From contig JASJCI010000040.1 of the NCBI GenBank assembly GCA_030066085.1, positions 1 through 64,000 of the forward strand: 64,000 nucleotides of DNA, read 5' to 3'. Made by a program: the position numbers and the translations under genes. Of the stretch, positions 1 through 64,000 are shown one piece after another (within the stretch, counting starts at the first letter, position 1; every line of letters begins with the position of its first letter). Origin of the DNA: Gammaproteobacteria bacterium (lineage in GTDB: Bacteria > Pseudomonadota > Gammaproteobacteria > GCA-001735895). The notes below the pieces were generated by a model. It was not told the DNA's origin, made no database searches, and saw only the letters and a list, made by a program, of their open reading frames with translations.

Positions 1-827
1 TCGAGCGCTGCCAGTAAACGTTCGTCGACGGGATATTGCGGCAGTCCACGTTCGCGGCGCGCACTGTTGTCCTGTTCGAAACGCCGCCGCTGTTCGGCCG
101 CGTCGGTCAACTCGGAGAAACCATTGGCCAGCTCGATACCGTCGTAAAACAGCTCGAAACGCTCGGCAACACGGGGATCGGCGGCGCTGGCGCGGGCGAG
201 TGCGGCTTGCGACAGCGGGTAGTCGTGGACGAAGCAGTAGCCCTGCAGGCCCGGCGCGATCGCGGCACCCAGCAGCAGGTCGAGACAGGTGTCGAAATCG
301 TACTTGCCCGCGTCCGTGCCCGGTACCGCCTGTGCGCAGCGGCCGCGCAGCGTATCCAGTCCGATCGAAAAGGGATCGATGTCGAGCCGCGAGCGAAACA
401 GGTCGCCGTAGCTGATGCGCGAAAACCGGCAGGGTTTGGCACTCAGGGTCAGTATCAGCAACTCCATTTCATCCATCAGTTGCCGATAGTCGTAACCGAC
501 GCGATACCACTCCAGCATGGCGAACTCGACGTGATGCAGGCGACCTTGTTCGCCGCCGCGAAACGCATGCCCGATCTGGAAGATCGAGCCGCTGCCCGCC
601 GCCAGCAGGCGCTTCATGGCAAACTCGGGTGAGGTCTGAAGGTAGTGGCGGCGGCCGTCGATATCGACTAGCAGTGACTCGATCTGGGGATCGGTGGCGG
701 TTGCCGGGGATAGCAGCGGCGTGTCCACCTCGAGGCAGCCGCGCTGGGCAAGAAAGCCCCGGATCTGTCGGTAGACCCGCGCGCGCTCGTGCAGGACCGA
801 AAGCTCGGCGCGCGGCGCCCAGGTCAC
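1..827 (-). CDS. epmA: EF-P--(R)-beta-lysine ligase EpmA (C-terminus outside window)
   Basis: Class II lysyl-tRNA-synthetase-like enzyme without an anticodon-binding domain. In characterised relatives it activates (R)-beta-lysine and attaches it to the conserved lysine of EF-P. About 275 residues are visible, starting VTWAPRAELSVLHERARVYR. Visible class II motifs are the motif-1 helix with EVDTPLL, the motif-2 region QTSPEFAMKRLL...FRGGE..RLHHVEFAMLEW, and ELANGFSEL near the end. The family is about 325 aa, so some 50 residues lie beyond position 1. The GTG at 827 is chosen because it begins 3 bp after the efp stop and the protein starts right at the catalytic core, as in EpmA. Operon with its substrate gene efp. 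Confidence 0.93.
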   Translation of the reverse strand, partial: MTWAPRAELSVLHERARVYRQIRGFLAQRGCLEVDTPLLSPATATDPQIESLLVDIDGRRHYLQTSPEFAMKRLLAAGSGSIFQIGHAFRGGEQGRLHHVEFAMLEWYRVGYDYRQLMDEMELLILTLSAKPCRFSRISYGDLFRSRLDIDPFSIGLDTLRGRCAQAVPGTDAGKYDFDTCLDLLLGAAIAPGLQGYCFVHDYPLSQAALARASAADPRVAERFELFYDGIELANGFSELTDAAEQRRRFEQDNSARRERGLPQYPVDERLLAAL

Positions 828-830
828 GGT

Positions 831-1400
831 TTACTTCTTGACTCGCGACATGTATTCGCCGGTGCGGGTGTCGACCTTGACCACCTCGCCGATTTCGATG
901 AACAGCGGTACCTTGACTACCGCCCCGGTCTCCAGCGTGGCCGGCTTGGTGCCGCCCTGCGCGGTGTCTCCTTTCAGGCCCGGATCGGTTTCGGTAATTT
1001 CGAGCTCGACGAAGTTCGGCGGCGTCACGCTGATCGGCGTACCGTTGTAGAGCGTGACCTCGCAGCTGTCCTGCGCCTTGAGCCACTGGTGCGAATCGCC
1101 TACCGCGGCGGCGTCGGCGGCCTGCTGTTCGTAACTGTCCGGGTCCATGAAATGCCAGAATTCACCATCGCTGTAGAGATACTGCATATCGGTGTCCATG
1201 ACGTCCGCGGCCTCGACGCTCTCGCCTGACTTGAAGGTCTTGTCGAGCACCCGCCCGGTCTTTAGATTGCGGATCTTGACCCGGTTGAATGCCTGCCCCT
1301 TGCCGGGCTTGACGAACTCGTTTTCGACGATGCTGCAGGGTTCTCCGTCGATCATGATTTTCAATCCGCTGCGAAATTCGTTGGTGCTGTAACTGGCCAT
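831..1400 (-). CDS. efp: Translation elongation factor P
   Basis: EF-P (189 aa) relieves ribosome stalling at polyproline stretches by binding between the P and E sites. The N-terminal KOW-like domain carries the loop KPGKGQA with Lys34, the residue beta-lysylated by EpmA in gammaproteobacteria. Two OB domains follow, ending in the typical [19 protein letters not shown]. Full length for the family. ATG start. The next gene, epmA, is co-transcribed. The aminomutase gene epmB, which often lies beside efp, is not in this window; a FimX-like gene is divergent from efp instead. Confidence 0.98.
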
Positions 1401-1427
1401 GGTGAACCCGGTCGCAAAAAAACGCTA

Positions 1428-1456
1428 ATCATACCGGAATCCGGGACGGTTTCGAA
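1428..1456 (-). promoter_or_regulatory. Probable sigma-70 promoter of efp-epmA
   Basis: On the minus strand a -35-like TTCGAA (1451-1456) and a -10-like TATGAT (1428-1433) are separated by 17 bp, about 28 bp upstream of the efp ATG. Inferred from sequence only. Confidence 0.5.
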
Positions 1457-1510
1457 CATATCCGCTATTATTGACTGTTGTCACAACCGGTTGTAATTCC
1501 AGCGATTTCA

Positions 1511-3595
1511 ATGGAGCAAGAAGAAAAACTGATCCGCCTGTTGATCGTCGACGAGGGATATCACAAGGCCGAAAAAATCACCAGTTCGCTACGCGCGACC
1601 GGTATGCACGTGCGCGCCGAATTCGCCGAGGACAGCGAGGACATGTGCGATATCCTCGAGAACAAGACGATCGACCTGGTGCTGTTTTCGCTGGACCTGC
1701 CCGACTTTGCCCTGTCGCAGGCACAACACCTCATCCGCGAGTGCGGCCGGCACGTCGCGCTGATCGCGATGGCGAAAAAGGTCGACACCGAGGTACTGAT
1801 AGCCGCGATCGACGACGGCGCCCAGGACGTGGTCGAGGCCGACAGCCTCGAGCACCTGATCCAGGTAATCCGTCGCGAGTCTTACAACATCAACATCTGG
1901 CGCCGCGCGATGCGCCTGGAAATGGATTTCCAGGAGAGCGAAAAACGTTGCCAGCACCTGCTGACCAATTCCAAGGACGCGGTCGCCTACGTGCACGAGG
2001 GTATGCACATCTTCGCCAACGAAGTGTACATGGACATGTTCGGTTGCGCCGACTTCGACGAGCTCGAGGGCACGCCGATCATCGACATGGTCGACGCCTC
2101 GCAGCAGGCCCACCTGAAAACATTTCTGCGCGAACTCAGCAAAAACGAAAACGCAACCAACGAACTCGACCTCGACCTGATTCACAGCAGCGGCGAAAAC
2201 ATATCCGCCACGCTCGAGTTTTCGCGCGCCAGTTATGATGGCGAACCCTGCACCCAGATCCTGATCCGCTCCAGCGCCGACACCTCCGAGCTGGAGGAGC
2301 AGATCAACTACCTGCACCAGCACGATATCGTCACCGGCCTGTACAATCGCCAGTACTTCATGGAAGAACTGAAGACGTCGATTACGCAGGCAGTCAACGG
2401 CATGCACCAGTCGGCCATCGTTTACGTCGCGATTGATAACTTCCAGTCGATTCGGGACATGGTAGGTATCTCGGGCTGCGATACGCTGGTAGCCGACATC
2501 GGCAAGATCCTGACCGATGCCGCCGGCGAAGATTTCCTGGTCGCGCGCTTCGGCGCCTATTCCTATACCTGCATCGGCAAGGTTGCGGAAAAACAGGAAG
2601 CCGAAACCTTCGCGACCAGTCTGCCGACCCGGGTCGAACAGCACATCGCCGAGATCGGCGACCAGTCGATCAGCTGTACCTGCAGCGCATCGGTGGTGTT
2701 CATCGACGAAAACACGCCCGATAATTCCAACGAACTGATTTCGCGCGCGGAAAAAACCTGCGAAGAAATCCAGCGCGACGGCGGCGGCAAGACGAAGACC
2801 TACATCCCCAAGGCCGGCGAGATGACCCAGACCGAGGAAGACGGCATCACGGCGGACCTGATCAAGGATGCGCTGAACCACAATCGCATCAGGGGCCTGT
2901 ATCAGCCGATCGTCGGGGTCAAGGCACAGGGCGGCGAGCGCTATGTGTCCAGCCTCCAGATCACGTCCGAGGATGGCAAGCTGGCCGGCGAAGCGGACTA
3001 CCGGGATGCCGCCGAACGCACCGGCGTAGCCAAGATGCTCGATCGCTGGAAGATCCTGCACGCGATCAAGAAAATTTCGGAAACGCGCAAGCAAGGGCGC
3101 AAGATCGAGTTTTTCGTGCCGCTGTCGGGCGACTCGGTCAAGGATCCGGCGCTGGCGATGTGGGTTTCGGAAAACCTCGGCAAGGCGCGCGTCGACGGCG
3201 CGCAGCTCGTATTCCTGGTCGACGAGGCACACACCGTCAACCACCTGAAGGCCGCCAAGACGCTGGCGAAAGCCCTGCAACAGCTGCATTGCAAGTTCGC
3301 GATCGACGAATTCGGCACCGGCATCAACCCTTTCCAGCTGGTCAAGCTGCTGAACGCGCAGTACGTGCGCATCAACCACGTCTACATGGATGGCCTGGTA
3401 CAAAACAACGAGAACCAGGACAGCATCCGTGAACTGGCATACGCCGCGTCCGATTCCCAGGTCGAGACCATTACCCCCGGCGTTACCGATGCCGCGGTGC
3501 TGAGCGTGTTATGGACACTGAATGTCGACTTCGTGCAGGGCGATTTCCTGCAGGCCGCGCAAAAAGAGCTGAATTACGACTTCAGCTCGATGTAG
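1511..3595 (+). CDS. FimX-like REC-PAS-GGDEF-EAL protein with degenerate catalytic motifs
   Basis: About 694 aa in four modules: a receiver-like domain (about residues 8-125), PAS (about 140-255), GGDEF (about 285-430) and EAL (about 450-690). The diguanylate cyclase signature is degenerate: RFGAYSY where RFGGDEF is expected. The EAL signature is also lost (VSSLQIT after YQPIVGVK), while IDEFGTG and VQGDFLQ remain recognisable. This matches FimX-type proteins, which bind c-di-GMP through an inactive EAL domain and control type IV pilus assembly and twitching. The ATG at 1511 is preferred over an in-frame TTG at 1478 because the receiver domain begins just after MEQEEKLIRLLIVD. Neither start has a strong ribosome-binding site. 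Divergent from efp. No pilus genes are nearby, so the pilus role is inferred from family resemblance. Confidence 0.85.
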   Translation: MEQEEKLIRLLIVDEGYHKAEKITSSLRATGMHVRAEFAEDSEDMCDILENKTIDLVLFSLDLPDFALSQAQHLIRECGRHVALIAMAKKVDTEVLIAAIDDGAQDVVEADSLEHLIQVIRRESYNINIWRRAMRLEMDFQESEKRCQHLLTNSKDAVAYVHEGMHIFANEVYMDMFGCADFDELEGTPIIDMVDASQQAHLKTFLRELSKNENATNELDLDLIHSSGENISATLEFSRASYDGEPCTQILIRSSADTSELEEQINYLHQHDIVTGLYNRQYFMEELKTSITQAVNGMHQSAIVYVAIDNFQSIRDMVGISGCDTLVADIGKILTDAAGEDFLVARFGAYSYTCIGKVAEKQEAETFATSLPTRVEQHIAEIGDQSISCTCSASVVFIDENTPDNSNELISRAEKTCEEIQRDGGGKTKTYIPKAGEMTQTEEDGITADLIKDALNHNRIRGLYQPIVGVKAQGGERYVSSLQITSEDGKLAGEADYRDAAERTGVAKMLDRWKILHAIKKISETRKQGRKIEFFVPLSGDSVKDPALAMWVSENLGKARVDGAQLVFLVDEAHTVNHLKAAKTLAKALQQLHCKFAIDEFGTGINPFQLVKLLNAQYVRINHVYMDGLVQNNENQDSIRELAYAASDSQVETITPGVTDAAVLSVLWTLNVDFVQGDFLQAAQKELNYDFSSM

Positions 3596-3616
3596 GCAGC
3601 GGCGCCCCGGCTCGCG

Positions 3617-5122
3617 ATGATTCGCTTTCCCTTGCCTCACCTGCTGCTACTGTTATGCCTGCTGGCAACGGTCGTATCCGGCCCGCTGGCTGACAGCCCG
3701 ACCGGCGAACCGCGCCTGGCAACGGTCGATTGCTGGTTCGACATCTCCCCTGACTGGCCCCGTACCCAGTGCTTTCGCCTGTACCTGCCGGAGGATCACG
3801 CCAATCCCGGCGGACAGACGATATCGATTCCCGTGGTGCGTTTCCACGCCGGCTTCAGCCTGTGGCCCGAACGCGCGCCGGTGTTGCACCTGGGCGGCGG
3901 CGGTCCCGGCGGACCGATGTATCTCGATTCAACCGCAGCGGTGCGCACCATCTGGGAGTATCACGATGAAATCTCGCTCGAGCAAAGACGCGACCTGATC
4001 GTAATCGATCCGCGCGGCACCGGGCTCGCCGAGCCGGCACTGGTCTGCTGGACTTTCCTGCAAAACCTGGCCCCGCGTCTCGCGCAAAACCTGCCGATGC
4101 GCGCCGAGTGGCAGGCGATCGACAAGGATTACCAGATCTGTATCGATAACTACCTGCGGGACGGTGTCGATCTGCGCCAGTACAACAGCCGGTCCGTGGC
4201 ACTCGACGTGGAACTGTTGCGCCGCGCGCTCAAAATCGAACGCTGGGTGCTGCTCGGTGTGTCCTACGGCAGTATTTACGCGCAGATGGTGGCGCACGAC
4301 AACCCGGACAGCGTCGAGGCCATGCTGCTGGACAGCGCCACTTTCAGCCACATCGGGGAGACGGAGAGTTTCCTCCGCCGCGCACAGGCGCCGTACCGCG
4401 CGTTGTTCGACTACTGCCGCTACCGCGAGGACTGCCGGGCGCCACTGCCGGATTTCGAAGCGCGCCTGTGGAAGCTGCATCGCGAGCTGAATCGTAACCC
4501 GATCCGCCTGCAGCTCGAACACCCTTACCAGGCGGAACAGATCGACCTGCAGTTGAACGGCGAGCGCTTTTTGTCGGCACTGCTCGAGGGTATTTACGGC
4601 GTCGAGATCTATCGTGACCTGCCGAGCATCATTGTCGAGCTCGAGCAGGGCCAGCACAGGCGCATTCGACCCTACCTCGAAGCGGCCCTGCTATTCATGT
4701 TCGATCCCGCCTACGGCGACGTCAGCATGGAGGCGCATTACTGTTTCGACACGCGTCCCTACACCGATCTGGACGCGATTGCCGAGCAGGTCGAAAGCCT
4801 GCCGCCAGGTTACTTCAAGCGAATCATGCGCCTGTCACTCGAGATGACCGACGAATGTGAACGCATGAATGTCACCGAGGGTTATCCGCCGATGGCAAGT
4901 GCCCGGCAAACCGACGTGCCGACGCTGTTCCTGCACGGCATTTACGACCCCGTGACCCTGCTCGAGGATGTCGTCGCGCAACGGCGATACTTCAGCCATA
5001 GTCGACTCGCGACCTTCGGCTTTTCCCACAGCATCCTGACCAGCGACGAATGTGCCGAGATCGTCGCCGCCCGTTTCCTCGAAGATCACTCGATCGACGG
5101 CGCCGATCTCGCCTGCGAGTAG
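3617..5122 (+). CDS. Secreted alpha/beta-hydrolase, S33/TAP-like peptidase family
   Basis: 501 aa with an N-terminal hydrophobic signal segment (residues 1-22, Leu-rich). The fold resembles proline iminopeptidase / tripeptidyl aminopeptidase (S33) proteins: oxyanion region HLGGGGPGG (about 91-99), the DPRGTG motif (about 131-136), nucleophile elbow GVSYGS with Ser216, an acid in LFLHGIYDPVT, and His in FGFSHSIL near the C-terminus. It probably hydrolyses small peptides or esters in the periplasm or outside the cell; the substrate cannot be told from sequence. Starts 22 bp after the FimX-like gene, possibly co-transcribed. Several Cys residues (DCW, RTQCF, VCW, YCRYREDCR) suggest disulfides, consistent with export. 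Confidence 0.82.
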   Translation: MIRFPLPHLLLLLCLLATVVSGPLADSPTGEPRLATVDCWFDISPDWPRTQCFRLYLPEDHANPGGQTISIPVVRFHAGFSLWPERAPVLHLGGGGPGGPMYLDSTAAVRTIWEYHDEISLEQRRDLIVIDPRGTGLAEPALVCWTFLQNLAPRLAQNLPMRAEWQAIDKDYQICIDNYLRDGVDLRQYNSRSVALDVELLRRALKIERWVLLGVSYGSIYAQMVAHDNPDSVEAMLLDSATFSHIGETESFLRRAQAPYRALFDYCRYREDCRAPLPDFEARLWKLHRELNRNPIRLQLEHPYQAEQIDLQLNGERFLSALLEGIYGVEIYRDLPSIIVELEQGQHRRIRPYLEAALLFMFDPAYGDVSMEAHYCFDTRPYTDLDAIAEQVESLPPGYFKRIMRLSLEMTDECERMNVTEGYPPMASARQTDVPTLFLHGIYDPVTLLEDVVAQRRYFSHSRLATFGFSHSILTSDECAEIVAARFLEDHSIDGADLACE

Positions 5123-5142
5123 CTCGTCGCCCGCAACCGCGG

Positions 5143-6027
5143 CTAAACGCCGCGCGCCGTTTCGCGCAGGCGCTCGATACGCTGTTCGAGCGGCGGATGG
5201 GTACCGAGCAGCGCGGTCAGCGAACCGCTGATACCGAGGCTTGCGATCTCGCCCGGCAAGCGGGGATCGTTCTTGTCCTGGCGCAGGCGTTCGAGCGCGG
5301 CGATCATGTTACCCGTGCCGGCCAGTTCCGCGCCGCCGGCATCGGCGCGAAATTCACGCCGGCGCGAAAACCATGCGGCAATCATCGCGGCGACGATGCC
5401 GAGCACCATCTCGGCGACAATCGAACCGATGAAATAGCCCGGCCCGATGCCGCGCTCGACGCGGAACACGACGCGGTCGACCATCATGCCGACCACGCGC
5501 GAAAAGAAGATCACGAAGGTATTCAACACGCCCTGCAGCAGGCTCATGGTAACCATGTCGCCGTTGGCCACGTGCGCCACCTCGTGGCCGAGCACGGCCT
5601 CGACTTCGGCGCGCGTCATGTTGCGCACCAGGCCGGTGCTGACCGCGACCAGCGCATCGTTGCGGTTCATGCCGGTGGCAAACGCGTTCATCACCGGCGA
5701 ATCGAACACGCCGACCTCGGGCATGCCGATTCCGGCCTGGCTGGCCTGGCGGCGCACGGTTGCAAGCAGCCAGGCTTCGATCTCGTTACGTGGCTGTTCG
5801 ATGACCTGTACCTGCATCGACCGCTTGGCCATCGATTTCGACATGGCCAGCGAAATGAACGAGCCGGCAAAGCCGATAACCGCGGCCATGATCAGCAGCC
5901 CGTTCATCTGCAAGGCCCCACCCTGCTCGGCGAGGTAGGCATCCACGCCGAGCACCCGCATGGAAATGCTGAGCACGGCGAGTACGCCGAAATTGGCGAG
6001 TAAAAACAATCCGATACGGCTTAACAT
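5143..6027 (-). CDS. htpX: Membrane zinc metalloprotease HtpX
   Basis: 294 aa, the same length as E. coli HtpX (293). M48 family protease of the inner membrane that degrades misfolded membrane proteins together with FtsH. Two N-terminal membrane segments (MLSRIGLFLLANFGVLAVLS and LLIMAAVIGFAGSFISLAM), the zinc motif HEVAHVANGD with HExxH, two further membrane segments, and a downstream acidic ligand region RREFRADAGGAEL. The start MLSRIG is chosen because the family begins there; the upstream in-frame extension has no family support. Convergent with the hydrolase gene (20 bp between stops). Confidence 0.96.
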   Translation of the reverse strand: MLSRIGLFLLANFGVLAVLSISMRVLGVDAYLAEQGGALQMNGLLIMAAVIGFAGSFISLAMSKSMAKRSMQVQVIEQPRNEIEAWLLATVRRQASQAGIGMPEVGVFDSPVMNAFATGMNRNDALVAVSTGLVRNMTRAEVEAVLGHEVAHVANGDMVTMSLLQGVLNTFVIFFSRVVGMMVDRVVFRVERGIGPGYFIGSIVAEMVLGIVAAMIAAWFSRRREFRADAGGAELAGTGNMIAALERLRQDKNDPRLPGEIASLGISGSLTALLGTHPPLEQRIERLRETARGV

Positions 6028-6112
6028 GTCGAATCCAGGTGCGCTTCCACAGGGCCTAAATCTGGGCCCGCCGGCACCAATTTCAACCCGCCTCACCCGT
6101 CATCCCCTTACA

Positions 6113-6206
6113 TTGTCATCCCGCGGTTTAACCGGGCCGCGCAGGTCGCGGGATCCAGATGATCTGCAGGATTCATGGGCCCCGCGGTTAAACCGCGGGG
6201 CGACAG
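6113..6206. repeat. Palindromic intergenic element, copy 1
   Basis: About 94 bp. It begins TTGTCATCCCGCGGTTTAAC and ends TTAAACCGCGGGGCGACA, so the ends are inverted repeats of each other, and each end is itself a near-palindrome around CCGCGGTTTAA. The left arm carries an insertion-like GGCCGCGCAGGT compared with copies at 11401 and 18268. Lies between the htpX start and the parC stop. I cannot tie it to a named REP/MITE family. Confidence 0.8.
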
Positions 6207-6235
6207 GCATTAAACCGGTCAACGCCGGGTGCAGG

Positions 6236-8488
6236 TTAGTCGATGACTTCGATCGCGGTGACGTTCTGGTAGCCGCGCGGCAGCTTGCGTCCGCGTTTAC
6301 CGCGCTCGATGCGATATTCCTCGAGCTCGCGCAGGTTCATGCTCTTGTACTTCCTGCCGCAGTGAATCACGAGCTTTTGCCGGTCGCGCAGACAGGCAAT
6401 GAACGCAATCTCTTCCTCGCCGGCCTTGAGACGCTTGGGCGGCACGCCCTGGATCTTGTTGCCCTTGCCCTTCGCCAATTGTGCCACCTCGGACACCGCG
6501 AGCAGCGCCATGTAGCCGTCGGAGGTAATCGATACGAGCTGATCCCCATCGTAGTCCAGCACCGACGCGATCGGCATCACGCCGGCACCCTTCGGCAGGC
6601 TCAGCTGTGCCTTGCCGTTCTTGTTGCGCGTCAACATGTCGGCGAAGCGACAGACGTAACCATAGCCGTGCGACGATGACAGCAGGAAGCGATCGTCGTC
6701 GCGGCCCATCACGCAGGAGCGGAACTCGGCGCCGCTGGCCGGCTTGAAGCGCCCGGTGAGCGGTTCGCCCTGCCCGCGCGCGGACGGCAGCGAGTGCGCC
6801 ACGAGCGCATAGGCGCGCCCGTTCGAGTCGAGGAACACGACGCTCTGGTTGCTCTTGCCCTGCGCCGAGGCACGGTAACCATCGCCACCCTTGTAGTTGA
6901 GCGAGGCCGGATCGATGTCGTGACCCTTGGCCGCGCGCACCCAGCCCTTGCTCGACAGCACCACGGTCAGCGGCTCGGACGGTACCAGGTCGGTTTCGTC
7001 GAGCGCGCGTGCCGCGTCGCGCCGCACGATCGGCGAGCGACGATCGTCACCATAGGTTTCGACGTCGGCCTCGATTTCCTTCTTGATCAGGGTCTTGATG
7101 CGGCGCTCCGACCTGAGCAGGGTTTCGAGTTCCTTTTTCTCGATGATCAGCTCTTCCTGCTCGGCACGCAGCTTCATTTCCTCGAGTTTCGCGAGGTTGC
7201 GCAGACGGGTATTGAGGATTTCCTCGGCCTGGATCTCGGTGAGCTTGAAGGCTTTGATCAATTCGGCTTTCGGATCGTCTTCCTCGCGCACGATGCGGAT
7301 GACCTCGTCGAGATTGAGGAACGCGATCATCAGGCCTTCGAGGATATGCAGGCGGGCGTCGACCTTGTCGAGACGCCACTGCAGGCGCCGGCGCACCGTG
7401 CCGACGCGGAACGCGATCCATTCCTGCAGGATCTGCTTCAGGTTCTTGACCTGTGGCCGGCCGTTGGTGCCGATCATGTTCATGTTGACGCGGTAGGTGC
7501 GCTCGAGATCGGTGGTCGCGAACAGGTGTCCCATCAGCGACTCGACATCGACCCGGTTCGAGCGCGGCGTAATCACCAGCCGTGTCGGATTTTCGTGGTC
7601 GGATTCGTCGCGCAGGTCGTCGACCATCGGCAGCTTCTTCGCCAGCATCTGCTGCGCGATCTGCTCCATCACGCGCGCGCCCGACACCTGGTGCGGCAGC
7701 GCGGTGACGATGATGTCACCGTCCTCGCGCTCGAATACCGCGCGCATGCGGATCGAGCCGGTGCCGGTTTCGTACATCGCCTGCAGTTCTTCCGGTGGCG
7801 AAATGATTTCCGCCTCGGTCGGGTAATCGGGTCCGGGCACGCACTTCAGCAAATCCGCCAGTGGCGTCTTGGCCTTGTCCAGCAGCTTGATCGTAGCGGC
7901 GGCCACTTCGCGCAGGTTATGCGGCGGGATATCGGTCGCCATGCCGACCGCGATGCCGGTGGTACCGTTCAGCAACACGTGCGGCAGGCGCGCCGGCAAC
8001 AGCGACGGTTCCTGCATGGTGCCGTCGAAGTTCGGAATCCAGTCGACCGTACCCTGCCCCAGCTCCTGCAGTAATACCTTGGCGAAATCCGACAGGCGCG
8101 ACTCGGTGTAGCGCATCGCGGCAAAGGACTTGGGATCGTCGGGGGAACCGAAGTTCCCCTGGCCGTCGATCAGCGGGTAGCGGTAGGAAAACGGCTGCGC
8201 CATCAGCACCATCGCCTCGTAACAGGCGCTGTCGCCGTGCGGATGATACTTGCCGAGCACGTCGCCGACGGTGCGCGCCGACTTCTTGTGCTTGGACGCG
8301 GCCGACAGGCCGAGTTCCGACATCGCGTAGACGATGCGCCGCTGCACCGGTTTCAAACCGTCGCCGATATGCGGCAGCGCGCGGTCGAGAATGACGTACA
8401 TCGAGTAATCGAGGTAAGCCTTCTCGGTGTAGACGTGCAGCGGCTCCTGCTCGACGCCCTCGTAGTTCAGTTCCAGGTTGTCGCTCAT
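6236..8488 (-). CDS. parC: DNA topoisomerase IV subunit A
   Basis: 750 aa, matching E. coli ParC (752). Breakage-reunion subunit that decatenates daughter chromosomes with ParE. The winged-helix/tower core contains the quinolone-resistance region [10 protein letters not shown] with Ser87 and Glu91 (equivalent to S80/E84, i.e. wild-type-like residues) and the catalytic Tyr127 in [10 protein letters not shown]. The C-terminal beta-pinwheel contains repeats such as [10 protein letters not shown] and [12 protein letters not shown]. Its ATG overlaps the parE stop by 4 bp (ATGA), so the two subunits are translationally coupled. Confidence 0.98.
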
Positions 8489-10371
8489 ACCTCGGCCAGG
8501 TCTCCCTTGGTCTGCAGCCAGTCCTTGCGGTCCGACGCGCGTTTCTTCGCCAGCATCATGTCCATGATCTTGAAGGTCTTGTCACCGGGCGCGATGGTCA
8601 GCTGCGCGAGCCGTCGCGTTTCGGGTGCAATCGCGCTTTCGCGCAGCTGTAGCGGATTCATCTCGCCGAGACCCTTGAAACGTGTCACGGTGACCTTGCC
8701 CTTGCGTTTCTCGGCTTCGATGCGATCGAGAATGCCGTCGCGCTCGGCTTCGTCGAGCGCGTAGAACTTTTCCTTGGCGACGTCGATACGGTACAGCGGC
8801 GGCTTGGCGACGTAGACGTGACCCTGGTCCACCAGCGGCCGGAAATGGCGCAGGAACAGCGCGCATAACAGGGTTGCGATATGCGCGCCGTCGGAATCGG
8901 CGTCGGCGAGAATGCAAATTTTGCCGTAACGCAGGTTGGAGAGGTTGTCGGAACCGGGTTCGACGCCGATAGCGACCGAAATGTCGTGCACTTCCTGCGA
9001 CGCCAGTACCTGGTCGGAGGGTACTTCCCAGGTATTCAGTATCTTGCCGCGCAGCGGCATGATCGCCTGGAAGGCGCGATCGCGCGCCTGCTTGGCCGAA
9101 CCGCCGGCGGAATCACCCTCGACCAGGAACAGCTCGGTGCGCGCGACGTCCTGGCTGGAGCAGTCCGACAGCTTGCCCGGCAGTGCCGGCCCCGTGGTGA
9201 CCTTCTTGCGCACCACCTTCTTAGCCGACTTGAGCCGGCTCTGCGCGCTGGAAATCGCGAGCTGCGCGAGCTGGTCGCCGACGTCGGCATGCTGGTTCAG
9301 CCACAGGCTGAACGAATCCTTGGCCATGCCGGACACGAAGGCCGCGGTTTCGCGTGACGACAGGCGCTCCTTGGTCTGGCCGGAAAACTGCGGATCTTCC
9401 ATCTTGACCGACAGCACGTAACTGACCTTGTCCCAGACATCGTCGGGGGCGATCTTGACCCCGCGCGGCAGCAGGCTGCGGAATTCGCAGAATTCGCGGA
9501 TCGCATCGGTGATGCCGGTGCGCAGTCCATTGACGTGGGTGCCGCCCTGCGCGGTCGGGATCAGGTTGACGTAGCTCTCGGTCACCGCCTCGCCGCCCTC
9601 GGGCAGCCACACGATCGCCCAGTCGGCCGCTTCGTGCGCACCCTGCAGCGATTCGACGCAGGGTTTTTCCGGCAGCAGGACCTGGCCCTCGAGCGCCTCC
9701 AGCAGGTAATCGGAAAGGCCGTCCTCGTAGTGCCATTCGGCCGCTTCCTTGGTCTTTTCGACGTAGAACTTGACCTTGAGGCCCGGGCACAGCACGGCCT
9801 TGGCGCGCAATACGTGTTTCAGTCGCGGCACGGAAAAATTCGGGCTGTCGAAATACTTCGGATCAGGCCAGAAGCGCAGCGTGGTGCCGGAGTTCTTCTT
9901 GCCCACCGTACCGGTCTGCTTGAGTTTTTGCTTGACGTCGCCGCCCCTGAAACCGATGGTGTATTCCCTGCCCTCGCGGCGGACGCGCACGTCGCACTGT
10001 TTCGACAACGCGTTGACCACCGACACGCCCACGCCGTGCAGACCGCCGGAGAACTGGTAATTCTTGTTGGAAAACTTGCCGCCGGCGTGCAGCTTGGTCA
10101 GGATGACCTCGACCCCGGGGATTTTCTGTTGCGGATGAATATCGACCGGCATGCCGCGACCGTTGTCGATTACGCTGAGCGACTGGTCGGCGTGCAGGAT
10201 TACACCGATCTGCGTGGCGTGACCGGCAATGGCCTCGTCGACACTGTTGTCGATCACCTCCTGGGCGAGGTGATTCGGACGGCTGGTGTCGGTGTACATG
10301 CCCGGTCGCTTACGGACCGGTTCGAGCCCCGTCAGGACTTCGATCGAGGCGGCGTCATACTGATTTTTCAA
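8485..10371 (-). CDS. parE: DNA topoisomerase IV subunit B
   Basis: 628 aa from the preferred start (E. coli ParE 630). ATPase subunit of topoisomerase IV. GHKL motifs: [35 protein letters not shown] motifs: [13 protein letters not shown] and DADSDGAH. The start is placed at TTG 10371 ([15 protein letters not shown]). It follows an AGGA sequence at about 9 bp spacing and matches the length of E. coli ParE (MTQTYNADAIEVLTG). An in-frame TTG at 10428 would add 19 residues without family support. No ATG occurs in this region, so a non-ATG start is unavoidable. Confidence 0.97.
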
Positions 10372-10431
10372 TCGCGCTGATTCCTGAAGTGTAATGATTA
10401 CGCGCCAGCAGAGCTTGTAATCCCCCAAGGC

Positions 10432-10462
10432 TTGTAATCGAGACGCGCCGGACTGATATAAT
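10432..10462 (+). promoter_or_regulatory. Probable promoter of the cnoX-like gene
   Basis: A perfect -10 hexamer TATAAT (10457-10462) lies 26 bp before the ATG at 10489. A possible -35 TTGTAA (10432-10437) has a long 19-bp spacer, so the -35 assignment is weak. Confidence 0.5.
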
Positions 10463-10488
10463 GCGCATCTTTTTTCAGGTTCTCTATT

Positions 10489-11352
10489 ATGAGCGAGTCA
10501 CCCCATATTCACAACGTCGGCATGCAGAATTTCCAGCAGGTGGTGCTGGAAGGTTCGATGCAGACGCCGGTACTGGTGGACTTCTGGGCCGACTGGTGTC
10601 AGCCCTGCCTGCAGCTCACGCCGATCCTGGAAAAACTCGCTGACGAGTACGCCGGCAAGTTCATCGTCGCCAAGATCAACGCCGACCAGGAACAGGAACT
10701 GGCAGCGCATTTCGGCATCAAGAGCCTGCCGACGATGAAGCTGTTCTACCAGGGACAACTGGTGGACGAGCGCATGGGCCTGGTGCAGGAGGGCGATCTG
10801 CGCGCGATGCTCGACAAGCACATCGTGTCCGAGTCGGAAAAATTCATGCAGGCCGCCATGGTGGCTTACGAACAGGGCCACAAGCAGCAGGCGATGGATA
10901 TGCTGAACCACGCGCTCGCCAACGACCCCGAGAACCAGGAACTCAAGGTCAAGATTGCGCTGCTGGTCTACCAGGACGGCGACAGGGACAGCGCGGTCGC
11001 GCTGCTCGACAGCCTCGACGCGGAGGGCAGGAAACTCGACGACGCGGTGCGCCTGCAGGCGCAGATCCACATGGAGGAACAGCTCGCGGGTTTACCGCCG
11101 CTGGCCGATATCGAGGCAAAACTCGCCGAGGATCCGCGTGACTGCGAGGCGCTGATCCAGAAAAGCCGTCACCTGGTAGCCCAGGCGCAGTACGAAGACG
11201 CGATGGAGTGCCTGCTCGAGGTCATGCGGATCGACCGCGGTTTCGACGAAGACGCCGGCCGCAAGGGCTTGCTCGAAATCTTCGACATGCTCGGCGGTGA
11301 GCACCCCAGCGTGCAGAAGTATCGCCGCAAGCTCTTTACGCTGCTGCACTAA
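10489..11352 (+). CDS. cnoX: Thioredoxin-fold co-chaperedoxin, CnoX/YbbN family
   Basis: 287 aa, the length of E. coli YbbN/CnoX (284). N-terminal thioredoxin domain (about residues 8-112) with DFWADWCQPCLQLTP, cis-Pro segment SLPTMKLF and WAxWC-type active site; C-terminal TPR-like helical domain (about 118-287). CnoX proteins hold unfolding clients under bleach or oxidative stress and pass them to GroEL or DnaK. E. coli CnoX has lost its CxxC (SQHC); this protein keeps Cys37 and Cys40 (CQPC), so it could retain thiol-disulfide activity, as reported for Caulobacter CnoX. Monocistronic by layout. Confidence 0.9.
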   Translation: MSESPHIHNVGMQNFQQVVLEGSMQTPVLVDFWADWCQPCLQLTPILEKLADEYAGKFIVAKINADQEQELAAHFGIKSLPTMKLFYQGQLVDERMGLVQEGDLRAMLDKHIVSESEKFMQAAMVAYEQGHKQQAMDMLNHALANDPENQELKVKIALLVYQDGDRDSAVALLDSLDAEGRKLDDAVRLQAQIHMEEQLAGLPPLADIEAKLAEDPRDCEALIQKSRHLVAQAQYEDAMECLLEVMRIDRGFDEDAGRKGLLEIFDMLGGEHPSVQKYRRKLFTLLH

Positions 11353-11400
11353 CACCCGCCGGGTTCTCGCGAGGGCACAAAAGTCACCAGGATTAATGAC

Positions 11401-11488
11401 TTGTCACCCCGCGGTTTAACCGCGGGGTCCAGGGTCTCGGCATTTCCGCACTATCCGTGGATCCCGCGGTTAAACCGCGGGATGACAA
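11401..11488. repeat. Palindromic intergenic element, copy 2
   Basis: About 88 bp. Left end TTGTCACCCCGCGGTTTAAC, right end TTAAACCGCGGGATGACAA. Each arm is a small palindrome and the two ends are inverted repeats of each other. It sits between the convergent cnoX-like gene and xerD, so it could also act as a bidirectional transcript-end structure. Same family as 6113-6206 and 18268-18366. Confidence 0.82.
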
Positions 11489-11566
11489 TTAACATCCGGC
11501 GCTTTCAAACCAATCGCGTCTTCTTATGCAACCCTCCCGACGAGCCTTGCGGCCTGGTGAGAGGAG

Positions 11567-12475
11567 CTACCCGCGCGGATGGTGTTCGGCGTGGATTGCC
11601 TGCAGGCGCGCCTGCGCGACGTGGGTGTAGATCTGGGTGGTAGACAGGCTGCTGTGACCAAGCAGCATCTGCACCGTGCGCAGGTCGGCGCCATGATTCA
11701 GCAGGTGCGTGGCGAAGGCATGCCGCAGTGAATGTGGCGAGTACGCCGTCTTGACTCCTGCCGCCAGCAAGTGCTTCTTGATGTTCTGCCAGAACGCCTG
11801 GCGCGTGATCGCCCGCCCACGGCTCGACAGGAAGAGCGCATCGGTCAGTACTTGCGGACGCACCAGTTCGGCTCGCGCGGAAGCCAGGTAACGCCCGATC
11901 CAGTATTGCGCCTCCTCGCCGACAGGAACTACCCGCTCCTTGCTGCCCTTGCCTACCAGGCGCACGAGACCGAGATTGGTGTTGATCTGGCCGAGTTGCA
12001 GGCCGACCAGTTCACTGACCCGCAGGCCCGAGCCGTACATGGTTTCGAGCATCGCGCGATCGCGCAACCCGAACGGCGTTTGCAGGCCGGGGGCGGCGAG
12101 CAGTTTTTCTATGTCGCCCTCGCCAGGGGCCTGCGGCAGGCTGCGATGAATTTTCGGTGCGCTGATCAGCGCGGTGGGGTTCTCCTGCCGATCACCGCGA
12201 CGCACGAGGTGCTGGTAATACTGCTTCAGGGTCGACAGCAGGCGCGCGGACGAGCGTGCCGATGCACCGCTATCGAAACGCTCGCCGAGGTACTCCTGTA
12301 TCTGGCTCTGCCGGGCTGCGGCGAGATGCCCGCCCCGCTGACCCAGCCAGCGCGAGAACTGTTGCAGATCCTGACGGTAGGCACGCAGCGTCAGCTCGGC
12401 CAGGCCCTTCTCTGCCCAGAGTTGATCGATAAAGCGATCGATCTCGCGCTCGACGATGTTGTCCGTGCCGGTCAC
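11567..12475 (-). CDS. xerD: Site-specific tyrosine recombinase XerD
   Basis: 302 aa; with XerC it resolves chromosome dimers at dif. N-terminal SAM-like core-binding domain (ARSSARLLSTLKQYYQHL) and C-terminal catalytic domain with the R-K-H-R-H-Y set in GSGLRVSEL, GKGSKERVVPVG, HSLRHAFATHLL, LGHSSLSTTQIYTH. Ends AEHHPRG, like E. coli XerD (QHHPRA). The GTG at 12475 aligns with the E. coli start. It has no Shine-Dalgarno and lies 3 bp past the oligo-T tract of the preceding gene's terminator. The dif site was not found here. Confidence 0.95.
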   Translation of the reverse strand: MTGTDNIVEREIDRFIDQLWAEKGLAELTLRAYRQDLQQFSRWLGQRGGHLAAARQSQIQEYLGERFDSGASARSSARLLSTLKQYYQHLVRRGDRQENPTALISAPKIHRSLPQAPGEGDIEKLLAAPGLQTPFGLRDRAMLETMYGSGLRVSELVGLQLGQINTNLGLVRLVGKGSKERVVPVGEEAQYWIGRYLASARAELVRPQVLTDALFLSSRGRAITRQAFWQNIKKHLLAAGVKTAYSPHSLRHAFATHLLNHGADLRTVQMLLGHSSLSTTQIYTHVAQARLQAIHAEHHPRG

Positions 12476-12477
12476 GC

Positions 12478-12507
12478 AAAAAAAAAGGCACAGCAAGCTG
12501 TGCCTTT
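12478..12507 (-). terminator. Rho-independent terminator of the histone-like gene
   Basis: Perfect 11-bp stem AAAGGCACAGC / GCTGTGCCTTT (arms 12484-12494 and 12497-12507, 2-nt loop). In minus-strand direction it runs into a tract of nine T (12486 down to 12478). Located 25 bp after the stop of the histone-like gene and directly in front of the xerD start. Confidence 0.9.
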
Positions 12508-12531
12508 GTTCACGCTATCGTGACTCAAACC

Positions 12532-12918
12532 CTACTTCTTTTTCGCTTTCTTCTTGGGTTTGGCCGCTCTGGCCGAGGCGCTAATGGCTTTATGGACAGT
12601 TTTAAGCTGCTCCTTCAAGCGCTGGATTTCCTTCGCCATGGCCTTGTTCTTCGCTTCCAGGGCCTTGTGTGCCGCGGCGGATATGGTAGCGACTCTTTTC
12701 TTCACCGCAGCCCTTTTCTTGGCAACGGCTTTCGCGGCTTTCTTTACTGCCGCCGGCCTGGTGGGTTTTTTGATTCCCGCTTTCTTCTTGACTGCGGGTT
12801 TTGCGGCTTTCTTTTTCACCGCCGGCCGAGTGGCCTTCTTTTTTACTGCAGGTTTGCTAGCCTTTTTCGCCGGTGCTTTCGCTTTCGGCTTGGCCGCCTT
12901 CTTTGCTGTCGCCATCAT
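12532..12918 (-). CDS. Histone H1-like Lys/Ala-rich DNA-binding protein
   Basis: 128 aa made almost entirely of A, K, P, V and R. The N-terminal two thirds is a run of imperfect repeats of the type KPAVKKKA (about residues 12-60). Then comes a likely coiled-coil segment ALEAKNKAMAKEIQRLKEQLKTVHKAI (about 86-112, read in two parts) and a basic tail PKKKAKKK. Resembles eukaryotic H1-tail-like bacterial proteins (AlgP/Hc1 type) that bind DNA or RNA non-specifically. Strong GAGGAG ribosome-binding site; two consecutive ATGs (12918, 12915) are both acceptable starts. Own promoter and terminator, so a single-gene unit. Low complexity prevents a finer family call. Confidence 0.85.
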   Translation of the reverse strand: MMATAKKAAKPKAKAPAKKASKPAVKKKATRPAVKKKAAKPAVKKKAGIKKPTRPAAVKKAAKAVAKKRAAVKKRVATISAAAHKALEAKNKAMAKEIQRLKEQLKTVHKAISASARAAKPKKKAKKK

Positions 12919-12948
12919 CCAGTCTCCTCACGTTAACTAACGGACGCC

Positions 12949-12976
12949 ATTATAAAAAGCATTTGTCAGAATACAA
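12949..12976 (-). promoter_or_regulatory. Strong-looking promoter of the histone-like gene
   Basis: Minus strand: -35 TTGTAT (12971-12976), 16-bp spacer, perfect -10 TATAAT (12949-12954), about 30 bp before the start. The surrounding 12940-13130 is unusually A/T-rich for this genome, with several T runs, as expected for a promoter region between two divergent genes. Confidence 0.6.
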
Positions 12977-13134
12977 TAGCGCTTCTGTATAAAAAACAAA
13001 TGCTACGAGTCATAACACGTAATGCATTATAGTTTGCTCAAAGTTTTTTGTTTGCAAAAAAATTTTTTCGATTTTTTTTTGCATTTTTTGTTCGCGCCAG
13101 CGTATTACTTTTAATTCTACCAGTCACCTTGAAC

Positions 13135-13596
13135 ATGCCATCGAAACGATTTGAAAACTGTCCGCCCGCGAGCCTGTGGCGTCAACTCGCGGCGATGGTT
13201 TACGACAGCTTTTTAATCGTGGCGCTGTTGTTTTTCGCGTTCGCAATCCTGGTCGCTTTCAATCGAGGTGAAGCCGTGGAACCGAACCTGGCTTACACGC
13301 TGTTCCTGCTATTCGTCGTCTTCACATTTTACGCGTGGTTCTGGCACAAGTCGGGGCAGACGCTCGGCATGAGTGCGTGGAAAATTCGCATCGTATCGGA
13401 ATTCGGCGGCAATCCGAGCTGGGCAGTCGGTTATCTCCGCCTGTTGTTCGCGCTGCTGTCCTGGGCCTGCCTCGGACTCGGATACTGGTGGCGCCTGTTC
13501 AAACCCTACACCTGGCACGACCGGCTGAGCCAGACCCGCATCCTGTACGTCAAGTCAGCCGCCGACGACCCGCCGCCCGCGCCCCACGACGTGTGA
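13135..13596 (+). CDS. RDD-family inner-membrane protein
   Basis: 153 aa with the RDD-domain pattern: N-terminal PASLWRQLAAMVYDSFLI (R and D in the first membrane helix), a second helix (YTLFLLFVVFTFYAWFW), the motif KSGQTLGMSAWKIRIV and a third helix (LLFALLSWACLGLGYWW), ending with WHDRLSQT. RDD proteins are small membrane proteins of mostly unknown transport or regulatory function. The ATG at 13135 is chosen; an in-frame upstream extension to 13048 would translate a T-rich promoter-like tract. The 3' end overlaps the convergent lptG by 42 bp. Confidence 0.87.
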   Translation: MPSKRFENCPPASLWRQLAAMVYDSFLIVALLFFAFAILVAFNRGEAVEPNLAYTLFLLFVVFTFYAWFWHKSGQTLGMSAWKIRIVSEFGGNPSWAVGYLRLLFALLSWACLGLGYWWRLFKPYTWHDRLSQTRILYVKSAADDPPPAPHDV

Positions 13597-14655
13597 CTGG
13601 CGCCGGTACAAAAGGTACAGGGCGAGCCCGAGAAACAAAAGATTCGGCAAAGCGGTAACCAGCAAGGCGTTGATTTTCATCTGGTTTCCAAACTGAAACA
13701 CGAGCCGGTCGACCACCACGAAGGTAAGCCCGAGAATTATTCCGGTCATCAACCGCTGGCCCGCGTTCGTCTGCCGCTGGCTGCCGAGCAGAAATGGAAA
13801 AGCGAGCAGGCTCATGACGACGATGGTCATCGGCGCAAGAACTTTCTGCCAGAAAATCAACCGCTCGTTACCGGCTTCGAGCTGGTTGTTATCGAGAAAT
13901 TCGAGGTATGCGTGCAGATCGCCGGTCGACATCCGCCGCGGCTTGATCATCAGGACACGCAGCAAATCGCGCGAGAGTCCGCCCGAGTACTCAAGCCGCG
14001 CGCTGGTTTCGGCAACCACCGCGCCGTCGTGCAGGTAGGAGGTTACCGCCTGCTGTAACTCCCAGCCCTGTTCGAGCGGAATGGCGCTGTCCGCGCGCGT
14101 TACCGAGACGAGCCGACGCTCGGCGTCGAGACGATATACCTCGACCTGCTGCGCGTAACCGTCCGGGAACAGTTTGCCGATACGCAGCACGCTATCGCCG
14201 TCCTTGATCCACAGGCCCTGCTTGTCACGCAGCGCGCTGGTCTTGTTCTTTGAAATGCTCCTCAGGGCGCGCGCACTATCCTCGCTTACGGGTACAACCC
14301 AGTCGGCCAGCACAAAGGTTAAACCGGCGATCAAAACGCTCGCCTGCAACACGGAAAACAGCAACCGCTTGAGCGAAACACCCGACGCCAGCATCGCGAT
14401 GATTTCACTATTACTGGCAAGCGCTCCCAGGGTCAGGATACTGCCGAGCAAAACCGCGAGCGGCATGAACTCCACTACCCTGCTCGGAATGCTCATCAGC
14501 ATGTACTTGAACAGTTTGGTCATGTCGTAACTGCCCTGGCCGATGTCCCCCAGTTCGCGCACGAAAACGAACACCAGGCTGAGACTGACCAGCACCGCCA
14601 GCGCGCCGAGCGTTCCCAGGTGCACGTTGCGCTGCAGGTAACGATCGATGATCAT
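13555..14655 (-). CDS. lptG: LPS export ABC transporter permease LptG
   Basis: 366 aa. Inner-membrane permease of the LptB2FG extractor that pulls lipopolysaccharide out of the inner membrane towards LptC/LptA. YjgP/YjgQ-family architecture: N-terminal membrane helices (starting MIIDRYLQRNVHLGTLG), SRVVEFMPLAVLLGSI, a periplasmic beta-jellyroll domain (about residues 125-265, with LWIKDGDSVLRIG), then C-terminal helices. The ATG overlaps the end of lptF by 4 bp. The extreme C-terminus (RRQSHVVGRGRRVVGG) overlaps the convergent RDD gene. Confidence 0.94.
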   Translation of the reverse strand: MIIDRYLQRNVHLGTLGALAVLVSLSLVFVFVRELGDIGQGSYDMTKLFKYMLMSIPSRVVEFMPLAVLLGSILTLGALASNSEIIAMLASGVSLKRLLFSVLQASVLIAGLTFVLADWVVPVSEDSARALRSISKNKTSALRDKQGLWIKDGDSVLRIGKLFPDGYAQQVEVYRLDAERRLVSVTRADSAIPLEQGWELQQAVTSYLHDGAVVAETSARLEYSGGLSRDLLRVLMIKPRRMSTGDLHAYLEFLDNNQLEAGNERLIFWQKVLAPMTIVVMSLLAFPFLLGSQRQTNAGQRLMTGIILGLTFVVVDRLVFQFGNQMKINALLVTALPNLLFLGLALYLLYRRQSHVVGRGRRVVGG

Positions 14656-15743
14656 GCCGGGGGCCTCGCGAACAGCATGCCGTGATTACGCCGGTAAAGC
14701 AGCGTCACGGTCAGCACCAGGAATAGCGCGTGCACCCACCAGAAATTAATTGCCATCGGCAGGTTGCCGGTTTCGAGTTGCGCGCGGGTTACGCCGATAA
14801 GGTTCATGTAGACGATGTAGGCCAGGCCTGCCCAGGCGACCTTGCCGAAGCGCCCGTGACGCGGCGCGATGTAGGACAGGGGCACCGCGAGCAGCGCCAG
14901 CATCAGCAGCGCAAACGGGATCGATATGCGCCAGTACAGCTCGATCCGATCCTGCGGCGACGGCGAGGCCCGGAGTTCGGCCGGCGTCTTCTGGGTTTCA
15001 TCGAGCTCCGTGGTGTCACCTCGCGAGCGGTTCTCGATCAGGATGCCGTGCTGCTCGAACTCGACGATACGGAAATCCCGCTGCCCCGCCATGCCCTCGT
15101 GGCGTTGTCCCGGACCGACCACGAGAAACACTTCGCCGGTGCGTTCGTCGACGCGCAGGCGACCGCTCTCGGCGGTCTCCAGTACCATGCGATCCGGCAG
15201 CGTCTGGCTGATGATGATATCGCGCAACTCGAGCCGGTCTGCGGACAGTGATTCCATGTAAAACACGAGGTCGCCGTCGCTGCTCTGGTTGAACTGTCCC
15301 GGCCTGATCAGCTGGAACTCGTTGCGGTTCTTCTCCTCGATGATGATTTCCTCGGCGTAGCGCAGTACCTCGGCGTTCAACCAGACCGTGGCATACAAGC
15401 TGAACGCGAACAGCGGCAGCGCAATCGCCAGGACCGGCACATAGAAATCTCGATAACCGACGCCGCAGGCGAGCATGACCACCACCTCGTGATCCTTGTA
15501 CATGCGTCCGAACGCGAACACGATACCGAGAAACAGGCCGATTGGCAGCACCAGCGTCAGGATCGCGACCGACTGGCTCAGCATTACGGGCAACAGCGCC
15601 TGCTGCGGCACATCGCCATCGGCAATGTCTGCCAGCACGCGGCCGAGCGCGTTGCTGAGCAGGATGACGTACAGCACCAGCAGCGTCGCGGCACTGGTCT
15701 TCAGAACTTCGCGGGCGAGGTAACGGGAAATGATGTTGCGCAT
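14652..15743 (-). CDS. lptF: LPS export ABC transporter permease LptF
   Basis: 363 aa, partner of LptG. Starts MRNIISRYLAREVLKTSAA, typical of LptF. Transmembrane helices at about residues 15-35, 55-80 and 100-120, then a periplasmic jellyroll domain, then three C-terminal helices (about 270-355). FGRMYKDHEVVVMLACGVG is the cytoplasmic coupling region that contacts LptB. Divergent from pepA, as in many gammaproteobacteria. LptB, LptC and LptA are not in the window. Confidence 0.95.
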   Translation of the reverse strand: MRNIISRYLAREVLKTSAATLLVLYVILLSNALGRVLADIADGDVPQQALLPVMLSQSVAILTLVLPIGLFLGIVFAFGRMYKDHEVVVMLACGVGYRDFYVPVLAIALPLFAFSLYATVWLNAEVLRYAEEIIIEEKNRNEFQLIRPGQFNQSSDGDLVFYMESLSADRLELRDIIISQTLPDRMVLETAESGRLRVDERTGEVFLVVGPGQRHEGMAGQRDFRIVEFEQHGILIENRSRGDTTELDETQKTPAELRASPSPQDRIELYWRISIPFALLMLALLAVPLSYIAPRHGRFGKVAWAGLAYIVYMNLIGVTRAQLETGNLPMAINFWWVHALFLVLTVTLLYRRNHGMLFARPPA

Positions 15744-15899
15744 GGAATCGCGGCGAGCCTGCCTGTTGTTTGCGATTTTAGCCCGGCCAGCTTAAGTTTC
15801 GCTGAACGATCCTGCTGACCCGATGGTATCTACGACTGGTATTTTTTGCCGCTTTACGTATCTTATCGCGTTATTCCAACAATCGATACCGGGACCAAC

Positions 15900-17390
15900 A
15901 TGGAATTCAGCCTCAAGACGAGCGCGCCCGAAGCCTCGCGCAGCGCCTGCCAGATCATCACCGTTTCCCAACCACGCAAGCTCGGCAAGAGCGGGCAACG
16001 TGTCGACAGGACAAGCAAGGGTTACCTGTCCGCCGTGATGAAGCGTGGCGACATGGACGGCAAACCCGGACAGACGCTGCTGCTGCCCGCGGTGCCGGGA
16101 CTCAACTCGAAACGCGTGTTGCTGGTCGGCTGCGGCAAGGACAGCGACATGAACGAGCGCGTCTTCACCAAGGTCGTCGGCGCCGCGATGACCGCGCTGC
16201 AGGTTTGCGGCGCGCGCGAGGCCGAGATTTATCCCGCCGACATCACCCTCAAGGGTCGCGACCTGGCCTGGAAGGTGCGCCATGCCGTCATGCTCGCCGG
16301 CAACAGCGACTATCGATTCAATGCATGCAAGAGCGGCAAAGCCGAGAGGCCGACCGGCATTCGCAAGCTTGCCGTGGTGGTCGACAAGGCGGGGGCTGCC
16401 GCGGCGCGCCAGGCCATTGCACAGGGCTATGCGATCAGCGCGGGTATGAGTCTTGCGCGCGATCTCGGCAACCTGCCGGCCAACATCTGCACCCCGAGCT
16501 ACCTGGCAAAAGAGGCGCGTGCGCTCGCACGTGGCAACAAGCGCCTCACGGTCAAGGTGCTGGAAGAAGCCGACATGAAAAAGCTCAAGATGGGATCGTT
16601 GCTGTCGGTCGGTGCCGGCAGTCGCCAGCCTTCCAAACTGATCATCTTCGAGTACCGCGGCGCGGCGGCCAAGGAGCCGCCGATCGCGCTGGTCGGCAAG
16701 GGTGTTACCTTCGATACCGGCGGTATCTCGCTCAAGCCCGGCCTGATGATGGACGAGATGAAGTTCGACATGTGCGGTGCGGCCTCCGTATTCGGCACCC
16801 TGAAAGCGGTATCCGAACTCGAGCTGCCGATCAACGTGGTGGGCGCGGTACCGGCGGTCGAGAACATGCCCGACGGGATCGCGACCAAGCCCGGCGACAT
16901 CGTCACCAGCATGTCGGGCCAGACCATCGAGATTCTGAACACCGACGCGGAGGGCCGTCTAATCCTGTGCGACGCCCTGACCTACGTTGGCCGCTACAAG
17001 CCGCGCTGCGTGGTCGATATCGCGACCTTGACCGGCGCGGTGATCGTGGCGCTGGGCAAGGTGCCATCCGGTGTCATGGGCAACAACCGTGCCCTGATCA
17101 ATCAGCTGATCAAGTGTGGTCAGCAGATCGACGACAAGATCTGGGAACTGCCGCTGTGGGACGAGTACCAGGACCAGCTCAAGAGTAATTTCGCCGACAT
17201 GGCCAATATCGGCGGGCGCGATGCCGGCACCATCACCGCGGCCTGCTTCCTGTCCCGGTTTACCAGGGACTACAAGTGGGCGCACCTGGACATCGCCGGC
17301 ACCGCGTGGCTCGGCGGCGACGCCAAGGGTGCCACCGGGCGGCCGGTACCGCTGCTGACCCAGTTCGTCATGAACCAGGTCGAGGCATGA
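15900..17390 (+). CDS. pepA: Cytosol leucyl aminopeptidase PepA
   Basis: 496 aa (E. coli PepA 503). M17 di-metal aminopeptidase; in E. coli also a DNA-binding accessory factor for Xer recombination at cer. The N-terminal alpha/beta domain is followed by the catalytic domain with VGKGVTFDTGGISLKP (metal-binding Lys and Asp), MKFDMCGAASV, and the M17 signature NTDAEGRLIL. The ATG at 15900 (MEFSLKTSAP) is the family start. The stop overlaps the holC ATG (ATGA). xerD also lies in this window, so both Xer-related proteins are close. Confidence 0.96.
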   Translation: MEFSLKTSAPEASRSACQIITVSQPRKLGKSGQRVDRTSKGYLSAVMKRGDMDGKPGQTLLLPAVPGLNSKRVLLVGCGKDSDMNERVFTKVVGAAMTALQVCGAREAEIYPADITLKGRDLAWKVRHAVMLAGNSDYRFNACKSGKAERPTGIRKLAVVVDKAGAAAARQAIAQGYAISAGMSLARDLGNLPANICTPSYLAKEARALARGNKRLTVKVLEEADMKKLKMGSLLSVGAGSRQPSKLIIFEYRGAAAKEPPIALVGKGVTFDTGGISLKPGLMMDEMKFDMCGAASVFGTLKAVSELELPINVVGAVPAVENMPDGIATKPGDIVTSMSGQTIEILNTDAEGRLILCDALTYVGRYKPRCVVDIATLTGAVIVALGKVPSGVMGNNRALINQLIKCGQQIDDKIWELPLWDEYQDQLKSNFADMANIGGRDAGTITAACFLSRFTRDYKWAHLDIAGTAWLGGDAKGATGRPVPLLTQFVMNQVEA

Positions 17391-17800
17391 CGCGGATCGA
17401 CTTCTACCAGCTGGACGCCGCGCGCCACCAGCCTGAACAGGTCGTCTGCCGTCTATGCCAGAAAGCCTGGGAAGCGCGCCAGCCGACCCTGTTGCTCACG
17501 CGCGATGCGGAACACAGCCAGCTGCTCGACCAGCGCCTGTGGACCTGGTCGGACGAGAGTTTCCTGCCGCACGACTGCGACGACGACGCGCAATTCGCAA
17601 CGCCGATCCTGGTGCATGACAACCCTGATCCGAAGGGCGATCGCCACCTGCTGATCAACCTGTCGACAAGTGTCCCGGCCTGGTTCGCGCAGTTCGAACG
17701 CGTGATCGAGCTGGTCACGGAGGACAACCGGCAGCAGGCGCGCGAGCACTACAGCTTCTACAAGGAACGCGGTTACCCGCTGAACCACGTGACCCTGTGA
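17387..17800 (+). CDS. holC: DNA polymerase III chi subunit
   Basis: 137 aa. HolC binds SSB and, through psi, ties the clamp loader to SSB-coated DNA. Begins MTRIDFYQLD, followed by VVCRLCQKAWEARQPTLLL and DQRLWTWSDESFLPHD, the latter a hallmark of chi; ends EHYSFYKERGYPLNHVTL. Overlaps pepA (4 bp) upstream and the next gene (4 bp, GTGA) downstream. The pepA-holC-valS arrangement is widely conserved in gammaproteobacteria, which supports the call. Confidence 0.95.
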   Translation: MTRIDFYQLDAARHQPEQVVCRLCQKAWEARQPTLLLTRDAEHSQLLDQRLWTWSDESFLPHDCDDDAQFATPILVHDNPDPKGDRHLLINLSTSVPAWFAQFERVIELVTEDNRQQAREHYSFYKERGYPLNHVTL

Positions 17801-18117
17801 GCGAACGAGACAACATCCCGGTACTGACCGACCTGATCGAAAAGGGTCTCGAGATCAGCCTGGCCGATCTCGGCCTCGATGGCGATGACGGGGAAGAGAT
17901 CGAGTTAGCCGTGTCGGACCATGACGACACCGAGCTCGAGATTACCGAAGCGGATACCGAGGACGACGCGGTCGACCGCGCCGTCCGCGCCGAGGCGGAC
18001 GAATGGCTCGCCGAACATCCGGCGCTGGAACAGGCGATCCGCCGAATCCTCGACGAACATACCGAGCTCGCGCTACAGGAAATCAAGCTCGCTATCCAGC
18101 GCGAACTGGCCAAATAA
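17797..18117 (+). CDS. Small acidic protein between holC and valS, function unknown
   Basis: 106 aa, GTG start overlapping the holC stop (GTGA). Very acidic centre (LDGDDGEEIEL, TELEITEADTEDD), then a predicted helical C-terminal half (EWLAEHPALEQAIRRILDEHT, in two pieces, and LQEIKLAIQRELAK). No enzymatic motif, signal peptide or membrane segment. A short gene at this position occurs in other gammaproteobacterial holC-valS intervals, but I do not recognise a named family. Translational coupling suggests a link with holC/replisome or only shared expression. The stop codon lies inside a hairpin (18112-18136). Confidence 0.75.
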   Translation: MSERDNIPVLTDLIEKGLEISLADLGLDGDDGEEIELAVSDHDDTELEITEADTEDDAVDRAVRAEADEWLAEHPALEQAIRRILDEHTELALQEIKLAIQRELAK

Positions 18118-18136
18118 GGCGCGAAGCGCCTTATTT
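18112..18136 (+). terminator. Hairpin at the end of the pepA-holC operon
   Basis: Perfect 11-bp inverted repeat AAATAAGGCGC / GCGCCTTATTT with a 3-nt loop (GAA). The left arm contains the TAA stop of the small acidic protein. The right arm ends in TTATTT rather than a pure T tract, so it may be a weak terminator or an mRNA-end stabiliser. Confidence 0.6.
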
Positions 18137-18137
18137 G

Positions 18138-18252
18138 GTCATCCCGGAAACGGCGCAGCCGTTATCCGGGATCTCCCGATGACGGCATCACCATAAGAAG
18201 ATCCCGCCAGGTCGGAGCCCGCCGGGCCGCGCAGGCCTGCGCGGGAATGACG
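18138..18252. repeat. Cluster of GTCATCCCGG-type palindromes before valS
   Basis: GTCATCCCGGAAACGGC and GCCGTTATCCGGGAT form a hairpin at 18138-18162, and a closing GATGAC at 18178-18183 mirrors the opening GTCATC. A second, partial structure runs from GATCCCGCC (about 18201) to GCGCGGGAATGAC (about 18252). These share the GTCATCCCG terminal motif with the longer dispersed elements but differ inside. Confidence 0.6.
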
Positions 18253-18267
18253 ATGAAACTTTCCCTG

Positions 18268-18366
18268 TTGTCATCCCGCGGCTTGACCGCGGGATCCAGA
18301 AAGACGGCACCAATGGCTGGGCCCCGCGATTTTTAGGCCCTTTGGGTCCAAGTCGCGGGGCGACAA
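18268..18366. repeat. Palindromic intergenic element, copy 3
   Basis: About 99 bp. Left end TTGTCATCCCGCGGCTTGAC followed by CGCGGGATCCAGA; right end GTCGCGGGGCGACAA. Same terminal pattern as 6113-6206 and 11401-11488, with a diverged right arm (GCCCCGCGATTTTTAGG...). With the palindromes at 18138-18252 it fills the 322-bp gene-free stretch 18118-18439; nothing else coding is seen there. Confidence 0.78.
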
Positions 18367-18405
18367 GGCGCCGCCAAACCCGTGCAAATTTCGACGCGCG
18401 CAAGG

Positions 18406-18411
18406 TATAAT
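18406..18411 (+). promoter_or_regulatory. Probable -10 box of valS
   Basis: Perfect TATAAT 28 bp before the valS ATG. At 17 bp upstream only a weak -35 (TGCAAA, 18383-18388) is visible. Confidence 0.5.
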
Positions 18412-18439
18412 CGCGCCCTTTGATTACCGCCCCGCCTCG

Positions 18440-21214
18440 ATGGAAAAAACCTACGACCCGCACTCGATTGAACAGGACTGGTACGAACGCTGGGAACAGC
18501 AGGGTTACTTCGCCGCCAGCGGCGACGGCGACCCCTACTGCATCGTCATCCCGCCGCCGAACGTCACCGGCAGCCTGCACATGGGGCACGCGTTCCAGGA
18601 CACGATCATGGACACGCTGATCCGCTACCACCGCATGAAGGGGGACGCCACCCTGTGGCAGCCCGGCACCGACCACGCCGGCATCGCCACGCAGATGGTG
18701 GTCGAGCGCCAGCTGCTGCAGGAGGGCAAGAGCCGCCACGACCTCGGACGCGAAGCCTTCACCGAACGGGTGTGGGACTGGAAACATCATTCCGGCGGCA
18801 CGATCACCCGCCAGCTGCGCCGCATGGGCGCATCGCCGGACTGGTCGCGCGAGCGTTTCACGATGGACGAAGGCCTGTCCGCGGCGGTGCAAAAGGTTTT
18901 TATCCAGCTCTACGAGGAAGGGCTGATCTATCGCGGCAGCCGCCTGGTCAACTGGGACCCGGTATTGCACACCGCCATTTCCGATCTCGAGGTCATCAAC
19001 GTCGAGGAAAAAGGCCATCTTTACCACGTGCGCTACCCGATCGTCGGCGATCCGATCGACGGCGTCACCCACATGGAAATCGCGACCACGCGGCCCGAAA
19101 CCATCCTCGCCGACGGTGCGCTGGCGGTCAGTCCCGGCGACGAGCGTTACGCGAAGTTCGTCGGCCGCGAGGTGCAGGTGCCGATGACCACGCGCATCAT
19201 CCCGATCATCACCGACGACTACGTCGACTCCGAGTTCGGTACCGGTTGCGTCAAGATCACCCCGGCGCATGACTTCAATGACTACGAAGTGGGCCAGCGC
19301 CACGAAATGGAGGTAATCAACCTGTTCACGATCGACGCGATCATGAACGACAACGCTCCTGAAGCTTACCGCGGCATGGATCGCTTTGCCGCGCGCGACA
19401 AGATCGTCAAGGATCTCGACGCGGCCGGCCTGCTGGTCAAGGTCGAGGACCACGTTTACAAGCGCCCTTACGGCGACCGTTCGCACGTCGTGATCGAACC
19501 CTATATGACCGACCAGTGGTTCGTGCGCGCCGAGCCGCTGGCGAGGCCGTCGATCGAGGCGGTGCGCAACGGGCGCATCAGGTTCGTGCCGGAAAACTGG
19601 AGCAAGACCTATTACAACTGGATGGAGGACATCCAGGACTGGTGTATCTCGCGCCAGCTGTGGTGGGGCCATCGCATCCCGGCCTGGTACGATGCCGACG
19701 GCAATATCTACGTCGCCCACGACATCGAAGAGGTGCGCGAGAAATACGGCCTCTCCGCCGATGTCGAACTGAGCCAGGACGAGGACGTGCTCGATACCTG
19801 GTTTTCGTCCGCGCTGTGGCCGTTCAGCACGCTCGGCTGGCCCGACCGCGACGACCCGGCGCTGCAAAAGTTCTACCCGACCAGCGTGCTGGTCACCGGC
19901 TTCGACATCATCTTCTTCTGGGTCGCGCGCATGATCATGTTCGGCCTCAAGTTCATGGACGAGGTGCCGTTCCACGAGATCTACATGCACGGCCTCGTGC
20001 GCGACGCCGACGGCAACAAGATGTCGAAGTCCAAGGGTAACGTGCTCGATCCGCTGGACCTGATCGACGGCATATCACTCGACGACCTGCTGGAGAAACG
20101 TACCACCGGCCTGATGCAGCCCGAAATGGCGCCGAAGATCGAGGCGACCACGCGCCGCCATTTCCCCGACGGCATCCCGGCCTACGGTACCGACGCGCTG
20201 CGATTTACCTTCACCGCGCTGGCCTCCACCGGGCGCGACATAAAGTTCGATCTTGGCCGCATCGAGGGTTACCGCAACTTCTGCAACAAGCTGTGGAACG
20301 CGACGCGGTACGTGCTGCAGAACACCGAGAGCGAAGACATCACACGCGGCGACCTGTCCCTTGCCGACCGCTGGATTCTTTCGCGCCTGCAGCAAGTGAG
20401 CGACAGCGTCGCCGGCCACATCAAGATCTATCGCTTCGACCTGCTCGCACGCGATCTGTACGAATTTGTCTGGAACGACTACTGCGACTGGTACATCGAG
20501 CTGTCGAAACCGGTGCTCTACGCCGACGACGCTTCACCCGCGGCCAAACAGGCCGCGCGCCACACGCTGCTGACCGTGCTGGAAGCCATCCTGCGCCTGC
20601 TGCACCCGGTCATGCCGTTCGTCACCGAGGAACTCTGGCAAAAGGTTGCGCCGCTGATCGATATCGATGGCGAAACCATCATGCACCGCCCCTACCCCGG
20701 GATGGACGCGAATCTCGTCGACGACGACGCCACCGCCGAACTCGAATGGGTCAAGACTTTCGTCATGGGCGTGCGCCAGATTCGCTCCGAAAACGACATC
20801 AAGCCCGGCAAGCCGCTGCCGGTGGTGTGCCAGAACGGCAGCGCGACGGACAAGCAGCGTATCGATCGTAATCGCAGTCTGCTGCACGCGCTCGCGCGCC
20901 TGCAGAAAATCGACTGGCTCGACGGCGAACCCGATTCGCCCGACTTCGCCACCGCGCTGGTCGGCGAGATGAAACTGCTCATCCCGATGGCCGGCCTGAT
21001 CGACAAGCAGGCCGAGCTCGAGCGCCTGCAGAAAAACATCGAAAAGAACGAGCAGGATCGCCAGCGCATCAGCGCCAAGCTCGGCAATCAAAACTTCGTT
21101 GCGCGCGCACCGCGGGAAGTGGTCGACAAGGAACGCGAAAAGCTGGCCGACGTCGAAGCCGCGCTCGCCAACCTGCGCGCGCAGGAAGAACGTATTGCGT
21201 CGATCGGACAGTAG
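18440..21214 (+). CDS. valS: Valyl-tRNA synthetase
   Basis: 924 aa class Ia synthetase. HIGH-type motif in [14 protein letters not shown] (about residues 39-52), CP1 editing domain ([20 protein letters not shown]), KMSKS motif NKMSKSKGN (about 525-533), an anticodon-binding helical domain, and the C-terminal coiled-coil arm typical of ValRS (residues about 855-924, [19 protein letters not shown]). Starts [19 protein letters not shown], the normal family start. Preceded by a TATAAT box and palindromic repeats. Confidence 0.98.
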
Positions 21215-21262
21215 TGGCGGACGCTGCTCCCATGGGCCCCTGGCTCGTGGCACAATGTCCCG

Positions 21263-22357
21263 GTGAAACTCGTCGGCGCCGCCATTTACGCGCAGTACCA
21301 GCCGTTCAGGGATGGCCCGTACCGCTGTCGTGGCCAGTCTGAAGAGGGCTTCGAATCCACCATCCTGCGCCTCGAAACCGACACCGGTCTCGTCGGCTGG
21401 GGCGAATTTGCGCCGCTCGGCTCGTTCTACTCCGAAGCCTTCGCCAGTGGCGCCCGCGCCGGCCTCGCCGAACTACTGCCCGGCCTGCTCGGCTGCAATC
21501 CCTTGCAGATCGCCGACGTCAATTGCCGCATGGATCACGTCATGCTCGGCCAGCCCTACGTCAAGAGCGCCATCGACATGGCCTGCTGGGACCTGCTCGG
21601 CCACGCCACGGGCCAGTCGCTCGCGACCCTGCTCGGTGGGCGTTTCACCGACTCGACCGCGTTATACCGTTCGGTATCCCAGGACGAGCCCGGCATCATG
21701 GTGGCACGCGCGCTGAAATATGTCGCCGAGGGCTACCGCCGCATCCAGGTCAAGGTCGGCGACGATCCGCTAGTCGACGCCCAACGCATGCGTGCCGTGC
21801 GCGCGGCGCTCGATGACGAAGTGCTGCTGCTGGCGGATGCCAACGGTGCCTGGACCCTTGCCGAGGCGCTGCGCTTTACCACCGCAATGGCGGACGCCGA
21901 CTACTACCTCGAACAACCCTGCGCCGAACTCGATGAAAACATCGCGCTGGGTCGACACTGCCGGCAACCGATGCTGCTCGATGAATCCATCAAGACCCCG
22001 GCCGACCTGCTTGCGGCCGCCGCAGCCGGCGTCAGCGGGGTTACCATCAAGGTCTCGCGTGTCGGCGGCATCACCCGGGCGCGCCTGCTGCGCGACCTGG
22101 CCGTGGCGCGTCGAATGAAGGTTTGCATCGAGGACACCGGCGGTAGCGACATCGACAGCGCCGCAACCATCCTGATGATGGTGTCGATGCCACGGGAGTT
22201 GCAGATGCACACGGTCGACTTCATGAACTGGGTCGATGCTTCCAACGGTAAGGGCATACCGCAACCCCGCGAGGGCAGGATGCTTGCACCCCGCGGACCC
22301 GGGCTTGGAATCGAAACCGACCCTTCGCAACTGGGTCAGCCACTGGCGGTATTCTAG
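21263..22357 (+). CDS. Enolase-superfamily (mandelate racemase / muconate lactonizing) enzyme
   Basis: 364 aa, GTG start. Capping domain followed by a TIM-like barrel. Visible residues: the first-base motif RIQVKVGDD (Gln-x-Lys in place of Lys-x-Lys), metal ligands in LADANGAW, YLEQPC and LDESI, and a second-base Lys in VTIKVSRVGGIT. EDTGGSDIDSAA near the C-terminus resembles proteins annotated as cis-3-hydroxy-L-proline dehydratase or hydroxyproline-betaine 2-epimerase, so an amino-acid or betaine substrate is a reasonable guess. The sequence alone cannot settle the reaction. It is alone, 48 bp after valS and on the same strand, without transporter or catabolic neighbours. Confidence 0.85.
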   Translation: MKLVGAAIYAQYQPFRDGPYRCRGQSEEGFESTILRLETDTGLVGWGEFAPLGSFYSEAFASGARAGLAELLPGLLGCNPLQIADVNCRMDHVMLGQPYVKSAIDMACWDLLGHATGQSLATLLGGRFTDSTALYRSVSQDEPGIMVARALKYVAEGYRRIQVKVGDDPLVDAQRMRAVRAALDDEVLLLADANGAWTLAEALRFTTAMADADYYLEQPCAELDENIALGRHCRQPMLLDESIKTPADLLAAAAAGVSGVTIKVSRVGGITRARLLRDLAVARRMKVCIEDTGGSDIDSAATILMMVSMPRELQMHTVDFMNWVDASNGKGIPQPREGRMLAPRGPGLGIETDPSQLGQPLAVF

Positions 22358-22473
22358 CCCCGGCTCGTGCAATTGACGGCAGAATCTCATTCTCCCGCTG
22401 CGGACCGTTTCAACAGTTTTCCGTTGAACTAGACTTGTCGTGAGCAAAATCGAGCCGCGTCGTTACCGTCACG

Positions 22474-24147
22474 GTGTATTTGCACATCGGACAATCAATT
22501 TTACCTGTAACAGTGACCGCCACTTCGTACCTGAACATCGCTGAACTCGAACGCAAGCTTGCTGCGATAATCGCGCTTTGCCTGTCGCTGGTGTTTAGCG
22601 GGCCCCTGCGGGCGCAGGATTGCAGACCGCCGGGAGAGAGCCTCGAGGGCTTGCCGATTGTCGAGATCTCGATCGAAAACCGCGACATTTTCGACCTCGA
22701 GCGCGAGGATCAGAATCTGTGGATTCATCGCCTGGCCAACCGGCTCCACATCAACACGCAAAAGGAGACGATAGAGGATCAGCTGTTGTTCGGTGTCCGG
22801 GATGGGTACAACCAGCAGCTGATCGACGAGACCGAGCGCCTGCTGCGCAGCCGGGGCTACATTCACGACGCCAGGATCACCGCGCAGGAAATTTGCGGGG
22901 AAGGCGTGAAGTTGACGGTAACGACTACCGACAACTGGACCCTGACACCGAGTATCTCGTTCAATCGCTCCGGCGGAGAGACGCGCACGGCCGTGGAACT
23001 CCAGGAATCCAATCTGCTCGGGCTGGGCACCGAAGTTATCATCCAGGCCGAATCGGACGAGGACCGGGACTCGAACGCCTTTATCTACCGGGACAAGAAC
23101 TGGCTGGGAGATTTCAAGTCCCTGAAACTGGAATTCGCCGACAACAGCGATGGCCACCTTTACGAGGTGGACACGATTCGTCCCTTCGTAAAGCTGGATT
23201 CGAGATATGCCTACGCGGCAGAGGCTGCCTCGATCGAGCGGGAAAACCCGATCTACGAACAGGGTGACGAGGTCGCCAGTATAGGCGAAATGAACGATTC
23301 GCTGCTGTTGAGTTACGGCTGGTCCGATGGCCTGGTCGATAACCGGGTTTCGAGATATCGCCTGGGCTGGTTCTTCAACGAGCTGCGATACAACAGGGTC
23401 GATGATGCCTCGGTCGAGCTGCCGGAAGACGTCGACAAGAGTTATCCCTTCTTCGAATACGAGTACCTGAGAGTCAAGTACGTGGAGAGGGTAAATTTCC
23501 GGGTCATGGGTATAACCGAGGATATCAAGCTGGGCAGCAGCCTGCGCACCAGGATCGGCTGGAAGGACGAGGCCTTCGGTTCATCCCAGGATGGCCATGC
23601 CATCGAATTCGACTACAGTTTCGGCAATTTCATTACTGCTCACACCCTGAGCCTGTTCGACCTGGAGCTGATCCACGAAGCCAACGACACAATCGACGAT
23701 ACCGGTCGAATGACGCTGCAGGGTCAGCTTTACAATTTCCGCGGCGTTAACCACAGCTATGTGCTGCGCAGCAGGTTCGAGGCAGCGCAAAATCCGGAGT
23801 TGTACGAGCGCATCGAAGTCGGTGGCGATTCCGACCTCAAGGGATACCCGGTGCGATTTCAGAACGGCGACCGGGCATTCACGTTTTCCGTGGAGCGACG
23901 AGTCTATTTCAACGTGTACCTGTGGCAGCTCCTGAAATTCGGCTTTGCCGTGTTCGCGGAAGCGGGTTCGGCCTGGAGCGAAGGGGAAGACCCGGTCTGG
24001 CTCAGCGATATCGGTACCGGTTTGCGCATGGTATCGACACGCCAGTCGAGCTCCAAGGTATTGCATATCGACATAGCCTTTCCGCTGAGCGAAAAGGACG
24101 AGATCGACGAGTATCAACTCTACATCAAGGCAAGAACCGAATTCTGA
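22474..24147 (+). CDS. BamA/TamA-like outer-membrane protein with one POTRA-type domain
   Basis: 557 aa from the GTG at 22474; a GTG at 22513 is equally possible and would give a more normal signal peptide. Signal segment KLAAIIALCLSLVFSGPLRAQ, then one POTRA-like domain (about residues 60-150: IVEISIENRDIFDLE ... ETERLLRSRGYIHDARI). Then a predicted 16-stranded beta-barrel beginning NWTLTPSISFNRSGGETR. ERIEVGGDSDLKGYP corresponds to the conserved lid-loop region (VRGY/F motif) of the Omp85 superfamily. The protein ends in Phe, as expected of an outer-membrane barrel. No partner gene (bam, tam or passenger) is adjacent, so its client is unknown. Confidence 0.82.
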   Translation: MYLHIGQSILPVTVTATSYLNIAELERKLAAIIALCLSLVFSGPLRAQDCRPPGESLEGLPIVEISIENRDIFDLEREDQNLWIHRLANRLHINTQKETIEDQLLFGVRDGYNQQLIDETERLLRSRGYIHDARITAQEICGEGVKLTVTTTDNWTLTPSISFNRSGGETRTAVELQESNLLGLGTEVIIQAESDEDRDSNAFIYRDKNWLGDFKSLKLEFADNSDGHLYEVDTIRPFVKLDSRYAYAAEAASIERENPIYEQGDEVASIGEMNDSLLLSYGWSDGLVDNRVSRYRLGWFFNELRYNRVDDASVELPEDVDKSYPFFEYEYLRVKYVERVNFRVMGITEDIKLGSSLRTRIGWKDEAFGSSQDGHAIEFDYSFGNFITAHTLSLFDLELIHEANDTIDDTGRMTLQGQLYNFRGVNHSYVLRSRFEAAQNPELYERIEVGGDSDLKGYPVRFQNGDRAFTFSVERRVYFNVYLWQLLKFGFAVFAEAGSAWSEGEDPVWLSDIGTGLRMVSTRQSSSKVLHIDIAFPLSEKDEIDEYQLYIKARTEF

Positions 24148-24263
24148 TCCGGGCCAGCGGCAGCATTACTCTCCCGTCCCGCACGGGCAGGGCGAGTCCT
24201 GGCAAGGAAATCTGGCCCCATTTAGGCTAGACTGCAACCATCAGGCCGCTGCTCGATATCCCG

Positions 24264-25079
24264 ATGTACCTGTCTCGTTCGATTACAAGCACCCTCATCG
24301 TACTGGTTCTGCTGGCAGCTCCCGTTACGGCCAGCCAGCCGCCCGGTGAAGCATACCGCCTCGGCGTAGTGCCCTACCTCAGCACCCTGCGCCTCGAGGC
24401 CGCCTACGCACCGATCGCGGCCGAGCTCGCCAGCGAGATCGATCATCCGGTCGACTTCAGGACCGCTTCGCGATTCGGTATTTTCAGGGACAACCTCGAG
24501 TCGGGAACCTATGATCTCGCAATAATTCCGCCGGTGCTGTATCCCGTGGCGGTCGAGCGCTTCGGTTACCTGCCGCTGCTGCGGGTGCGCGAACCGCTGT
24601 TTGCGATGATCATGGTCATCGAGGACGGTCCCATCCGGCGCCTCGAGGATCTGAAGGGTAAGCTGATCATGGCACCACCCGTGAACGGGCCTGTGGTCGG
24701 GGCGGCAAAACGGCGCCTGGCCGAAATCGGCATCGATCCCGCAACCGAGGTCAGGTTCGAGCATTCGAAAACGCACAGCTCCTGCCTGCAGCAGGTCTTG
24801 CTGAAAAACGTCGACGCCTGTCTTGCGCCGGACTTTGCCCAGGCCGCGTTCGAGGATTCGATGCATGCCCGTCTGCGAGTGTTGCTGCGTACCGAGGCTG
24901 GTCCCAGCCGTTTCCTGGTGGCGCATGCGACCCTGCCGGACCCGATTCGTGAGCGCATCCGGCAGGTCATCCTTTCCTGGTCCAACACCGAGACCGGCAA
25001 CAAGCTGTTCGCAGGGATAAAAACCCGGGGCTTCGTCGATATCGGCGCTGGCGGGCTCGATCCACTCGGCACCGAGTGA
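24264..25079 (+). CDS. PhnD-type periplasmic substrate-binding protein
   Basis: 271 aa with a signal peptide (MYLSRSITSTLIVLVLLAAP, cleavage after VTAS). Family features of phosphate/phosphite/phosphonate ABC transporter binding proteins: YRLGVVPYLS near the start, YDLAIIPPVLYP, LEDLKGKLIMAPP, and a Ser/Thr-rich ligand loop HSKTHSSCLQQVL. No permease or ATPase gene is adjacent, so it is an orphan binding protein. Orphan PhnD-like proteins also occur as sensor-associated ligand binders, so the phosphonate substrate is uncertain. Confidence 0.82.
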   Translation: MYLSRSITSTLIVLVLLAAPVTASQPPGEAYRLGVVPYLSTLRLEAAYAPIAAELASEIDHPVDFRTASRFGIFRDNLESGTYDLAIIPPVLYPVAVERFGYLPLLRVREPLFAMIMVIEDGPIRRLEDLKGKLIMAPPVNGPVVGAAKRRLAEIGIDPATEVRFEHSKTHSSCLQQVLLKNVDACLAPDFAQAAFEDSMHARLRVLLRTEAGPSRFLVAHATLPDPIRERIRQVILSWSNTETGNKLFAGIKTRGFVDIGAGGLDPLGTE

Positions 25080-25218
25080 CGCTACCACCACGCACAACTG
25101 ACCGGGCGAGGCGCACGGCCCCCGGCAGCAACACGGGGGTCGCTGTCGCTTGCGCCCGGGATCTTTGCGCGGCGCCTGATTTTTACCCACGACAGCGACT
25201 GCGCAGATACCGCATCCG

Positions 25219-25419
25219 TCAGGCAGCCAGACCGCGTTGCCGAGCCGGTTTACCCTCCCATATTCTTTCGTGAATCGCGAACACGACGGTTTGTACCACC
25301 GGCTCGAGCAGGCCGATTCCGAGCGCGACGGCGAGGTCGCCCGTCAGCGCGAAGGCTACGCCGGTTGCGACGGCGATATGGAGGATGCCGTAAGATCCCG
25401 TCTTTAATGCCAGTCTCAT
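25219..25419 (-). CDS. DUF2061 small membrane protein
   Basis: 66 aa. Matches the DUF2061 pattern: KTGSYGILHIAVATGVAFALTG (read in parts), then LALGIGLLEPVVQTVVF-like helix (here VALGIGLLEPVVQTVVFAIH), then HERIWEG. Two membrane segments with a conserved Glu between them and the HERxW signature after the second. GGAG ribosome-binding site 6 bp before the ATG. Function of the family is unknown. Upstream 25080-25218 holds no gene that I can support. Confidence 0.85.
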   Translation of the reverse strand: MRLALKTGSYGILHIAVATGVAFALTGDLAVALGIGLLEPVVQTVVFAIHERIWEGKPARQRGLAA

Positions 25420-25509
25420 AACAGGCTCCAGGGGTCGGGTTTATTGTCTGCCTCGACCGGCCCCGATTGTTGCAATCGAGGCCGGACCGATTGCTCTGCT
25501 GGCGGCAGC

Positions 25510-25986
25510 TCAGGAAATCATCGAGCGCAGCATCCAGGCAGTTTTCTCGTGCACCTGCATGCGCTGCGTCAGCAGGTCGGCGGTGGGCTCGTCACTCGCG
25601 GCATCGACCACCGGGAAAATGCTGCGCGCGGTGCGCACAACGGTTTCCTGGTCTTCGACCAGTTGCGCGATCATGTCCTCCGCGCTGGGTGCTCCACGTT
25701 CCTCGCGGATTTCGGTCAGCTCGGAGAATTGTGCGTAGGAGCCGGGCGCCGGCACGCCGAGGGCGCGAATACGTTCGGCGATTTCGTCGACGGCGGTCGC
25801 AAGTTCGGTGTACTGTTGCTCGAACATCGTGTGCAGGGTGTTGAACATCGGACCCGTGACATTCCAGTGGAAGTTGTGGGTCTTGAGGTAGAGGGTGTAG
25901 GTGTCGGCGAGCAACCGGGACAGGCCGTCGGCGATATTTTCCCGGTCTTCTGCCTTGATTCCAATATTGATTTGTGTTGCGTGCAT
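25510..25986 (-). CDS. dps: Dps family ferritin-like DNA-protection protein
   Basis: 158 aa. Forms a dodecamer that oxidises Fe(II) with H2O2 and stores iron, protecting DNA. The intersubunit ferroxidase ligands are readable: His40 in NFHWNVTGP, His52 and Glu56 in LHTMFEQQY, Asp67 and Glu71 in AVDEIAERI. The N-terminus (MHATQINIG) is short and not Lys-rich, so direct DNA binding like that of E. coli Dps is doubtful. Good GAGGAG ribosome-binding site. Divergent from oxyR. Confidence 0.96.
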
Positions 25987-26034
25987 GAGCTTTCTCCTCG
26001 GTCACCAAGTGAATATCAACGTCTGAGGAGGGCA

Positions 26035-26063
26035 AGAATAGGCGCCATTTTTATCCGTGTAAA
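26035..26063 (-). promoter_or_regulatory. Probable dps promoter in the dps-oxyR intergenic region
   Basis: Minus strand: -35 TTTACA (26058-26063), 17-bp spacer, -10 TATTCT (26035-26040). Immediately upstream is a very A/T-rich stretch (about 26066-26090) where a regulator such as OxyR could bind, but no clean ATAG-N7-CTAT array was recognised. Confidence 0.5.
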
Positions 26064-26119
26064 ACGATTAAATATTAATATATAATTCGTGTTTTCCGAA
26101 TTTATTTCTGCCCTGTCCC

Positions 26120-27022
26120 GTGCAGCTATTGCCGACCCTGAAACAGCTCGAATACCTGATCGCGCTCGATGATACGCGCCACTTCGGCAGGGCCGCGGCG
26201 CGCTGCTACATCACCCCGTCCACGCTGAGTGCAGGCATCCAGGATCTCGAGCGCACCCTCGGAGTCGCCGTCGCCGAGCGCACCAAGCGCCGGGTCATCA
26301 TGACGCCGATCGGGCAGGAGATAGCCACCCGGGGCCGGGCCCTGTTGCGCGATGCGCGCGACATCATGGATCTCGCGTCGACCCGGCGCCATCCGCTCGG
26401 TGGCGACCTGCGCCTCGGCGCCATACCGACTATCAGTCCCTTCCTGTTACCCGGCGTGCTTCCCGGGCTGCGCCAGCGGTACCCCGAGCTGCGCCTGTTC
26501 CTGGCGGAGGACAAAACCGATGCCCTGCTGGGTCAACTGCGCGAAGGCAGGATCGACCTGGCGTTGATTGCGCTGCCCTACGACATCGGCGACCTCGAAC
26601 AGCGAACCCTGTTCGCGGATCCGTTTCACTTTGCCTGCAGCATTCATCATCCGCTGGCTTCCCGATCGACGGTGGACCCGAAGACCCTGACAGAACAACC
26701 CCTGCTGCTGCTGGGCGAAGGACATTGCCTGCGCGGCCACGCGCTCGACGCCTGCCAGCTCGGCAGCCGCCGGGTGCGCGAACAGTACGAGGCCAGCAGC
26801 CTGCACACGCTGGTGCAAATGGCCGCGACGGGTATCGGGGTAACCCTGCTGCCGCGGCTTGCGATCGAGGCCGGCATCACCAGCGGTACCGACCTGGCCA
26901 TAGTGCCACTGAAACAGGCGGTGCAACGCCAGATCGTGCTGGTCTGGCGCCCTACCTCGCTGCGCAAGCCCGACTTTGTGGAGTTCGGTGACGCACTGCA
27001 AGAACTCTCGATGCAAGGGTAA
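26120..27022 (+). CDS. oxyR: Hydrogen-peroxide sensor OxyR (LysR family)
   Basis: 300 aa, GTG start. N-terminal winged helix-turn-helix (LKQLEYLIALDDTRHFGRAA, CYITPSTLSAGI), then the LysR regulatory domain. The redox-active pair is present: Cys203 in LLGEGHCLRGH and Cys212 in ALDAC, spaced nine residues apart like C199/C208 of E. coli OxyR. Divergent from dps, a classic OxyR target, over a 133-bp intergenic region. Likely controls dps and itself. Confidence 0.96.
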   Translation: MQLLPTLKQLEYLIALDDTRHFGRAAARCYITPSTLSAGIQDLERTLGVAVAERTKRRVIMTPIGQEIATRGRALLRDARDIMDLASTRRHPLGGDLRLGAIPTISPFLLPGVLPGLRQRYPELRLFLAEDKTDALLGQLREGRIDLALIALPYDIGDLEQRTLFADPFHFACSIHHPLASRSTVDPKTLTEQPLLLLGEGHCLRGHALDACQLGSRRVREQYEASSLHTLVQMAATGIGVTLLPRLAIEAGITSGTDLAIVPLKQAVQRQIVLVWRPTSLRKPDFVEFGDALQELSMQG

Positions 27023-27035
27023 GTATCACGCCGAC

Positions 27036-27251
27036 ATGAACCGGATCAACCCGAGAAAACTGCTTGACAGCAAGTGGACCGCCGTCAACCCGGCGCGGCG
27101 GGAAAAACACTTCGTGGTAACGGAAATTCAATTCGACGAAGACGGTACGGTTCTGTATTGCCTGCTCGAGGCAGTTATTTCACGCCGCTCCGAGCGGATC
27201 GACTGGCGGGAACTCAAGCACCGGGACCAGTGGCTGCAGGGCTGGAAGTAA
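27036..27251 (+). CDS. TIGR02450-type small conserved protein
   Basis: 71 aa starting MNRINPRKLLDSKWTAV and ending LKHRDQWLQGWK, matching a conserved family of short Trp-containing proteins of unknown function. Conserved features seen: NPRKLL.SKWTAV, EKHFVVTE, LLEAVISRRSERIDW. The ATG at 27036 is chosen; an in-frame extension to 26976 would run into the oxyR coding region. 13 bp after the oxyR stop, probably in the same transcript. Confidence 0.85.
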   Translation: MNRINPRKLLDSKWTAVNPARREKHFVVTEIQFDEDGTVLYCLLEAVISRRSERIDWRELKHRDQWLQGWK

Positions 27252-27437
27252 ATTCAAGGCCGGGGTGATTCGCAGCGACCCGAAAACGGGCCCGGCCAGG
27301 TTTCGCCTGACCGTGTTTCGTGCAGCGACAACTCGACTCGCAAATCGCAGGAGTCCGCGGTCAGCCAACGCGATCGTCGCTTCGCCTGATTTGACCTACA
27401 ATGCCGGTGTCGTTTTCTGACTACGGGGGGCGGGGTC

Positions 27438-27830
27438 TTGTTCGAGTTCAACCTGTTGGCCATTGCGTTCGAACACCGCGGTATCGATGCCGCGTTTACC
27501 CTGGTCCGTATCCTGACTATGTGCACCTATGTCGCCTGGCCGGTGATTGCCTTCATCGGTATCATGGCGCTGGCGGGGAAACCGGCTGCGGGCAATTCCC
27601 GCTTTGGTGAACTGGTTTCCAGCGTACTTTTCCTGGTGCTGCTCGCCTACCCCGCGCTGTTCATGTTGTGGGTTGGTTTCGCCGAAGAGCACATTGCGCC
27701 ACAGGCCTATACGGCCGGCGTAAGCGCGGCCCTTCTGCCCTCGCTGCTGTTCGTTTTCGGCATCGGACTGCTGCTAGCCAGGCGCTTCGGATCCGGGGCA
27801 AAAACGCCCGCAGCCGAAGCCGACGACTAG
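27438..27830 (+). CDS. Predicted multi-pass membrane protein, unknown
   Basis: 130 aa with three likely membrane helices (about residues 20-45, TLVRILTMCTYVAWPVIAF; 58-80, LVSSVLFLVLLAYPALFML; 96-115, LLPSLLFVFGIGLLLA) and an acidic tail PAAEADD. The first codon is TTG at 27438, preceded by a G-rich GGGGCGGGG that can act as ribosome-binding site. No family recognised. Upstream 27252-27437 holds nothing that I can support. Confidence 0.6.
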   Translation: MFEFNLLAIAFEHRGIDAAFTLVRILTMCTYVAWPVIAFIGIMALAGKPAAGNSRFGELVSSVLFLVLLAYPALFMLWVGFAEEHIAPQAYTAGVSAALLPSLLFVFGIGLLLARRFGSGAKTPAAEADD

Positions 27831-28131
27831 CATCACCTTGACGCATCCGTGGTTCGAAGCGGGAAACCGGGCTCGTTTACGCGAACCGGACTTGTCCTGC
27901 GCAGCCGCCAGCGGGGCGTCAACGCGTCGCGGGGATCTTGCGAATCGAGGCCGATAGCATTGTCCCGTTGCGCGAATCACTGGTAGCGGAACGAGCGAGT
28001 TTGTACAGCGTTTGGCGCACGCGGGTCAGTACGCACGGCCTGCAGAGGAGTCGTCCCGCCCCGGTGTCGCACGCCCGGATTCGAGCCTGTTTTGCAGGTA
28101 TACTGCGCCCTAACTTTTCGAGGAACGGACG
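27831..28131. other. Gene-free stretch with a methyltransferase promoter
   Basis: 301 bp without a supportable gene. The only signal seen is a -10-like TATACT at 28099-28104 on the plus strand, 27 bp before the methyltransferase ATG, which also has an AGGAACG ribosome-binding site. No repeat or RNA gene recognised. Confidence 0.45.
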
Positions 28132-28779
28132 ATGTCTGGTAAAACACCACGAGCCAGGGTCAACGCGGAAGCGGTTTACGGCGCACGCTCGCGCGACGAA
28201 CTCGAAGCCATCTACGACAGATGGGCCGGTGAATACGACGAGGATGCAACCGGGTACTTCGGTTATCTCGGGCCTGAACTTGCCCTCGAGAGATTCGAGC
28301 GCCTGGTGCCGAAAGATGCCCGCATCCTCGACGCCGGCGCTGGTACCGGGCGCCTGGGTAAGCTGCTGTTCGATGCCGGATACCGTGACCTGACGGGATT
28401 CGATCTGTCACGGGGCATGCTGGCGCAGGCGGAAAGTCTCGGCGTTTACCGGGCGCTGCACCACATGGCGCTCGGCGAAACCCTGGGCTATGCCGATGAC
28501 GCTTTCGATGCCACCGCCTGTATCGGTACGCTCACTACCGGCCACGCGCCGGCGGAGGGTATCGACGAACTGCTCCGGGTAACGCGCGGCGGTGGCCTGA
28601 TCGTGCTATCACTGAATCTCGATACCTATACGGCGGATGGCATCAAGGACCGCATCGATCGACTGCTCGCCGATCGGCAGTGGGTACTCGTCGAAGCCAG
28701 CGGATCGCTGCGGATAATGCCCCGGGGCGCACCCGACATGAATCACGAAATTCGCGTCTTCCGCGTGGGCGCCGAATAA
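28132..28779 (+). CDS. Class I SAM-dependent methyltransferase (METTL27-like)
   Basis: 215 aa. SAM-binding motif I is RILDAGAGTGRLGKLL (about residues 64-79), followed by the acidic motif II in LTGFDLSRGMLAQA and motif IV at FDATACIGTLTTGHAP. LEAIYDRWAGEYDEDAT near the N-terminus is typical of the Williams-Beuren-region / methyltransferase-like 27 group. Substrate unknown; small molecule or protein are both possible. ATG start with an AGGA ribosome-binding site. Confidence 0.82.
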   Translation: MSGKTPRARVNAEAVYGARSRDELEAIYDRWAGEYDEDATGYFGYLGPELALERFERLVPKDARILDAGAGTGRLGKLLFDAGYRDLTGFDLSRGMLAQAESLGVYRALHHMALGETLGYADDAFDATACIGTLTTGHAPAEGIDELLRVTRGGGLIVLSLNLDTYTADGIKDRIDRLLADRQWVLVEASGSLRIMPRGAPDMNHEIRVFRVGAE

Positions 28780-28867
28780 TGACGCCAACGACCGGTTTTC
28801 CTTCCCTCGCGCCTGCCGCTGCGAAGGCCTGAGCCCGCTCCCGGCGGCAAACAAAGAGACCCGCAGA

Positions 28868-29875
28868 ATGGAGTTCGTGCTAGATTTCCTCTCGCGCCTG
28901 ATCACGCAGTTCCAGTCCCCCACGCTGGGTTTCCTGATCGGCGGCATGCTGGTCGCGGCACTTGGCAGCAATCTCAAGATACCCAATGCGATCTACCAGT
29001 TCATCGTGTTCATGCTGTTGATGAAAATCGGGATCAGTGGCGGGATCGAAATCCGCCAGGCAGATCTGAGCGCCATGTTGTTGCCGGCCCTGTCCTCGAT
29101 CGTCATTGGCATCGCGATCGTTTTGCTCGGTAGTTTCGTCTTCTCGCTGATACCCAGCGTCAAGCGGGAAGACGGGATAGCTACCGCCGGGCTATTCGGC
29201 GCGGTAAGCGCGTCGACGCTCGCCGCGGCAATCGTCCTGCTCGAGGAAGAATCGATCCTGTTCGAGGCCTGGGTACCCGCGCTCTACCCTTTCATGGACA
29301 TTCCCGCGCTGATCCTGGCCATAGTACTGGCGAATATCCACCTCAGGAAAACCAGCGCGGGCAAGGAAAGCAAGGTCGATGTCGCGGGTATCGTCAAGGA
29401 AAGCCTGCGCAGTTCCGCCCTGTCCGCACTGATCCTGGGCCTGGCGCTTGGCCTGTTCACCCGGCCGGACCGGGTGCTCGAAACGTTTTACGAGCCGCTG
29501 TTCCGCGGCTTTCTGTCGATACTGCTGCTGGTCATGGGGATGGAAGCCTATGCGAGGCTCAACGAGCTGCGCCGGGTCGCGCACTGGTACGCGGTTTACG
29601 CCTTTTTTGCGCCGATCATGCACGGCCTGATGGCCTTCGGCCTGGGTTACATCGCTCACCTGGCGACGGGATTCAGTCCGGGCGGCGTCATCCTGCTGGC
29701 CGTGATCGCTGCCTCGAACTCCGACATTTCCGGGCCACCGACGCTCAGGGCCGCGATTCCTTCCGCCAATCCGTCGGCCTATATCGGCGCCTCGACCAGT
29801 GTCGGCACACCGGTGTCGATTGCCGTCTGTATCCCGTTGTTCATCGCGCTGGCGCAGGTAGTCTTCGAGCTATAG
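28868..29875 (+). CDS. sbtA: SbtA-family sodium-dependent bicarbonate transporter
   Basis: 335 aa, about ten hydrophobic segments in two inverted halves. Family signatures: GFLIGGMLVAALGSNLKIP, FMLLMKIGISGGIEI, GLFGAVSASTLAAAIVLLEEE (read in parts), PALYPFMDIPALI, and AASNSDISGPPTLRAAIPSA in the second half. SbtA imports bicarbonate with Na+ in cyanobacteria, and related proteins occur in many proteobacteria. Cyanobacterial SbtA is about 370 aa, so the cytoplasmic loop here is shorter. The sbtB-like PII gene follows after 16 bp, which strongly supports the assignment. Confidence 0.9.
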   Translation: MEFVLDFLSRLITQFQSPTLGFLIGGMLVAALGSNLKIPNAIYQFIVFMLLMKIGISGGIEIRQADLSAMLLPALSSIVIGIAIVLLGSFVFSLIPSVKREDGIATAGLFGAVSASTLAAAIVLLEEESILFEAWVPALYPFMDIPALILAIVLANIHLRKTSAGKESKVDVAGIVKESLRSSALSALILGLALGLFTRPDRVLETFYEPLFRGFLSILLLVMGMEAYARLNELRRVAHWYAVYAFFAPIMHGLMAFGLGYIAHLATGFSPGGVILLAVIAASNSDISGPPTLRAAIPSANPSAYIGASTSVGTPVSIAVCIPLFIALAQVVFEL

Positions 29876-29891
29876 GACAAGGAGAGAAATC

Positions 29892-30221
29892 ATGACGCTG
29901 CATCGCGCAGAAAAAGTAGTCATCATCACCGAGAAAATGATCTCCAGGGGCGTGTGCGAAATCCTGGAGGCTTGTGGCGCAACCGGCTACACCATTGTTG
30001 CCGCCGGCGGCAAGGGTAGCCGTAACATACGCATGACCTCGGAGCGGGCCTCGGTGATCGACGAGTTCGCCAATGTCAAAATCGAGGTTATCGTCAACGA
30101 CAAGGCCATGGGCGAAGCCATCATGGACCAGGTCGCGGAGAAGTATTTCGCGGACTATCCCGGGATTACCTACATCGAGGATGTCCAGATCCTGCGACCC
30201 GCCAAGTTCGAACACGACTGA
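29892..30221 (+). CDS. sbtB: SbtB-like PII-family regulator of SbtA
   Basis: 109 aa with the PII ferredoxin-like fold. EKVVIITEKMISRGVCEILE, then GATGYTIVAAGGKGSRNIR (the SbtB T-loop segment), then NVKIEVIVNDKAMGEAIMDQ (two parts) and YPGITYIEDVQIL. SbtB proteins bind adenine nucleotides (cAMP, AMP, ADP, ATP) and gate SbtA. The C-terminal redox-sensitive tail of cyanobacterial SbtB (GPEGC) is absent; the protein ends RPAKFEHD. Strong AAGGAG ribosome-binding site. Co-transcribed with sbtA. Confidence 0.9.
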   Translation: MTLHRAEKVVIITEKMISRGVCEILEACGATGYTIVAAGGKGSRNIRMTSERASVIDEFANVKIEVIVNDKAMGEAIMDQVAEKYFADYPGITYIEDVQILRPAKFEHD

Positions 30222-30274
30222 TCCAGCACGGCCGGGGCGAATTCAGGTTCCTGCCTTGCTGGTGGCTCCGGCCG

Positions 30275-31975
30275 CTAGTCGGTTTTCTCCAGCGTCCACA
30301 AACCCCTGATGACGCCTTTCGCCGGATCGCGAATCCAGAAGTCACCGCTCAGGTTGCCATCGTCATCGACGGTCAGGGTAGCGGCGCCGTCCTTGAGTTC
30401 CCCGCCCCTGGCCTCGAGGGTGAACTCGATCTCGACGACGTTACCGTCGATCTTGCCGGCGAAAATCTCGCCTTCCCGGTCACCGTCGAACTCGCCGCGG
30501 ATATTGTCGGCCTGCTGGGTCAGGATGAATTCGATATCGGGACTGGAGCCGAAAAACAGCCGCCGGTCCGCGATGGGCAGGGTCGAGGAATAGTCGATAT
30601 CGTCGATCTCGTAGGTACCGGCAATATCGCGTATCGCAGCTGCTGCCTCGCTGGTCGCCGCAACCGCGGCGGCTTCCACGCCGGCTTTCTCCAGCGTCCA
30701 CATGCCCCTGACGATGCCTCTTGCCCGGTCGCGAATCCTGAATTCACCGCTCAGGTTGCCATCGTCATCGACGGTCAGGGTAGCGGTGCCGTCCTTGAGC
30801 TCGCCACCCCTGGCCTCTAGGGTGAACTCGATCTCGATGACGTTACCGTCGATCTTGCCGGCAAAAATCTCGCCTTCCCGGTCACCGTCGAAATCGCCGC
30901 GGATTTCGTTACCATCCTGCCTCAGGGCGAATTCGATATCGGGACTGGAGCCGAAAAACAGCCGCCGGTCCGCGATGGGCAGGGTCGAGGAATAGTCGAT
31001 GTCATCGATCTCGTAGGTACCGGTAACGTCGAGTACCGCGGCTTCCTCTGCGCCGGCCGGGATAACGGCGGCTTCCTCCTCGCTGGCCGGGATAACGGCG
31101 GCTTCCTCTTCGCTGGCCGGGATAACGGCGGCAGCCGCTGCGGCGGCGGCGGTGACCGCACCGGCCGCCGCGGCGGCGGCATCGCCTGCGCCGACCTCGA
31201 GGTCGATATCCGGTATCTCGATGTCGTCGAAATCGAGCGCACCGGGCGACGGAATGCGATCCAGCGCGAGGAACGCGGGCACCGCATCGAGCGTTACCGG
31301 TGCCGTATTCAGATCGGCAACATAGCCCGACTCTCCCACGGACAGGTCCAGCGGCTCGACGACGCCGAAGTTCAGCAGGAAGACTTCACCGTCATCGACG
31401 TTGACGTACAACCCCTGTTCGATTGCCCCGGCGGCATCGTCACCACGGAGTTCGCTCTCCTCGGCCGCACAATCGGCGTCACAGAGCCGCGTGTTGAATT
31501 CGGTGCCACGAATGCCGATGGTGGCGACCGGGGTATTCAGCCGGTAACCGGCGGGATTGAGCCTGGCGATCAGCCCGGTAACCAGCCTTACACCGCCGCG
31601 CAGCAGGTTCAGTACCGCGCTCTGGTTGCTGCTGTCACCCTCGTCATCGTCGCTGGTAACCAGGCGGCTGACGCGAAACTCGGAATCGGGCCTGATCACC
31701 AGCCGGCTTTCGTCGTTCAACAGGATCACGGCCAGGCTGTCGACGCCGGTTACGACCAGTTCGCCCTGCATCAGTTCGCCATCTTTTTCCGCTTCCCTGG
31801 AATCGCCCGTGCCGGTCTCGATGGTCACATCACCGCGGGCGAACTTGACGACCCCGGCCGGATTCTCGGCCAGCCCGGCCGTCGAAAACACGAGGCCGGC
31901 AAACAGCAGCAGCAGCGCGGGCAGCTTGGTGGCGTATTTCGTATTGCGGCAAGGGGCTGAATCAGCTTGGTGCAT
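30275..31975 (-). CDS. Exported FecR-domain protein with a duplicated C-terminal module
   Basis: 566 aa. Signal peptide ending STAGLA, then a FecR-type domain (about residues 38-215: VVKFARGDVTIETG, LVIRPDSEFRVSRL, ATIGIRGTEFNTRLCD). Then an Ala-rich low-complexity linker with three AVIPASEEEA-type repeats. Then two near-identical modules of about 112 aa, each starting GTYEIDDIDYSSTLPIADRR and ending WTLEK. The modules look all-beta and contain FDGDREGEIFAGKIDGNV and TLTVDDDGNLSG; I do not recognise the fold. No TonB receptor or ECF sigma factor is adjacent, so this is the free-standing periplasmic FecR type rather than an anti-sigma factor. Convergent with sbtB, 53 bp between stops. Confidence 0.8.
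   Translation of the reverse strand: MHQADSAPCRNTKYATKLPALLLLFAGLVFSTAGLAENPAGVVKFARGDVTIETGTGDSREAEKDGELMQGELVVTGVDSLAVILLNDESRLVIRPDSEFRVSRLVTSDDDEGDSSNQSAVLNLLRGGVRLVTGLIARLNPAGYRLNTPVATIGIRGTEFNTRLCDADCAAEESELRGDDAAGAIEQGLYVNVDDGEVFLLNFGVVEPLDLSVGESGYVADLNTAPVTLDAVPAFLALDRIPSPGALDFDDIEIPDIDLEVGAGDAAAAAAGAVTAAAAAAAAVIPASEEEAAVIPASEEEAAVIPAGAEEAAVLDVTGTYEIDDIDYSSTLPIADRRLFFGSSPDIEFALRQDGNEIRGDFDGDREGEIFAGKIDGNVIEIEFTLEARGGELKDGTATLTVDDDGNLSGEFRIRDRARGIVRGMWTLEKAGVEAAAVAATSEAAAAIRDIAGTYEIDDIDYSSTLPIADRRLFFGSSPDIEFILTQQADNIRGEFDGDREGEIFAGKIDGNVVEIEFTLEARGGELKDGAATLTVDDDGNLSGDFWIRDPAKGVIRGLWTLEKTD
30284..31022. repeat. Two direct copies of a ~337-bp segment inside the FecR-domain gene
   Basis: Segments 30284-30620 and 30686-31022 align at a constant offset of 402 bp (134 codons), starting at the shared CCAGCGTCCACA and ending at TCGTAGGTACCG. 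They differ by scattered substitutions, mostly at third positions. They encode the twin C-terminal modules and would be a substrate for recombination. Confidence 0.85.
31041..31130. repeat. Three tandem 30-bp repeats encoding AVIPASEEEA
   Basis: Consecutive units at 31041-31070, 31071-31100 and 31101-31130, each beginning GCTTCCTC and ending GGCCGGGATAACGGCG, with 1-4 differences. They code for the acidic linker repeats of the FecR-domain protein. Confidence 0.88.
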
Positions 31976-32207
31976 GACGTCCTCCGACTGAGGCGTTTGG
32001 CTACAGACCAGGGTGACTGGAAATATTAAACTTCAGCCTGCTGGATAACAATCTTTTACGAATCGCGGTTTTTCACATACCGGGATCCGTTCTTCCCTTT
32101 CTGCCGCCTACGGGTTAGGTTTCCCGGATGAATCCCGGCCCGTTGCAACCCGGTCAAAGGCAGCGATCGGCATACCGGCCCACCCGACCAAAAACGAGAT
32201 ACACACC

Positions 32208-32663
32208 ATGAAAATCTGGGTCGATGCAGACGCCTGCCCCGGCGCGATCAAGGAAATCCTTTTCCGGGCTTCCGCTCGCACCGGCGTCGAACTTACGCTG
32301 GTTGCCAATCATCAAATGCAAATACCACGATCTCCGCTGATCAGGATGATCCAGGTTGCCGCGGGTTTCGACGCAGCCGACCGGGAGATCGTCAGGCGCG
32401 TCGCGCACGGGGACCTGGTGATCAGCAGCGATATCCCGCTGGCGGCGGAAGCCATCGAACAAGGTGCCCTGGTGCTCAGCCCCCGTGGCGAGCTGCTGAC
32501 GAAGGACAACATCGGTGCACGCCTCAACATGCGGGATTTCCTCGACAGCATGCGCTCCAGTGGTATCGAAACCGGCGGCCCTTCGGCCTTGAGCCAGGCC
32601 GACCGCAAGGCATTCGCGGATCAGCTGGACAGGCTGCTGGCACGGGCGGCAGGTTCATCCTGA
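32208..32663 (+). CDS. yaiI: YaiI/YqxD family (UPF0178, DUF188) protein
   Basis: 151 aa. Begins [18 protein letters not shown], the family hallmark (PIN-like fold with DADACP), followed by [37 protein letters not shown] and [11 protein letters not shown]. Possibly a nuclease-like NYN/PIN relative, but no activity is established for the family to my knowledge. Full length. The 232 bp upstream (31976-32207) hold promoters only as far as I can see. Confidence 0.92.
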
Positions 32664-32809
32664 CGATAGCTCGCGATGCGCCTCAGCCGATCATTGCAAA
32701 GGGCCGCGAGCGCCCGGCATGGATGCCAGGTTCGACTCGATTCCCCGCTCCCGTCAGGCCATGTGCCTGCAAGATTGCCAGCTACTTCAGGCAACTGGCG
32801 GGCAGTTGT

Positions 32810-33376
32810 TCAGTCCACGATCTTGCCCGTGTCGCGGTAATAACCGGCCGCGCTAATCGCACAGTTCCTGATCGCGCTGGCCCCGTGCTTGCGCCATTTC
32901 TTATCGCACAGAGCGAATATCTCGACCTCCGCATCATCATGGTTCAGCCGCTCTCGCAAAATCAGCCGCGTGTCGACACAGTCACCGACCCTGCTGATAC
33001 TCTCACCCGGGTAATAGTCGAGGCAATCGTCATACAGGGACCGTGCCAGTGATTTGCGCCCCAGTTCTCGCAGTGCACGGTCGAGTATGCCGGTCCTGAT
33101 TTTTTCCTGTTTCATCATGCAGGATCTCAATGGCCTGCCAACGACACGGTGGCGGTCGACGCAGTAATCGAACACTTCCGGCGAGTAAACAAGCTTCAGG
33201 TGTTTCAGGGTATAGTACTCGTGCTTTGCCCTGTTTCTCTCGCGTTGCAGGTCACTTTCATTGTCATCATGCGCCCCGGCGAAGGCCGGACCGGCGAGTG
33301 CGCCGACAAAAAGCACACACGGCAACACGATCCGCCTGAGCGTCAGGTAAGCCAACATGTTTATCCAGGGCCTCAT
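32810..33376 (-). CDS. Exported Cys-rich protein, unknown
   Basis: 188 aa from the ATG at 33376, which overlaps the K+-channel stop (ATGA). A hydrophobic segment (about residues 7-32, ending AGPAFAG) looks like a signal peptide. The mature part is charged and has six Cys (DYC, RSC, DDC, DCV, ALC, RNC), suggesting three disulfides, with two parallel-looking segments (YSPEVFDYCVDRH and SLYDDCLDYYPGES). No family recognised. The overlap makes co-translation with the channel likely. Confidence 0.72.
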   Translation of the reverse strand: MRPWINMLAYLTLRRIVLPCVLFVGALAGPAFAGAHDDNESDLQRERNRAKHEYYTLKHLKLVYSPEVFDYCVDRHRVVGRPLRSCMMKQEKIRTGILDRALRELGRKSLARSLYDDCLDYYPGESISRVGDCVDTRLILRERLNHDDAEVEIFALCDKKWRKHGASAIRNCAISAAGYYRDTGKIVD

Positions 33377-34353
33377 TCCCGGGCCATCGCCTGGTCACCC
33401 GTAGGCTTTCCGCAGTGCGGGCATCGATCGCTTTCCACCGGGTGCCCACGGCGATACTTCGACAGCTCGAGCAGTAGATCCCGCAGATCCGATTCGGACA
33501 GGTTCAGTGCCGAGCGTTTTGCCTCGAGCGCTGCGAGTTCGGCGGTATTGATGACGCCGTCGTCGAGCGCCTCGCTGACGTCGCGGCGAAGGCTCTCGCG
33601 CCGGGTATGCAGCGCCTGGTTGAATCCCGACGCGAGTATCCCCGCCGGCAGCGCAACCATGCCAATGCCGATCACGCCCATCAATCCGCCGAGGATCTTG
33701 CCGGGACCGGTGATCGGTACCACGTCGCCGAAACCGACGGTGGTCATGGTGATGATCGACCACCACATCGCACGGGGAATGGTGCCGAATCCCTCGGGCT
33801 GGGCTTGGTGTTCTACCAGGTAGATGAGGCTGGACGTGACCACCAGCAGCAGCACCAGCACGAACAGCGATGAACCGATGACCCGCGCCTCGGCGCGCAA
33901 AACCTCGAACAACATCGTCATCGCCGTCGAATAGCGCGTGAGCTTGAGAATGCGCAACAGGCGCATTACGCGCAGGAAACGCAGGTCGATCGACATGAAT
34001 ACCGACAGGTAGAAGGGCAGGATCGCCAGTAAATCGATCAGCGCCATCACGCTGAACATGTAGCGCAAACGCCCCCACAGCGGATGCCGGTAGCGGTCAC
34101 GCCAGGGATTCTCGGTGACCGACCAGACCCGCATGATGTACTCGATCGTGAACACCGCTACCGAGAACACCTCGAAGGCAAAAAACCAGGCCGCCAGCGG
34201 CTGGTAGATTGCCGGTACCGACTCGAGAATCACCGCCAGCACATTGAGCGTGATCAGCCCGATCAGGGAAACATCGACCAGCCGCGAAATTGGATCCCGG
34301 GTGCGGCCGGCGTGCAATACATCGGCGGATCGCTGCTTGAGCTCCTGCAACAT
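33373..34353 (-). CDS. Voltage-gated potassium channel (VIC superfamily)
   Basis: 326 aa from the chosen ATG (MLQELKQRSADVLHAG). Six membrane segments: S1 VDVSLIGLITLNVLAVIL, S2 FFAFEVFSVAVFTIEYI, S3 YMFSVMALIDLLAILPFY, S4 DLRFLRVMRLLRILKLTRY with regularly spaced Arg, S5, then the pore helix and selectivity filter MTTVGFGDVVP, and S6 GVIGIGMVALPAGILASGF. The C-terminal cytoplasmic part is helical and ends in a CPHCGKP knuckle, common in this bacterial subfamily. In-frame upstream sequence to 34533 is rejected as start because it is proline-rich non-family sequence and reaches towards the divergent gene. Confidence 0.9.
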   Translation of the reverse strand: MLQELKQRSADVLHAGRTRDPISRLVDVSLIGLITLNVLAVILESVPAIYQPLAAWFFAFEVFSVAVFTIEYIMRVWSVTENPWRDRYRHPLWGRLRYMFSVMALIDLLAILPFYLSVFMSIDLRFLRVMRLLRILKLTRYSTAMTMLFEVLRAEARVIGSSLFVLVLLLVVTSSLIYLVEHQAQPEGFGTIPRAMWWSIITMTTVGFGDVVPITGPGKILGGLMGVIGIGMVALPAGILASGFNQALHTRRESLRRDVSEALDDGVINTAELAALEAKRSALNLSESDLRDLLLELSKYRRGHPVESDRCPHCGKPTGDQAMARE

Positions 34354-34590
34354 CGGCAACTCCGTACTGGCGTCCTGTTTCGATAACCCGATTGTAAGAT
34401 ACACCCGGATGACCAATCTAATGCTTTTAACCCCGAGCGCGGCACGCGGGATAGCGAACAAGTCCCGGCGCAAGCCGCAGTGTAATGATGGACTGGGCCC
34501 GCCTGGTTGGTTACTGTGCGGGAAATCCGGCAAGAGACCGCAACCGATGACAAGACGGAGGCGTTCCTCGTGCGCCTGTTTACACTCTCA

Positions 34591-35001
34591 ATGAAAACGA
34601 GCGCACTCTGTTCGATATCTATGCTGGTCCTGTGCATGGCGCTAACGGCCCGCGCAGGCGATTTCGAATCGGCCGAGGCCCTCGCGGCACAGGGCGCCCA
34701 TGCCAGTGCACTGGTACTGTATCGCAAGGCGGCGGCCAGGGGCCACCCGCTCGCCAATCACCGGGCAGGAACCTACTACATCGAGGGTATCGGTACGGAT
34801 CAGAACGCGGTGGAAGCCGCGGGTTATTTTCTCGCCGGTGCACGCGCCGGCGTCGAGGACTCCATGGTCTACCTGGCAAGGCTGTACCTGCTCGGCAAAG
34901 GCCTGCCGCGCGACTGTGAACGTGCGCGCTACTGGATTACGCGCGCGACAAGAGGCACACTCCCGCATGAATGGAAGATCGAGCTGGATGCCTGCTCTTG
35001 A
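34591..35001 (+). CDS. Exported Sel1-repeat (TPR-like) protein
   Basis: 136 aa. Signal peptide MKTSALCSISMLVLCMALTA with cleavage after ARA. Then about three Sel1-like repeats: ASALVLYRKAAARGHPLANH, DQNAVEAAGYFLAGARAG and EDSMVYLARLYLLGKGLPRD, with ERARYWITRATRG closing. Sel1 proteins are periplasmic interaction scaffolds. ATG at 34591 chosen for the signal peptide. Divergent from the K+ channel; a second single Cys pair (DCERAR, DACS) could form a disulfide. Confidence 0.78.
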   Translation: MKTSALCSISMLVLCMALTARAGDFESAEALAAQGAHASALVLYRKAAARGHPLANHRAGTYYIEGIGTDQNAVEAAGYFLAGARAGVEDSMVYLARLYLLGKGLPRDCERARYWITRATRGTLPHEWKIELDACS

Positions 35002-35075
35002 CTCGAGGTTTTTTATTTTGCCACCGTCCATAACCATGTCACCCGGGTCGAGCGTACAACCACCGCGAAGCGAGC

Positions 35076-35486
35076 ATGGCAAACGCTTGCCCGACGATCG
35101 AGATGTCAATGGTTTCCGAAGCTGCTGAAATTGTGGCCCGCGCCCTCGAAGACGATGCCCGGGCACATGAACGGGGCGAGCTCGGCGAGCTCGTGCCGCG
35201 TATCGCAGCGGTCCGCCGGCAGGTGCTGCCGATAAACGATATCCCGCGACCGGTCTTCAAGCTGGCATTGCGCTTCTGGAAGGCATGGGCACAGGTTCAA
35301 AGGCACGGCGCCCGTTATCGCGGGCCGGTGGAAAACAGCGAATGGCCGCAGATGGCGCGGACCATCGCCGAGCACGTCCGACTGGGCACCATGCCGAGCG
35401 ACCGCCGGGTCATCGATGTCTTCGTGCGCAGGCGCAGCAGCCTGACCTGGCGCGACCTCAAGGTGCTTTTCGAAAAATCGGGCTGA
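35076..35486 (+). CDS. Hypothetical soluble protein
   Basis: 136 aa, charged and mostly helical by composition, with no signal peptide and no membrane segment. Segments such as RPVFKLALRFWKAWAQVQRHG and FVRRRSSLTWRDLKVLFEKSG are basic. The start is uncertain: ATGs at 35076, 35103 and 35109 are all in frame. Codon usage resembles the neighbours, which supports a real gene. No family recognised. After it, 35487-35695 has a GGTACCGGTACCGGTGCC run but no gene. Confidence 0.55.
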   Translation: MANACPTIEMSMVSEAAEIVARALEDDARAHERGELGELVPRIAAVRRQVLPINDIPRPVFKLALRFWKAWAQVQRHGARYRGPVENSEWPQMARTIAEHVRLGTMPSDRRVIDVFVRRRSSLTWRDLKVLFEKSG

Positions 35487-35695
35487 TTGCGGCTACTGTA
35501 ATCGCAAGCGATCGCGGCCATGCATAATCGGCGACCGTCGGTTGACGTATACCGATTCGCGAAGCCCGGGCCGATCGCAGCCGCTTGCCGTCCCCGGTAC
35601 CGGTACCGGTGCCGCCCGCGTCACTGCTGTTTTTGACCGCCGTAGTGACTCCGCCGCAATAAAGCCTGCGGCGCTAACCAGCCCGGCAACAAGAT

Positions 35696-36301
35696 CTAGC
35701 CAGGGTAAGGCGTCAGACCGTTTTCTACCTGCGGAAAGGCCGAGTACCACTGGTGATAGCGCCGGTTCCAGGCACTGCGTATTTTCCTGCACGCAAGTCG
35801 CCGGCTGTAATTTACCAGCGGCAGGAAGTGGTCGTGACCGATGCCGGCAATCGCGACCAGCCGAAACTGGGCGAAGCCGAGGCGCTTGACCAGCAGGTTG
35901 GTCGGGTTCAGATCGTGGAACACGATCCACTGGTCAAGAAAATCCTGCTTCACGCGTTCGATTTCACCGACCGCCCAGAAATTGAACTCGGGATCATTGG
36001 CCTGCAGGCAGCTCGCCAGCGAACGCGGGACCTGGCCGTCATCATCGCGCACGAGGTCGAATACGGCACCGTCGCCGAGACTGGTCTCGACGACGCCATG
36101 AAAGCGGGTCAAGTGACGAAAATCGACCGCTCGCTGCTGCAGGCCGCGAAAATATCCGATCTCGCGCCAGAAACGCCCGCTGCGCCGCTCCGCGTGCGGC
36201 ACCTTGATACAGCGGTCGGGGATGTCAGGATGACGGTAACACTGCCGTTCCGTGCCCTCGGCGATGAACAGGTCCGGAGTGAGCTCCAGCGCGGCGCGCA
36301 T
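35696..36301 (-). CDS. YrbL-family (PhoP-network) kinase-like protein
   Basis: 201 aa. Aligns with E. coli YrbL over its length: FIAEGTERQCYRHPDIPDRC corresponds to LGTGRHRKCYAHPEDAQRC, then IKVPHAERR, HLTRFHGVVETSLGDG and VFDLVRD. The segment IVFHDLNPTNLLVKR resembles a kinase catalytic loop (HxDLxxxN), so it may phosphorylate a small molecule or protein. The ATG at 36301 is chosen by alignment with YrbL; a GTG at 36337 would lie inside a 12-bp hairpin. Located directly after ftsZ, where lpxC is normally found. Confidence 0.82.
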   Translation of the reverse strand: MRAALELTPDLFIAEGTERQCYRHPDIPDRCIKVPHAERRSGRFWREIGYFRGLQQRAVDFRHLTRFHGVVETSLGDGAVFDLVRDDDGQVPRSLASCLQANDPEFNFWAVGEIERVKQDFLDQWIVFHDLNPTNLLVKRLGFAQFRLVAIAGIGHDHFLPLVNYSRRLACRKIRSAWNRRYHQWYSAFPQVENGLTPYPG

Positions 36302-36327
36302 CAAGCTAGCGACGTTAATGACAGGTT

Positions 36328-36359
36328 GGGCGCCCACGCTGTCCGTCGCGTGGGCGCCC
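36328..36359 (-). terminator. Strong hairpin after ftsZ (end of the dcw cluster)
   Basis: Perfect 12-bp stem GGGCGCCCACGC / GCGTGGGCGCCC with an 8-nt loop, 20 bp downstream of the ftsZ stop. No T tract follows on the minus strand (AACCTGTC), so it is either a factor-dependent terminator or an mRNA-stabilising structure. Confidence 0.65.
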
Positions 36360-36378
36360 CGGCAAGAGGAGTTGCCGT

Positions 36379-37527
36379 TTAATCAGCCTGGCGACGCAGG
36401 AAAGCCGGAATCTCGAGGTATTCCATGCTGTCCTTGTCGTCCGGCACTTCGACCGTGTCGCCGACTACTTTTTGCCGGATCGCGGTCGGGCGCTCCAGTT
36501 TCTTGTAATCGATCTCGCCGTCGCTCTCCGGCTTGATCGCTACCGGCGGCACATCGGTGAGCACCTTGTCGGCACCGAGGCCGGTTGCGACCATGGTTAC
36601 GCGCAGCTCGCCGTCGTTCATGTTGGAGTCGATGACGGTGCCGACGACGACGTTGGCGTCGGGCGATGCCAGCTCGGTAATCGCGTGGCCCACGTCGTCC
36701 AGTTCGCCGATCGCGAGATCGAGACCGGCGGTAACGTTGACCAGGATACCCTGCGCACCGGAGATATTGACGTCTTCGAGCAGCGGCGACGAAATCGCGG
36801 CCATCGCCGCCTCCTTGGCGCGGTTTTCACCGCTGGAAGAGCCGCTGCCCATCATCGCCATGCCCATCTCCGACATGACCGTGCGCACATCGGCAAAGTC
36901 GACGTTGATCAGGCCCGGGCAGGTGATCAGCTCGGCGATGCCCTGCACTGCTCCGCGCAGCACGTCATTGGCTTTCTCGAATACTTCGAGCAGCGAAGTC
37001 TGCTTGCCGAGCACCGGCATCAGCTTGTCGTTCGGAATCGTGATCAGCGAATCGACCACGTTGGCCAGTTCCTTGATCCCGGTTTCGGCCTGGTTCATGC
37101 GCTTGGCGCGCTCGAAACCGAACGGCTTGGTTACGACTGCAACCGTTAGAATGCCCATTTCCTTCGCGATCTGCGCAATCACCGGCGCAGCGCCGGTACC
37201 GGTGCCGCCACCCATGCCGGCAGTTACGAACAGCATGTTGGCGCCGTCGATCGCCTCCTGGATACGCTCGCGATCCTCGAGCGCGGCCTGGCGGCCGATG
37301 CCCGGATCGGCGCCCGCGCCGAGACCCTTGGTGATACTGGCGCCGATTTGCATCGTCGTGCGCACGTCCATCTTCTTCAGCGCCTGCACATCGGTATTGA
37401 CGCACATGTATTCCACGCCTTCGATGCCCGCCGACACCATGTGTTGCACGGCGTTACCACCGCCACCGCCGACACCGATGACCTTGATCACCGGGTCTTT
37501 GGAGTGTGAATCCATCAATTCGAACAT
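36379..37527 (-). CDS. ftsZ: Cell-division tubulin FtsZ
   Basis: 382 aa. GTP-binding polymer forming the Z ring. Tubulin signature GGGTGTGAAPVIA (about residues 104-116), an earlier GVGGGGGNAVQHM loop, and T7 loop NVDFADVRTVMSEMGMAMMG (two parts). The flexible linker is short and the C-terminal peptide is LEIPAFLRRQAD, which binds FtsA/ZipA. GAGGAG lies about 10 bp before the ATG. It is the only dcw gene here separated from its upstream neighbour by a gap (26 bp), leaving room for a separate promoter or ribosome-binding site and higher expression. Confidence 0.99.
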   Translation of the reverse strand: MFELMDSHSKDPVIKVIGVGGGGGNAVQHMVSAGIEGVEYMCVNTDVQALKKMDVRTTMQIGASITKGLGAGADPGIGRQAALEDRERIQEAIDGANMLFVTAGMGGGTGTGAAPVIAQIAKEMGILTVAVVTKPFGFERAKRMNQAETGIKELANVVDSLITIPNDKLMPVLGKQTSLLEVFEKANDVLRGAVQGIAELITCPGLINVDFADVRTVMSEMGMAMMGSGSSSGENRAKEAAMAAISSPLLEDVNISGAQGILVNVTAGLDLAIGELDDVGHAITELASPDANVVVGTVIDSNMNDGELRVTMVATGLGADKVLTDVPPVAIKPESDGEIDYKKLERPTAIRQKVVGDTVEVPDDKDSMEYLEIPAFLRRQAD

Positions 37528-37553
37528 TACGAGTGTCTCCTCTTGCTATAACT

Positions 37554-38789
37554 CTAAAAATTACCCTGAAACCAGCTCTTCATTCGCTTGAGCAGGCCGG
37601 CTTCGCTGTAGTCGTCCAGCTGGTAGCCAGACATGCCGGATTGCTGCTTGTGTCCAAAAAGCAGTAACCCGACCCCGGTTGCGTGAATCGGATTGCGCAC
37701 GACGTCGACCAGTCCCGACACGTACTGCGGATAGCCCAGCCGAACCGGCATATGGAAGATTTCCTCCGCCAGTTCGATCGCACCCTCCATTTTCGAACTG
37801 CCGCCGGTCAACACGACCCCGGCGGCACAAATCTCTTCGAACCCGCTGCGGCGCAGTTCGGCATGCACCAGGCTCAGTAATTCCTCGTAGCGCGGCTCGA
37901 CCACCTCGGCCAGCGTCTGCCGCCCGAGTCGGCGCGGTTCGCGGTCGCCGACGCTCGGCACCTCGATGGTCTCGTCCTCGGCGGCCAGCTGGCGCAGCGC
38001 GCAGGCATAACGGATCTTGAGGTCGTTGGCGTACTGGGTCGGTGTACGCAGCGCAACCGCGATATCGTTGGTGACCTGGTCGCCGGCGATCGGGATCACC
38101 GCGGTGTGGCGGATCGCGCCGTCGGAAAACACCGCGATGTCGGTGGTGCCACCGCCGATGTCGACCAGGCAAACGCCGAGTTCCTTTTCGTCGTCGGTCA
38201 GTACCGAGCTGGCCGACGCGAGCTGTTCGAGAATCACGTCGTCGACTTCCAGCCCGCAGCGGCGCACGCACTTGATGATGTTCTGTGCCGCGCTGAGCGC
38301 GCCGGTCACCAGGTGCACCTTGGCTTCGAGGCGCACGCCCGACATGCTGATCGGGTCGCGGATCCCCTCGGAGTCGTCGATGATGAATTCCTGCGGCAGC
38401 ACGTGCAGGATGCGCTGGTCGGCCGGGATCGCGACCGCCTTGGCAGCGTCGATTACGCGCGCGACGTCAGCCGTGGTGACCTCTTTTTCCTTGATCGCGA
38501 CGATACCGTGTGAATTGATGCTGCGGATATGGCTGCCGGCAATGCCGGCGTAGACCGAGCGGATCTGGCAGCCGGCCATCAGCTCGGCCTCTTCCACCGC
38601 GCGCTGGATGGACTGCACGGTCGACTCGATGTTGACCACCACGCCCTTCTTCAGCCCGCGCGAGGGCTGGGTGCCGATGCCGATGATCTCGATATCACCC
38701 TCGACGGTTACTTCGCCGACGATGGCGACGACCTTGGAGGTGCCGATATCGAGGCCGACGATCAGGTTGCCACCCGACTTCTTAGACAT
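37554..38789 (-). CDS. ftsA: Cell-division actin-like protein FtsA
   Basis: 411 aa. Tethers FtsZ to the membrane and recruits later division proteins. Actin-type nucleotide motifs: LIVGLDIGTSKVVAIVGE near the N-terminus and GVCLVDIGGGTTDIAVF; adenosine motif VLTGGSSKMEG. The C-terminal amphipathic helix GLLKRMKSWFQGNF is the membrane anchor. The ATG (MSKKSGG) overlaps the end of ftsQ by 8 bp. Confidence 0.98.
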   Translation of the reverse strand: MSKKSGGNLIVGLDIGTSKVVAIVGEVTVEGDIEIIGIGTQPSRGLKKGVVVNIESTVQSIQRAVEEAELMAGCQIRSVYAGIAGSHIRSINSHGIVAIKEKEVTTADVARVIDAAKAVAIPADQRILHVLPQEFIIDDSEGIRDPISMSGVRLEAKVHLVTGALSAAQNIIKCVRRCGLEVDDVILEQLASASSVLTDDEKELGVCLVDIGGGTTDIAVFSDGAIRHTAVIPIAGDQVTNDIAVALRTPTQYANDLKIRYACALRQLAAEDETIEVPSVGDREPRRLGRQTLAEVVEPRYEELLSLVHAELRRSGFEEICAAGVVLTGGSSKMEGAIELAEEIFHMPVRLGYPQYVSGLVDVVRNPIHATGVGLLLFGHKQQSGMSGYQLDDYSEAGLLKRMKSWFQGNF

Positions 38790-39579
38790 TGCTGTTACTC
38801 CACAAGGATGCCTTGTCGCTGGCCTGCAGGGCCTCTTCCTTCCAGGCCACCGCAAAACCGTTCGCGTAACGCAGGTCCAGGCGTTCGATACGCTCTCGCC
38901 GCGGCAGGATCTGTGTGCCGTATATCCCGACCAGGCGATCGATCTTGCGCTCTACGTCGCTGCGCCCGAGCTTGATCTCGAGACCGTTGACCAGGCTGAC
39001 ATCGAGCGCGCCGCGACTGTCGACGCGCAATGCGACCAGCTGTTCATCGACGCTTTCGAAGCGCGCCTGCAGGCGATAAAAGCGCTGCAGCACCCAGTCC
39101 GGCCGGTGATTGACCGCATGTACCAGCGGCAGGTGCGTGTACGCGGCGGGATCGGCGCGAAACACGACCGCGCGATCGCTGAGCAGGTGTTCGTCATCCC
39201 AGCGCGCGACCGGTTTCTTTTCGACGATCGTAACCTGCAGCCGGTCGGGCCAGATGCGTCGCACCGATACCGAGTCGGTCCATGGTTTGTCGTGCAGCAG
39301 CTGCTGCAGCTCGTGGATGTCGAGCGAAAAGAATCCCTGGCCGAGATAAGACTGCAGCGCGGTCTCTACCTCGCGCTGATCCAGGTGCACGAAATGCCCG
39401 CTCAGGTGGATCTGGCGGATCGGCATGACGTCCTCGCCCTGGCTCAGCCACGCCCCGGCGAGGCCGAGCGGAATCAGCAGGAATATCCAGTTCCACGACT
39501 TGCGCCACTGCAGGTTGGGCTCCTGCCGTGCCGGTTGCCTGCGTTTGGCCTGGCTGCCTTTCTTGCGCCAGTTAAACAT
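38782..39579 (-). CDS. ftsQ: Cell-division protein FtsQ
   Basis: 265 aa bitopic membrane protein linking early and late divisome. Basic cytoplasmic tail (NWRKKGSQAKRRQPARQ), one membrane helix (WIFLLIPLGLAGAWLSQG), a POTRA domain (IRQIHLSGHFVHLDQREVET in the first strand-helix) and the FtsQ beta domain (WPDRLQVTIVEKKPVARW). Overlaps ddl upstream and ftsA downstream by 8 bp each. Confidence 0.96.
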   Translation of the reverse strand: MFNWRKKGSQAKRRQPARQEPNLQWRKSWNWIFLLIPLGLAGAWLSQGEDVMPIRQIHLSGHFVHLDQREVETALQSYLGQGFFSLDIHELQQLLHDKPWTDSVSVRRIWPDRLQVTIVEKKPVARWDDEHLLSDRAVVFRADPAAYTHLPLVHAVNHRPDWVLQRFYRLQARFESVDEQLVALRVDSRGALDVSLVNGLEIKLGRSDVERKIDRLVGIYGTQILPRRERIERLDLRYANGFAVAWKEEALQASDKASLWSNSNV

Positions 39580-40531
39580 CGCTATCCTCCCTCCCGAGGG
39601 TGGACTCCAGAATCTTCAGCACCAGCTCGGGCATTTCCAGCCCGGCCTCGCGTGCGGCCATCGGGATCAGGCTGTGGTCGGTCATACCAGGCACGGTATT
39701 GATCTCGATCACGTAGTGACGTCCCTCGCCGTCGCGCATCAGGTCCACCCTTCCCCAGCCGCTCACGCCGGTCGCGGCGAGGCTGCGACGGACGCTGTCC
39801 TCGATCTCCGCCACCTGGTCGTCGGCCAGGCCCGACGGGCAGGTATAGATCGTATCGTCGGCGAGATACTTGGCCTCGTAATCGTAAAAATCGCGCGGCG
39901 TCTCGAGCCGGATAAGCGGCAGCACCGTGTCACCGATGAAACCGGCGGTATACTCGGCGCCGTCGATGAAACGCTCGGCAAACACCGCGCCGTAATGCCG
40001 CGCAGCGCGCCAGGCCGGGAACAGTTGTTCCGCTTCATGCACCGGCATCATGCCGATGCTCGACCCTTCGAGCGTGGGCTTGATGAACACCGGCAGGCCA
40101 AAATCGTTCAACAGGCGGTCACAGTCGGCTTCGTCGTGCAGTTCGATGAAATCCGGTGTCGCTACGCCGCTGCAGCGCAGCACTTTCTTGGTCAGCACCT
40201 TGTCCATGGTCAGCGCCGCCGCACAAACTCCGCAGCCGGTGCTCGGCATACCGAGAAAGTCGAGTACCGCGCGAATCGTACCGTCCTCGCCACCACGCCC
40301 GTGCAGCACATTGAACACGCGGTCGGCCTCCAGCTCGGCAAGCTGGTGGAACGCGTGCCCGCGCAGGTCGAGCGCGAAGGCATCGACGCCGGCATCTAGC
40401 AGCGCCTGCAGCACTGCGTCGCCGCTGTTGAGCGATACTTCGCGCTCGGCCGAGTCACCGCCCATCAGCACCGCCACGCGACCGCAGCGCTGCGCCGTAC
40501 CCGGCGACGGTTTCTGCAGTTGCACGGTCAC
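39572..40531 (-). CDS. ddl: D-alanine--D-alanine ligase
   Basis: 319 aa ATP-grasp enzyme making D-Ala-D-Ala for the pentapeptide. VAVLMGGDSAEREVSLNSG at the N-terminus, HGRGGEDGTIRAVLD, FIKPTLEGSSIGM (ATP-binding), and the C-terminal metal site GWGRVDLMRD...VIEINTVPGMTDHSLIP. DdlB-type length. Overlaps murB (4 bp) upstream and ftsQ (8 bp) downstream. Confidence 0.98.
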   Translation of the reverse strand: MTVQLQKPSPGTAQRCGRVAVLMGGDSAEREVSLNSGDAVLQALLDAGVDAFALDLRGHAFHQLAELEADRVFNVLHGRGGEDGTIRAVLDFLGMPSTGCGVCAAALTMDKVLTKKVLRCSGVATPDFIELHDEADCDRLLNDFGLPVFIKPTLEGSSIGMMPVHEAEQLFPAWRAARHYGAVFAERFIDGAEYTAGFIGDTVLPLIRLETPRDFYDYEAKYLADDTIYTCPSGLADDQVAEIEDSVRRSLAATGVSGWGRVDLMRDGEGRHYVIEINTVPGMTDHSLIPMAAREAGLEMPELVLKILESTLGREDSDV

Positions 40532-41421
40532 GCAAACTCTCCCACGACGCGCACCTCGGGCTCCAGCAGTACACCGAAACGTTCCTGCACCCGGTCACGG
40601 ATGGTTTCGATCAGCGCCTCGACATCGCTTGCGAGCGTATCGTCGTCGCTGATGATGAAATTGGCGTGCTTGTCCGATACGCGCGCGGTCCGCAGGCGAT
40701 AACCCTTGAGGCCGCAGGCTTCGATCATGCGCGCCGCATGGTCGCCGGGTGGATTCTTGAACACCGAGCCGCATGACGGCTCACCGATCGGCTGGCTCTC
40801 GTTACGTTTGCGCAGCAGCTGGCGGATATTGGATTCGTCCTCGGCAGCACGGACTTCGAAACGAAAACGCGCGCCGACGAACCACTCGGCCGACGGCAGA
40901 CCGACGTGACGATAGTTGACGTCGAACTCGCCCGGGCTACGTTCGGTTACGCTGCCGTGGCGATCGATCATGGTCACGCTGACCACGTGGCTCCAGGTTT
41001 CGCCGCCAAAAGCACCGGCGTTCATTGCCAGCGCGCCGCCGACGGTGCCGGGAATGCCGGCAAAAAAGTCGCCGCCGGCGAGATTATGCCGGTCGACGAA
41101 GCGCGCCAGCTTGGCGCAACTCACGCCGCACTCGGCGTACAGCAGACCATCGTCCTGCAGCTCGAGCGTCTTCAGTGCTCCCAGCGGCGCGATTACGTGC
41201 CCGCGAAAGCCGCCGTCACGCACCAGCAGGTTGCTGCCGAGGCCAACCCACAGGAGGGGCGCATCGGCATCGAGCCCGGCAAGGTAGGCCTGCAGGTCAT
41301 CGAGGTCTGCCGGTACGAAGTAGTAGTCGGCCGGACCGCCGAGACGCCAGCTGGTGTGGCGCGCGAGGGGCTCGTCACGCATCAGCTTGCCACGAACTGT
41401 CAGCTTGCTCGCCACGTTCAT
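40528..41421 (-). CDS. murB: UDP-N-acetylenolpyruvoylglucosamine reductase MurB (short type)
   Basis: 297 aa. FAD enzyme that reduces UDP-GlcNAc-enolpyruvate with NADPH. Short (type II) MurB, distinct from the ~340-aa E. coli form. Motifs: [30 protein letters not shown] (FAD), [21 protein letters not shown] (two parts), catalytic SCGSVFKNP with the Ser acid. Lies between murC and ddl, the common position for this type in Legionella-like gammaproteobacteria. Confidence 0.97.
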
Positions 41422-42842
41422 TTACTCCCCCGCGGCCGATGGCGCTCGACGAACCCCGCGGCCCAGGCACCGATACTGCCGGCGCCGAGGGTAACGAAGA
41501 TATCACCGTCCTGGACCACGGTTTCGACGATTTCATCGAGGCCGTCGAGCGATTCGACGAATACCGGGTCGACCTTGCCACGACCCCGGATCGAGCGCGC
41601 CAGCGCGCGGCCGTCGGCGTCCTTGATGTGATTTTCCCCGGCCGGGTAAACCTCGAGCAGGATCAGGCGGTCGACATCCGCCAGCACCTGCGAAAAATCC
41701 TCGAACAGGTCGCGCGTGCGGGTGTAGCGATGCGGTTGAAACAGCACCGTCAGCGGACGATCGGGCCAGGCCGCGCGGATGCCGGCCAGGGTTGCGCTGA
41801 TTTCGCGCGGGTGGTGTCCGTAATCGTCGATGTGCATGATCGTACCATCGCCGAGCGGCAGGTCATCGGTAATCTGGCAGCGCCGGCCGATACCGGAAAA
41901 CTCGGCCAGCGCTTCGCGAATGGCTTCGCGCGCCACGCCAAGCTCCCAGGCGATACCGATTGCGGCGGTAGCGTTGAGCACGTTGTGACGGCCGGTCAGG
42001 TTCAGGTCGACCGCCAGGGTTTCCTGCTCGTCCGGCAGCGCGACGGCAAAGCGCGTGGTCGCACCGCTGGCCTCGATACCGGTAACACGCACGTCGGCAT
42101 CCTCGGCTTCGCCGTAGGTCAGCACCGGGCGTGCAACCTCGGGCAGGATCTCGCGCACCACCGGGTCGTCGAGGCACAGCACCGCGAGACCGTAGAACGG
42201 CAGGTGATGCAGGAACTCGACGAAGGTCTGCTTGAGGCGCTCGAAATCACCCTCGTAGGTCGACAGGTGATCCTGGTCGATGTTGGTCACGATCGCCATC
42301 ATCGGCTGCAGGTACAGGAACGATGCGTCGCTCTCGTCGGCCTCGGCCACCAGGTAGTCGCTGAGGCCCAGGCGCGCATGCGTGCCGGAACTGATCAGCT
42401 TGCCACCGATGACATAGGTCGGATCGATATCGCCCTTCGCCAGCAGGCTCGCGACCAGGCTCGTGGTCGTGGTCTTGCCGTGGGTGCCGGCCACCGCGAT
42501 ACCGCGACGAAAGCGCATCAACTCGGCCAGCATCTCGGCGCGACGCACCACCGGGATGCGCAGTTCGCGCGCATGCTCGATCTCCGGGTTGTCATCGGCA
42601 ATCGCGGTCGACATCACCACGACGTGCGCAGCGGCGACATTTTCCGCGGCATGACCGATGGTTACCTCGATACCGAGCTGGCGCAGGTGACGCACCATCG
42701 CGTTTTCGGCGAGATCGGAACCGGTGATGTGGTAGTTCAGGTTGTGAAATACCTCGGCGATGCCGCTCATGCCGGCACCACCGATGCCGGTGAAGTGGAT
42801 GTTGCGAATGCGGCGCATGAAATGCTTGGAACTGACGGTCAT
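41418..42842 (-). CDS. murC: UDP-N-acetylmuramate--L-alanine ligase
   Basis: 474 aa. Adds L-Ala to UDP-MurNAc. Rossmann N-domain [18 protein letters not shown]-binding [16 protein letters not shown] in the central domain, then [14 protein letters not shown] in the C-domain, all typical of MurC. The ATG at 42842 ([11 protein letters not shown]) overlaps the murG stop by 4 bp. C-terminus [15 protein letters not shown]. Confidence 0.98.
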
Positions 42843-43933
42843 ACGCGCGCCTCCGCAAGTATGCCGCTGGCCAGGGCTTCGGCCGCATCCGCGTGAAACA
42901 AGCGGCGCGCGCGACCGGCCATCTCGACCAGCGCATCCCGATTCTGCCGGAAAAACTGCAGCTTGAGCGCCAGCTTCTCCGCGCTGAGTTCGGCTTCCGG
43001 CAGGATTTCGGCCGCGCCTTCCGCTTCGAGATAGCGCGCGTTGTGGAACTGGTGATTGTCGACCGCGTACGGGAACGGCACCAGCAGCGAGCCGACACCG
43101 GCGGCGGTGAGTTCGGCAATAGTCAGCGCGCCGGCACGGCAGACGACCAGGTCGGCCCAGGCATAGGCCTGCTGCATGTCGTCGATGAAGGCGGTGATCT
43201 CGGCTTCGACACCGGCATCGCGGTAGTTTCGGGTGGTGGTATCGAAGTGTTTCTCGCCGCACTGGTGACGCACCAGCGGTCGATTTTCCCGATCGAGGCA
43301 GGCGAGCGCCTCCGGCAGGAAGCGGTTCAGTGCCGCTGCGCCGAGACTGCCGCCGATTACGAGCAGATGCATCGTTTCATCAAGGCGCGCGCCGAGACGT
43401 TTCTCGGGATCACCCATCGCGGCCAGGCTGGTGCGCACCGGGTTGCCGATACATTCGCTATGCGGCAGGCGTTCGGCGGCTGACGGAAACGCGATATAGC
43501 TGCGATCGGCAAAGCGCCCGAGGATACGGTTGGTCAGGCCGACGATCGAATTCTGCTCATGCAGGATCAGCGGTATATTGAGCAACCAGGCCATCAGGCC
43601 ACCGGGACCGGAAGCAAATCCACCCATGCCGAGCACCGCCTTGGGGCGCAGTCGGCGCAGCAGCCGCAGCGCCTGCCAGCAGGCACGCGCGAGTCGAAAC
43701 GGCGCCAGTAGCAGCGTCGCGATACTCTTGCCGCGCAGACCCTGGACGCTCAGCCACTCGATCGCGAAGTCAGCCGCGGGAACTACCCGCGCCTCGATGC
43801 CGGCACGGGTACCGAGCCAGACCACGCGCTCGCCGCGTGCGCGCAGCGTTTCGGCCACCGCCAACGCCGGGAACACGTGCCCACCGGTACCGCCGGCCAT
43901 GACCAGGATGGGCTTTTGCAGGTCCGCGTTCAC
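42839..43933 (-). CDS. murG: Lipid II synthase MurG (GlcNAc transferase)
   Basis: 364 aa GT28 family enzyme on the inner leaflet of the inner membrane; transfers GlcNAc to lipid I. G-loops [18 protein letters not shown] and [12 protein letters not shown], acceptor region [15 protein letters not shown], and donor-binding [20 protein letters not shown] (two parts) with [12 protein letters not shown]. Overlaps ftsW and murC by 4 bp each. Confidence 0.98.
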
Positions 43934-45129
43934 TGCCTGCCCTGCTTGCGCCGGCGCGGCGCGGTGGTTTCCTCGCCGACCTGGTACTCGTAGTACACCC
44001 TGAGCACGAGGCCGACAGCGAACGACATCGACAGGATGCTGTTGCCGCCGTAGCTGATAAACGGCAGGGTCAGTCCCTTGGTCGGTAACGCCCCCATGTT
44101 GACGCCGATATTGATTATCGCCTGCAGCGTGATCAGCAGGCCGACACCGTAGGCAAGATAGGCGCCGAAGGCCTGGTTGCGCTGGAAAGCAAGGCGCGCA
44201 ATGCTGAAGCAGCGAATCGCGAACAGGCCGAACAAGGCGATCAGCGCGACCTGGCCGGCAAAGCCGAGTTCCTCGGCGAAGATTGCAAACATGAAATCGG
44301 TGTGCGCCTCTGGCAGGTAGAACAGCTTCTGGATGCTGCCGCCGAGGCCGTTGCCGAACCAGCCGCCGCTACCAATCGCGATCAGCGACTGGGTTAGCTG
44401 GAAGCCGCTGTTGAACGGGTCGGCCCACGGGTCGAGAAACGACGTGATGCGCGCGAGTCGATAAGGTGACGATACCGCGAGTACACCCATGATGCACAGC
44501 GTACCCGCGACGAACAGGACGAACTGGCCAAAGCGCACGCCGCCGAGGAACATCAGCCCCAGACCGGTCATCAGCAGCACCGCCGCGGCGCCGAAGTCGG
44601 GTTCCATTACCAGCAGGCCGCCCGCGACCGCGAGGATCAGCATCGGCTTGATGAAACCCATCGGGTTGGATTTGACCTCGTCTACCCGGCGAATCAGGTA
44701 GCCGCTGAGATAAATGATCAGGAACAGCTTGGCTACCTCCGACACCTGGAAGGTGAACAGGCCGAAGTTGATCCAGCGCGTGCTGCCGTTGACCGTGTGA
44801 CCGACACCCGGCACCAGCACCAGCACCAGCAGCACGATCGAGCCGAGCATCAGCAGCATACCGTTGCGCTGCCAGAACACCAGCGGGATGCGACACGCGA
44901 ACCACAGCAGCGCGAGCGCCAGCAGGATGCGCAGGAACTGGCGCTTGGCGTAATAAAACGGATCCCCGGTCAGCTCGTCGGCCAGGCCGATGGATGCCGA
45001 CGCCACCATGATCAGGCCGAGACTGATCAGCACGCCATACAGCAGCAGGATCAGGCGATCGTATTCCGGCGCCAGCTCGAGTGCCGGCTTTTCCATGCCC
45101 GGGTTGTGGCGGATCGCCTGGCTAGTCAT
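43930..45129 (-). CDS. ftsW: Septal peptidoglycan glycosyltransferase FtsW
   Basis: 399 aa SEDS-family polymerase with ten membrane helices, partner of FtsI. Signatures: VGHTVNGSTRWINFGLFTFQ (periplasmic loop with catalytic-region residues, two parts), EPDFGAAAVLL, PEAHTDFMFAIFAEELGF (two parts), and LPTKGLTLPFISYGGNS near the C-terminus. The ATG at 45129 (MTSQAIRHNPGMEKPAL) overlaps the murD end by 8 bp; a later in-frame ATG (MEKPAL) is possible. Confidence 0.97.
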   Translation of the reverse strand: MTSQAIRHNPGMEKPALELAPEYDRLILLLYGVLISLGLIMVASASIGLADELTGDPFYYAKRQFLRILLALALLWFACRIPLVFWQRNGMLLMLGSIVLLVLVLVPGVGHTVNGSTRWINFGLFTFQVSEVAKLFLIIYLSGYLIRRVDEVKSNPMGFIKPMLILAVAGGLLVMEPDFGAAAVLLMTGLGLMFLGGVRFGQFVLFVAGTLCIMGVLAVSSPYRLARITSFLDPWADPFNSGFQLTQSLIAIGSGGWFGNGLGGSIQKLFYLPEAHTDFMFAIFAEELGFAGQVALIALFGLFAIRCFSIARLAFQRNQAFGAYLAYGVGLLITLQAIINIGVNMGALPTKGLTLPFISYGGNSILSMSFAVGLVLRVYYEYQVGEETTAPRRRKQGRQ

Positions 45130-46465
45130 GGACGAACTCCAGTACGCGGGCCATGAAATCGTCGCCGCGTGCCTCGAACTTCGGGTACATATCGAAACTG
45201 GCGCAGGCCGGCGCCAGCAGCACGCAGTCGCCCGGGCGCGCCAGTTCATGCGCACGCGCGACCGCGGCTGCCATGTCGGCTACCCGCTCGATGTCGCTCG
45301 CACCCTGCCACGCCTGTTGCAGGATCTGCGCGTCCTCGCCCAGCAGCAGCGCACAGCGCACCTTGCGCTTCAGCGCATCGCGCATGGCGGCCATGTCGGC
45401 ACCCTTGGACTGGCCACCGGCAATGAGTATCAGCGGACGCTCGCTGCCTTCGATCGACGCCAGTGCGGCGCCGACATTGGTAGCCTTGGAATCGTTGATG
45501 TACTCGACGCCGTCGATCTCGGCCACGTACTGGCTGCGATGCGCGATCCCGTCGAATGCGCGCAGTGCGGCGACGATGGGTTCGCGCGCGATACCGGCAC
45601 TGCTCGCGATCGCCATTGCCGCGAGGCAGTTAGCCCAGTTGTGCCGCCCGCGCAGCCTCAGCTCGCGGGTATCGAGCCAGGCTTCGCCGGCGCGCGCAAG
45701 CCAGGTGCCCTGGTCCTCGAGCAGGTGGAATTCGGCGCCGGCGGCGGGATCGAGGCTAAAGCGCACGTCGAGCACGTCGCAGCGCGTGGCCGCATCGTCG
45801 GCATTGCTCACGCGAATTTCGGCGTGCGGGTAGATGCGGTGCTTGGCGGCGACGTAGTCGTCGTAAGACGGGTAACGATCGAGGTGATCCTCGCTCAGGT
45901 TCAGGATCGCGGCTACCTGCGGTTGCAGCGAATCGGTGGTTTCAAGCTGGTAACTCGACAGTTCGAGCACGTAGCTGTCGGCCTCGTCGTCGAGCAGGTC
46001 GAGCGCCGGCGTACCGAGATTGCCGCCGACCGCTACCGCCCTGCCCGCGCGCGCGAACATGTCGCCGACCAGCGAGGTCACGGTACTCTTGCCGTTGGAA
46101 CCGGTGATCGCGACCACCGGCGCCTGCGCCAGTTGCGCGAACAGCTCGATGTCGCCGACCACGGCCTTACCGCGCGCGATCGCATCCTGTATGACCGGGT
46201 CGCGCACCGGCAAGCCGGGGCTGATGACCAGCACTTCGGCCCAGCTGATCCAGTCCGCCGGCAGCGGTCCGGCGTGAAACTCGAATTCGCCGCAGTCCGC
46301 GCGCAGCTGACCGAGCCCTGGCGGCACGTCGCGCGTGTCCTGCACGCGGCAGCGATAACCGCCGCCGAGTAGAAAGCGCGCGACCGAGGCACCGGTGGTG
46401 CCGAGACCCACCACGAGATAGTTCAGGTCGGCAAGTCTTTTGGTCTGTGCCTTCACCGCCAGCAT
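45122..46465 (-). CDS. murD: UDP-N-acetylmuramoyl-L-alanine--D-glutamate ligase
   Basis: 447 aa. Adds D-Glu to UDP-MurNAc-L-Ala. LVVGLGTTGASVARFLL in the N-domain, ATP-binding ITGSNGKSTVTSLVGDM, FRGRHNWANCLAAMA-like segment (LRGRHNWANCLAAMAIA) and NDSKATNVGAALASIEG in the C-domain. The ATG at 46465 shares one base with the mraY TAA (TAATG). Confidence 0.98.
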   Translation of the reverse strand: MLAVKAQTKRLADLNYLVVGLGTTGASVARFLLGGGYRCRVQDTRDVPPGLGQLRADCGEFEFHAGPLPADWISWAEVLVISPGLPVRDPVIQDAIARGKAVVGDIELFAQLAQAPVVAITGSNGKSTVTSLVGDMFARAGRAVAVGGNLGTPALDLLDDEADSYVLELSSYQLETTDSLQPQVAAILNLSEDHLDRYPSYDDYVAAKHRIYPHAEIRVSNADDAATRCDVLDVRFSLDPAAGAEFHLLEDQGTWLARAGEAWLDTRELRLRGRHNWANCLAAMAIASSAGIAREPIVAALRAFDGIAHRSQYVAEIDGVEYINDSKATNVGAALASIEGSERPLILIAGGQSKGADMAAMRDALKRKVRCALLLGEDAQILQQAWQGASDIERVADMAAAVARAHELARPGDCVLLAPACASFDMYPKFEARGDDFMARVLEFVHD

Positions 46466-47547
46466 TACCGAATCTTCAGGCTCGCGAGGCCGATGAGCAC
46501 GAGCACGACGGTGATGATCCAGAAACGCACGATAATGCGCGGTTCCGGCCATCCCTTGAGCTCGTAGTGATGATGCAGCGGCGCCATGCGGAAGATCCGC
46601 CGACCGGTCAGCTTGAACGACGCGACCTGCAGCATGACCGACACGGTCTCGACGACGAAGATGCCGCCCATGATGAACAGCACCAGCTCCTGGCGCACGA
46701 TCACCGCCAGCACGCCGAGCGCGGCGCCGAGCGACAATGCGCCCACGTCACCCATGAACACCTGCGCCGGGTAAGTGTTGAACCACAGGAAACCGAGCCC
46801 TGCGCCGACCAGTGCACCGCAGAAAACGACCATTTCACCCACGCCCGGAACGTAGGGGATACCGAGGTAATTGGAGAAGTTGAAGTTACCGGTCAGGTAG
46901 GCGAATACGCCGAGCGCACCGCCGACCAGCACGGTCGGCAGGATTGCGAGCCCGTCGAGACCGTCGGTCAGGTTGACCGCGTTGCTGCTGCCGACAATGA
47001 CGAAATAAGTCAGGATCACGTAAAACCAGCCGAGATCGATCAGGATACCCTTGATGAACGGCACGATCAGCTGGGTTTCGATCGGGAATTGCGCGGTGTG
47101 ATACAGCGCCAGCGCGGCGCTGAAACCGATGATCGATTGCCAGATGTACTTGGCGCGCGCGGACAGTCCCTTGGAGTTGCCGTAGACGATTTTCTTGAAA
47201 TCGTCGATCCAGCCGATGGCGCCGAAGCCGATGGTAACGAACAGTACGATCCAGACGAAACGCGACGACAGGTCGCTCCACAGAATGGTACTGGTGACGA
47301 TCGCGACCAGGATCAACGCACCGCCCATGGTCGGCGTGCCGGCCTTGGAGAAATGGCTCTCGGGGCCGTCGTCGCGCACGCTCTGGCCGATCTTGTAGCT
47401 CGTCAGGTAGCTAATCATGACCGGTCCGACGATCAGCGAAATCGCGAGCGCGGTCAGCACCCCGAGGATGGTGCGCAGCGTCAGGTACTGAAAGACGTTG
47501 AAACCGCCGTAGAACTGGGTCAGGTATTCCGAAAGGCTATACAGCAT
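46465..47547 (-). CDS. mraY: Phospho-MurNAc-pentapeptide translocase MraY
   Basis: 360 aa, exactly the E. coli length. Makes lipid I from undecaprenyl phosphate. Ten membrane helices. Signatures: [33 protein letters not shown] (Asp-Asp active site), [13 protein letters not shown], and the C-terminal [17 protein letters not shown] (His motif). The ATG at 47547 overlaps the murF end by 11 bp. Confidence 0.98.
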
Positions 47548-48907
47548 CGCGTCCCGCCTCCCCCGATTTCGCCAGCAGACGTTCGACCAGGCGTTCCATC
47601 GCCGCCGCGCGCGAACCCTTGACCAGGATGTTGACGTCGGCATGCAGGTCGTTCTCGATCGCCTCGGCCATGGTATCGATGTCGTCGCAGCAAAATCCCG
47701 TGTCGCCGAAAGCCCTGGCGGCGAGACAGCTGAGCGGGCCGTGCCCGTAGAGACGCACGACGCCAAGCTCGCGCGCGTCCGCGCCAGCCTTGCGATGCAG
47801 GCTTTCGGCCTCGTCGCCGAGTTCACCCATGTCACCGAGCGCAAGCCAGGCCTCGCCGGGCAAATCGGTGACCGCGCGCAGACCCGCAACCAGTGAATTC
47901 GGGTTGGCGTTATAGGTATCGTCGAGCAGGCGGCTGCCGTTCGGTCCGACCCGGATCTGCAGTCGACCGCGCACACCGGCGAAACCGTCCAGCGCGGCGA
48001 CCGCGGTGTGCAGGTCCAGCCCGGCGAGCAGCGCCAGCGAAACCGCGGCGAGGCCGTTGCGCACGTTGTGTTCGCCGAGCAATTCGAGGCGGCAGCTCGC
48101 GCGCTCGCCGCGGTAACGGAACTCGATCTCGAGGCCGCCGGCGGCCGCATTCCAGCTGGCGCCGACGTCGGCCTCGGCATCGAGCGCGCAGGTCAGCCGG
48201 GTGGTGGCGGCACAGGCCGCCTGCCACTGGTCACTCGCAATATCATCGAGGTTGAACGCGGCGGCCTGGCGCGGCGTGCAGTAGTCGTAGAGCTCGCCCT
48301 TGGCATCGCGCACGCCCTGCAGGCTGCCGAAGCCCTCGAGGTGAGCATCGGCAGCATTGTTCACGAGCACGATATCGGGTTCGGCGATGGCGGCGAGCAG
48401 CGCGATTTCACCGGCGTGGTTGGCGCCCATCTCGATAATCGCGTAGCGATGCTCCGGCGCCAGCTCATACAGCGTCAGCGGTACGCCGATCGCATTGTTG
48501 TAGTTGCCGCGGGTCGCCAGGGTCGAGGCCTGGCTGGCGAGGATCCGTTCCAGCATTTCCTTGACCGTGGTCTTGCCATTACTGCCGGTCAGCCCGATTA
48601 CGCGCGCATTACAGGCGTGCCGCCAGTGGTTGGCGAGCCGACCCATCGCGACCAGGGTATCTTCGACCCGGATCTGCGGCAGGTCGACCGCTTGCGGGGC
48701 ATCGACCAGCGCCGCCACGGCACCGTTTGCGGCCGCCGCGGCAACGAAGGCATGACCGTCGAAGTTGTCGCCGCGAAGCGCAACGAACAGGCGCCCCGCA
48801 CAGTCCTTGCGGCTGTCGCTGGCGACGCCGCGGAACGCCGTCGCCGCGTCGGCGGGAGGCTCGGCCCCGAGTACTTCTGCGAGCGCGGCGAGCGACATCT
48901 CAATCAT
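47537..48907 (-). CDS. murF: UDP-MurNAc-tripeptide--D-Ala-D-Ala ligase MurF
   Basis: 456 aa. Completes the pentapeptide by adding D-Ala-D-Ala. N-terminal [21 protein letters not shown] (two parts) for uridine binding, ATP-binding [38 protein letters not shown] (two parts), and [17 protein letters not shown] in the C-domain. The ATG at 48907 ([14 protein letters not shown]) overlaps murE by 8 bp; an internal ATG three codons later is also possible. Confidence 0.97.
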
Positions 48908-50423
48908 GGCGCACCTGCAGGACCTGGCCAACCACGTGGCGGTCGCAGAACGGCCGCCGCTCGTTGCCGATTATCTGCTCCTGTTCATGACCCTTGCCGG
49001 CAATCACCACCAGGTCACCCGGCGCGGCCTCGGCCAGCGCGTACTCGATCGCGGCCTGGCGATTGTGCACCACGCTGGCCTGCTCGGGCCGCTGCATGCC
49101 AGCGAGAACATCGGCGACAATTTTCTCCGCTGCCTCGGTACGCGGATTATCGTCGGTTACGATCACGCGATCGGCCAGCTCCTCGACCGCCCGGCCCATG
49201 CCCGGCCGCTTACCCGGATCACGGTCGCCACCGCAGCCAAATACGCACCACAGCCGGCCGCGGGTATGCTGGCGGCTGGCGACGAGACAGGCGCGCAGCG
49301 CCTGTTCGGTATGCGCAAAATCGACTACCGCGGATGCCCTGTCGCGGCCGCCGTTGAACATTTCCATGCGCCCGGGAATCGGCTTGAGATCCTTGATCGC
49401 GAGATCGAGCTGATTGTAATCCAGTCCCAGCGCAACCAGCGAGGCGATGCAGGCAAGCGTATTCGCGACATTGAAATCGCCGATCAGCGCGGTCACCGCG
49501 GTTACTTCGCCGAGCGGTGTCAGGGCGCGGATGTTCTGACCTGCGTCGGTCAGGGTGCGCGCCAGCAGGCGCACTTCCACCGGGCTGCCGTCATCGGCAA
49601 CCATGGAGTAGCGCAGCAGCGAATCGTCGTTCACCTCGCGACACAGGCGCTGGCCAAAGTCGTCATCGGCATTGACGATGCGACCGTTGAGTTCGAAATC
49701 GTGAAACAGGCGCGCCTTGGCGTCGGCGTAGGCCTGCTCGCTGCCGTGGTAATCGAGATGATCGCGACCGAGATTGGTCAGCACCGCAAAGTCGAAGTCG
49801 CAGCCGTTGACCCGATACTGCTCGAGCGCGTGCGACGATACTTCCATCACCACGGTATCGCAGCGCTGCTGCTGAAACTCGAACAGGCGCGACTGCAGGC
49901 TGACCGCGTCGGGCGTGGTCAGCGCATCCGGCGTCAACTGGTTGCCGATGCCATGACCGAGCGTGCCGATGCTGGCACAGCGGCGGCCGATTCGCGTCAG
50001 CGCCTGCGTCAGCAGGTGGGTAACGCTGGTCTTGCCGTCGGTCCCGGTGACGCCAACCACGGTCATCGCCTTGCCCGGGTCGCCGAAGAACCGGCTGACG
50101 ATGAACCCGTTGGCGCGCTCGAGCTGCTCGACGCCGACCCAGACTGCCTTGATCTGCTTGCGTAGCAGTGGCACGCGCTGGCAGGCGTAGTCGTCGGAAG
50201 CGTCGTAGATCACCGCAACCGCGCCGGCCTTGACCGCGTCGATCGCGTAGTCGATACCGTTGCTGCGAATGCCGGGCAGCGCGACGAAGGCGATACCCGG
50301 ACCGACCTGCGCGCTGTTGCTGACGATGCCGCGCACGTCGACGCGCGGCACCGGCTCCGCGGTGGTGAAACCGGCCAGCAGATCAACCAGCGAGATTCCG
50401 GGCATGGTTTCGATCGCCATCAT
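48900..50423 (-). CDS. murE: UDP-MurNAc-tripeptide synthetase MurE (meso-DAP adding)
   Basis: 507 aa. ATP-binding VTGTDGKTSVTHLLTQAL, uridine-binding SNSAQVGPGIAFVALPG, and the DAP-specificity motif DNPR in TDDNPRTEAAEKIV. This shows a meso-diaminopimelate Gram-negative wall rather than L-Lys. C-terminal GKGHEQEQIIGNERRPF. Start ATGATG at 50423/50420 overlaps the ftsI stop by 4 bp. Confidence 0.98.
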   Translation of the reverse strand: MMAIETMPGISLVDLLAGFTTAEPVPRVDVRGIVSNSAQVGPGIAFVALPGIRSNGIDYAIDAVKAGAVAVIYDASDDYACQRVPLLRKQIKAVWVGVEQLERANGFIVSRFFGDPGKAMTVVGVTGTDGKTSVTHLLTQALTRIGRRCASIGTLGHGIGNQLTPDALTTPDAVSLQSRLFEFQQQRCDTVVMEVSSHALEQYRVNGCDFDFAVLTNLGRDHLDYHGSEQAYADAKARLFHDFELNGRIVNADDDFGQRLCREVNDDSLLRYSMVADDGSPVEVRLLARTLTDAGQNIRALTPLGEVTAVTALIGDFNVANTLACIASLVALGLDYNQLDLAIKDLKPIPGRMEMFNGGRDRASAVVDFAHTEQALRACLVASRQHTRGRLWCVFGCGGDRDPGKRPGMGRAVEELADRVIVTDDNPRTEAAEKIVADVLAGMQRPEQASVVHNRQAAIEYALAEAAPGDLVVIAGKGHEQEQIIGNERRPFCDRHVVGQVLQVRHD

Positions 50424-52156
50424 GCCCCCTGGTCCTGTTTGCCCGCCAGCGTCGGCAGGTCGTCCGGCGGCACGTCGAGGATGCGCAGCGCGTTGCCGAT
50501 GACTTCCTGGAATACCGGTGCGGCAACCACGCCGCCGTAGTAACCGTTTTGTGTCGGCTCGTCGATCATGACCGCCATCACCAGTCGCGGGTTGCTCGCC
50601 GGCGCGATACCGGCGAATACCGATACGTACTCGTCTTCCTGGTAACCGCCGGCGACGCTTTTCCTGGCAGTGCCGGTCTTGCCGGCGATGCGATATCCCG
50701 CTACCGCGGCTGCTTGCGCGGTGCCTTCCGGACCGACCACCTCGGCCATCATGCCGATAAGCTGGCGCGCGGTGCCGGCCTTCATCACGTGGCGCGAAAT
50801 CTGGTTGGCGGGAGCCGGCTCCTGCATGCGCAGCAGCAGGCTGAGTTCGGGCAGGCGGCCCTCGTTCGCAATCACCGCGTAGGCACGCGCGAGCTGCGTA
50901 ATCGTCAGCGAAATACCGTAGCCGAAGCCCATGGTGGCGTGGTCCAGCGGCTGCCACTGGGCATGGTGACGAAAGTACCCCGAGGACTCGGCGGGAAAGC
51001 CGACGCCGGTGATTTCACCGAAGCCGTAGTCGCTGAAGCTTTGCCAGAGTTCGTCACCCTCGAGCGCCATCGCGATGCGCGACGCACCGACATTGCTGGA
51101 CTTGCGCAGGATACCGGCAAGATCGAGTTCACCGTAGTTGCGCAGGTCCTTGATCGGGTGACCGCTGACCATCATGTAGCCGGGCGAGGTATCGATGCGG
51201 CTGCCCGCACGGTAGCGACCGCGATCGAGCGCGGCGGCGAAGGTAAAGGGTTTGATCACCGAGCCGGGCTCGAACACGTCGGTCAGGGCGCGGTTGCGCA
51301 GCTGTTCCGGCGCCATCGACGCGCGTTGATTCGGGTTGTAGGACGGCTGGTTGACCATCGCCAGGACCTCGCCGTTGTGCGCATCGATCAGCACTGCCGA
51401 ACCGCCGCTGGCGGCATGGAACTTGATCGCGCGTGCCAGCGCCCGGTATGCGATGTACTGCAGGCGCATGTCGATGCTGGTGTGCAGGTCATTGCCGGAG
51501 CGTGCCGGCAGCACCTGCGACAATTCCTCGATTACCTCGCCGTAGCGGTTGCGCACCACGCGCCGCTGGCCGGGTTGCGCGCGCAGGTGGTTTTCATACA
51601 CCAGCTCGAGACCTTCCTGGCCGTTATCGTCGATGTTGGTAAAACCGATCAGGTGCGCGACCACCTCGCCGGCCGGATAATAGCGGTTGTATTCGCGTTG
51701 CAGGTATACACCGGTGACACCGTCGGCGACCCGGCGCGCGAACTCGGGCTCGAGCTGGCGCTTGAGATAGACGAATTCGCGACTGGCGCGCTGTTTCAGC
51801 ATCGCTACCGTGTCACGGTAGTCGATCTCCAGCGCGGCGGTGACCCGCTTGAGCGCATCCAGGTTCTGCAGGATCTCGTCCGGGTTGACCCACACCGAAT
51901 CGACCGGGGTGCTGATTGCGAGCGGGTTGCCGAAGCGGTCGAGAATCGCGCCGCGGTAAGCGGGTGTCTCGATCGTGCGAATCTGGCGCTGACCGCCCTG
52001 GTCGGTGAGAAAATCCTGCTCCACCACCTGCAGGTACAGCGCGCGGCCGACCAGGCCCGCGAGCAGCAGCAGCATGACGATCAACACGAAAAAATGACGC
52101 GGGCCGAGAAAAACCGCCACCGTGTCGCCGTTTTGCGCGGGATTGGTCGCCTTCAT
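50420..52156 (-). CDS. ftsI: Septal transpeptidase FtsI (PBP3)
   Basis: 578 aa. Class B penicillin-binding protein that crosslinks septal peptidoglycan with FtsW. One N-terminal membrane helix (FFVLIVMLLLLAGLVGRALY), PBP dimerisation domain starting RGAILDRFGNPLAIS, transpeptidase motifs SVIK (in FEPGSVIKPFTF), SSN (in KSSNVGASRI) and KTG (in GKTGTARKSVAGGY). The ATG at 52156 (MKATNPAQNG) overlaps ftsL by 4 bp. Confidence 0.98.
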   Translation of the reverse strand: MKATNPAQNGDTVAVFLGPRHFFVLIVMLLLLAGLVGRALYLQVVEQDFLTDQGGQRQIRTIETPAYRGAILDRFGNPLAISTPVDSVWVNPDEILQNLDALKRVTAALEIDYRDTVAMLKQRASREFVYLKRQLEPEFARRVADGVTGVYLQREYNRYYPAGEVVAHLIGFTNIDDNGQEGLELVYENHLRAQPGQRRVVRNRYGEVIEELSQVLPARSGNDLHTSIDMRLQYIAYRALARAIKFHAASGGSAVLIDAHNGEVLAMVNQPSYNPNQRASMAPEQLRNRALTDVFEPGSVIKPFTFAAALDRGRYRAGSRIDTSPGYMMVSGHPIKDLRNYGELDLAGILRKSSNVGASRIAMALEGDELWQSFSDYGFGEITGVGFPAESSGYFRHHAQWQPLDHATMGFGYGISLTITQLARAYAVIANEGRLPELSLLLRMQEPAPANQISRHVMKAGTARQLIGMMAEVVGPEGTAQAAAVAGYRIAGKTGTARKSVAGGYQEDEYVSVFAGIAPASNPRLVMAVMIDEPTQNGYYGGVVAAPVFQEVIGNALRILDVPPDDLPTLAGKQDQGA

Positions 52157-52416
52157 TGCAGACGCACCAGTTCGACGTCTTCGGGCAGGCGCATCTTCAG
52201 ATCCTTGCGCGCGCGCGATTCGACGTTGCTGTGGGTTGCCAGGGTGCTGTTCTGCAACTGCAGGCGACCCCATTGAATGACCTGCAGGTCCTGGGCCTTT
52301 TGCACCGCGCGCAGCTCCGCAAACAACACGCGCGATTCATGCTTGACGTAAACGACGGTCAGTGCGCTGCCGACAACCAGAATCACCAGCAGGGAAAACC
52401 AGACTCTGATCTTCAT
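52153..52416 (-). CDS. ftsL: Cell-division protein FtsL
   Basis: 87 aa bitopic protein of the FtsQLB complex. A short basic N-terminus, one membrane helix (VWFSLLVILVVGSALTVVYV), then a periplasmic leucine-zipper-like coiled coil (ESRVLFAELRAVQKAQDLQV, in order) and the conserved RARKDLKMRLPEDVELVRL tail. Shares one base with the rsmH stop (TGATG) and overlaps ftsI by 4 bp. Confidence 0.95.
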   Translation of the reverse strand: MKIRVWFSLLVILVVGSALTVVYVKHESRVLFAELRAVQKAQDLQVIQWGRLQLQNSTLATHSNVESRARKDLKMRLPEDVELVRLQ

Positions 52417-53351
52417 CAGGCGGCTCGCTCGGCAATTCGCAGCACGGCGCTGCGCGCGCGTGGATTGGCGTCGGTTTCGCTCGCGCTGGCGCGCAGGGCC
52501 TTGCCCACCAGGCGCAGGCGGACCGTCGTATCCAGCTGATCGTCGCGCAGCGGCAGGCCGCGCGGTGGCCGCGCCGGCGTGCTCTCGTCGCGCAAGAAAC
52601 GCTTGACCAGGCGATCCTCGAGCGAGTGAAAACTGATGATGACGAGCCGGCCGCCGATGCACAGCAGGTCGATCGCCTGCGCGAGGAAACACTGCAGCTG
52701 CTCGAGCTCGCCGTTGACGTGGATGCGAATGGCCTGGAAGCTGCGCGTTGCGGGGTGGCGGTTGTTTTTCGGCCGCGGCACGCTGTCCGCGATCAGCCGC
52801 GCCAGCGTTGCGGTGTCATCGATCCGCGCCGCGCGGCGATGTTCGTCGATCCGGCGCGCAATGCGACGTGCGTGGCGCTCTTCGCCGTACTCCCAGAGTA
52901 CGCGCGCAATCTCGTCGACCTCGGCGTGCGCCAGCCAGTCCGCGGCTGACTCACCCTGCGCCGGGTTCATGCGCATGTCCAGCGGACCCGCCTGCTGGAA
53001 ACTGAAGCCGCGTCGCGGATCGTCGAGCTGCGGCGAGGATACGCCGAGATCGAGCAGGATACCGTCGGTCCGTTCGCACCAGCCCAGCCGCTCGAGGTGA
53101 TGGCGCAGGTTGCCGAACTCGTCGTGCACGATGGTGACGCGCGGATCGTCGCCGAGCGATATCTGCGCGGCTTCTATGGCACCCGGGTCGCGATCCATCA
53201 CCAGCAGGCGGCCGTCGTCGCCGAGCGCCGCCAGCAGCGCCCGCGCATGGCCGCCACGGCCATAGGTGCCGTCGACGTAGCGCCCGGCGGGATTGACCGC
53301 CAGGCCGTCGATAGCGGCGTCGAGCAGGACCGTCACGTGCGCCCCGCTCAC
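52416..53351 (-). CDS. rsmH: 16S rRNA (cytosine1402-N4)-methyltransferase RsmH
   Basis: 311 aa. Methylates C1402 in the ribosomal decoding centre together with RsmI (rsmI is at 62649). SAM motif YVDGTYGRGGHARALLAAL, then DGILLDLGVSSPQLDDPRRG (two parts), GPLDMRMNP and LVIISFHSLEDRLVKRFLR. The GTG at 53351 (VSGAHVTVLLDAA) is chosen because HVTVLLDEAV starts the family; it overlaps the mraZ stop by 4 bp. Confidence 0.97.
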   Translation of the reverse strand: MSGAHVTVLLDAAIDGLAVNPAGRYVDGTYGRGGHARALLAALGDDGRLLVMDRDPGAIEAAQISLGDDPRVTIVHDEFGNLRHHLERLGWCERTDGILLDLGVSSPQLDDPRRGFSFQQAGPLDMRMNPAQGESAADWLAHAEVDEIARVLWEYGEERHARRIARRIDEHRRAARIDDTATLARLIADSVPRPKNNRHPATRSFQAIRIHVNGELEQLQCFLAQAIDLLCIGGRLVIISFHSLEDRLVKRFLRDESTPARPPRGLPLRDDQLDTTVRLRLVGKALRASASETDANPRARSAVLRIAERAA

Positions 53352-53806
53352 AGGCTGATCTCCGCCAGCGCGGCCGGCATTTCGTCCTCGGCGCCGTCTT
53401 CGAGCCAGATCTTGATGTGCTTGCTCCAGACTTCCTCGTCCCACAGTTCGAATTTCTTACCCTGCCCGATCAACACGACTTTCTTACCGAGCTGCGCATA
53501 CTCACGCAGCGGATTGGACACGAGCATGCGGCCATTGCCGTCCACCTCGACCTCGGTGGCGTGACCGATCAAGAGACGCTGGATGCGGCGGGTGGTGGGA
53601 TTGAAGCTCGGCAGGGCCTCGATCTTGCTTTCGATCTCTTCCCACTCCGGCAGCGGGTAGATCAGCAGGCAGGGCTGGTCGGTATCGATGGTGACAACCA
53701 TCTGGCTGGCGCAGGTTTCGGCCAGGCGCTCACGGTAACGCGCGGGCAGTACAATACGCCCTTTAGCGTCCAAAGACAGATTGGATACTCCACGAAACTT
53801 ATGCAC
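53348..53806 (-). CDS. mraZ: Transcriptional regulator MraZ
   Basis: 152 aa with two AbrB-like half-domains carrying the DxxxR signature: LDAKGRIVLPARYRERL and VDGNGRMLVSNPLREYA. MraZ represses its own operon by binding phased GTGGG-type repeats; such boxes lie just upstream (53813-53857). GTG start at 53806 (VHKFRGVSNLSL). First gene of the dcw operon. Confidence 0.97.
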   Translation of the reverse strand: MHKFRGVSNLSLDAKGRIVLPARYRERLAETCASQMVVTIDTDQPCLLIYPLPEWEEIESKIEALPSFNPTTRRIQRLLIGHATEVEVDGNGRMLVSNPLREYAQLGKKVVLIGQGKKFELWDEEVWSKHIKIWLEDGAEDEMPAALAEISL

Positions 53807-53812
53807 GTCTAA

Positions 53813-53857
53813 CCCGATTTATGCCACTTTGTGACACTTTAACCCACTTACAGACAC
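53813..53857 (-). promoter_or_regulatory. MraZ-binding region: five boxes phased at 10 bp
   Basis: Minus-strand pentamers, in transcription order: GTGTC (53853-53857), GTGGG (53843-53847), GTGTC (53833-53837), GTGGC (53823-53827), TCGGG (53813-53817), each separated by exactly 5 bp of A/T-rich sequence. Known MraZ sites are TGGGN repeats with 5-bp spacers. The last box ends 6 bp before the mraZ start codon, at the position of the ribosome-binding site. Confidence 0.8.
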
Positions 53858-53885
53858 AATATGGCTGATTTTAACCACAAGTCAA
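53856..53885 (-). promoter_or_regulatory. Probable promoter of the dcw operon (Pmra)
   Basis: Minus strand: -35 TTGACT (53880-53885), 18-bp spacer, -10 TATTGT (53856-53861). Predicted transcription start at about 53849, so all but the first MraZ box lie in the initially transcribed region. The rest of 53886-54066 is A/T-rich with no gene seen. Confidence 0.6.
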
Positions 53886-54066
53886 GTAAAAATGGGACCT
53901 CGAAACAGGGTCTTTTCGTAGTTACGTCAATAACTTAGCCAGACTCCTCCGAAGAGCGGCCAAATTTGTGTCGCTAAAACGGTTACTTAGGATTGGCACT
54001 TAAAGTAAAACATTAACTTGAGGCCAATTTTGTGGCATTTTGCACAAAATTCGGCGCGCAAATGGA

Positions 54067-54096
54067 CGAAGGGGTGCGCGTTTGCGCACCCCTTCG
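54067..54096 (-). terminator. Hairpin downstream of rnpB
   Basis: Perfect 13-bp stem CGAAGGGGTGCGC / GCGCACCCCTTCG with a 4-nt loop, 3 bp beyond the predicted 3' end of RNase P RNA. Only a short T run (ATTT) follows, so termination may be imperfect and rnpB transcripts could read towards mraZ. Confidence 0.7.
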
Positions 54097-54099
54097 CGA

Positions 54100-54439
54100 G
54101 ACGAGTCAGCCTGTAAGCCGGGTTCTGTCGTGGATAATCATTCATCTGGACCGGGAGTCACCTCCCGGCCTCGAGCGACCAACCCGAAAACGGCGCGGGC
54201 CACGCCATGGTTTTCCTATTTGGTCTTGCTCCGGGTGGGGTTTACCCTGCCGCTCCCGTTACCGGTCGCGCGGTGCGCTCTTACCGCACCATTTCACCCT
54301 TACCGACCGAGGCCGGCGGTATACTTTCTGTTGCACTGGCCGTAGGCTCGCGCCCCCCAGACGTTATCTGGCACCCTGCCCTGCGGAGCCCGGACTTTCC
54401 TCCAGTCCCCGCGGGGACCAGCGATTATCCGGCCGACTC
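54100..54439 (-). ncRNA. rnpB: RNase P RNA (class A)
   Basis: About 340 nt on the minus strand. Conserved core elements in order: GGAGGAAAGTCCGGGCTCC, then GCAGGGTGCCAG, AACAGAAAGTATACCGCC, GGTAAGGGTGAAATGGTGCG, GGTAAGAGCGCACCG, CCACCCGGAGCAAGACCAAA, and the 3' CGACAGAACCCGGCTTA. The 5' end GAGTCGGCC pairs with 3' GGCTGACTC to form P1, fixing both ends. The catalytic RNA matures tRNA 5' ends. Position upstream of mraZ is common in gammaproteobacteria. Confidence 0.96.
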
Positions 54440-54445
54440 GGCGCG

Positions 54446-54473
54446 ATTATACCGCAGGCGGCTGCTGGTGAAA
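54446..54473 (-). promoter_or_regulatory. rnpB promoter inside the upstream coding sequence
   Basis: Minus strand: -35 TTTCAC (54468-54473), 16-bp spacer, perfect -10 TATAAT (54446-54451). The -10 contains the TAA stop of the preceding ABM-domain gene. The predicted start, 7 bp after the -10, is G54439, the first base of the P1 helix. Confidence 0.75.
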
Positions 54474-54758
54474 GCTGAGCTGGCGCAACAGCGTGAATTT
54501 CTCGTCCCCCATCAGGAAGGGGCGCAACTCATCGAGCAGCTGCTGGCGCGCGCGCGAGTTGACCCAGCGCTGCCAGGCATCCTCGCTGGTCCAGCTGGCG
54601 ATCACCTGGTAGCGATTGGGCCGGTGGATTTCGACCAGCGATTCACCCGATACGTAGCCCTGGGCGGATTCCATCACCCCCAGCAGGCGGACGATGGTCT
54701 CCTCGTAAAATCTTTCCAGCCCCTCGGCGACCTCGCGCTCGATGATGACCCTGATCAA
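54447..54758 (-). CDS. Antibiotic-biosynthesis-monooxygenase (ABM) domain protein
   Basis: 103 aa. Small ferredoxin-like ABM fold: IRVIIEREVAEGLERFYEET, GVMESAQGYVSGESLVEIHR (two parts), RYQVIASWTSEDAWQRWVNS. Such proteins act as cofactor-free or haem-degrading oxygenases or as stress sensors; no catalytic residue can be assigned. The TTG at 54758 is chosen because GGGAGG lies 5-6 bp before it and the domain begins there; upstream in-frame ATGs would extend into the divergent promoter. The C-terminus overlaps the rnpB promoter. Confidence 0.75.
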   Translation of the reverse strand: MIRVIIEREVAEGLERFYEETIVRLLGVMESAQGYVSGESLVEIHRPNRYQVIASWTSEDAWQRWVNSRARQQLLDELRPFLMGDEKFTLLRQLSFHQQPPAV

Positions 54759-54859
54759 GATTGCCTCCCACCGGCTCGATTCGCCGGCAACGTGTTCTAA
54801 AACATCGACGCAGCATATACAATCGTGCCCATAACACAATAATCATCGGAGGCATGCAG

Positions 54860-56680
54860 ATGACCTGGCACCAACAGATCTTGCGGGTAAACCTGAGCAC
54901 CGGAACCTGCACCAGGGAACCGCTCAACATGGAGTGGGCCGAGGCATATCTTGGATCACGCGGGCTCGGCAGCAAGTACCTGTACGAGGAGATGGATCCA
55001 AAGGCAGATTCGCTCTCTCCCGACAACAAGCTGATTTTCGCCACCGGCCCGCTGACCGGCACCAACGCCTCCACCAGTGGCCGTTACACGGTCATCTGCA
55101 AGGGCGCGTTGACCGATGCGATCGCCTGCTCGAATTCCGGCGGCAAGTTCGGCGGCGAGCTCAAGAATGCCGGCTACGACATGCTGATCATCGAGGGCAA
55201 GTCGGACAAGCCGGTTTACCTGCACATCGAGGACGACAAGGTCGAAATTTGCGATGCCGCCGAAATCTGGGGCAAGACCGTGTGGGAAACCGAGGATATC
55301 CTGGCGGCGAAATACCGCGATCCGCTGATGCGTTTCGCCGGTATCGGCCAGGCCGGCGAAAACCTGTGCCGTTACGCCTGCGTGGTCAACGACAAGCATC
55401 GCGCCGCCGGTCGCTCCGGCGTCGGCGCCGTGATGGGCTCGAAGAATCTCAAGACCATCGCCGTGCGCGGCAACAAGGGCACCCCGGTCAAGGATCCGAA
55501 GGCAACCTTCCAGATCATCAGCAAGGTCAACGCGCGCATGGACGATCGCGAGGGCATGGCGCGCGACGGCACGCTGGCGATGATGGACGTCACCAACGGT
55601 TTCGGCAGCCTGCCGACGCGCAACAACCGCAGCGTGCGCTTCGAGGGAGCCAACAAGCTCAATCCCGAGGCAATGCACACGCCGAACGAGAACGGCCATA
55701 CCAATATCGTGCAGAACGGCGCCTGTTTCGGCTGTACCATCGGCTGCGGCCGCATCTGCAAGATCGATCCGAACCACTGGTCGGTCAAGGACCGGCCGGA
55801 GTACCAGGGCGCTTCCGGCGGCCTCGAGTACGAGACCGCCTACGCGCTCGGCTCGGCTTGCGGTGTCGACGACATCGACGCGGCGACCTTCGCCGGCTTC
55901 ATCTGCAACGAGTACGGCATGGACCCGATCTCGCTCGGCGGCTCGATCGCGGCGGCAATGGAACTGTTCGACATCGGCGCGATCGACGAAAATATCACCG
56001 GCGGCATCAAGCTCGAGTTCGGCAACGCGCGCGCCCTGTGCGAAATCGCCGAACTCGCCGGCAAGGGCGAGGGTTTCGGCGCCGACGTCGCGATGGGTTC
56101 CAGGCGCCTGTGCGAGAAATACGGTCATCCGGACCTCGCGATGGTCGTCAAGGGCCAGGAATTTGCCGCCTACGACGGGCGTTCGATGCAGGGCATGGGC
56201 CTGGCCTACGCCACCAGCAACCGCGGCGCCTGCCACCTGCGCGCCGACCCCTACGGTCACGACTTCGAAACTACCGAGATTGCCGGCAAGGCCGAAATCG
56301 TGCGCGACACCCAGCGTGATGTCGCCTTTCTCGACTCCAGCGGCCTGTGCCTGTTCCCCGGCGGCTGCGGCTGGACCCTGGCGGACTACCGCGAACTGGT
56401 CGACGCGGTGACCGACTCCGACTGGTCGAGCGAAGAGCGCATGGCCGAAACCGGCGAACGCATCTGGGTCATGGAGCGCATGTTCAACCTGAGAGCCGGC
56501 CTGAGCAAGGCCGACGACACGTTGCCGAAACGTATCCTCGAGGAGCCGGCCGATGTCGGCACCGGCAAGGGACTGGTATGCAGGCTCGACGAGATGCTGC
56601 CGGAGTATTACCAGCTCTGCGGCTACGACGCGGACGGCGTGCCGACCAAAGAGACCCTGGACAGGCTCGGTCTCAGCTAG
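54860..56680 (+). CDS. Aldehyde:ferredoxin oxidoreductase family (tungsto/molybdo-bis-pterin) enzyme
   Basis: 606 aa. Oxidises aldehydes to acids, or the reverse, with a W- or Mo-pterin cofactor and one [4Fe-4S] cluster, exchanging electrons with ferredoxin-like partners. N-terminal domain ATGPLTGTNASTSGRYTVI and GGKFGGELKNAGYDMLIIEG; cluster ligands in GACFGCTIGCGRIC and the later GLCLFPGGCG; pterin loops AAGRSGVGAVMGSKNLK and EYETAYALGSACG. The ATG at 54860 (MTWHQQILRVNLSTG) is preferred because GGAGG lies 7 bp before it; the ATG at 54854 would be only 1 bp away. First gene of a compact unit with a MoaD-like gene and a rhodanese gene. No electron-transfer subunit is adjacent. Confidence 0.9.
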   Translation: MTWHQQILRVNLSTGTCTREPLNMEWAEAYLGSRGLGSKYLYEEMDPKADSLSPDNKLIFATGPLTGTNASTSGRYTVICKGALTDAIACSNSGGKFGGELKNAGYDMLIIEGKSDKPVYLHIEDDKVEICDAAEIWGKTVWETEDILAAKYRDPLMRFAGIGQAGENLCRYACVVNDKHRAAGRSGVGAVMGSKNLKTIAVRGNKGTPVKDPKATFQIISKVNARMDDREGMARDGTLAMMDVTNGFGSLPTRNNRSVRFEGANKLNPEAMHTPNENGHTNIVQNGACFGCTIGCGRICKIDPNHWSVKDRPEYQGASGGLEYETAYALGSACGVDDIDAATFAGFICNEYGMDPISLGGSIAAAMELFDIGAIDENITGGIKLEFGNARALCEIAELAGKGEGFGADVAMGSRRLCEKYGHPDLAMVVKGQEFAAYDGRSMQGMGLAYATSNRGACHLRADPYGHDFETTEIAGKAEIVRDTQRDVAFLDSSGLCLFPGGCGWTLADYRELVDAVTDSDWSSEERMAETGERIWVMERMFNLRAGLSKADDTLPKRILEEPADVGTGKGLVCRLDEMLPEYYQLCGYDADGVPTKETLDRLGLS

Positions 56681-56686
56681 CCAGCG

Positions 56687-56938
56687 GTGGAACTCACGGT
56701 CACGCTGTTCGGCGCGCTGCGCCATCACCTGCCGCCGGGCAGCGCTTTCAACAAGTGCCAGGTCAGTCTCGCCGCAGGCGCCAGCCTGGGCGACCTGCTG
56801 GCGGCACTGCCGCTGCCGGCGGACACCGCCTACATGGTGCTGTTGAACGACGAAAAGGTGCAGGCCGAGAACTTCAGCGCAATCAAGGTTACTACCGAAG
56901 ACAGCATCGTCTTGCTGCCACCGATCAAGGGCGGCTGA
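56687..56938 (+). CDS. MoaD/ThiS-family sulfur-carrier protein of the AOR cluster
   Basis: 83 aa ubiquitin-like fold: begins MELTVTLFGALRHHLP (GTG codon), has EDSIVLLPPIKGG at the end. The terminal Gly-Gly is adenylated and thiocarboxylated in MoaD/ThiS. In AOR gene clusters a dedicated MoaD-like protein is thought to help make the enzyme's bis-pterin cofactor. 6 bp after the AOR stop, so probably co-translated. Confidence 0.87.
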   Translation: MELTVTLFGALRHHLPPGSAFNKCQVSLAAGASLGDLLAALPLPADTAYMVLLNDEKVQAENFSAIKVTTEDSIVLLPPIKGG

Positions 56939-56945
56939 TTTTGCG

Positions 56946-57539
56946 GTGAAATTCACACTGCTGGCCGCTGCCCTGCTCCTGTCGAGTGCGGCGTCGAGGG
57001 CGGCGCCGGTCGAGGACGTCCAGCCAAAATGGCGCACGCCCTATGATCTCTACCTGACGCCGCGCGAAGCCTGGGAAATGAAGCAGGAACAGGTTGATCG
57101 GGTGTTACTGGTCGACGTGCGTACTCGCGGCGAGGTCAAGTATATCGGTATCGCAGACGCGGTCGACGCGCACATCCCGGTGCGCTTTCTGCGCGACGAC
57201 TATGCATGGAGCGAGAAATCCAGCACTTACCGCACGCGCGAAAATCCCGACTTCGTCGCCGCGGTGGAACGCCTGCTGGCCGCACGCGGGCAGGATCGGT
57301 CCACCCCGGTTATCCTGATGTGTCAGTCCGGATCGCGCGTACCGGCCGCGGCGCGCCTGCTGCATGCAGCCGGGTTCGACAGGGTCTATACCCAGTACCA
57401 GGGATTCGAGGGTATCAAGGCAAAAGACGGCCCGCGCAAGGGGCAGCGCGTGGTCAACGGCTGGAAGAACGCGAACCTGCCCTGGTCCTACAGGCTCGAC
57501 CCGGCAAAGATGTATTTCAATTTCGCGCCGCCGGAATAA
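56946..57539 (+). CDS. Exported rhodanese-domain protein
   Basis: 197 aa, GTG start. Signal peptide MKFTLLAAALLLSSAASRAA. One rhodanese domain: LTPREAWEMKQEQ, RVLLVDVRTRGEV, then the active-site loop LMCQSGSRVPAAARLL with the catalytic Cys. Transfers sulfane sulfur or senses thiols in the periplasm. 7 bp after the MoaD-like gene, so in the same operon. Being exported, it cannot directly charge the cytoplasmic MoaD-like protein unless the signal is not used, which is an open point. Confidence 0.85.
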   Translation: MKFTLLAAALLLSSAASRAAPVEDVQPKWRTPYDLYLTPREAWEMKQEQVDRVLLVDVRTRGEVKYIGIADAVDAHIPVRFLRDDYAWSEKSSTYRTRENPDFVAAVERLLAARGQDRSTPVILMCQSGSRVPAAARLLHAAGFDRVYTQYQGFEGIKAKDGPRKGQRVVNGWKNANLPWSYRLDPAKMYFNFAPPE

Positions 57540-57554
57540 CTCCGACGGGCCTGC

Positions 57555-59048
57555 TCAGTCCGGCACCGACTCGGAGCGCGTGATCTCGCCGCCGGCGTCG
57601 ATGGTATCCATGCGCACATCGAAACCCCACAGGCGATGCAGGTGCTTGAGTACTTCGACGCTGGTTTCCGCCAGCGGGACGTTGTTGTGCAGCACGTGGC
57701 GCAGCGTCAGCGTACGATCGCCACGAATATCGGCGTTGTAGATCTGGATGTTGGGCTCGTTCATGCTCAGGTTGTACTGGTTGGAGAGCACGTGCCGGAT
57801 ATGTCGGTAGCCATCGTCGTTGTGGATCGACGTGACCTCGAGTTCGCTCTGCTCCTCGTCGTCGAGAATCGAAAACAGTTTGAAGTCCCGGATCAGTCGC
57901 GGCGACAGGAACTGTGATATGAAACTCTCGTCCTTGAAGTTGCGCATCGCGAAGTCGAGCGTTTGCTGCCAGTCCGAGCCGGCGATATCGGGAAACCACC
58001 TGCGGTCCTCGTCATCGGGATCGGTGCAGATGCGCTTGATGTCGGTCATCATCGCGTAACCCAGCGCATAAGGATTGATGCCGCTGAAGTACGGGCTGTC
58101 GAAGTCCGGTTGCGATACCACGTTGGTGTGGCTCTGGATAAACTCGAGCATGAAGCCGTCGGTCACCTTGCCGCGATCGTAGAGCGCGTTCATGATGTGG
58201 TAGTGCCAGAAGCAGGCCCAGCCCTCGTTCATGACCTGGGTCTGGCGCTGCGGGTAGAAATACTGGCCGATCTTGCGCACGATACGCACGATTTCACGCT
58301 GCCATGGCTCCAGCAGCGGCGCGTTCTTTTCGATGAAATAGAGAATGTTTTCCTGCGGCTCTTCCGGGAAGTTGATCTTCGCGGCCGCCTCCTGCTCGGC
58401 TTCCTTGCGCGGTACGGTGCGGTACCACAGGTCGTTGACCTGCGACTGCAGGTATTCCTCGCGCTCCTTGAGCCGTTTCTGTTCCTCGCGCATCGACACC
58501 GGGTAAGGCCGCTTGTAGCGATCGACGCCGTGATTTTGCAGCGCGTGGCAGGAATCGAGCAGGTTTTCGACTTCTTCGATCCCGTAGCGTTCCTCGCAAT
58601 CGCTGACGTAACGCTTGGCGAATACCAGGTAATCGATGATTGCCTCGGCATCAGTCCAGGCGCGGAACAGGTAGTTGCCCTTGAAGAACGAGTTGTGGCC
58701 GAAACTGGCATGGGCGATGACCAGTGCCTGCATCATCATCGTGTTTTCTTCCATCAGGTAGGCAATACACGGATTGGAGTTGATGACGATCTCGTAGGCC
58801 AGCCCCATGTGCCCGCGGCGGTACTGCTGTTCGTTCTTGATGAAGTGTTTACCGAAGGACCAGTGACTATAGCCGATCGGCATGCCGACACTGGCATAGG
58901 CGTCGAGCATTTGCTCGGCGGTAATCAGCTCGATCTGGTTCGGGTAGGTGTCGAGCGCGTACTCCTCGGCGATATTGGCGATTTCGTCGTGGTATTGCTC
59001 GATCAGCTCGAAGGTCCACTCGGCACCGGTCGATATCGGTTTACTCAT
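57555..59048 (-). CDS. ycgB: SpoVR family protein YcgB
   Basis: 497 aa. SpoVR/YcgB family, highly conserved but without a known biochemical activity; linked to stress and stationary phase in enterobacteria and to the spore cortex in Bacillus. Family segments: [20 protein letters not shown] (two parts), [39 protein letters not shown] (two parts) and [18 protein letters not shown]. Start overlaps the yeaH stop by 4 bp. Last gene of the prkA-yeaH-ycgB operon. Confidence 0.95.
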
Positions 59049-60307
59049 TGCACCTGCTTCCGAAAAAATTCGCGGAATACCGGGTAGATGTCGTCATGCT
59101 CGCGGATATGCTGCATCGCGAAGTTGTCGTGCTTCTCGAGCAGGTTTTCGTAATGCATCCACAGCCCCTGGTGATCGCGCCGGGTAATTTCGACATAGGC
59201 GTAATAGCGCAGCAGCGGCAACAGTTCCTTGCTCAACAGTCGTTCGCAAATCGGCGAATCATCGTTCCAGTTGTCGCCGTCGGATGCCTGCGCGGCATAA
59301 ATATTCCAGTCGGTCGGCGGATAACGCTGCTTGATGATATCGCGGGTCATTTCCAGTGCGCTGGATACGATGGTACCGCCGGTCTCGCGCGAGTAGAAGA
59401 ACTCCTGCTCGTCGACTTCCTTGGCCTGCGTGTGGTGGCGGATGTAGACCACGTCGACATCCTTGTAGCTGCGCGTCAGGAACAGGTAGAGCAGGATGTA
59501 AAAGCGCTTGGCAATGTCCTTGGTCTCCTGGTCCATCGACCCCGAAACATCCATCAGGCAGAACATCACGGCCTGCGAGGTCGGCTCGGGGCGCTGCACG
59601 AAGTTGTTGAAGCGCAGGTCGAAGGTATCGATGAACGGGATCTTGCCGAGCCGCTCCCGCAGGTCCTCGATCTCTTCGATCAGTTCGGCACGGCGCTCGC
59701 CCTGCTCTCCCGGTTCCTGCTGCAGCGCCTGCAGCTCGATCTCGAGCTCGCGCAGCCGATGGCGCCTGCCGGCGCCCATGGCCACGCGGCGCGACAGCGC
59801 GGAGCGCAGCGAGCGCACGACATTGATGTTGGTCGGCACGCCGTCGGTGGTATAACCGGCACGCACGGTCTTGCTCTTGGTCATCTTGCGCAGCTGGTTT
59901 TTCTGCAGGTTGGGCAGTTCCAGGTCGTCGAACAGCATGTCGAGATACTCGTCCTTGGATATCTCGAAGACGAAATCATCCTCGCCTTCACCGCTATCGC
60001 TGGCCTTGCCGCCGCGCCCGCCGCCACCGCCCTCGGGACGCTTGATGCGGTCGCCGCGGGCAAACTCCTTGTTGCCGGGGTATACACCCTCGCGCACGCC
60101 ACCCTGGTCGCTGCGAAACACCGGTTCGGAAATATCGCGTGTCGGGATCGACACGCTTTCACCGCTATCGACATTGGTAATCGAGCGCTCCGAGATCTGC
60201 TCGGAGATCGCCTTCTTGATCTGCGTCTTGTATCGCCTCAGGAAGCGCTGCCGGTTGACCGTGCTCTTGCCCTTCGCGTTGGGACGCCTGTCTATGAGTT
60301 GCGCCAT
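59045..60307 (-). CDS. yeaH: YeaH (DUF444) von Willebrand A-like protein
   Basis: 420 aa. N-terminus [27 protein letters not shown]-type segment (here [20 protein letters not shown]), a Gly-rich region ([19 protein letters not shown]), a helical stretch, and a C-terminal vWA domain with the MIDAS motif [16 protein letters not shown]. Works in a conserved set with the PrkA kinase and SpoVR; proposed to respond to sustained nitrogen or carbon starvation. 23 bp downstream of prkA. Confidence 0.95.
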
Positions 60308-60330
60308 GTCGCCTTACCCGACGGACGGCG

Positions 60331-62253
60331 CTAGGAAGACTTGCGCACGCGCAGATACCACTCGCAGAGCAATCGCACCTGTTTCTCGGTGTAACCCTTC
60401 TCGACCATGCGCGAGACGAAGTCAGCGTGCTTTTTCTTTTCCTCTTCCGAGGCCTTGGCGCTGAACGAGATCACCGGCAACAGCTCCTCGGTATTGGAGA
60501 ACATCTTTTTCTCGATCACCGTGCGCAACTTTTCGTAGCTGACCCAGTTCGGGTTCTTGCCCTCGTTCTGCGCACGCGCGCGCAGTACGAAGTTGACCAC
60601 TTCGTTGCGGAAGTCCTTGGGATTTGAAATTCCGGCCGGCTTTTCGATTTTTTCCAGCTCTTCATTGAGCGACGCACGGCCGAAGTTTTCACCGGTTTCG
60701 GGATCACGGTACTCCTGGTCCTGGATCCAGAAATCGGCGTAAGTGACGTAGCGGTCGAAGATATTCTGGCCGTACTCGGAATAGGATTCGAGGTAGGACG
60801 TCTGGATTTCCTTGCCGATGAACTCGACGTAGTTCGGCACCAGGTAGGCCTTGATGTGCTCCAGGTACTTGTCGTGCAAGTCCTGCGGAAACTGTTCGCG
60901 CGCAATCTGCTGTTCCAGCACGTACAGCAGGTGCACCGGGTTCGCGGCCACTTCGCTCTGGTCGAAGTTGAACACGCGCGACAGGATCTTGAACGCGAAA
61001 CGCGTCGACAGGCCCTTCATCCCCTCGTCGACACCGGCGTAGTCGCGGTATTCCTGGTAGGACTTGGCCTTGGGGTCGGTATCCTTGAGGCTTTCGCCAT
61101 CGTATACCTTCATCTTCGAGTAGATACTCGAGTTTTCCGGCGGCACCAGGCGCGACAGCACGCTGAACTGGGCCAGCATCTCGAGCGTGTTCGGCGCGCA
61201 GGGCGCCTCCGACAGCGAACTGCTGACCAGCAGTTTGTCGTAAATCCTGATTTCTTCCGACACGCGCAGGCAGTAAGGCACCTTGACGATGTAAACCCGG
61301 TCGAGGAACGCCTCGTTGTTCTTGTTGTTGCGGAACGACTGCCATTCCGATTCGTTGGAGTGCGCCAGGATCGTGCCTTCGAACGGCAGCGCCGACAGGC
61401 CCTCGGTGCCGTTATAGTTACCTTCCTGGGTAGCCGTCAGCAGCGGATGCAGCACCTTGATCGGCGCCTTGAACATTTCGACGAACTCCATCAGGCCCTG
61501 GTTGGCGCGGCACAGCGCGCCGGAATAGCTGTAGGCGTCGGCGTCGTTCTGCGCGTAGTGCTCGAGCATGCGGATATCGACCTTGCCTACCAGCGCCGAG
61601 ATATCCTGGTTGTTTTCGTCACCGGGCTCGGTCTTGGCAATGGCCACCTGGTTCAGGATCGAAGGCTGCAGCTTCACCACCTTGAACTGGGTGATGTCAC
61701 CGCCGAACTCGTTGAGACGCTTGACCGCCCAGGGTGACATGATCTTGTTGAGGTAACGCCGCGCGATGCCGTAATCCTGCTCCAGGATTTCACCGTCTTC
61801 CTCGACATCGAACAGGCCCAGCGGCGACTCGAATACCGGCGAGTCCTTGATCGCGTAAATCGGCTGTCTTTCCATCAATACCTTGAGCCGGTCGGCAAGC
61901 GAGGACTTGCCGCCACCGACCGGGCCGAGCAGGTAGAGGATCTGTTTCTTTTCCTCGAGTCCCTGCGCCGCATGCTTGAAGTAAGACACGATCTGCTCGA
62001 TCGCGTCTTCCATGCCGTAGAACTCGGAAAACGCCGGGTAGCGGGCAATGACCTTGTTGGAGAAGATGCGCGAAAGACGGGAATCCTGGGAGGTATCGAT
62101 GAGTTCGGGTTCGCCGATGGCGGCCAGCATGCGCTCGGCGGCGGTAGCGTATACGAGCGGATTCTCCTTGCAGAGCTCCAGGTATTCCTGCAGGGAAAGC
62201 TCTTCTTGCATGTGTTGCTCGAAGCGCTGTTGATAACTTTCGAAAATGCTCAT
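60331..62253 (-). CDS. yeaG: PrkA-type AAA+/serine kinase YeaG
   Basis: 640 aa (E. coli YeaG 644). AAA+ core with Walker A LLGPVGGGKSSLADRLKVL and a C-terminal PrkA kinase-like domain. GTEGLSALPFEGTILAHSNE and FLDRVYIVKVPYCLRVSEE are typical family segments. In E. coli it is induced by sigma-S and nitrogen stress. The ATG at 62253 (MSIFESYQQRFEQH) is the family start; an in-frame ATG six codons upstream is less likely. Heads the operon with yeaH and ycgB. Confidence 0.95.
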   Translation of the reverse strand: MSIFESYQQRFEQHMQEELSLQEYLELCKENPLVYATAAERMLAAIGEPELIDTSQDSRLSRIFSNKVIARYPAFSEFYGMEDAIEQIVSYFKHAAQGLEEKKQILYLLGPVGGGKSSLADRLKVLMERQPIYAIKDSPVFESPLGLFDVEEDGEILEQDYGIARRYLNKIMSPWAVKRLNEFGGDITQFKVVKLQPSILNQVAIAKTEPGDENNQDISALVGKVDIRMLEHYAQNDADAYSYSGALCRANQGLMEFVEMFKAPIKVLHPLLTATQEGNYNGTEGLSALPFEGTILAHSNESEWQSFRNNKNNEAFLDRVYIVKVPYCLRVSEEIRIYDKLLVSSSLSEAPCAPNTLEMLAQFSVLSRLVPPENSSIYSKMKVYDGESLKDTDPKAKSYQEYRDYAGVDEGMKGLSTRFAFKILSRVFNFDQSEVAANPVHLLYVLEQQIAREQFPQDLHDKYLEHIKAYLVPNYVEFIGKEIQTSYLESYSEYGQNIFDRYVTYADFWIQDQEYRDPETGENFGRASLNEELEKIEKPAGISNPKDFRNEVVNFVLRARAQNEGKNPNWVSYEKLRTVIEKKMFSNTEELLPVISFSAKASEEEKKKHADFVSRMVEKGYTEKQVRLLCEWYLRVRKSS

Positions 62254-62648
62254 TGGGGCTACCTCGTCCATATTCGGATCAGGATCGGCACCCCTCGCTT
62301 TGCGTCATAACTGACCAGGCGCCGCCTGACAGAGTGTTCATCGTGGTGTTCGCTGACTAGCTTTAAGCATAGTCAATTTTCAGACGGCAGAGTTTCAATT
62401 TCGTTCATCCGTGTAACATTGTTCACTTCAGGAACGTCGAATCTGCCGCTCGACCGTCCTGGGCGCCTATTTTACCACGCCCAATCTGAACGATTAATTA
62501 ATCTATGCAAGAATTCGTCCAATTTGTTCTGCACAGGGGTTACGATCGCGTCGCATGCGCGGATCACCGCGGCCGGGGTCAAAGCATGGAACCGTTCTTT
62601 CCAGCCGTTAAATCAAGCAGTTAGGCTCGATACCAGCGAGCTGAAAAG
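62254..62648. other. 395-bp gene-free upstream region of prkA/yeaG
   Basis: Contains a long leader for yeaG and a sigma-S-like -10 (62363-62372). The part next to rsmI (62480-62648) has no tRNA, repeat or supportable gene; a 91-codon plus-strand reading frame there overlaps the rsmI end and looks random. Confidence 0.6.
62363..62372 (-). promoter_or_regulatory. Sigma-S-like -10 element of the yeaG-yeaH-ycgB operon
   Basis: Minus-strand CTATGCTTAA closely matches the extended sigma-S -10 consensus (CTAYACTTAA). No good sigma-70 -35 is placed at 17 bp; a TTGAAA lies further, at about 21 bp. About 110 bp of leader would precede the yeaG ATG. Confidence 0.5.
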
Positions 62649-63497
62649 TTACCTTGACGGGCGCTTGCCGCTCGCCTCGAGCGCCAGCGAGTAGAGTTCG
62701 TTTTTTGACTTGCCGGTAATGAGGGCGGCAATTTTCGTCGCGCTTTTGACGGGCAGCTCCGCGCACAAAATCGCCAGCAGACGGGCATCTTCGGTATTTA
62801 CCGCCTTGTCTTCGGCACGCGCCGCGTTATCGATCAGGACGACAAACTCACCCCGTGCCAGCGCCGGCTCGGCGCGCATCTCTGCCAGCAGATCCGCGGC
62901 TTGACCACGCAGAAAACGCTCGTGCCGCTTGGTCAGTTCCTTGGCCACGACGACGTCGCGATCCGGGGCTTCATCGACCAGCAGCTGCAGTAAATCGAGG
63001 ATCCGGTGAGTCGCCTCGAAAAGCACCAGGGTAGTGCGATTTTCGAGCAATTCGAGCAAGCGCTGGCGGCGTTCCCGGCCCTTCGACGGCAGAAACCCCT
63101 GGAAACGGAAGCCGTCGCTCGGCAGACCGGCGGCGCTCAACGCGGCAGCGATACTGCTCGCGCCCGGAATCGGCGACACCGTGATGCCCGCCACGTGTGC
63201 GCGGCGCACCAGGTCGAAGCCCGGATCGGAGATCAGGGGCGTGCCTGCATCGGAAATCAGGGCAACGCTCATGCCCTGTTCGAGCCGGGCGATGATTTCA
63301 GCACCACGCCGGCGCTCGTTATGATCGTGCAGCGACAGCATCGGCGTGTCGATGCCGAAGTGATCGAGCAGCCGTGCGCTATGGCGGGTATCCTCGGCGG
63401 CAATCAGGTCCACCGACCCGAGGGTGTCGATAGCGCGCAGGCTCATGTCCTGCAGGTTACCGATCGGGGTCGCGACAATATAGAGTACGCCGGGCAT
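62649..63497 (-). CDS. rsmI: 16S rRNA (cytidine1402-2'-O)-methyltransferase RsmI
   Basis: 282 aa. Methylates the 2'-OH of C1402, the same nucleotide modified by RsmH. Tetrapyrrole-methylase fold with LYIVATPIGNLQDMSLRAID at the start, DLIAAEDTRHSARLLDHFGI, LISDAGTPLISDPGF and PIPGASSIAAALSAAGL. ATG at 63497. Divergent from the lipoprotein gene, the usual yraL-yraM arrangement. Confidence 0.97.
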   Translation of the reverse strand: MPGVLYIVATPIGNLQDMSLRAIDTLGSVDLIAAEDTRHSARLLDHFGIDTPMLSLHDHNERRRGAEIIARLEQGMSVALISDAGTPLISDPGFDLVRRAHVAGITVSPIPGASSIAAALSAAGLPSDGFRFQGFLPSKGRERRQRLLELLENRTTLVLFEATHRILDLLQLLVDEAPDRDVVVAKELTKRHERFLRGQAADLLAEMRAEPALARGEFVVLIDNAARAEDKAVNTEDARLLAILCAELPVKSATKIAALITGKSKNELYSLALEASGKRPSR

Positions 63498-63563
63498 GTA
63501 AAAGAGTGTACACTACCGCGTCGTCATACCCTTGTGAATTGCCGGCAGGCCCGTCCCCTCTCG

Positions 63564-64000
63564 ATGAAACGTCCCGCAACTGCCCTGCTGATCCTGCTCG
63601 GGCTAACTCTCGCCGCCTGCCAGACGCCGACCCGGCAAGCTGGCGTCGATCCGGCCGATTCCGGCTCGATATCGCCGCCCGCAACGGAAGACGGCGTGCT
63701 GACCGAACTCGAGGAAGACCTGATTCGCGCCTTCGACTACGAGGTCGAGGAAAAGTGGCTCGAGGCGGCGGTGGTTTACGAACAGCTCGCGCAGCAAAGC
63801 ACCCAGCCGGATCGCTCGGCTTACCTGGTCAAGGTAGCGCTGATGTACTACCGCGGCGAGTTCTACGACGAGATCGACCCCTATTTCGAGGCACTCGGCG
63901 AACAGGACATCCTGCAACAGGATCACCCCAACCGCGAGGTCGTTCGCGCCGGCGGCTACCTGGGTAACGGCAAAATTTACCAGGCCCTGCTGGCGTTACC
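63564..64000 (+). CDS. lpoA: Outer-membrane lipoprotein, probable LpoA (PBP1A activator), cut by window end
   Basis: 145 codons are visible without a stop. Lipoprotein signal MKRPATALLILLGLTLAAC with lipobox LAAC, a Pro/Ser-rich linker, then TPR-like helices (LEEDLIRAFDYEVEEKWLEA, YLVKVALMYYRGEFYDEID). The position, divergent from rsmI, is that of lpoA/yraM, whose N-terminal domain is also TPR-like and which activates PBP1A. The diagnostic C-terminal domain lies outside the window, so the name rests mainly on position. Confidence 0.6.
   Translation, partial: MKRPATALLILLGLTLAACQTPTRQAGVDPADSGSISPPATEDGVLTELEEDLIRAFDYEVEEKWLEAAVVYEQLAQQSTQPDRSAYLVKVALMYYRGEFYDEIDPYFEALGEQDILQQDHPNREVVRAGGYLGNGKIYQALLAL

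Follow-up and report, generated by a model that had tools for sequence, protein, structure and literature searches.

The sbtA-sbtB locus and its products

Two adjacent genes, sbtA and sbtB, make up the locus analysed here, which lies in a window corresponding to the whole stretch of 64,000 nucleotides under study. The preliminary description had placed a two-gene SbtA-SbtB pair at 28868-30221, and both open reading frames match it exactly, on the same strand and 16 bp apart. The features of the locus, with the evidence used for each, are as follows:

28777..28867, + strand: stretch upstream of sbtA, containing the stop codon that ends the upstream methyltransferase gene (sequence, scan)
28868..29875, + strand: sbtA, predicted Na+-dependent bicarbonate symporter, 335 aa (PF05982, 7cye_A, contact residues)
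29876..29891, + strand: sbtA-sbtB spacer, 16 bp, with an AAGGAG Shine-Dalgarno-like sequence (direct sequence reading)
29892..30221, + strand: sbtB, predicted PII-like regulator, 109 aa (PF00543, 3dfe_A and SbtB chains, alignment of 79 SbtBs)
30258..30282, + strand: stem plus T tract 3' of sbtB, a weak, possibly terminator-like site (consensus scan)

The consensus scan found no sigma-70-like promoter in the stretch upstream of sbtA. Concerning terminator-like stem/T-tract sites, four were found in the region vs. 1.7 expected, and the one downstream of sbtB overlaps the 3' end of a convergent FecR gene. The FecR-domain protein encoded there (30275-31975, reverse strand) carries a C-terminal block of ca. 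110 residues (TYEIDDIDYSSTLPIADRRLFFGSSPDIEF...) in two near-identical copies, as well as a short VIPASEEEAA repeat. Upstream of the region, a Dps/ferritin-like gene (25510-25986, reverse strand) lies head to head with an OxyR-like LysR gene (26120-27022, forward strand), the two forming an apparent oxidative-stress pair. A bacterial RNase P class A RNA was recognized at 54098-54440 of the reverse strand (330.9 bits).

The window SbtA matched PF05982 (Sbt_1) over the complete profile (positions 1-308 of 308; E-value 7.3e-88; 295.3 bits for a curated cut-off of 27), as expected of an SbtA (Na+-dependent bicarbonate symporter, TC 2.A.83). Its sole PDB match was the Synechocystis SbtA (7cye, 422.5 bits), with which it shares 62.1% identity over 330 aligned positions, while an NCBIfam search gave no match for either SbtA or SbtB. 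The nine Na+/HCO3- contact positions of Synechocystis SbtA listed in the accessible part of PMC8352866 are all kept in the window protein (F110, G111, A112, S114, Y140, A320, S322, S324 and S327, Synechocystis numbering). They are also identical in each of the 89 canonical SbtA rows, window included, that remained from 93 after removal of four duplicates and were used for the careful tree and alignment. As for position 323, located between the two binding pockets, it is a Ser in 59 of these 89 rows, as in Synechocystis, and an Asn in the other 30, among which the window SbtA; this Asn could change the substrate preference.

For SbtB, the match to PF00543 (P-II) reached an E-value of 8.7e-16 (58.6 bits). 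The seven best PDB rows were all SbtB chains or 3dfe, the Anabaena orthologue (82.5 to 95.3 bits; 2.3e-26 for 3dfe_A), followed by TTHA0516 at 48 bits and by others at 29.2 bits or less. The GGKGSRN motif corresponds to residues 39-45, within a T-loop reading GGKGSRNIR in which the RxxR motif is kept as R44 and R47 (Met-1 numbering), two positions at which Arg was found in 55 and 60 of the 79 aligned SbtBs, respectively. In the Synechocystis protein, the equivalent R43xxR46 at the T-loop base contacts the ATP phosphates, according to the accessible text of PMC10117731.

The claim that SbtB retains GGKGSRN and lacks the C-terminal redox hairpin was borne out at the sequence level: the window protein ends in ...ILRPAKFEHD, without the CGPxGC R-loop and without any cysteine pair. 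The absence of this tail had been presented as notable, but it turned out to be ordinary, since none of the 79 aligned SbtBs (window and 78 relatives) has the R-loop cysteine pair, most of them ending instead in a short R-P-x-K-F-like tail, and since the R-loop occurs in only about 50% of 460 cyanobacterial SbtBs (PMC10991534, 2024, accessible part). In the same part of that study, the R-loop is treated as optional and as unnecessary for family membership, the Cyanobium SbtB is naturally devoid of it, and SbtBs of this kind are proposed to answer the adenylate charge only. The nucleotide-only control suggested for the window SbtB fits this picture.

The closest well-described counterpart is the slr1512-slr1513 pair of Synechocystis PCC 6803 (PDB 7cye, 7cyf, 7egk, 7egl and 8zor), which shares with the window the gene order, the SbtA identity and contact residues given above, and the GGKGSRN and RxxR motifs of SbtB. 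In contrast, the window SbtA is devoid of the cytosolic loop of its Synechocystis homologue (residues about 165 to 204), the window SbtB has no CGPxGC R-loop and is one residue longer in its T-loop region, the window genome has no carboxysome shell gene, and the window SbtA falls outside the clade of the three cyanobacterial SbtAs analysed. The R-loop-less SbtB7001 (PDB 6mm2 and others) has a tail, ...LRAHKF, resembling the ...LRPAKF of the window protein. It presumably originates from Cyanobium sp. PCC 7001, which, unlike the bacterium studied here, is a cyanobacterium that concentrates CO2 by means of carboxysomes. Both tail types were seen next to cyanobacterial plasmid SbtAs, the SbtB-like neighbour having the tail in Acaryochloris (...CGPDGC) and lacking it in Pseudanabaena. 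By its sequence, the window pair is a genuine relative of the cyanobacterial SbtA/SbtB.

Distribution and relationships of the pair

A total of 431 SbtA stretches were confirmed by tblastn, so that the pair is common outside cyanobacteria and its initial presentation as unusual there was overstated. Eighty loci were taken for study. In 78 of them, sbtB lies at most 1.1 kb from sbtA, on the same strand in 55 cases and on the opposite strand in 23. The two loci without a nearby sbtB are L042 and L071, the contig of the latter ending soon after sbtA.

A tree of 145 rows, obtained by a quick method that gave long-branch warnings and including one characterised SbtA, separated 91 canonical SbtAs (among which those of Synechocystis and of the window) from 54 distant Sbt_1 permeases, on a branch with 100% SH-aLRT support. 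The distant permeases belong to the same Pfam family (PF05982) and display ca. 30% identity; no SbtB was found near them at L002, L003 and L004 in the short stretches examined (about 3.4-3.9 kb). PF05982 covers a wide range of proteins: in a sample of the class, 54 of 369 genomes matched the window SbtA, but with identities of no more than about 27-36% in 52 cases, leaving two genomes with a canonical SbtA, the present one and G103 (67%). Even within the genus, the full-length Sbt_1 proteins of G003, G020 and G030 fell into the distant group, and G004 has only a fragment. Tree and identity thus ruled out that the window SbtA is such a distant paralogue, and the phylogeny places it within the clade holding bicarbonate-transporting SbtA, in agreement with the assignment made at the outset. 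One Phycisphaeraceae metagenome-assembled genome (MAG) carries both types side by side, with a distant Sbt_1 (1542-2609) just upstream of a canonical sbtA (3000-4082; L087:1542-4082).

The 89-row tree, built by a careful method on canonical rows only and including three cyanobacterial SbtAs, joins the window protein to that of a Rickettsiales MAG (support 99/83). This pair lies in a set of 13 rows (99/94) formed with alkaliphilic Bacillota and marine Pseudomonadota, itself nested in a set of 38 rows (100/95) that adds Bacteroidota/Balneolota, Verrucomicrobiota, Spirochaetota and Planctomycetota. The three cyanobacterial SbtAs group with Chromatiaceae in a set of 14 rows (100/99), apart from the window clade. 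The nearest kin of the window SbtA are therefore found in Rickettsiales MAGs and alkaliphilic Bacillota. The corresponding pairs (L014, L015, L016, L018 and L020, L016 being Evansella vedderi and L020 Alkalihalobacillus bogoriensis) show 81-84% identity, the same-strand sbtA-sbtB order and no R-loop. They differ from the window in that they belong to other phyla or orders, and their genomes have no RuBisCO match of at least 400 bits.

Within the family, canonical SbtA was found in this genome only, out of 41. Because its close kin are non-cyanobacterial and its presence in the family is limited to a single genome, the distribution has the pattern of lateral transfer, and we infer that sbtAB was acquired horizontally. 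No compositional sign of transfer was found in sbtA or sbtB, whose GC and GC3 differ little from the values of the neighbouring sequence; the transfer, if real, would therefore not be recent.

Calvin-cycle genes, carbonic anhydrases and genomic neighbours

The window contains neither RuBisCO nor carboxysome genes, as had been remarked, and the supposition that autotrophy might be encoded elsewhere in the genome proved right. Another contig, C49, carries in a row the genes for FBPase, phosphoribulokinase, transketolase and aldolase, followed by cbbL, cbbS and cbbQ, with a divergent CbbR-like LysR regulator. Its cbbL product, the only RuBisCO match in the genome, has 7smk as best PDB match (992.6 bits), and we take such a large subunit to be of form IA, as in the carboxysomal enzyme. 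A 791-aa frame following cbbQ had no Pfam or NCBIfam hit under the thresholds applied, and presumably occupies the place expected for cbbO. Genome-wide, no BMC shell gene (PF00936) was detected, even though the E. coli and Synechococcus controls were positive. As regards a carboxysomal CO2-concentrating mechanism, the genome thus has the form I RuBisCO but not the shell genes. The search proposed for RuBisCO, carboxysome and carbonic anhydrase (CA) genes was consequently positive for the first and negative for the shell; no beta-CA or alpha-CA was found in this genome (completeness 96.6%), a single YrdA-like gamma-class protein, of putative CA activity, being present. In the family, 26 of the 41 genomes have a RuBisCO match, this one and 25 others.

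In the neighbourhoods of sbtA, gene calls were mechanical and some clusters were antisense artefacts; only neighbours checked by Pfam or phmmer were used. Five of the 80 loci, all alphaproteobacterial (L038, L067, L076, L077 and L084), show the arrangement carA - ... - sbtA - sbtB (opposite strand) - ... - carB, spanning for instance L067:5637-15039, L077:320-8590 and L084:1078-10411. A beta-CA gene lies directly upstream of sbtA in L067, L077 and L084, and also in L050, which has no carAB and falls outside the 38-row set. The Pfam check of these carAB and CA neighbours covered L067 and L084, plus carA and the CA of L077. Carbamoyl-phosphate synthase consumes HCO3-, and for this reason the arrangement argues for a biosynthetic supply. 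The five loci belong to the 38-row set, in another branch than the window, and are each other's kin (100/99), so that their carAB linkage may go back to one founding event; it is absent from the window locus itself, and the nearest relatives of the window have no informative neighbour except sbtB.

Besides sbtB, a single kind of gene recurs frequently near sbtA, namely a LysR gene, present in 13 of the 80 loci, in most cases divergent and about 1 kb upstream. In Aliiglaciecola sp. M165, the LysR gene divergent from sbtA (L026:6968-7897, reverse strand) scores 182 bits against the CbbR of the present genome, and RuBisCO was not found in that genome despite this CbbR-like neighbour. No cbb gene (cbbL, cbbS, cbbQ or prk) was seen in the stretches examined around the 80 loci.

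The co-occurrence with RuBisCO was analysed in the genomes of 38 of the 80 loci, picked for longer or named contigs. A match of at least 400 bits was found in none of the 17 other genomes of the window's 38-row clade vs. 6 of the 21 outside it. Weaker PF00016 matches were obtained in the clade for G046 (141 bits), G048 (236 bits) and G052 (84 bits), of which that of G048 could be a true but divergent RuBisCO. A link to RuBisCO as the role of the clade was accordingly left unsupported.

Proposed role and alternative explanations

Taken together, family membership and genomic context lead us to favour, as the probable explanation, a horizontally acquired Na+/HCO3- symporter, SbtA, gated by adenylates through SbtB and mainly supplying carboxylations, with the Calvin cycle as a possible side use. 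Transport (direction and substrate), nucleotide sensing, complex formation and physiological role are here predicted from characterised relatives and from the gene surroundings. SbtA would be a trimeric elevator-type symporter and SbtB its trimeric PII-like partner, sensing the adenylate pool by means of its T-loop and the cleft between its subunits. In the ADP or AMP state, the T-loop would enter the cytosolic cleft of SbtA and plug it, and in the ATP or cAMP state SbtB would release the transporter. Because an SbtB without the R-loop has no thioredoxin/redox layer, the valve would be set by the energy state alone. The pair would have come from a pool common to bacteria of several phyla living in marine and haloalkaline settings. 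It would chiefly serve to provide cytosolic HCO3- for HCO3--dependent carboxylations (those yielding carbamoyl phosphate and those of PEP/pyruvate and acyl-CoA), an aid to the carboxysome-free Calvin cycle being expected only if some cytosolic CA dehydrates HCO3-. As the branch occurs mostly in bacteria without RuBisCO, sbtAB probably serves ordinary biosynthetic reactions that consume bicarbonate, and not a carbon concentrator of the kind known from photosynthesis. Between the two uses envisaged in the preliminary description, anaplerotic carboxylation and autotrophy, the relatives speak more for HCO3--using biosynthesis than for a link to the RuBisCO that this genome does have.

The main rival to this biosynthetic reading is Calvin-cycle supply, in which sbtAB would be the inorganic carbon uptake arm of the bacterium's own carboxysome-free cycle, HCO3- imported by SbtA being converted by a cytosolic CA into CO2, which the form IA RuBisCO would fix when energy is high. 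The C49 operon with its CbbR-like regulator speaks for it, as does the CO2-responsive, 280-fold difference of one of the two sbtA genes in Thiomicrospira pelophila, an autotrophic member of the Pseudomonadota (PMC12628692, accessible part). We nevertheless hold it to be unlikely, given that sbtAB and cbb lie on different contigs, that no BMC shell gene exists in the genome, and that none of the 25 other RuBisCO-bearing genomes of the family has this SbtA. Moreover, without alpha- or beta-CA, HCO3- would reach RuBisCO only via the putative gamma-class enzyme, another CA class or slow uncatalysed dehydration. The same lack of CA could be read differently, with SbtAB replacing the enzyme by importing HCO3- after the loss of beta-CA. 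Beta-CA is present in 29 of the 31 genomes of the genus and absent here, five of the six other tested genomes of the 13-row subclade also lack it, and transporters and CA follow a one-or-the-other pattern in Firmicutes, as reported in the accessible part of PMC10880623. However, one other genome of the genus (G008) has neither beta-CA nor any Sbt_1, the within-genus contrast reaches only p = 0.065, and the genome, 96.6% complete, retains its gamma-class homologue. In the wider set, beta-CA exceeded the cut-off in 20 of the 38 other SbtA genomes and lies next to sbtA in four loci. In a control family of 395 genomes around Alteromonas arenosi, it was missing from 2 of the 8 genomes with canonical SbtA vs. 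32 of the 387 others (Fisher p = 0.145). CA replacement was thus dropped as a general rule; it is a possibility in the window's own subclade, and as an explanation of the present pair we regard it as quite improbable.

It is more improbable still that SbtA moves another small anion, e.g. formate, or works as an exporter. This idea draws on Shewanella SO_3758, in which mutation of the residue equivalent to 323, or over-expression, raises formate tolerance, the authors leaning towards efflux in the accessible text of PMC12093963, and on the Asn found at this position in the window SbtA. Yet the nine Na+/HCO3- contacts are identical in all 89 rows, of which 59 have Ser323, and the neighbours seen in the clade, carbonic anhydrase and carbamoyl-phosphate synthase, make or use HCO3-; SO_3758, an Sbt-like protein, may itself be either a canonical SbtA or a distant Sbt_1. 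An energy-gated HCO3- supply to biosynthesis remains the preferred explanation.

SbtA and SbtB have been studied mainly as parts of the cyanobacterial carbon-concentrating mechanism, also with crops in view. As a broader conjecture, offered tentatively and with more doubt than confidence, the pair may not be primarily such a device. Its mobile R-loop-less branch, which spans Bacillota, Bacteroidota/Balneolota, Verrucomicrobiota, Planctomycetota, Spirochaetota and Pseudomonadota, might be a general energy-gated source of HCO3- for biosynthetic carboxylations in waters of high pH and low CO2, built in places into a carAB locus together with a CA, while cyanobacteria and purple sulfur bacteria would use another branch for carbon fixation. 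Such a branch would show the valve functioning without photosynthesis and would provide SbtA/SbtB pairs controlled by the energy state alone. The biosynthetic role, if true, would also help account for the ability of marine and alkaliphilic heterotrophs to manage when CO2 is scarce. In a partial search of the open-licence literature, neither the carAB linkage nor non-cyanobacterial SbtBs turned up as the subject of a paper. Concerning SbtA, the accessible parts of the sources cite SbtA-like proteins in numerous heterotrophs (PMC10117731), count the family across autotrophs (PMC10880623) and report the permease in some SAR11 genomes, with a mention of anaplerotic enzymes (PMC10030771).
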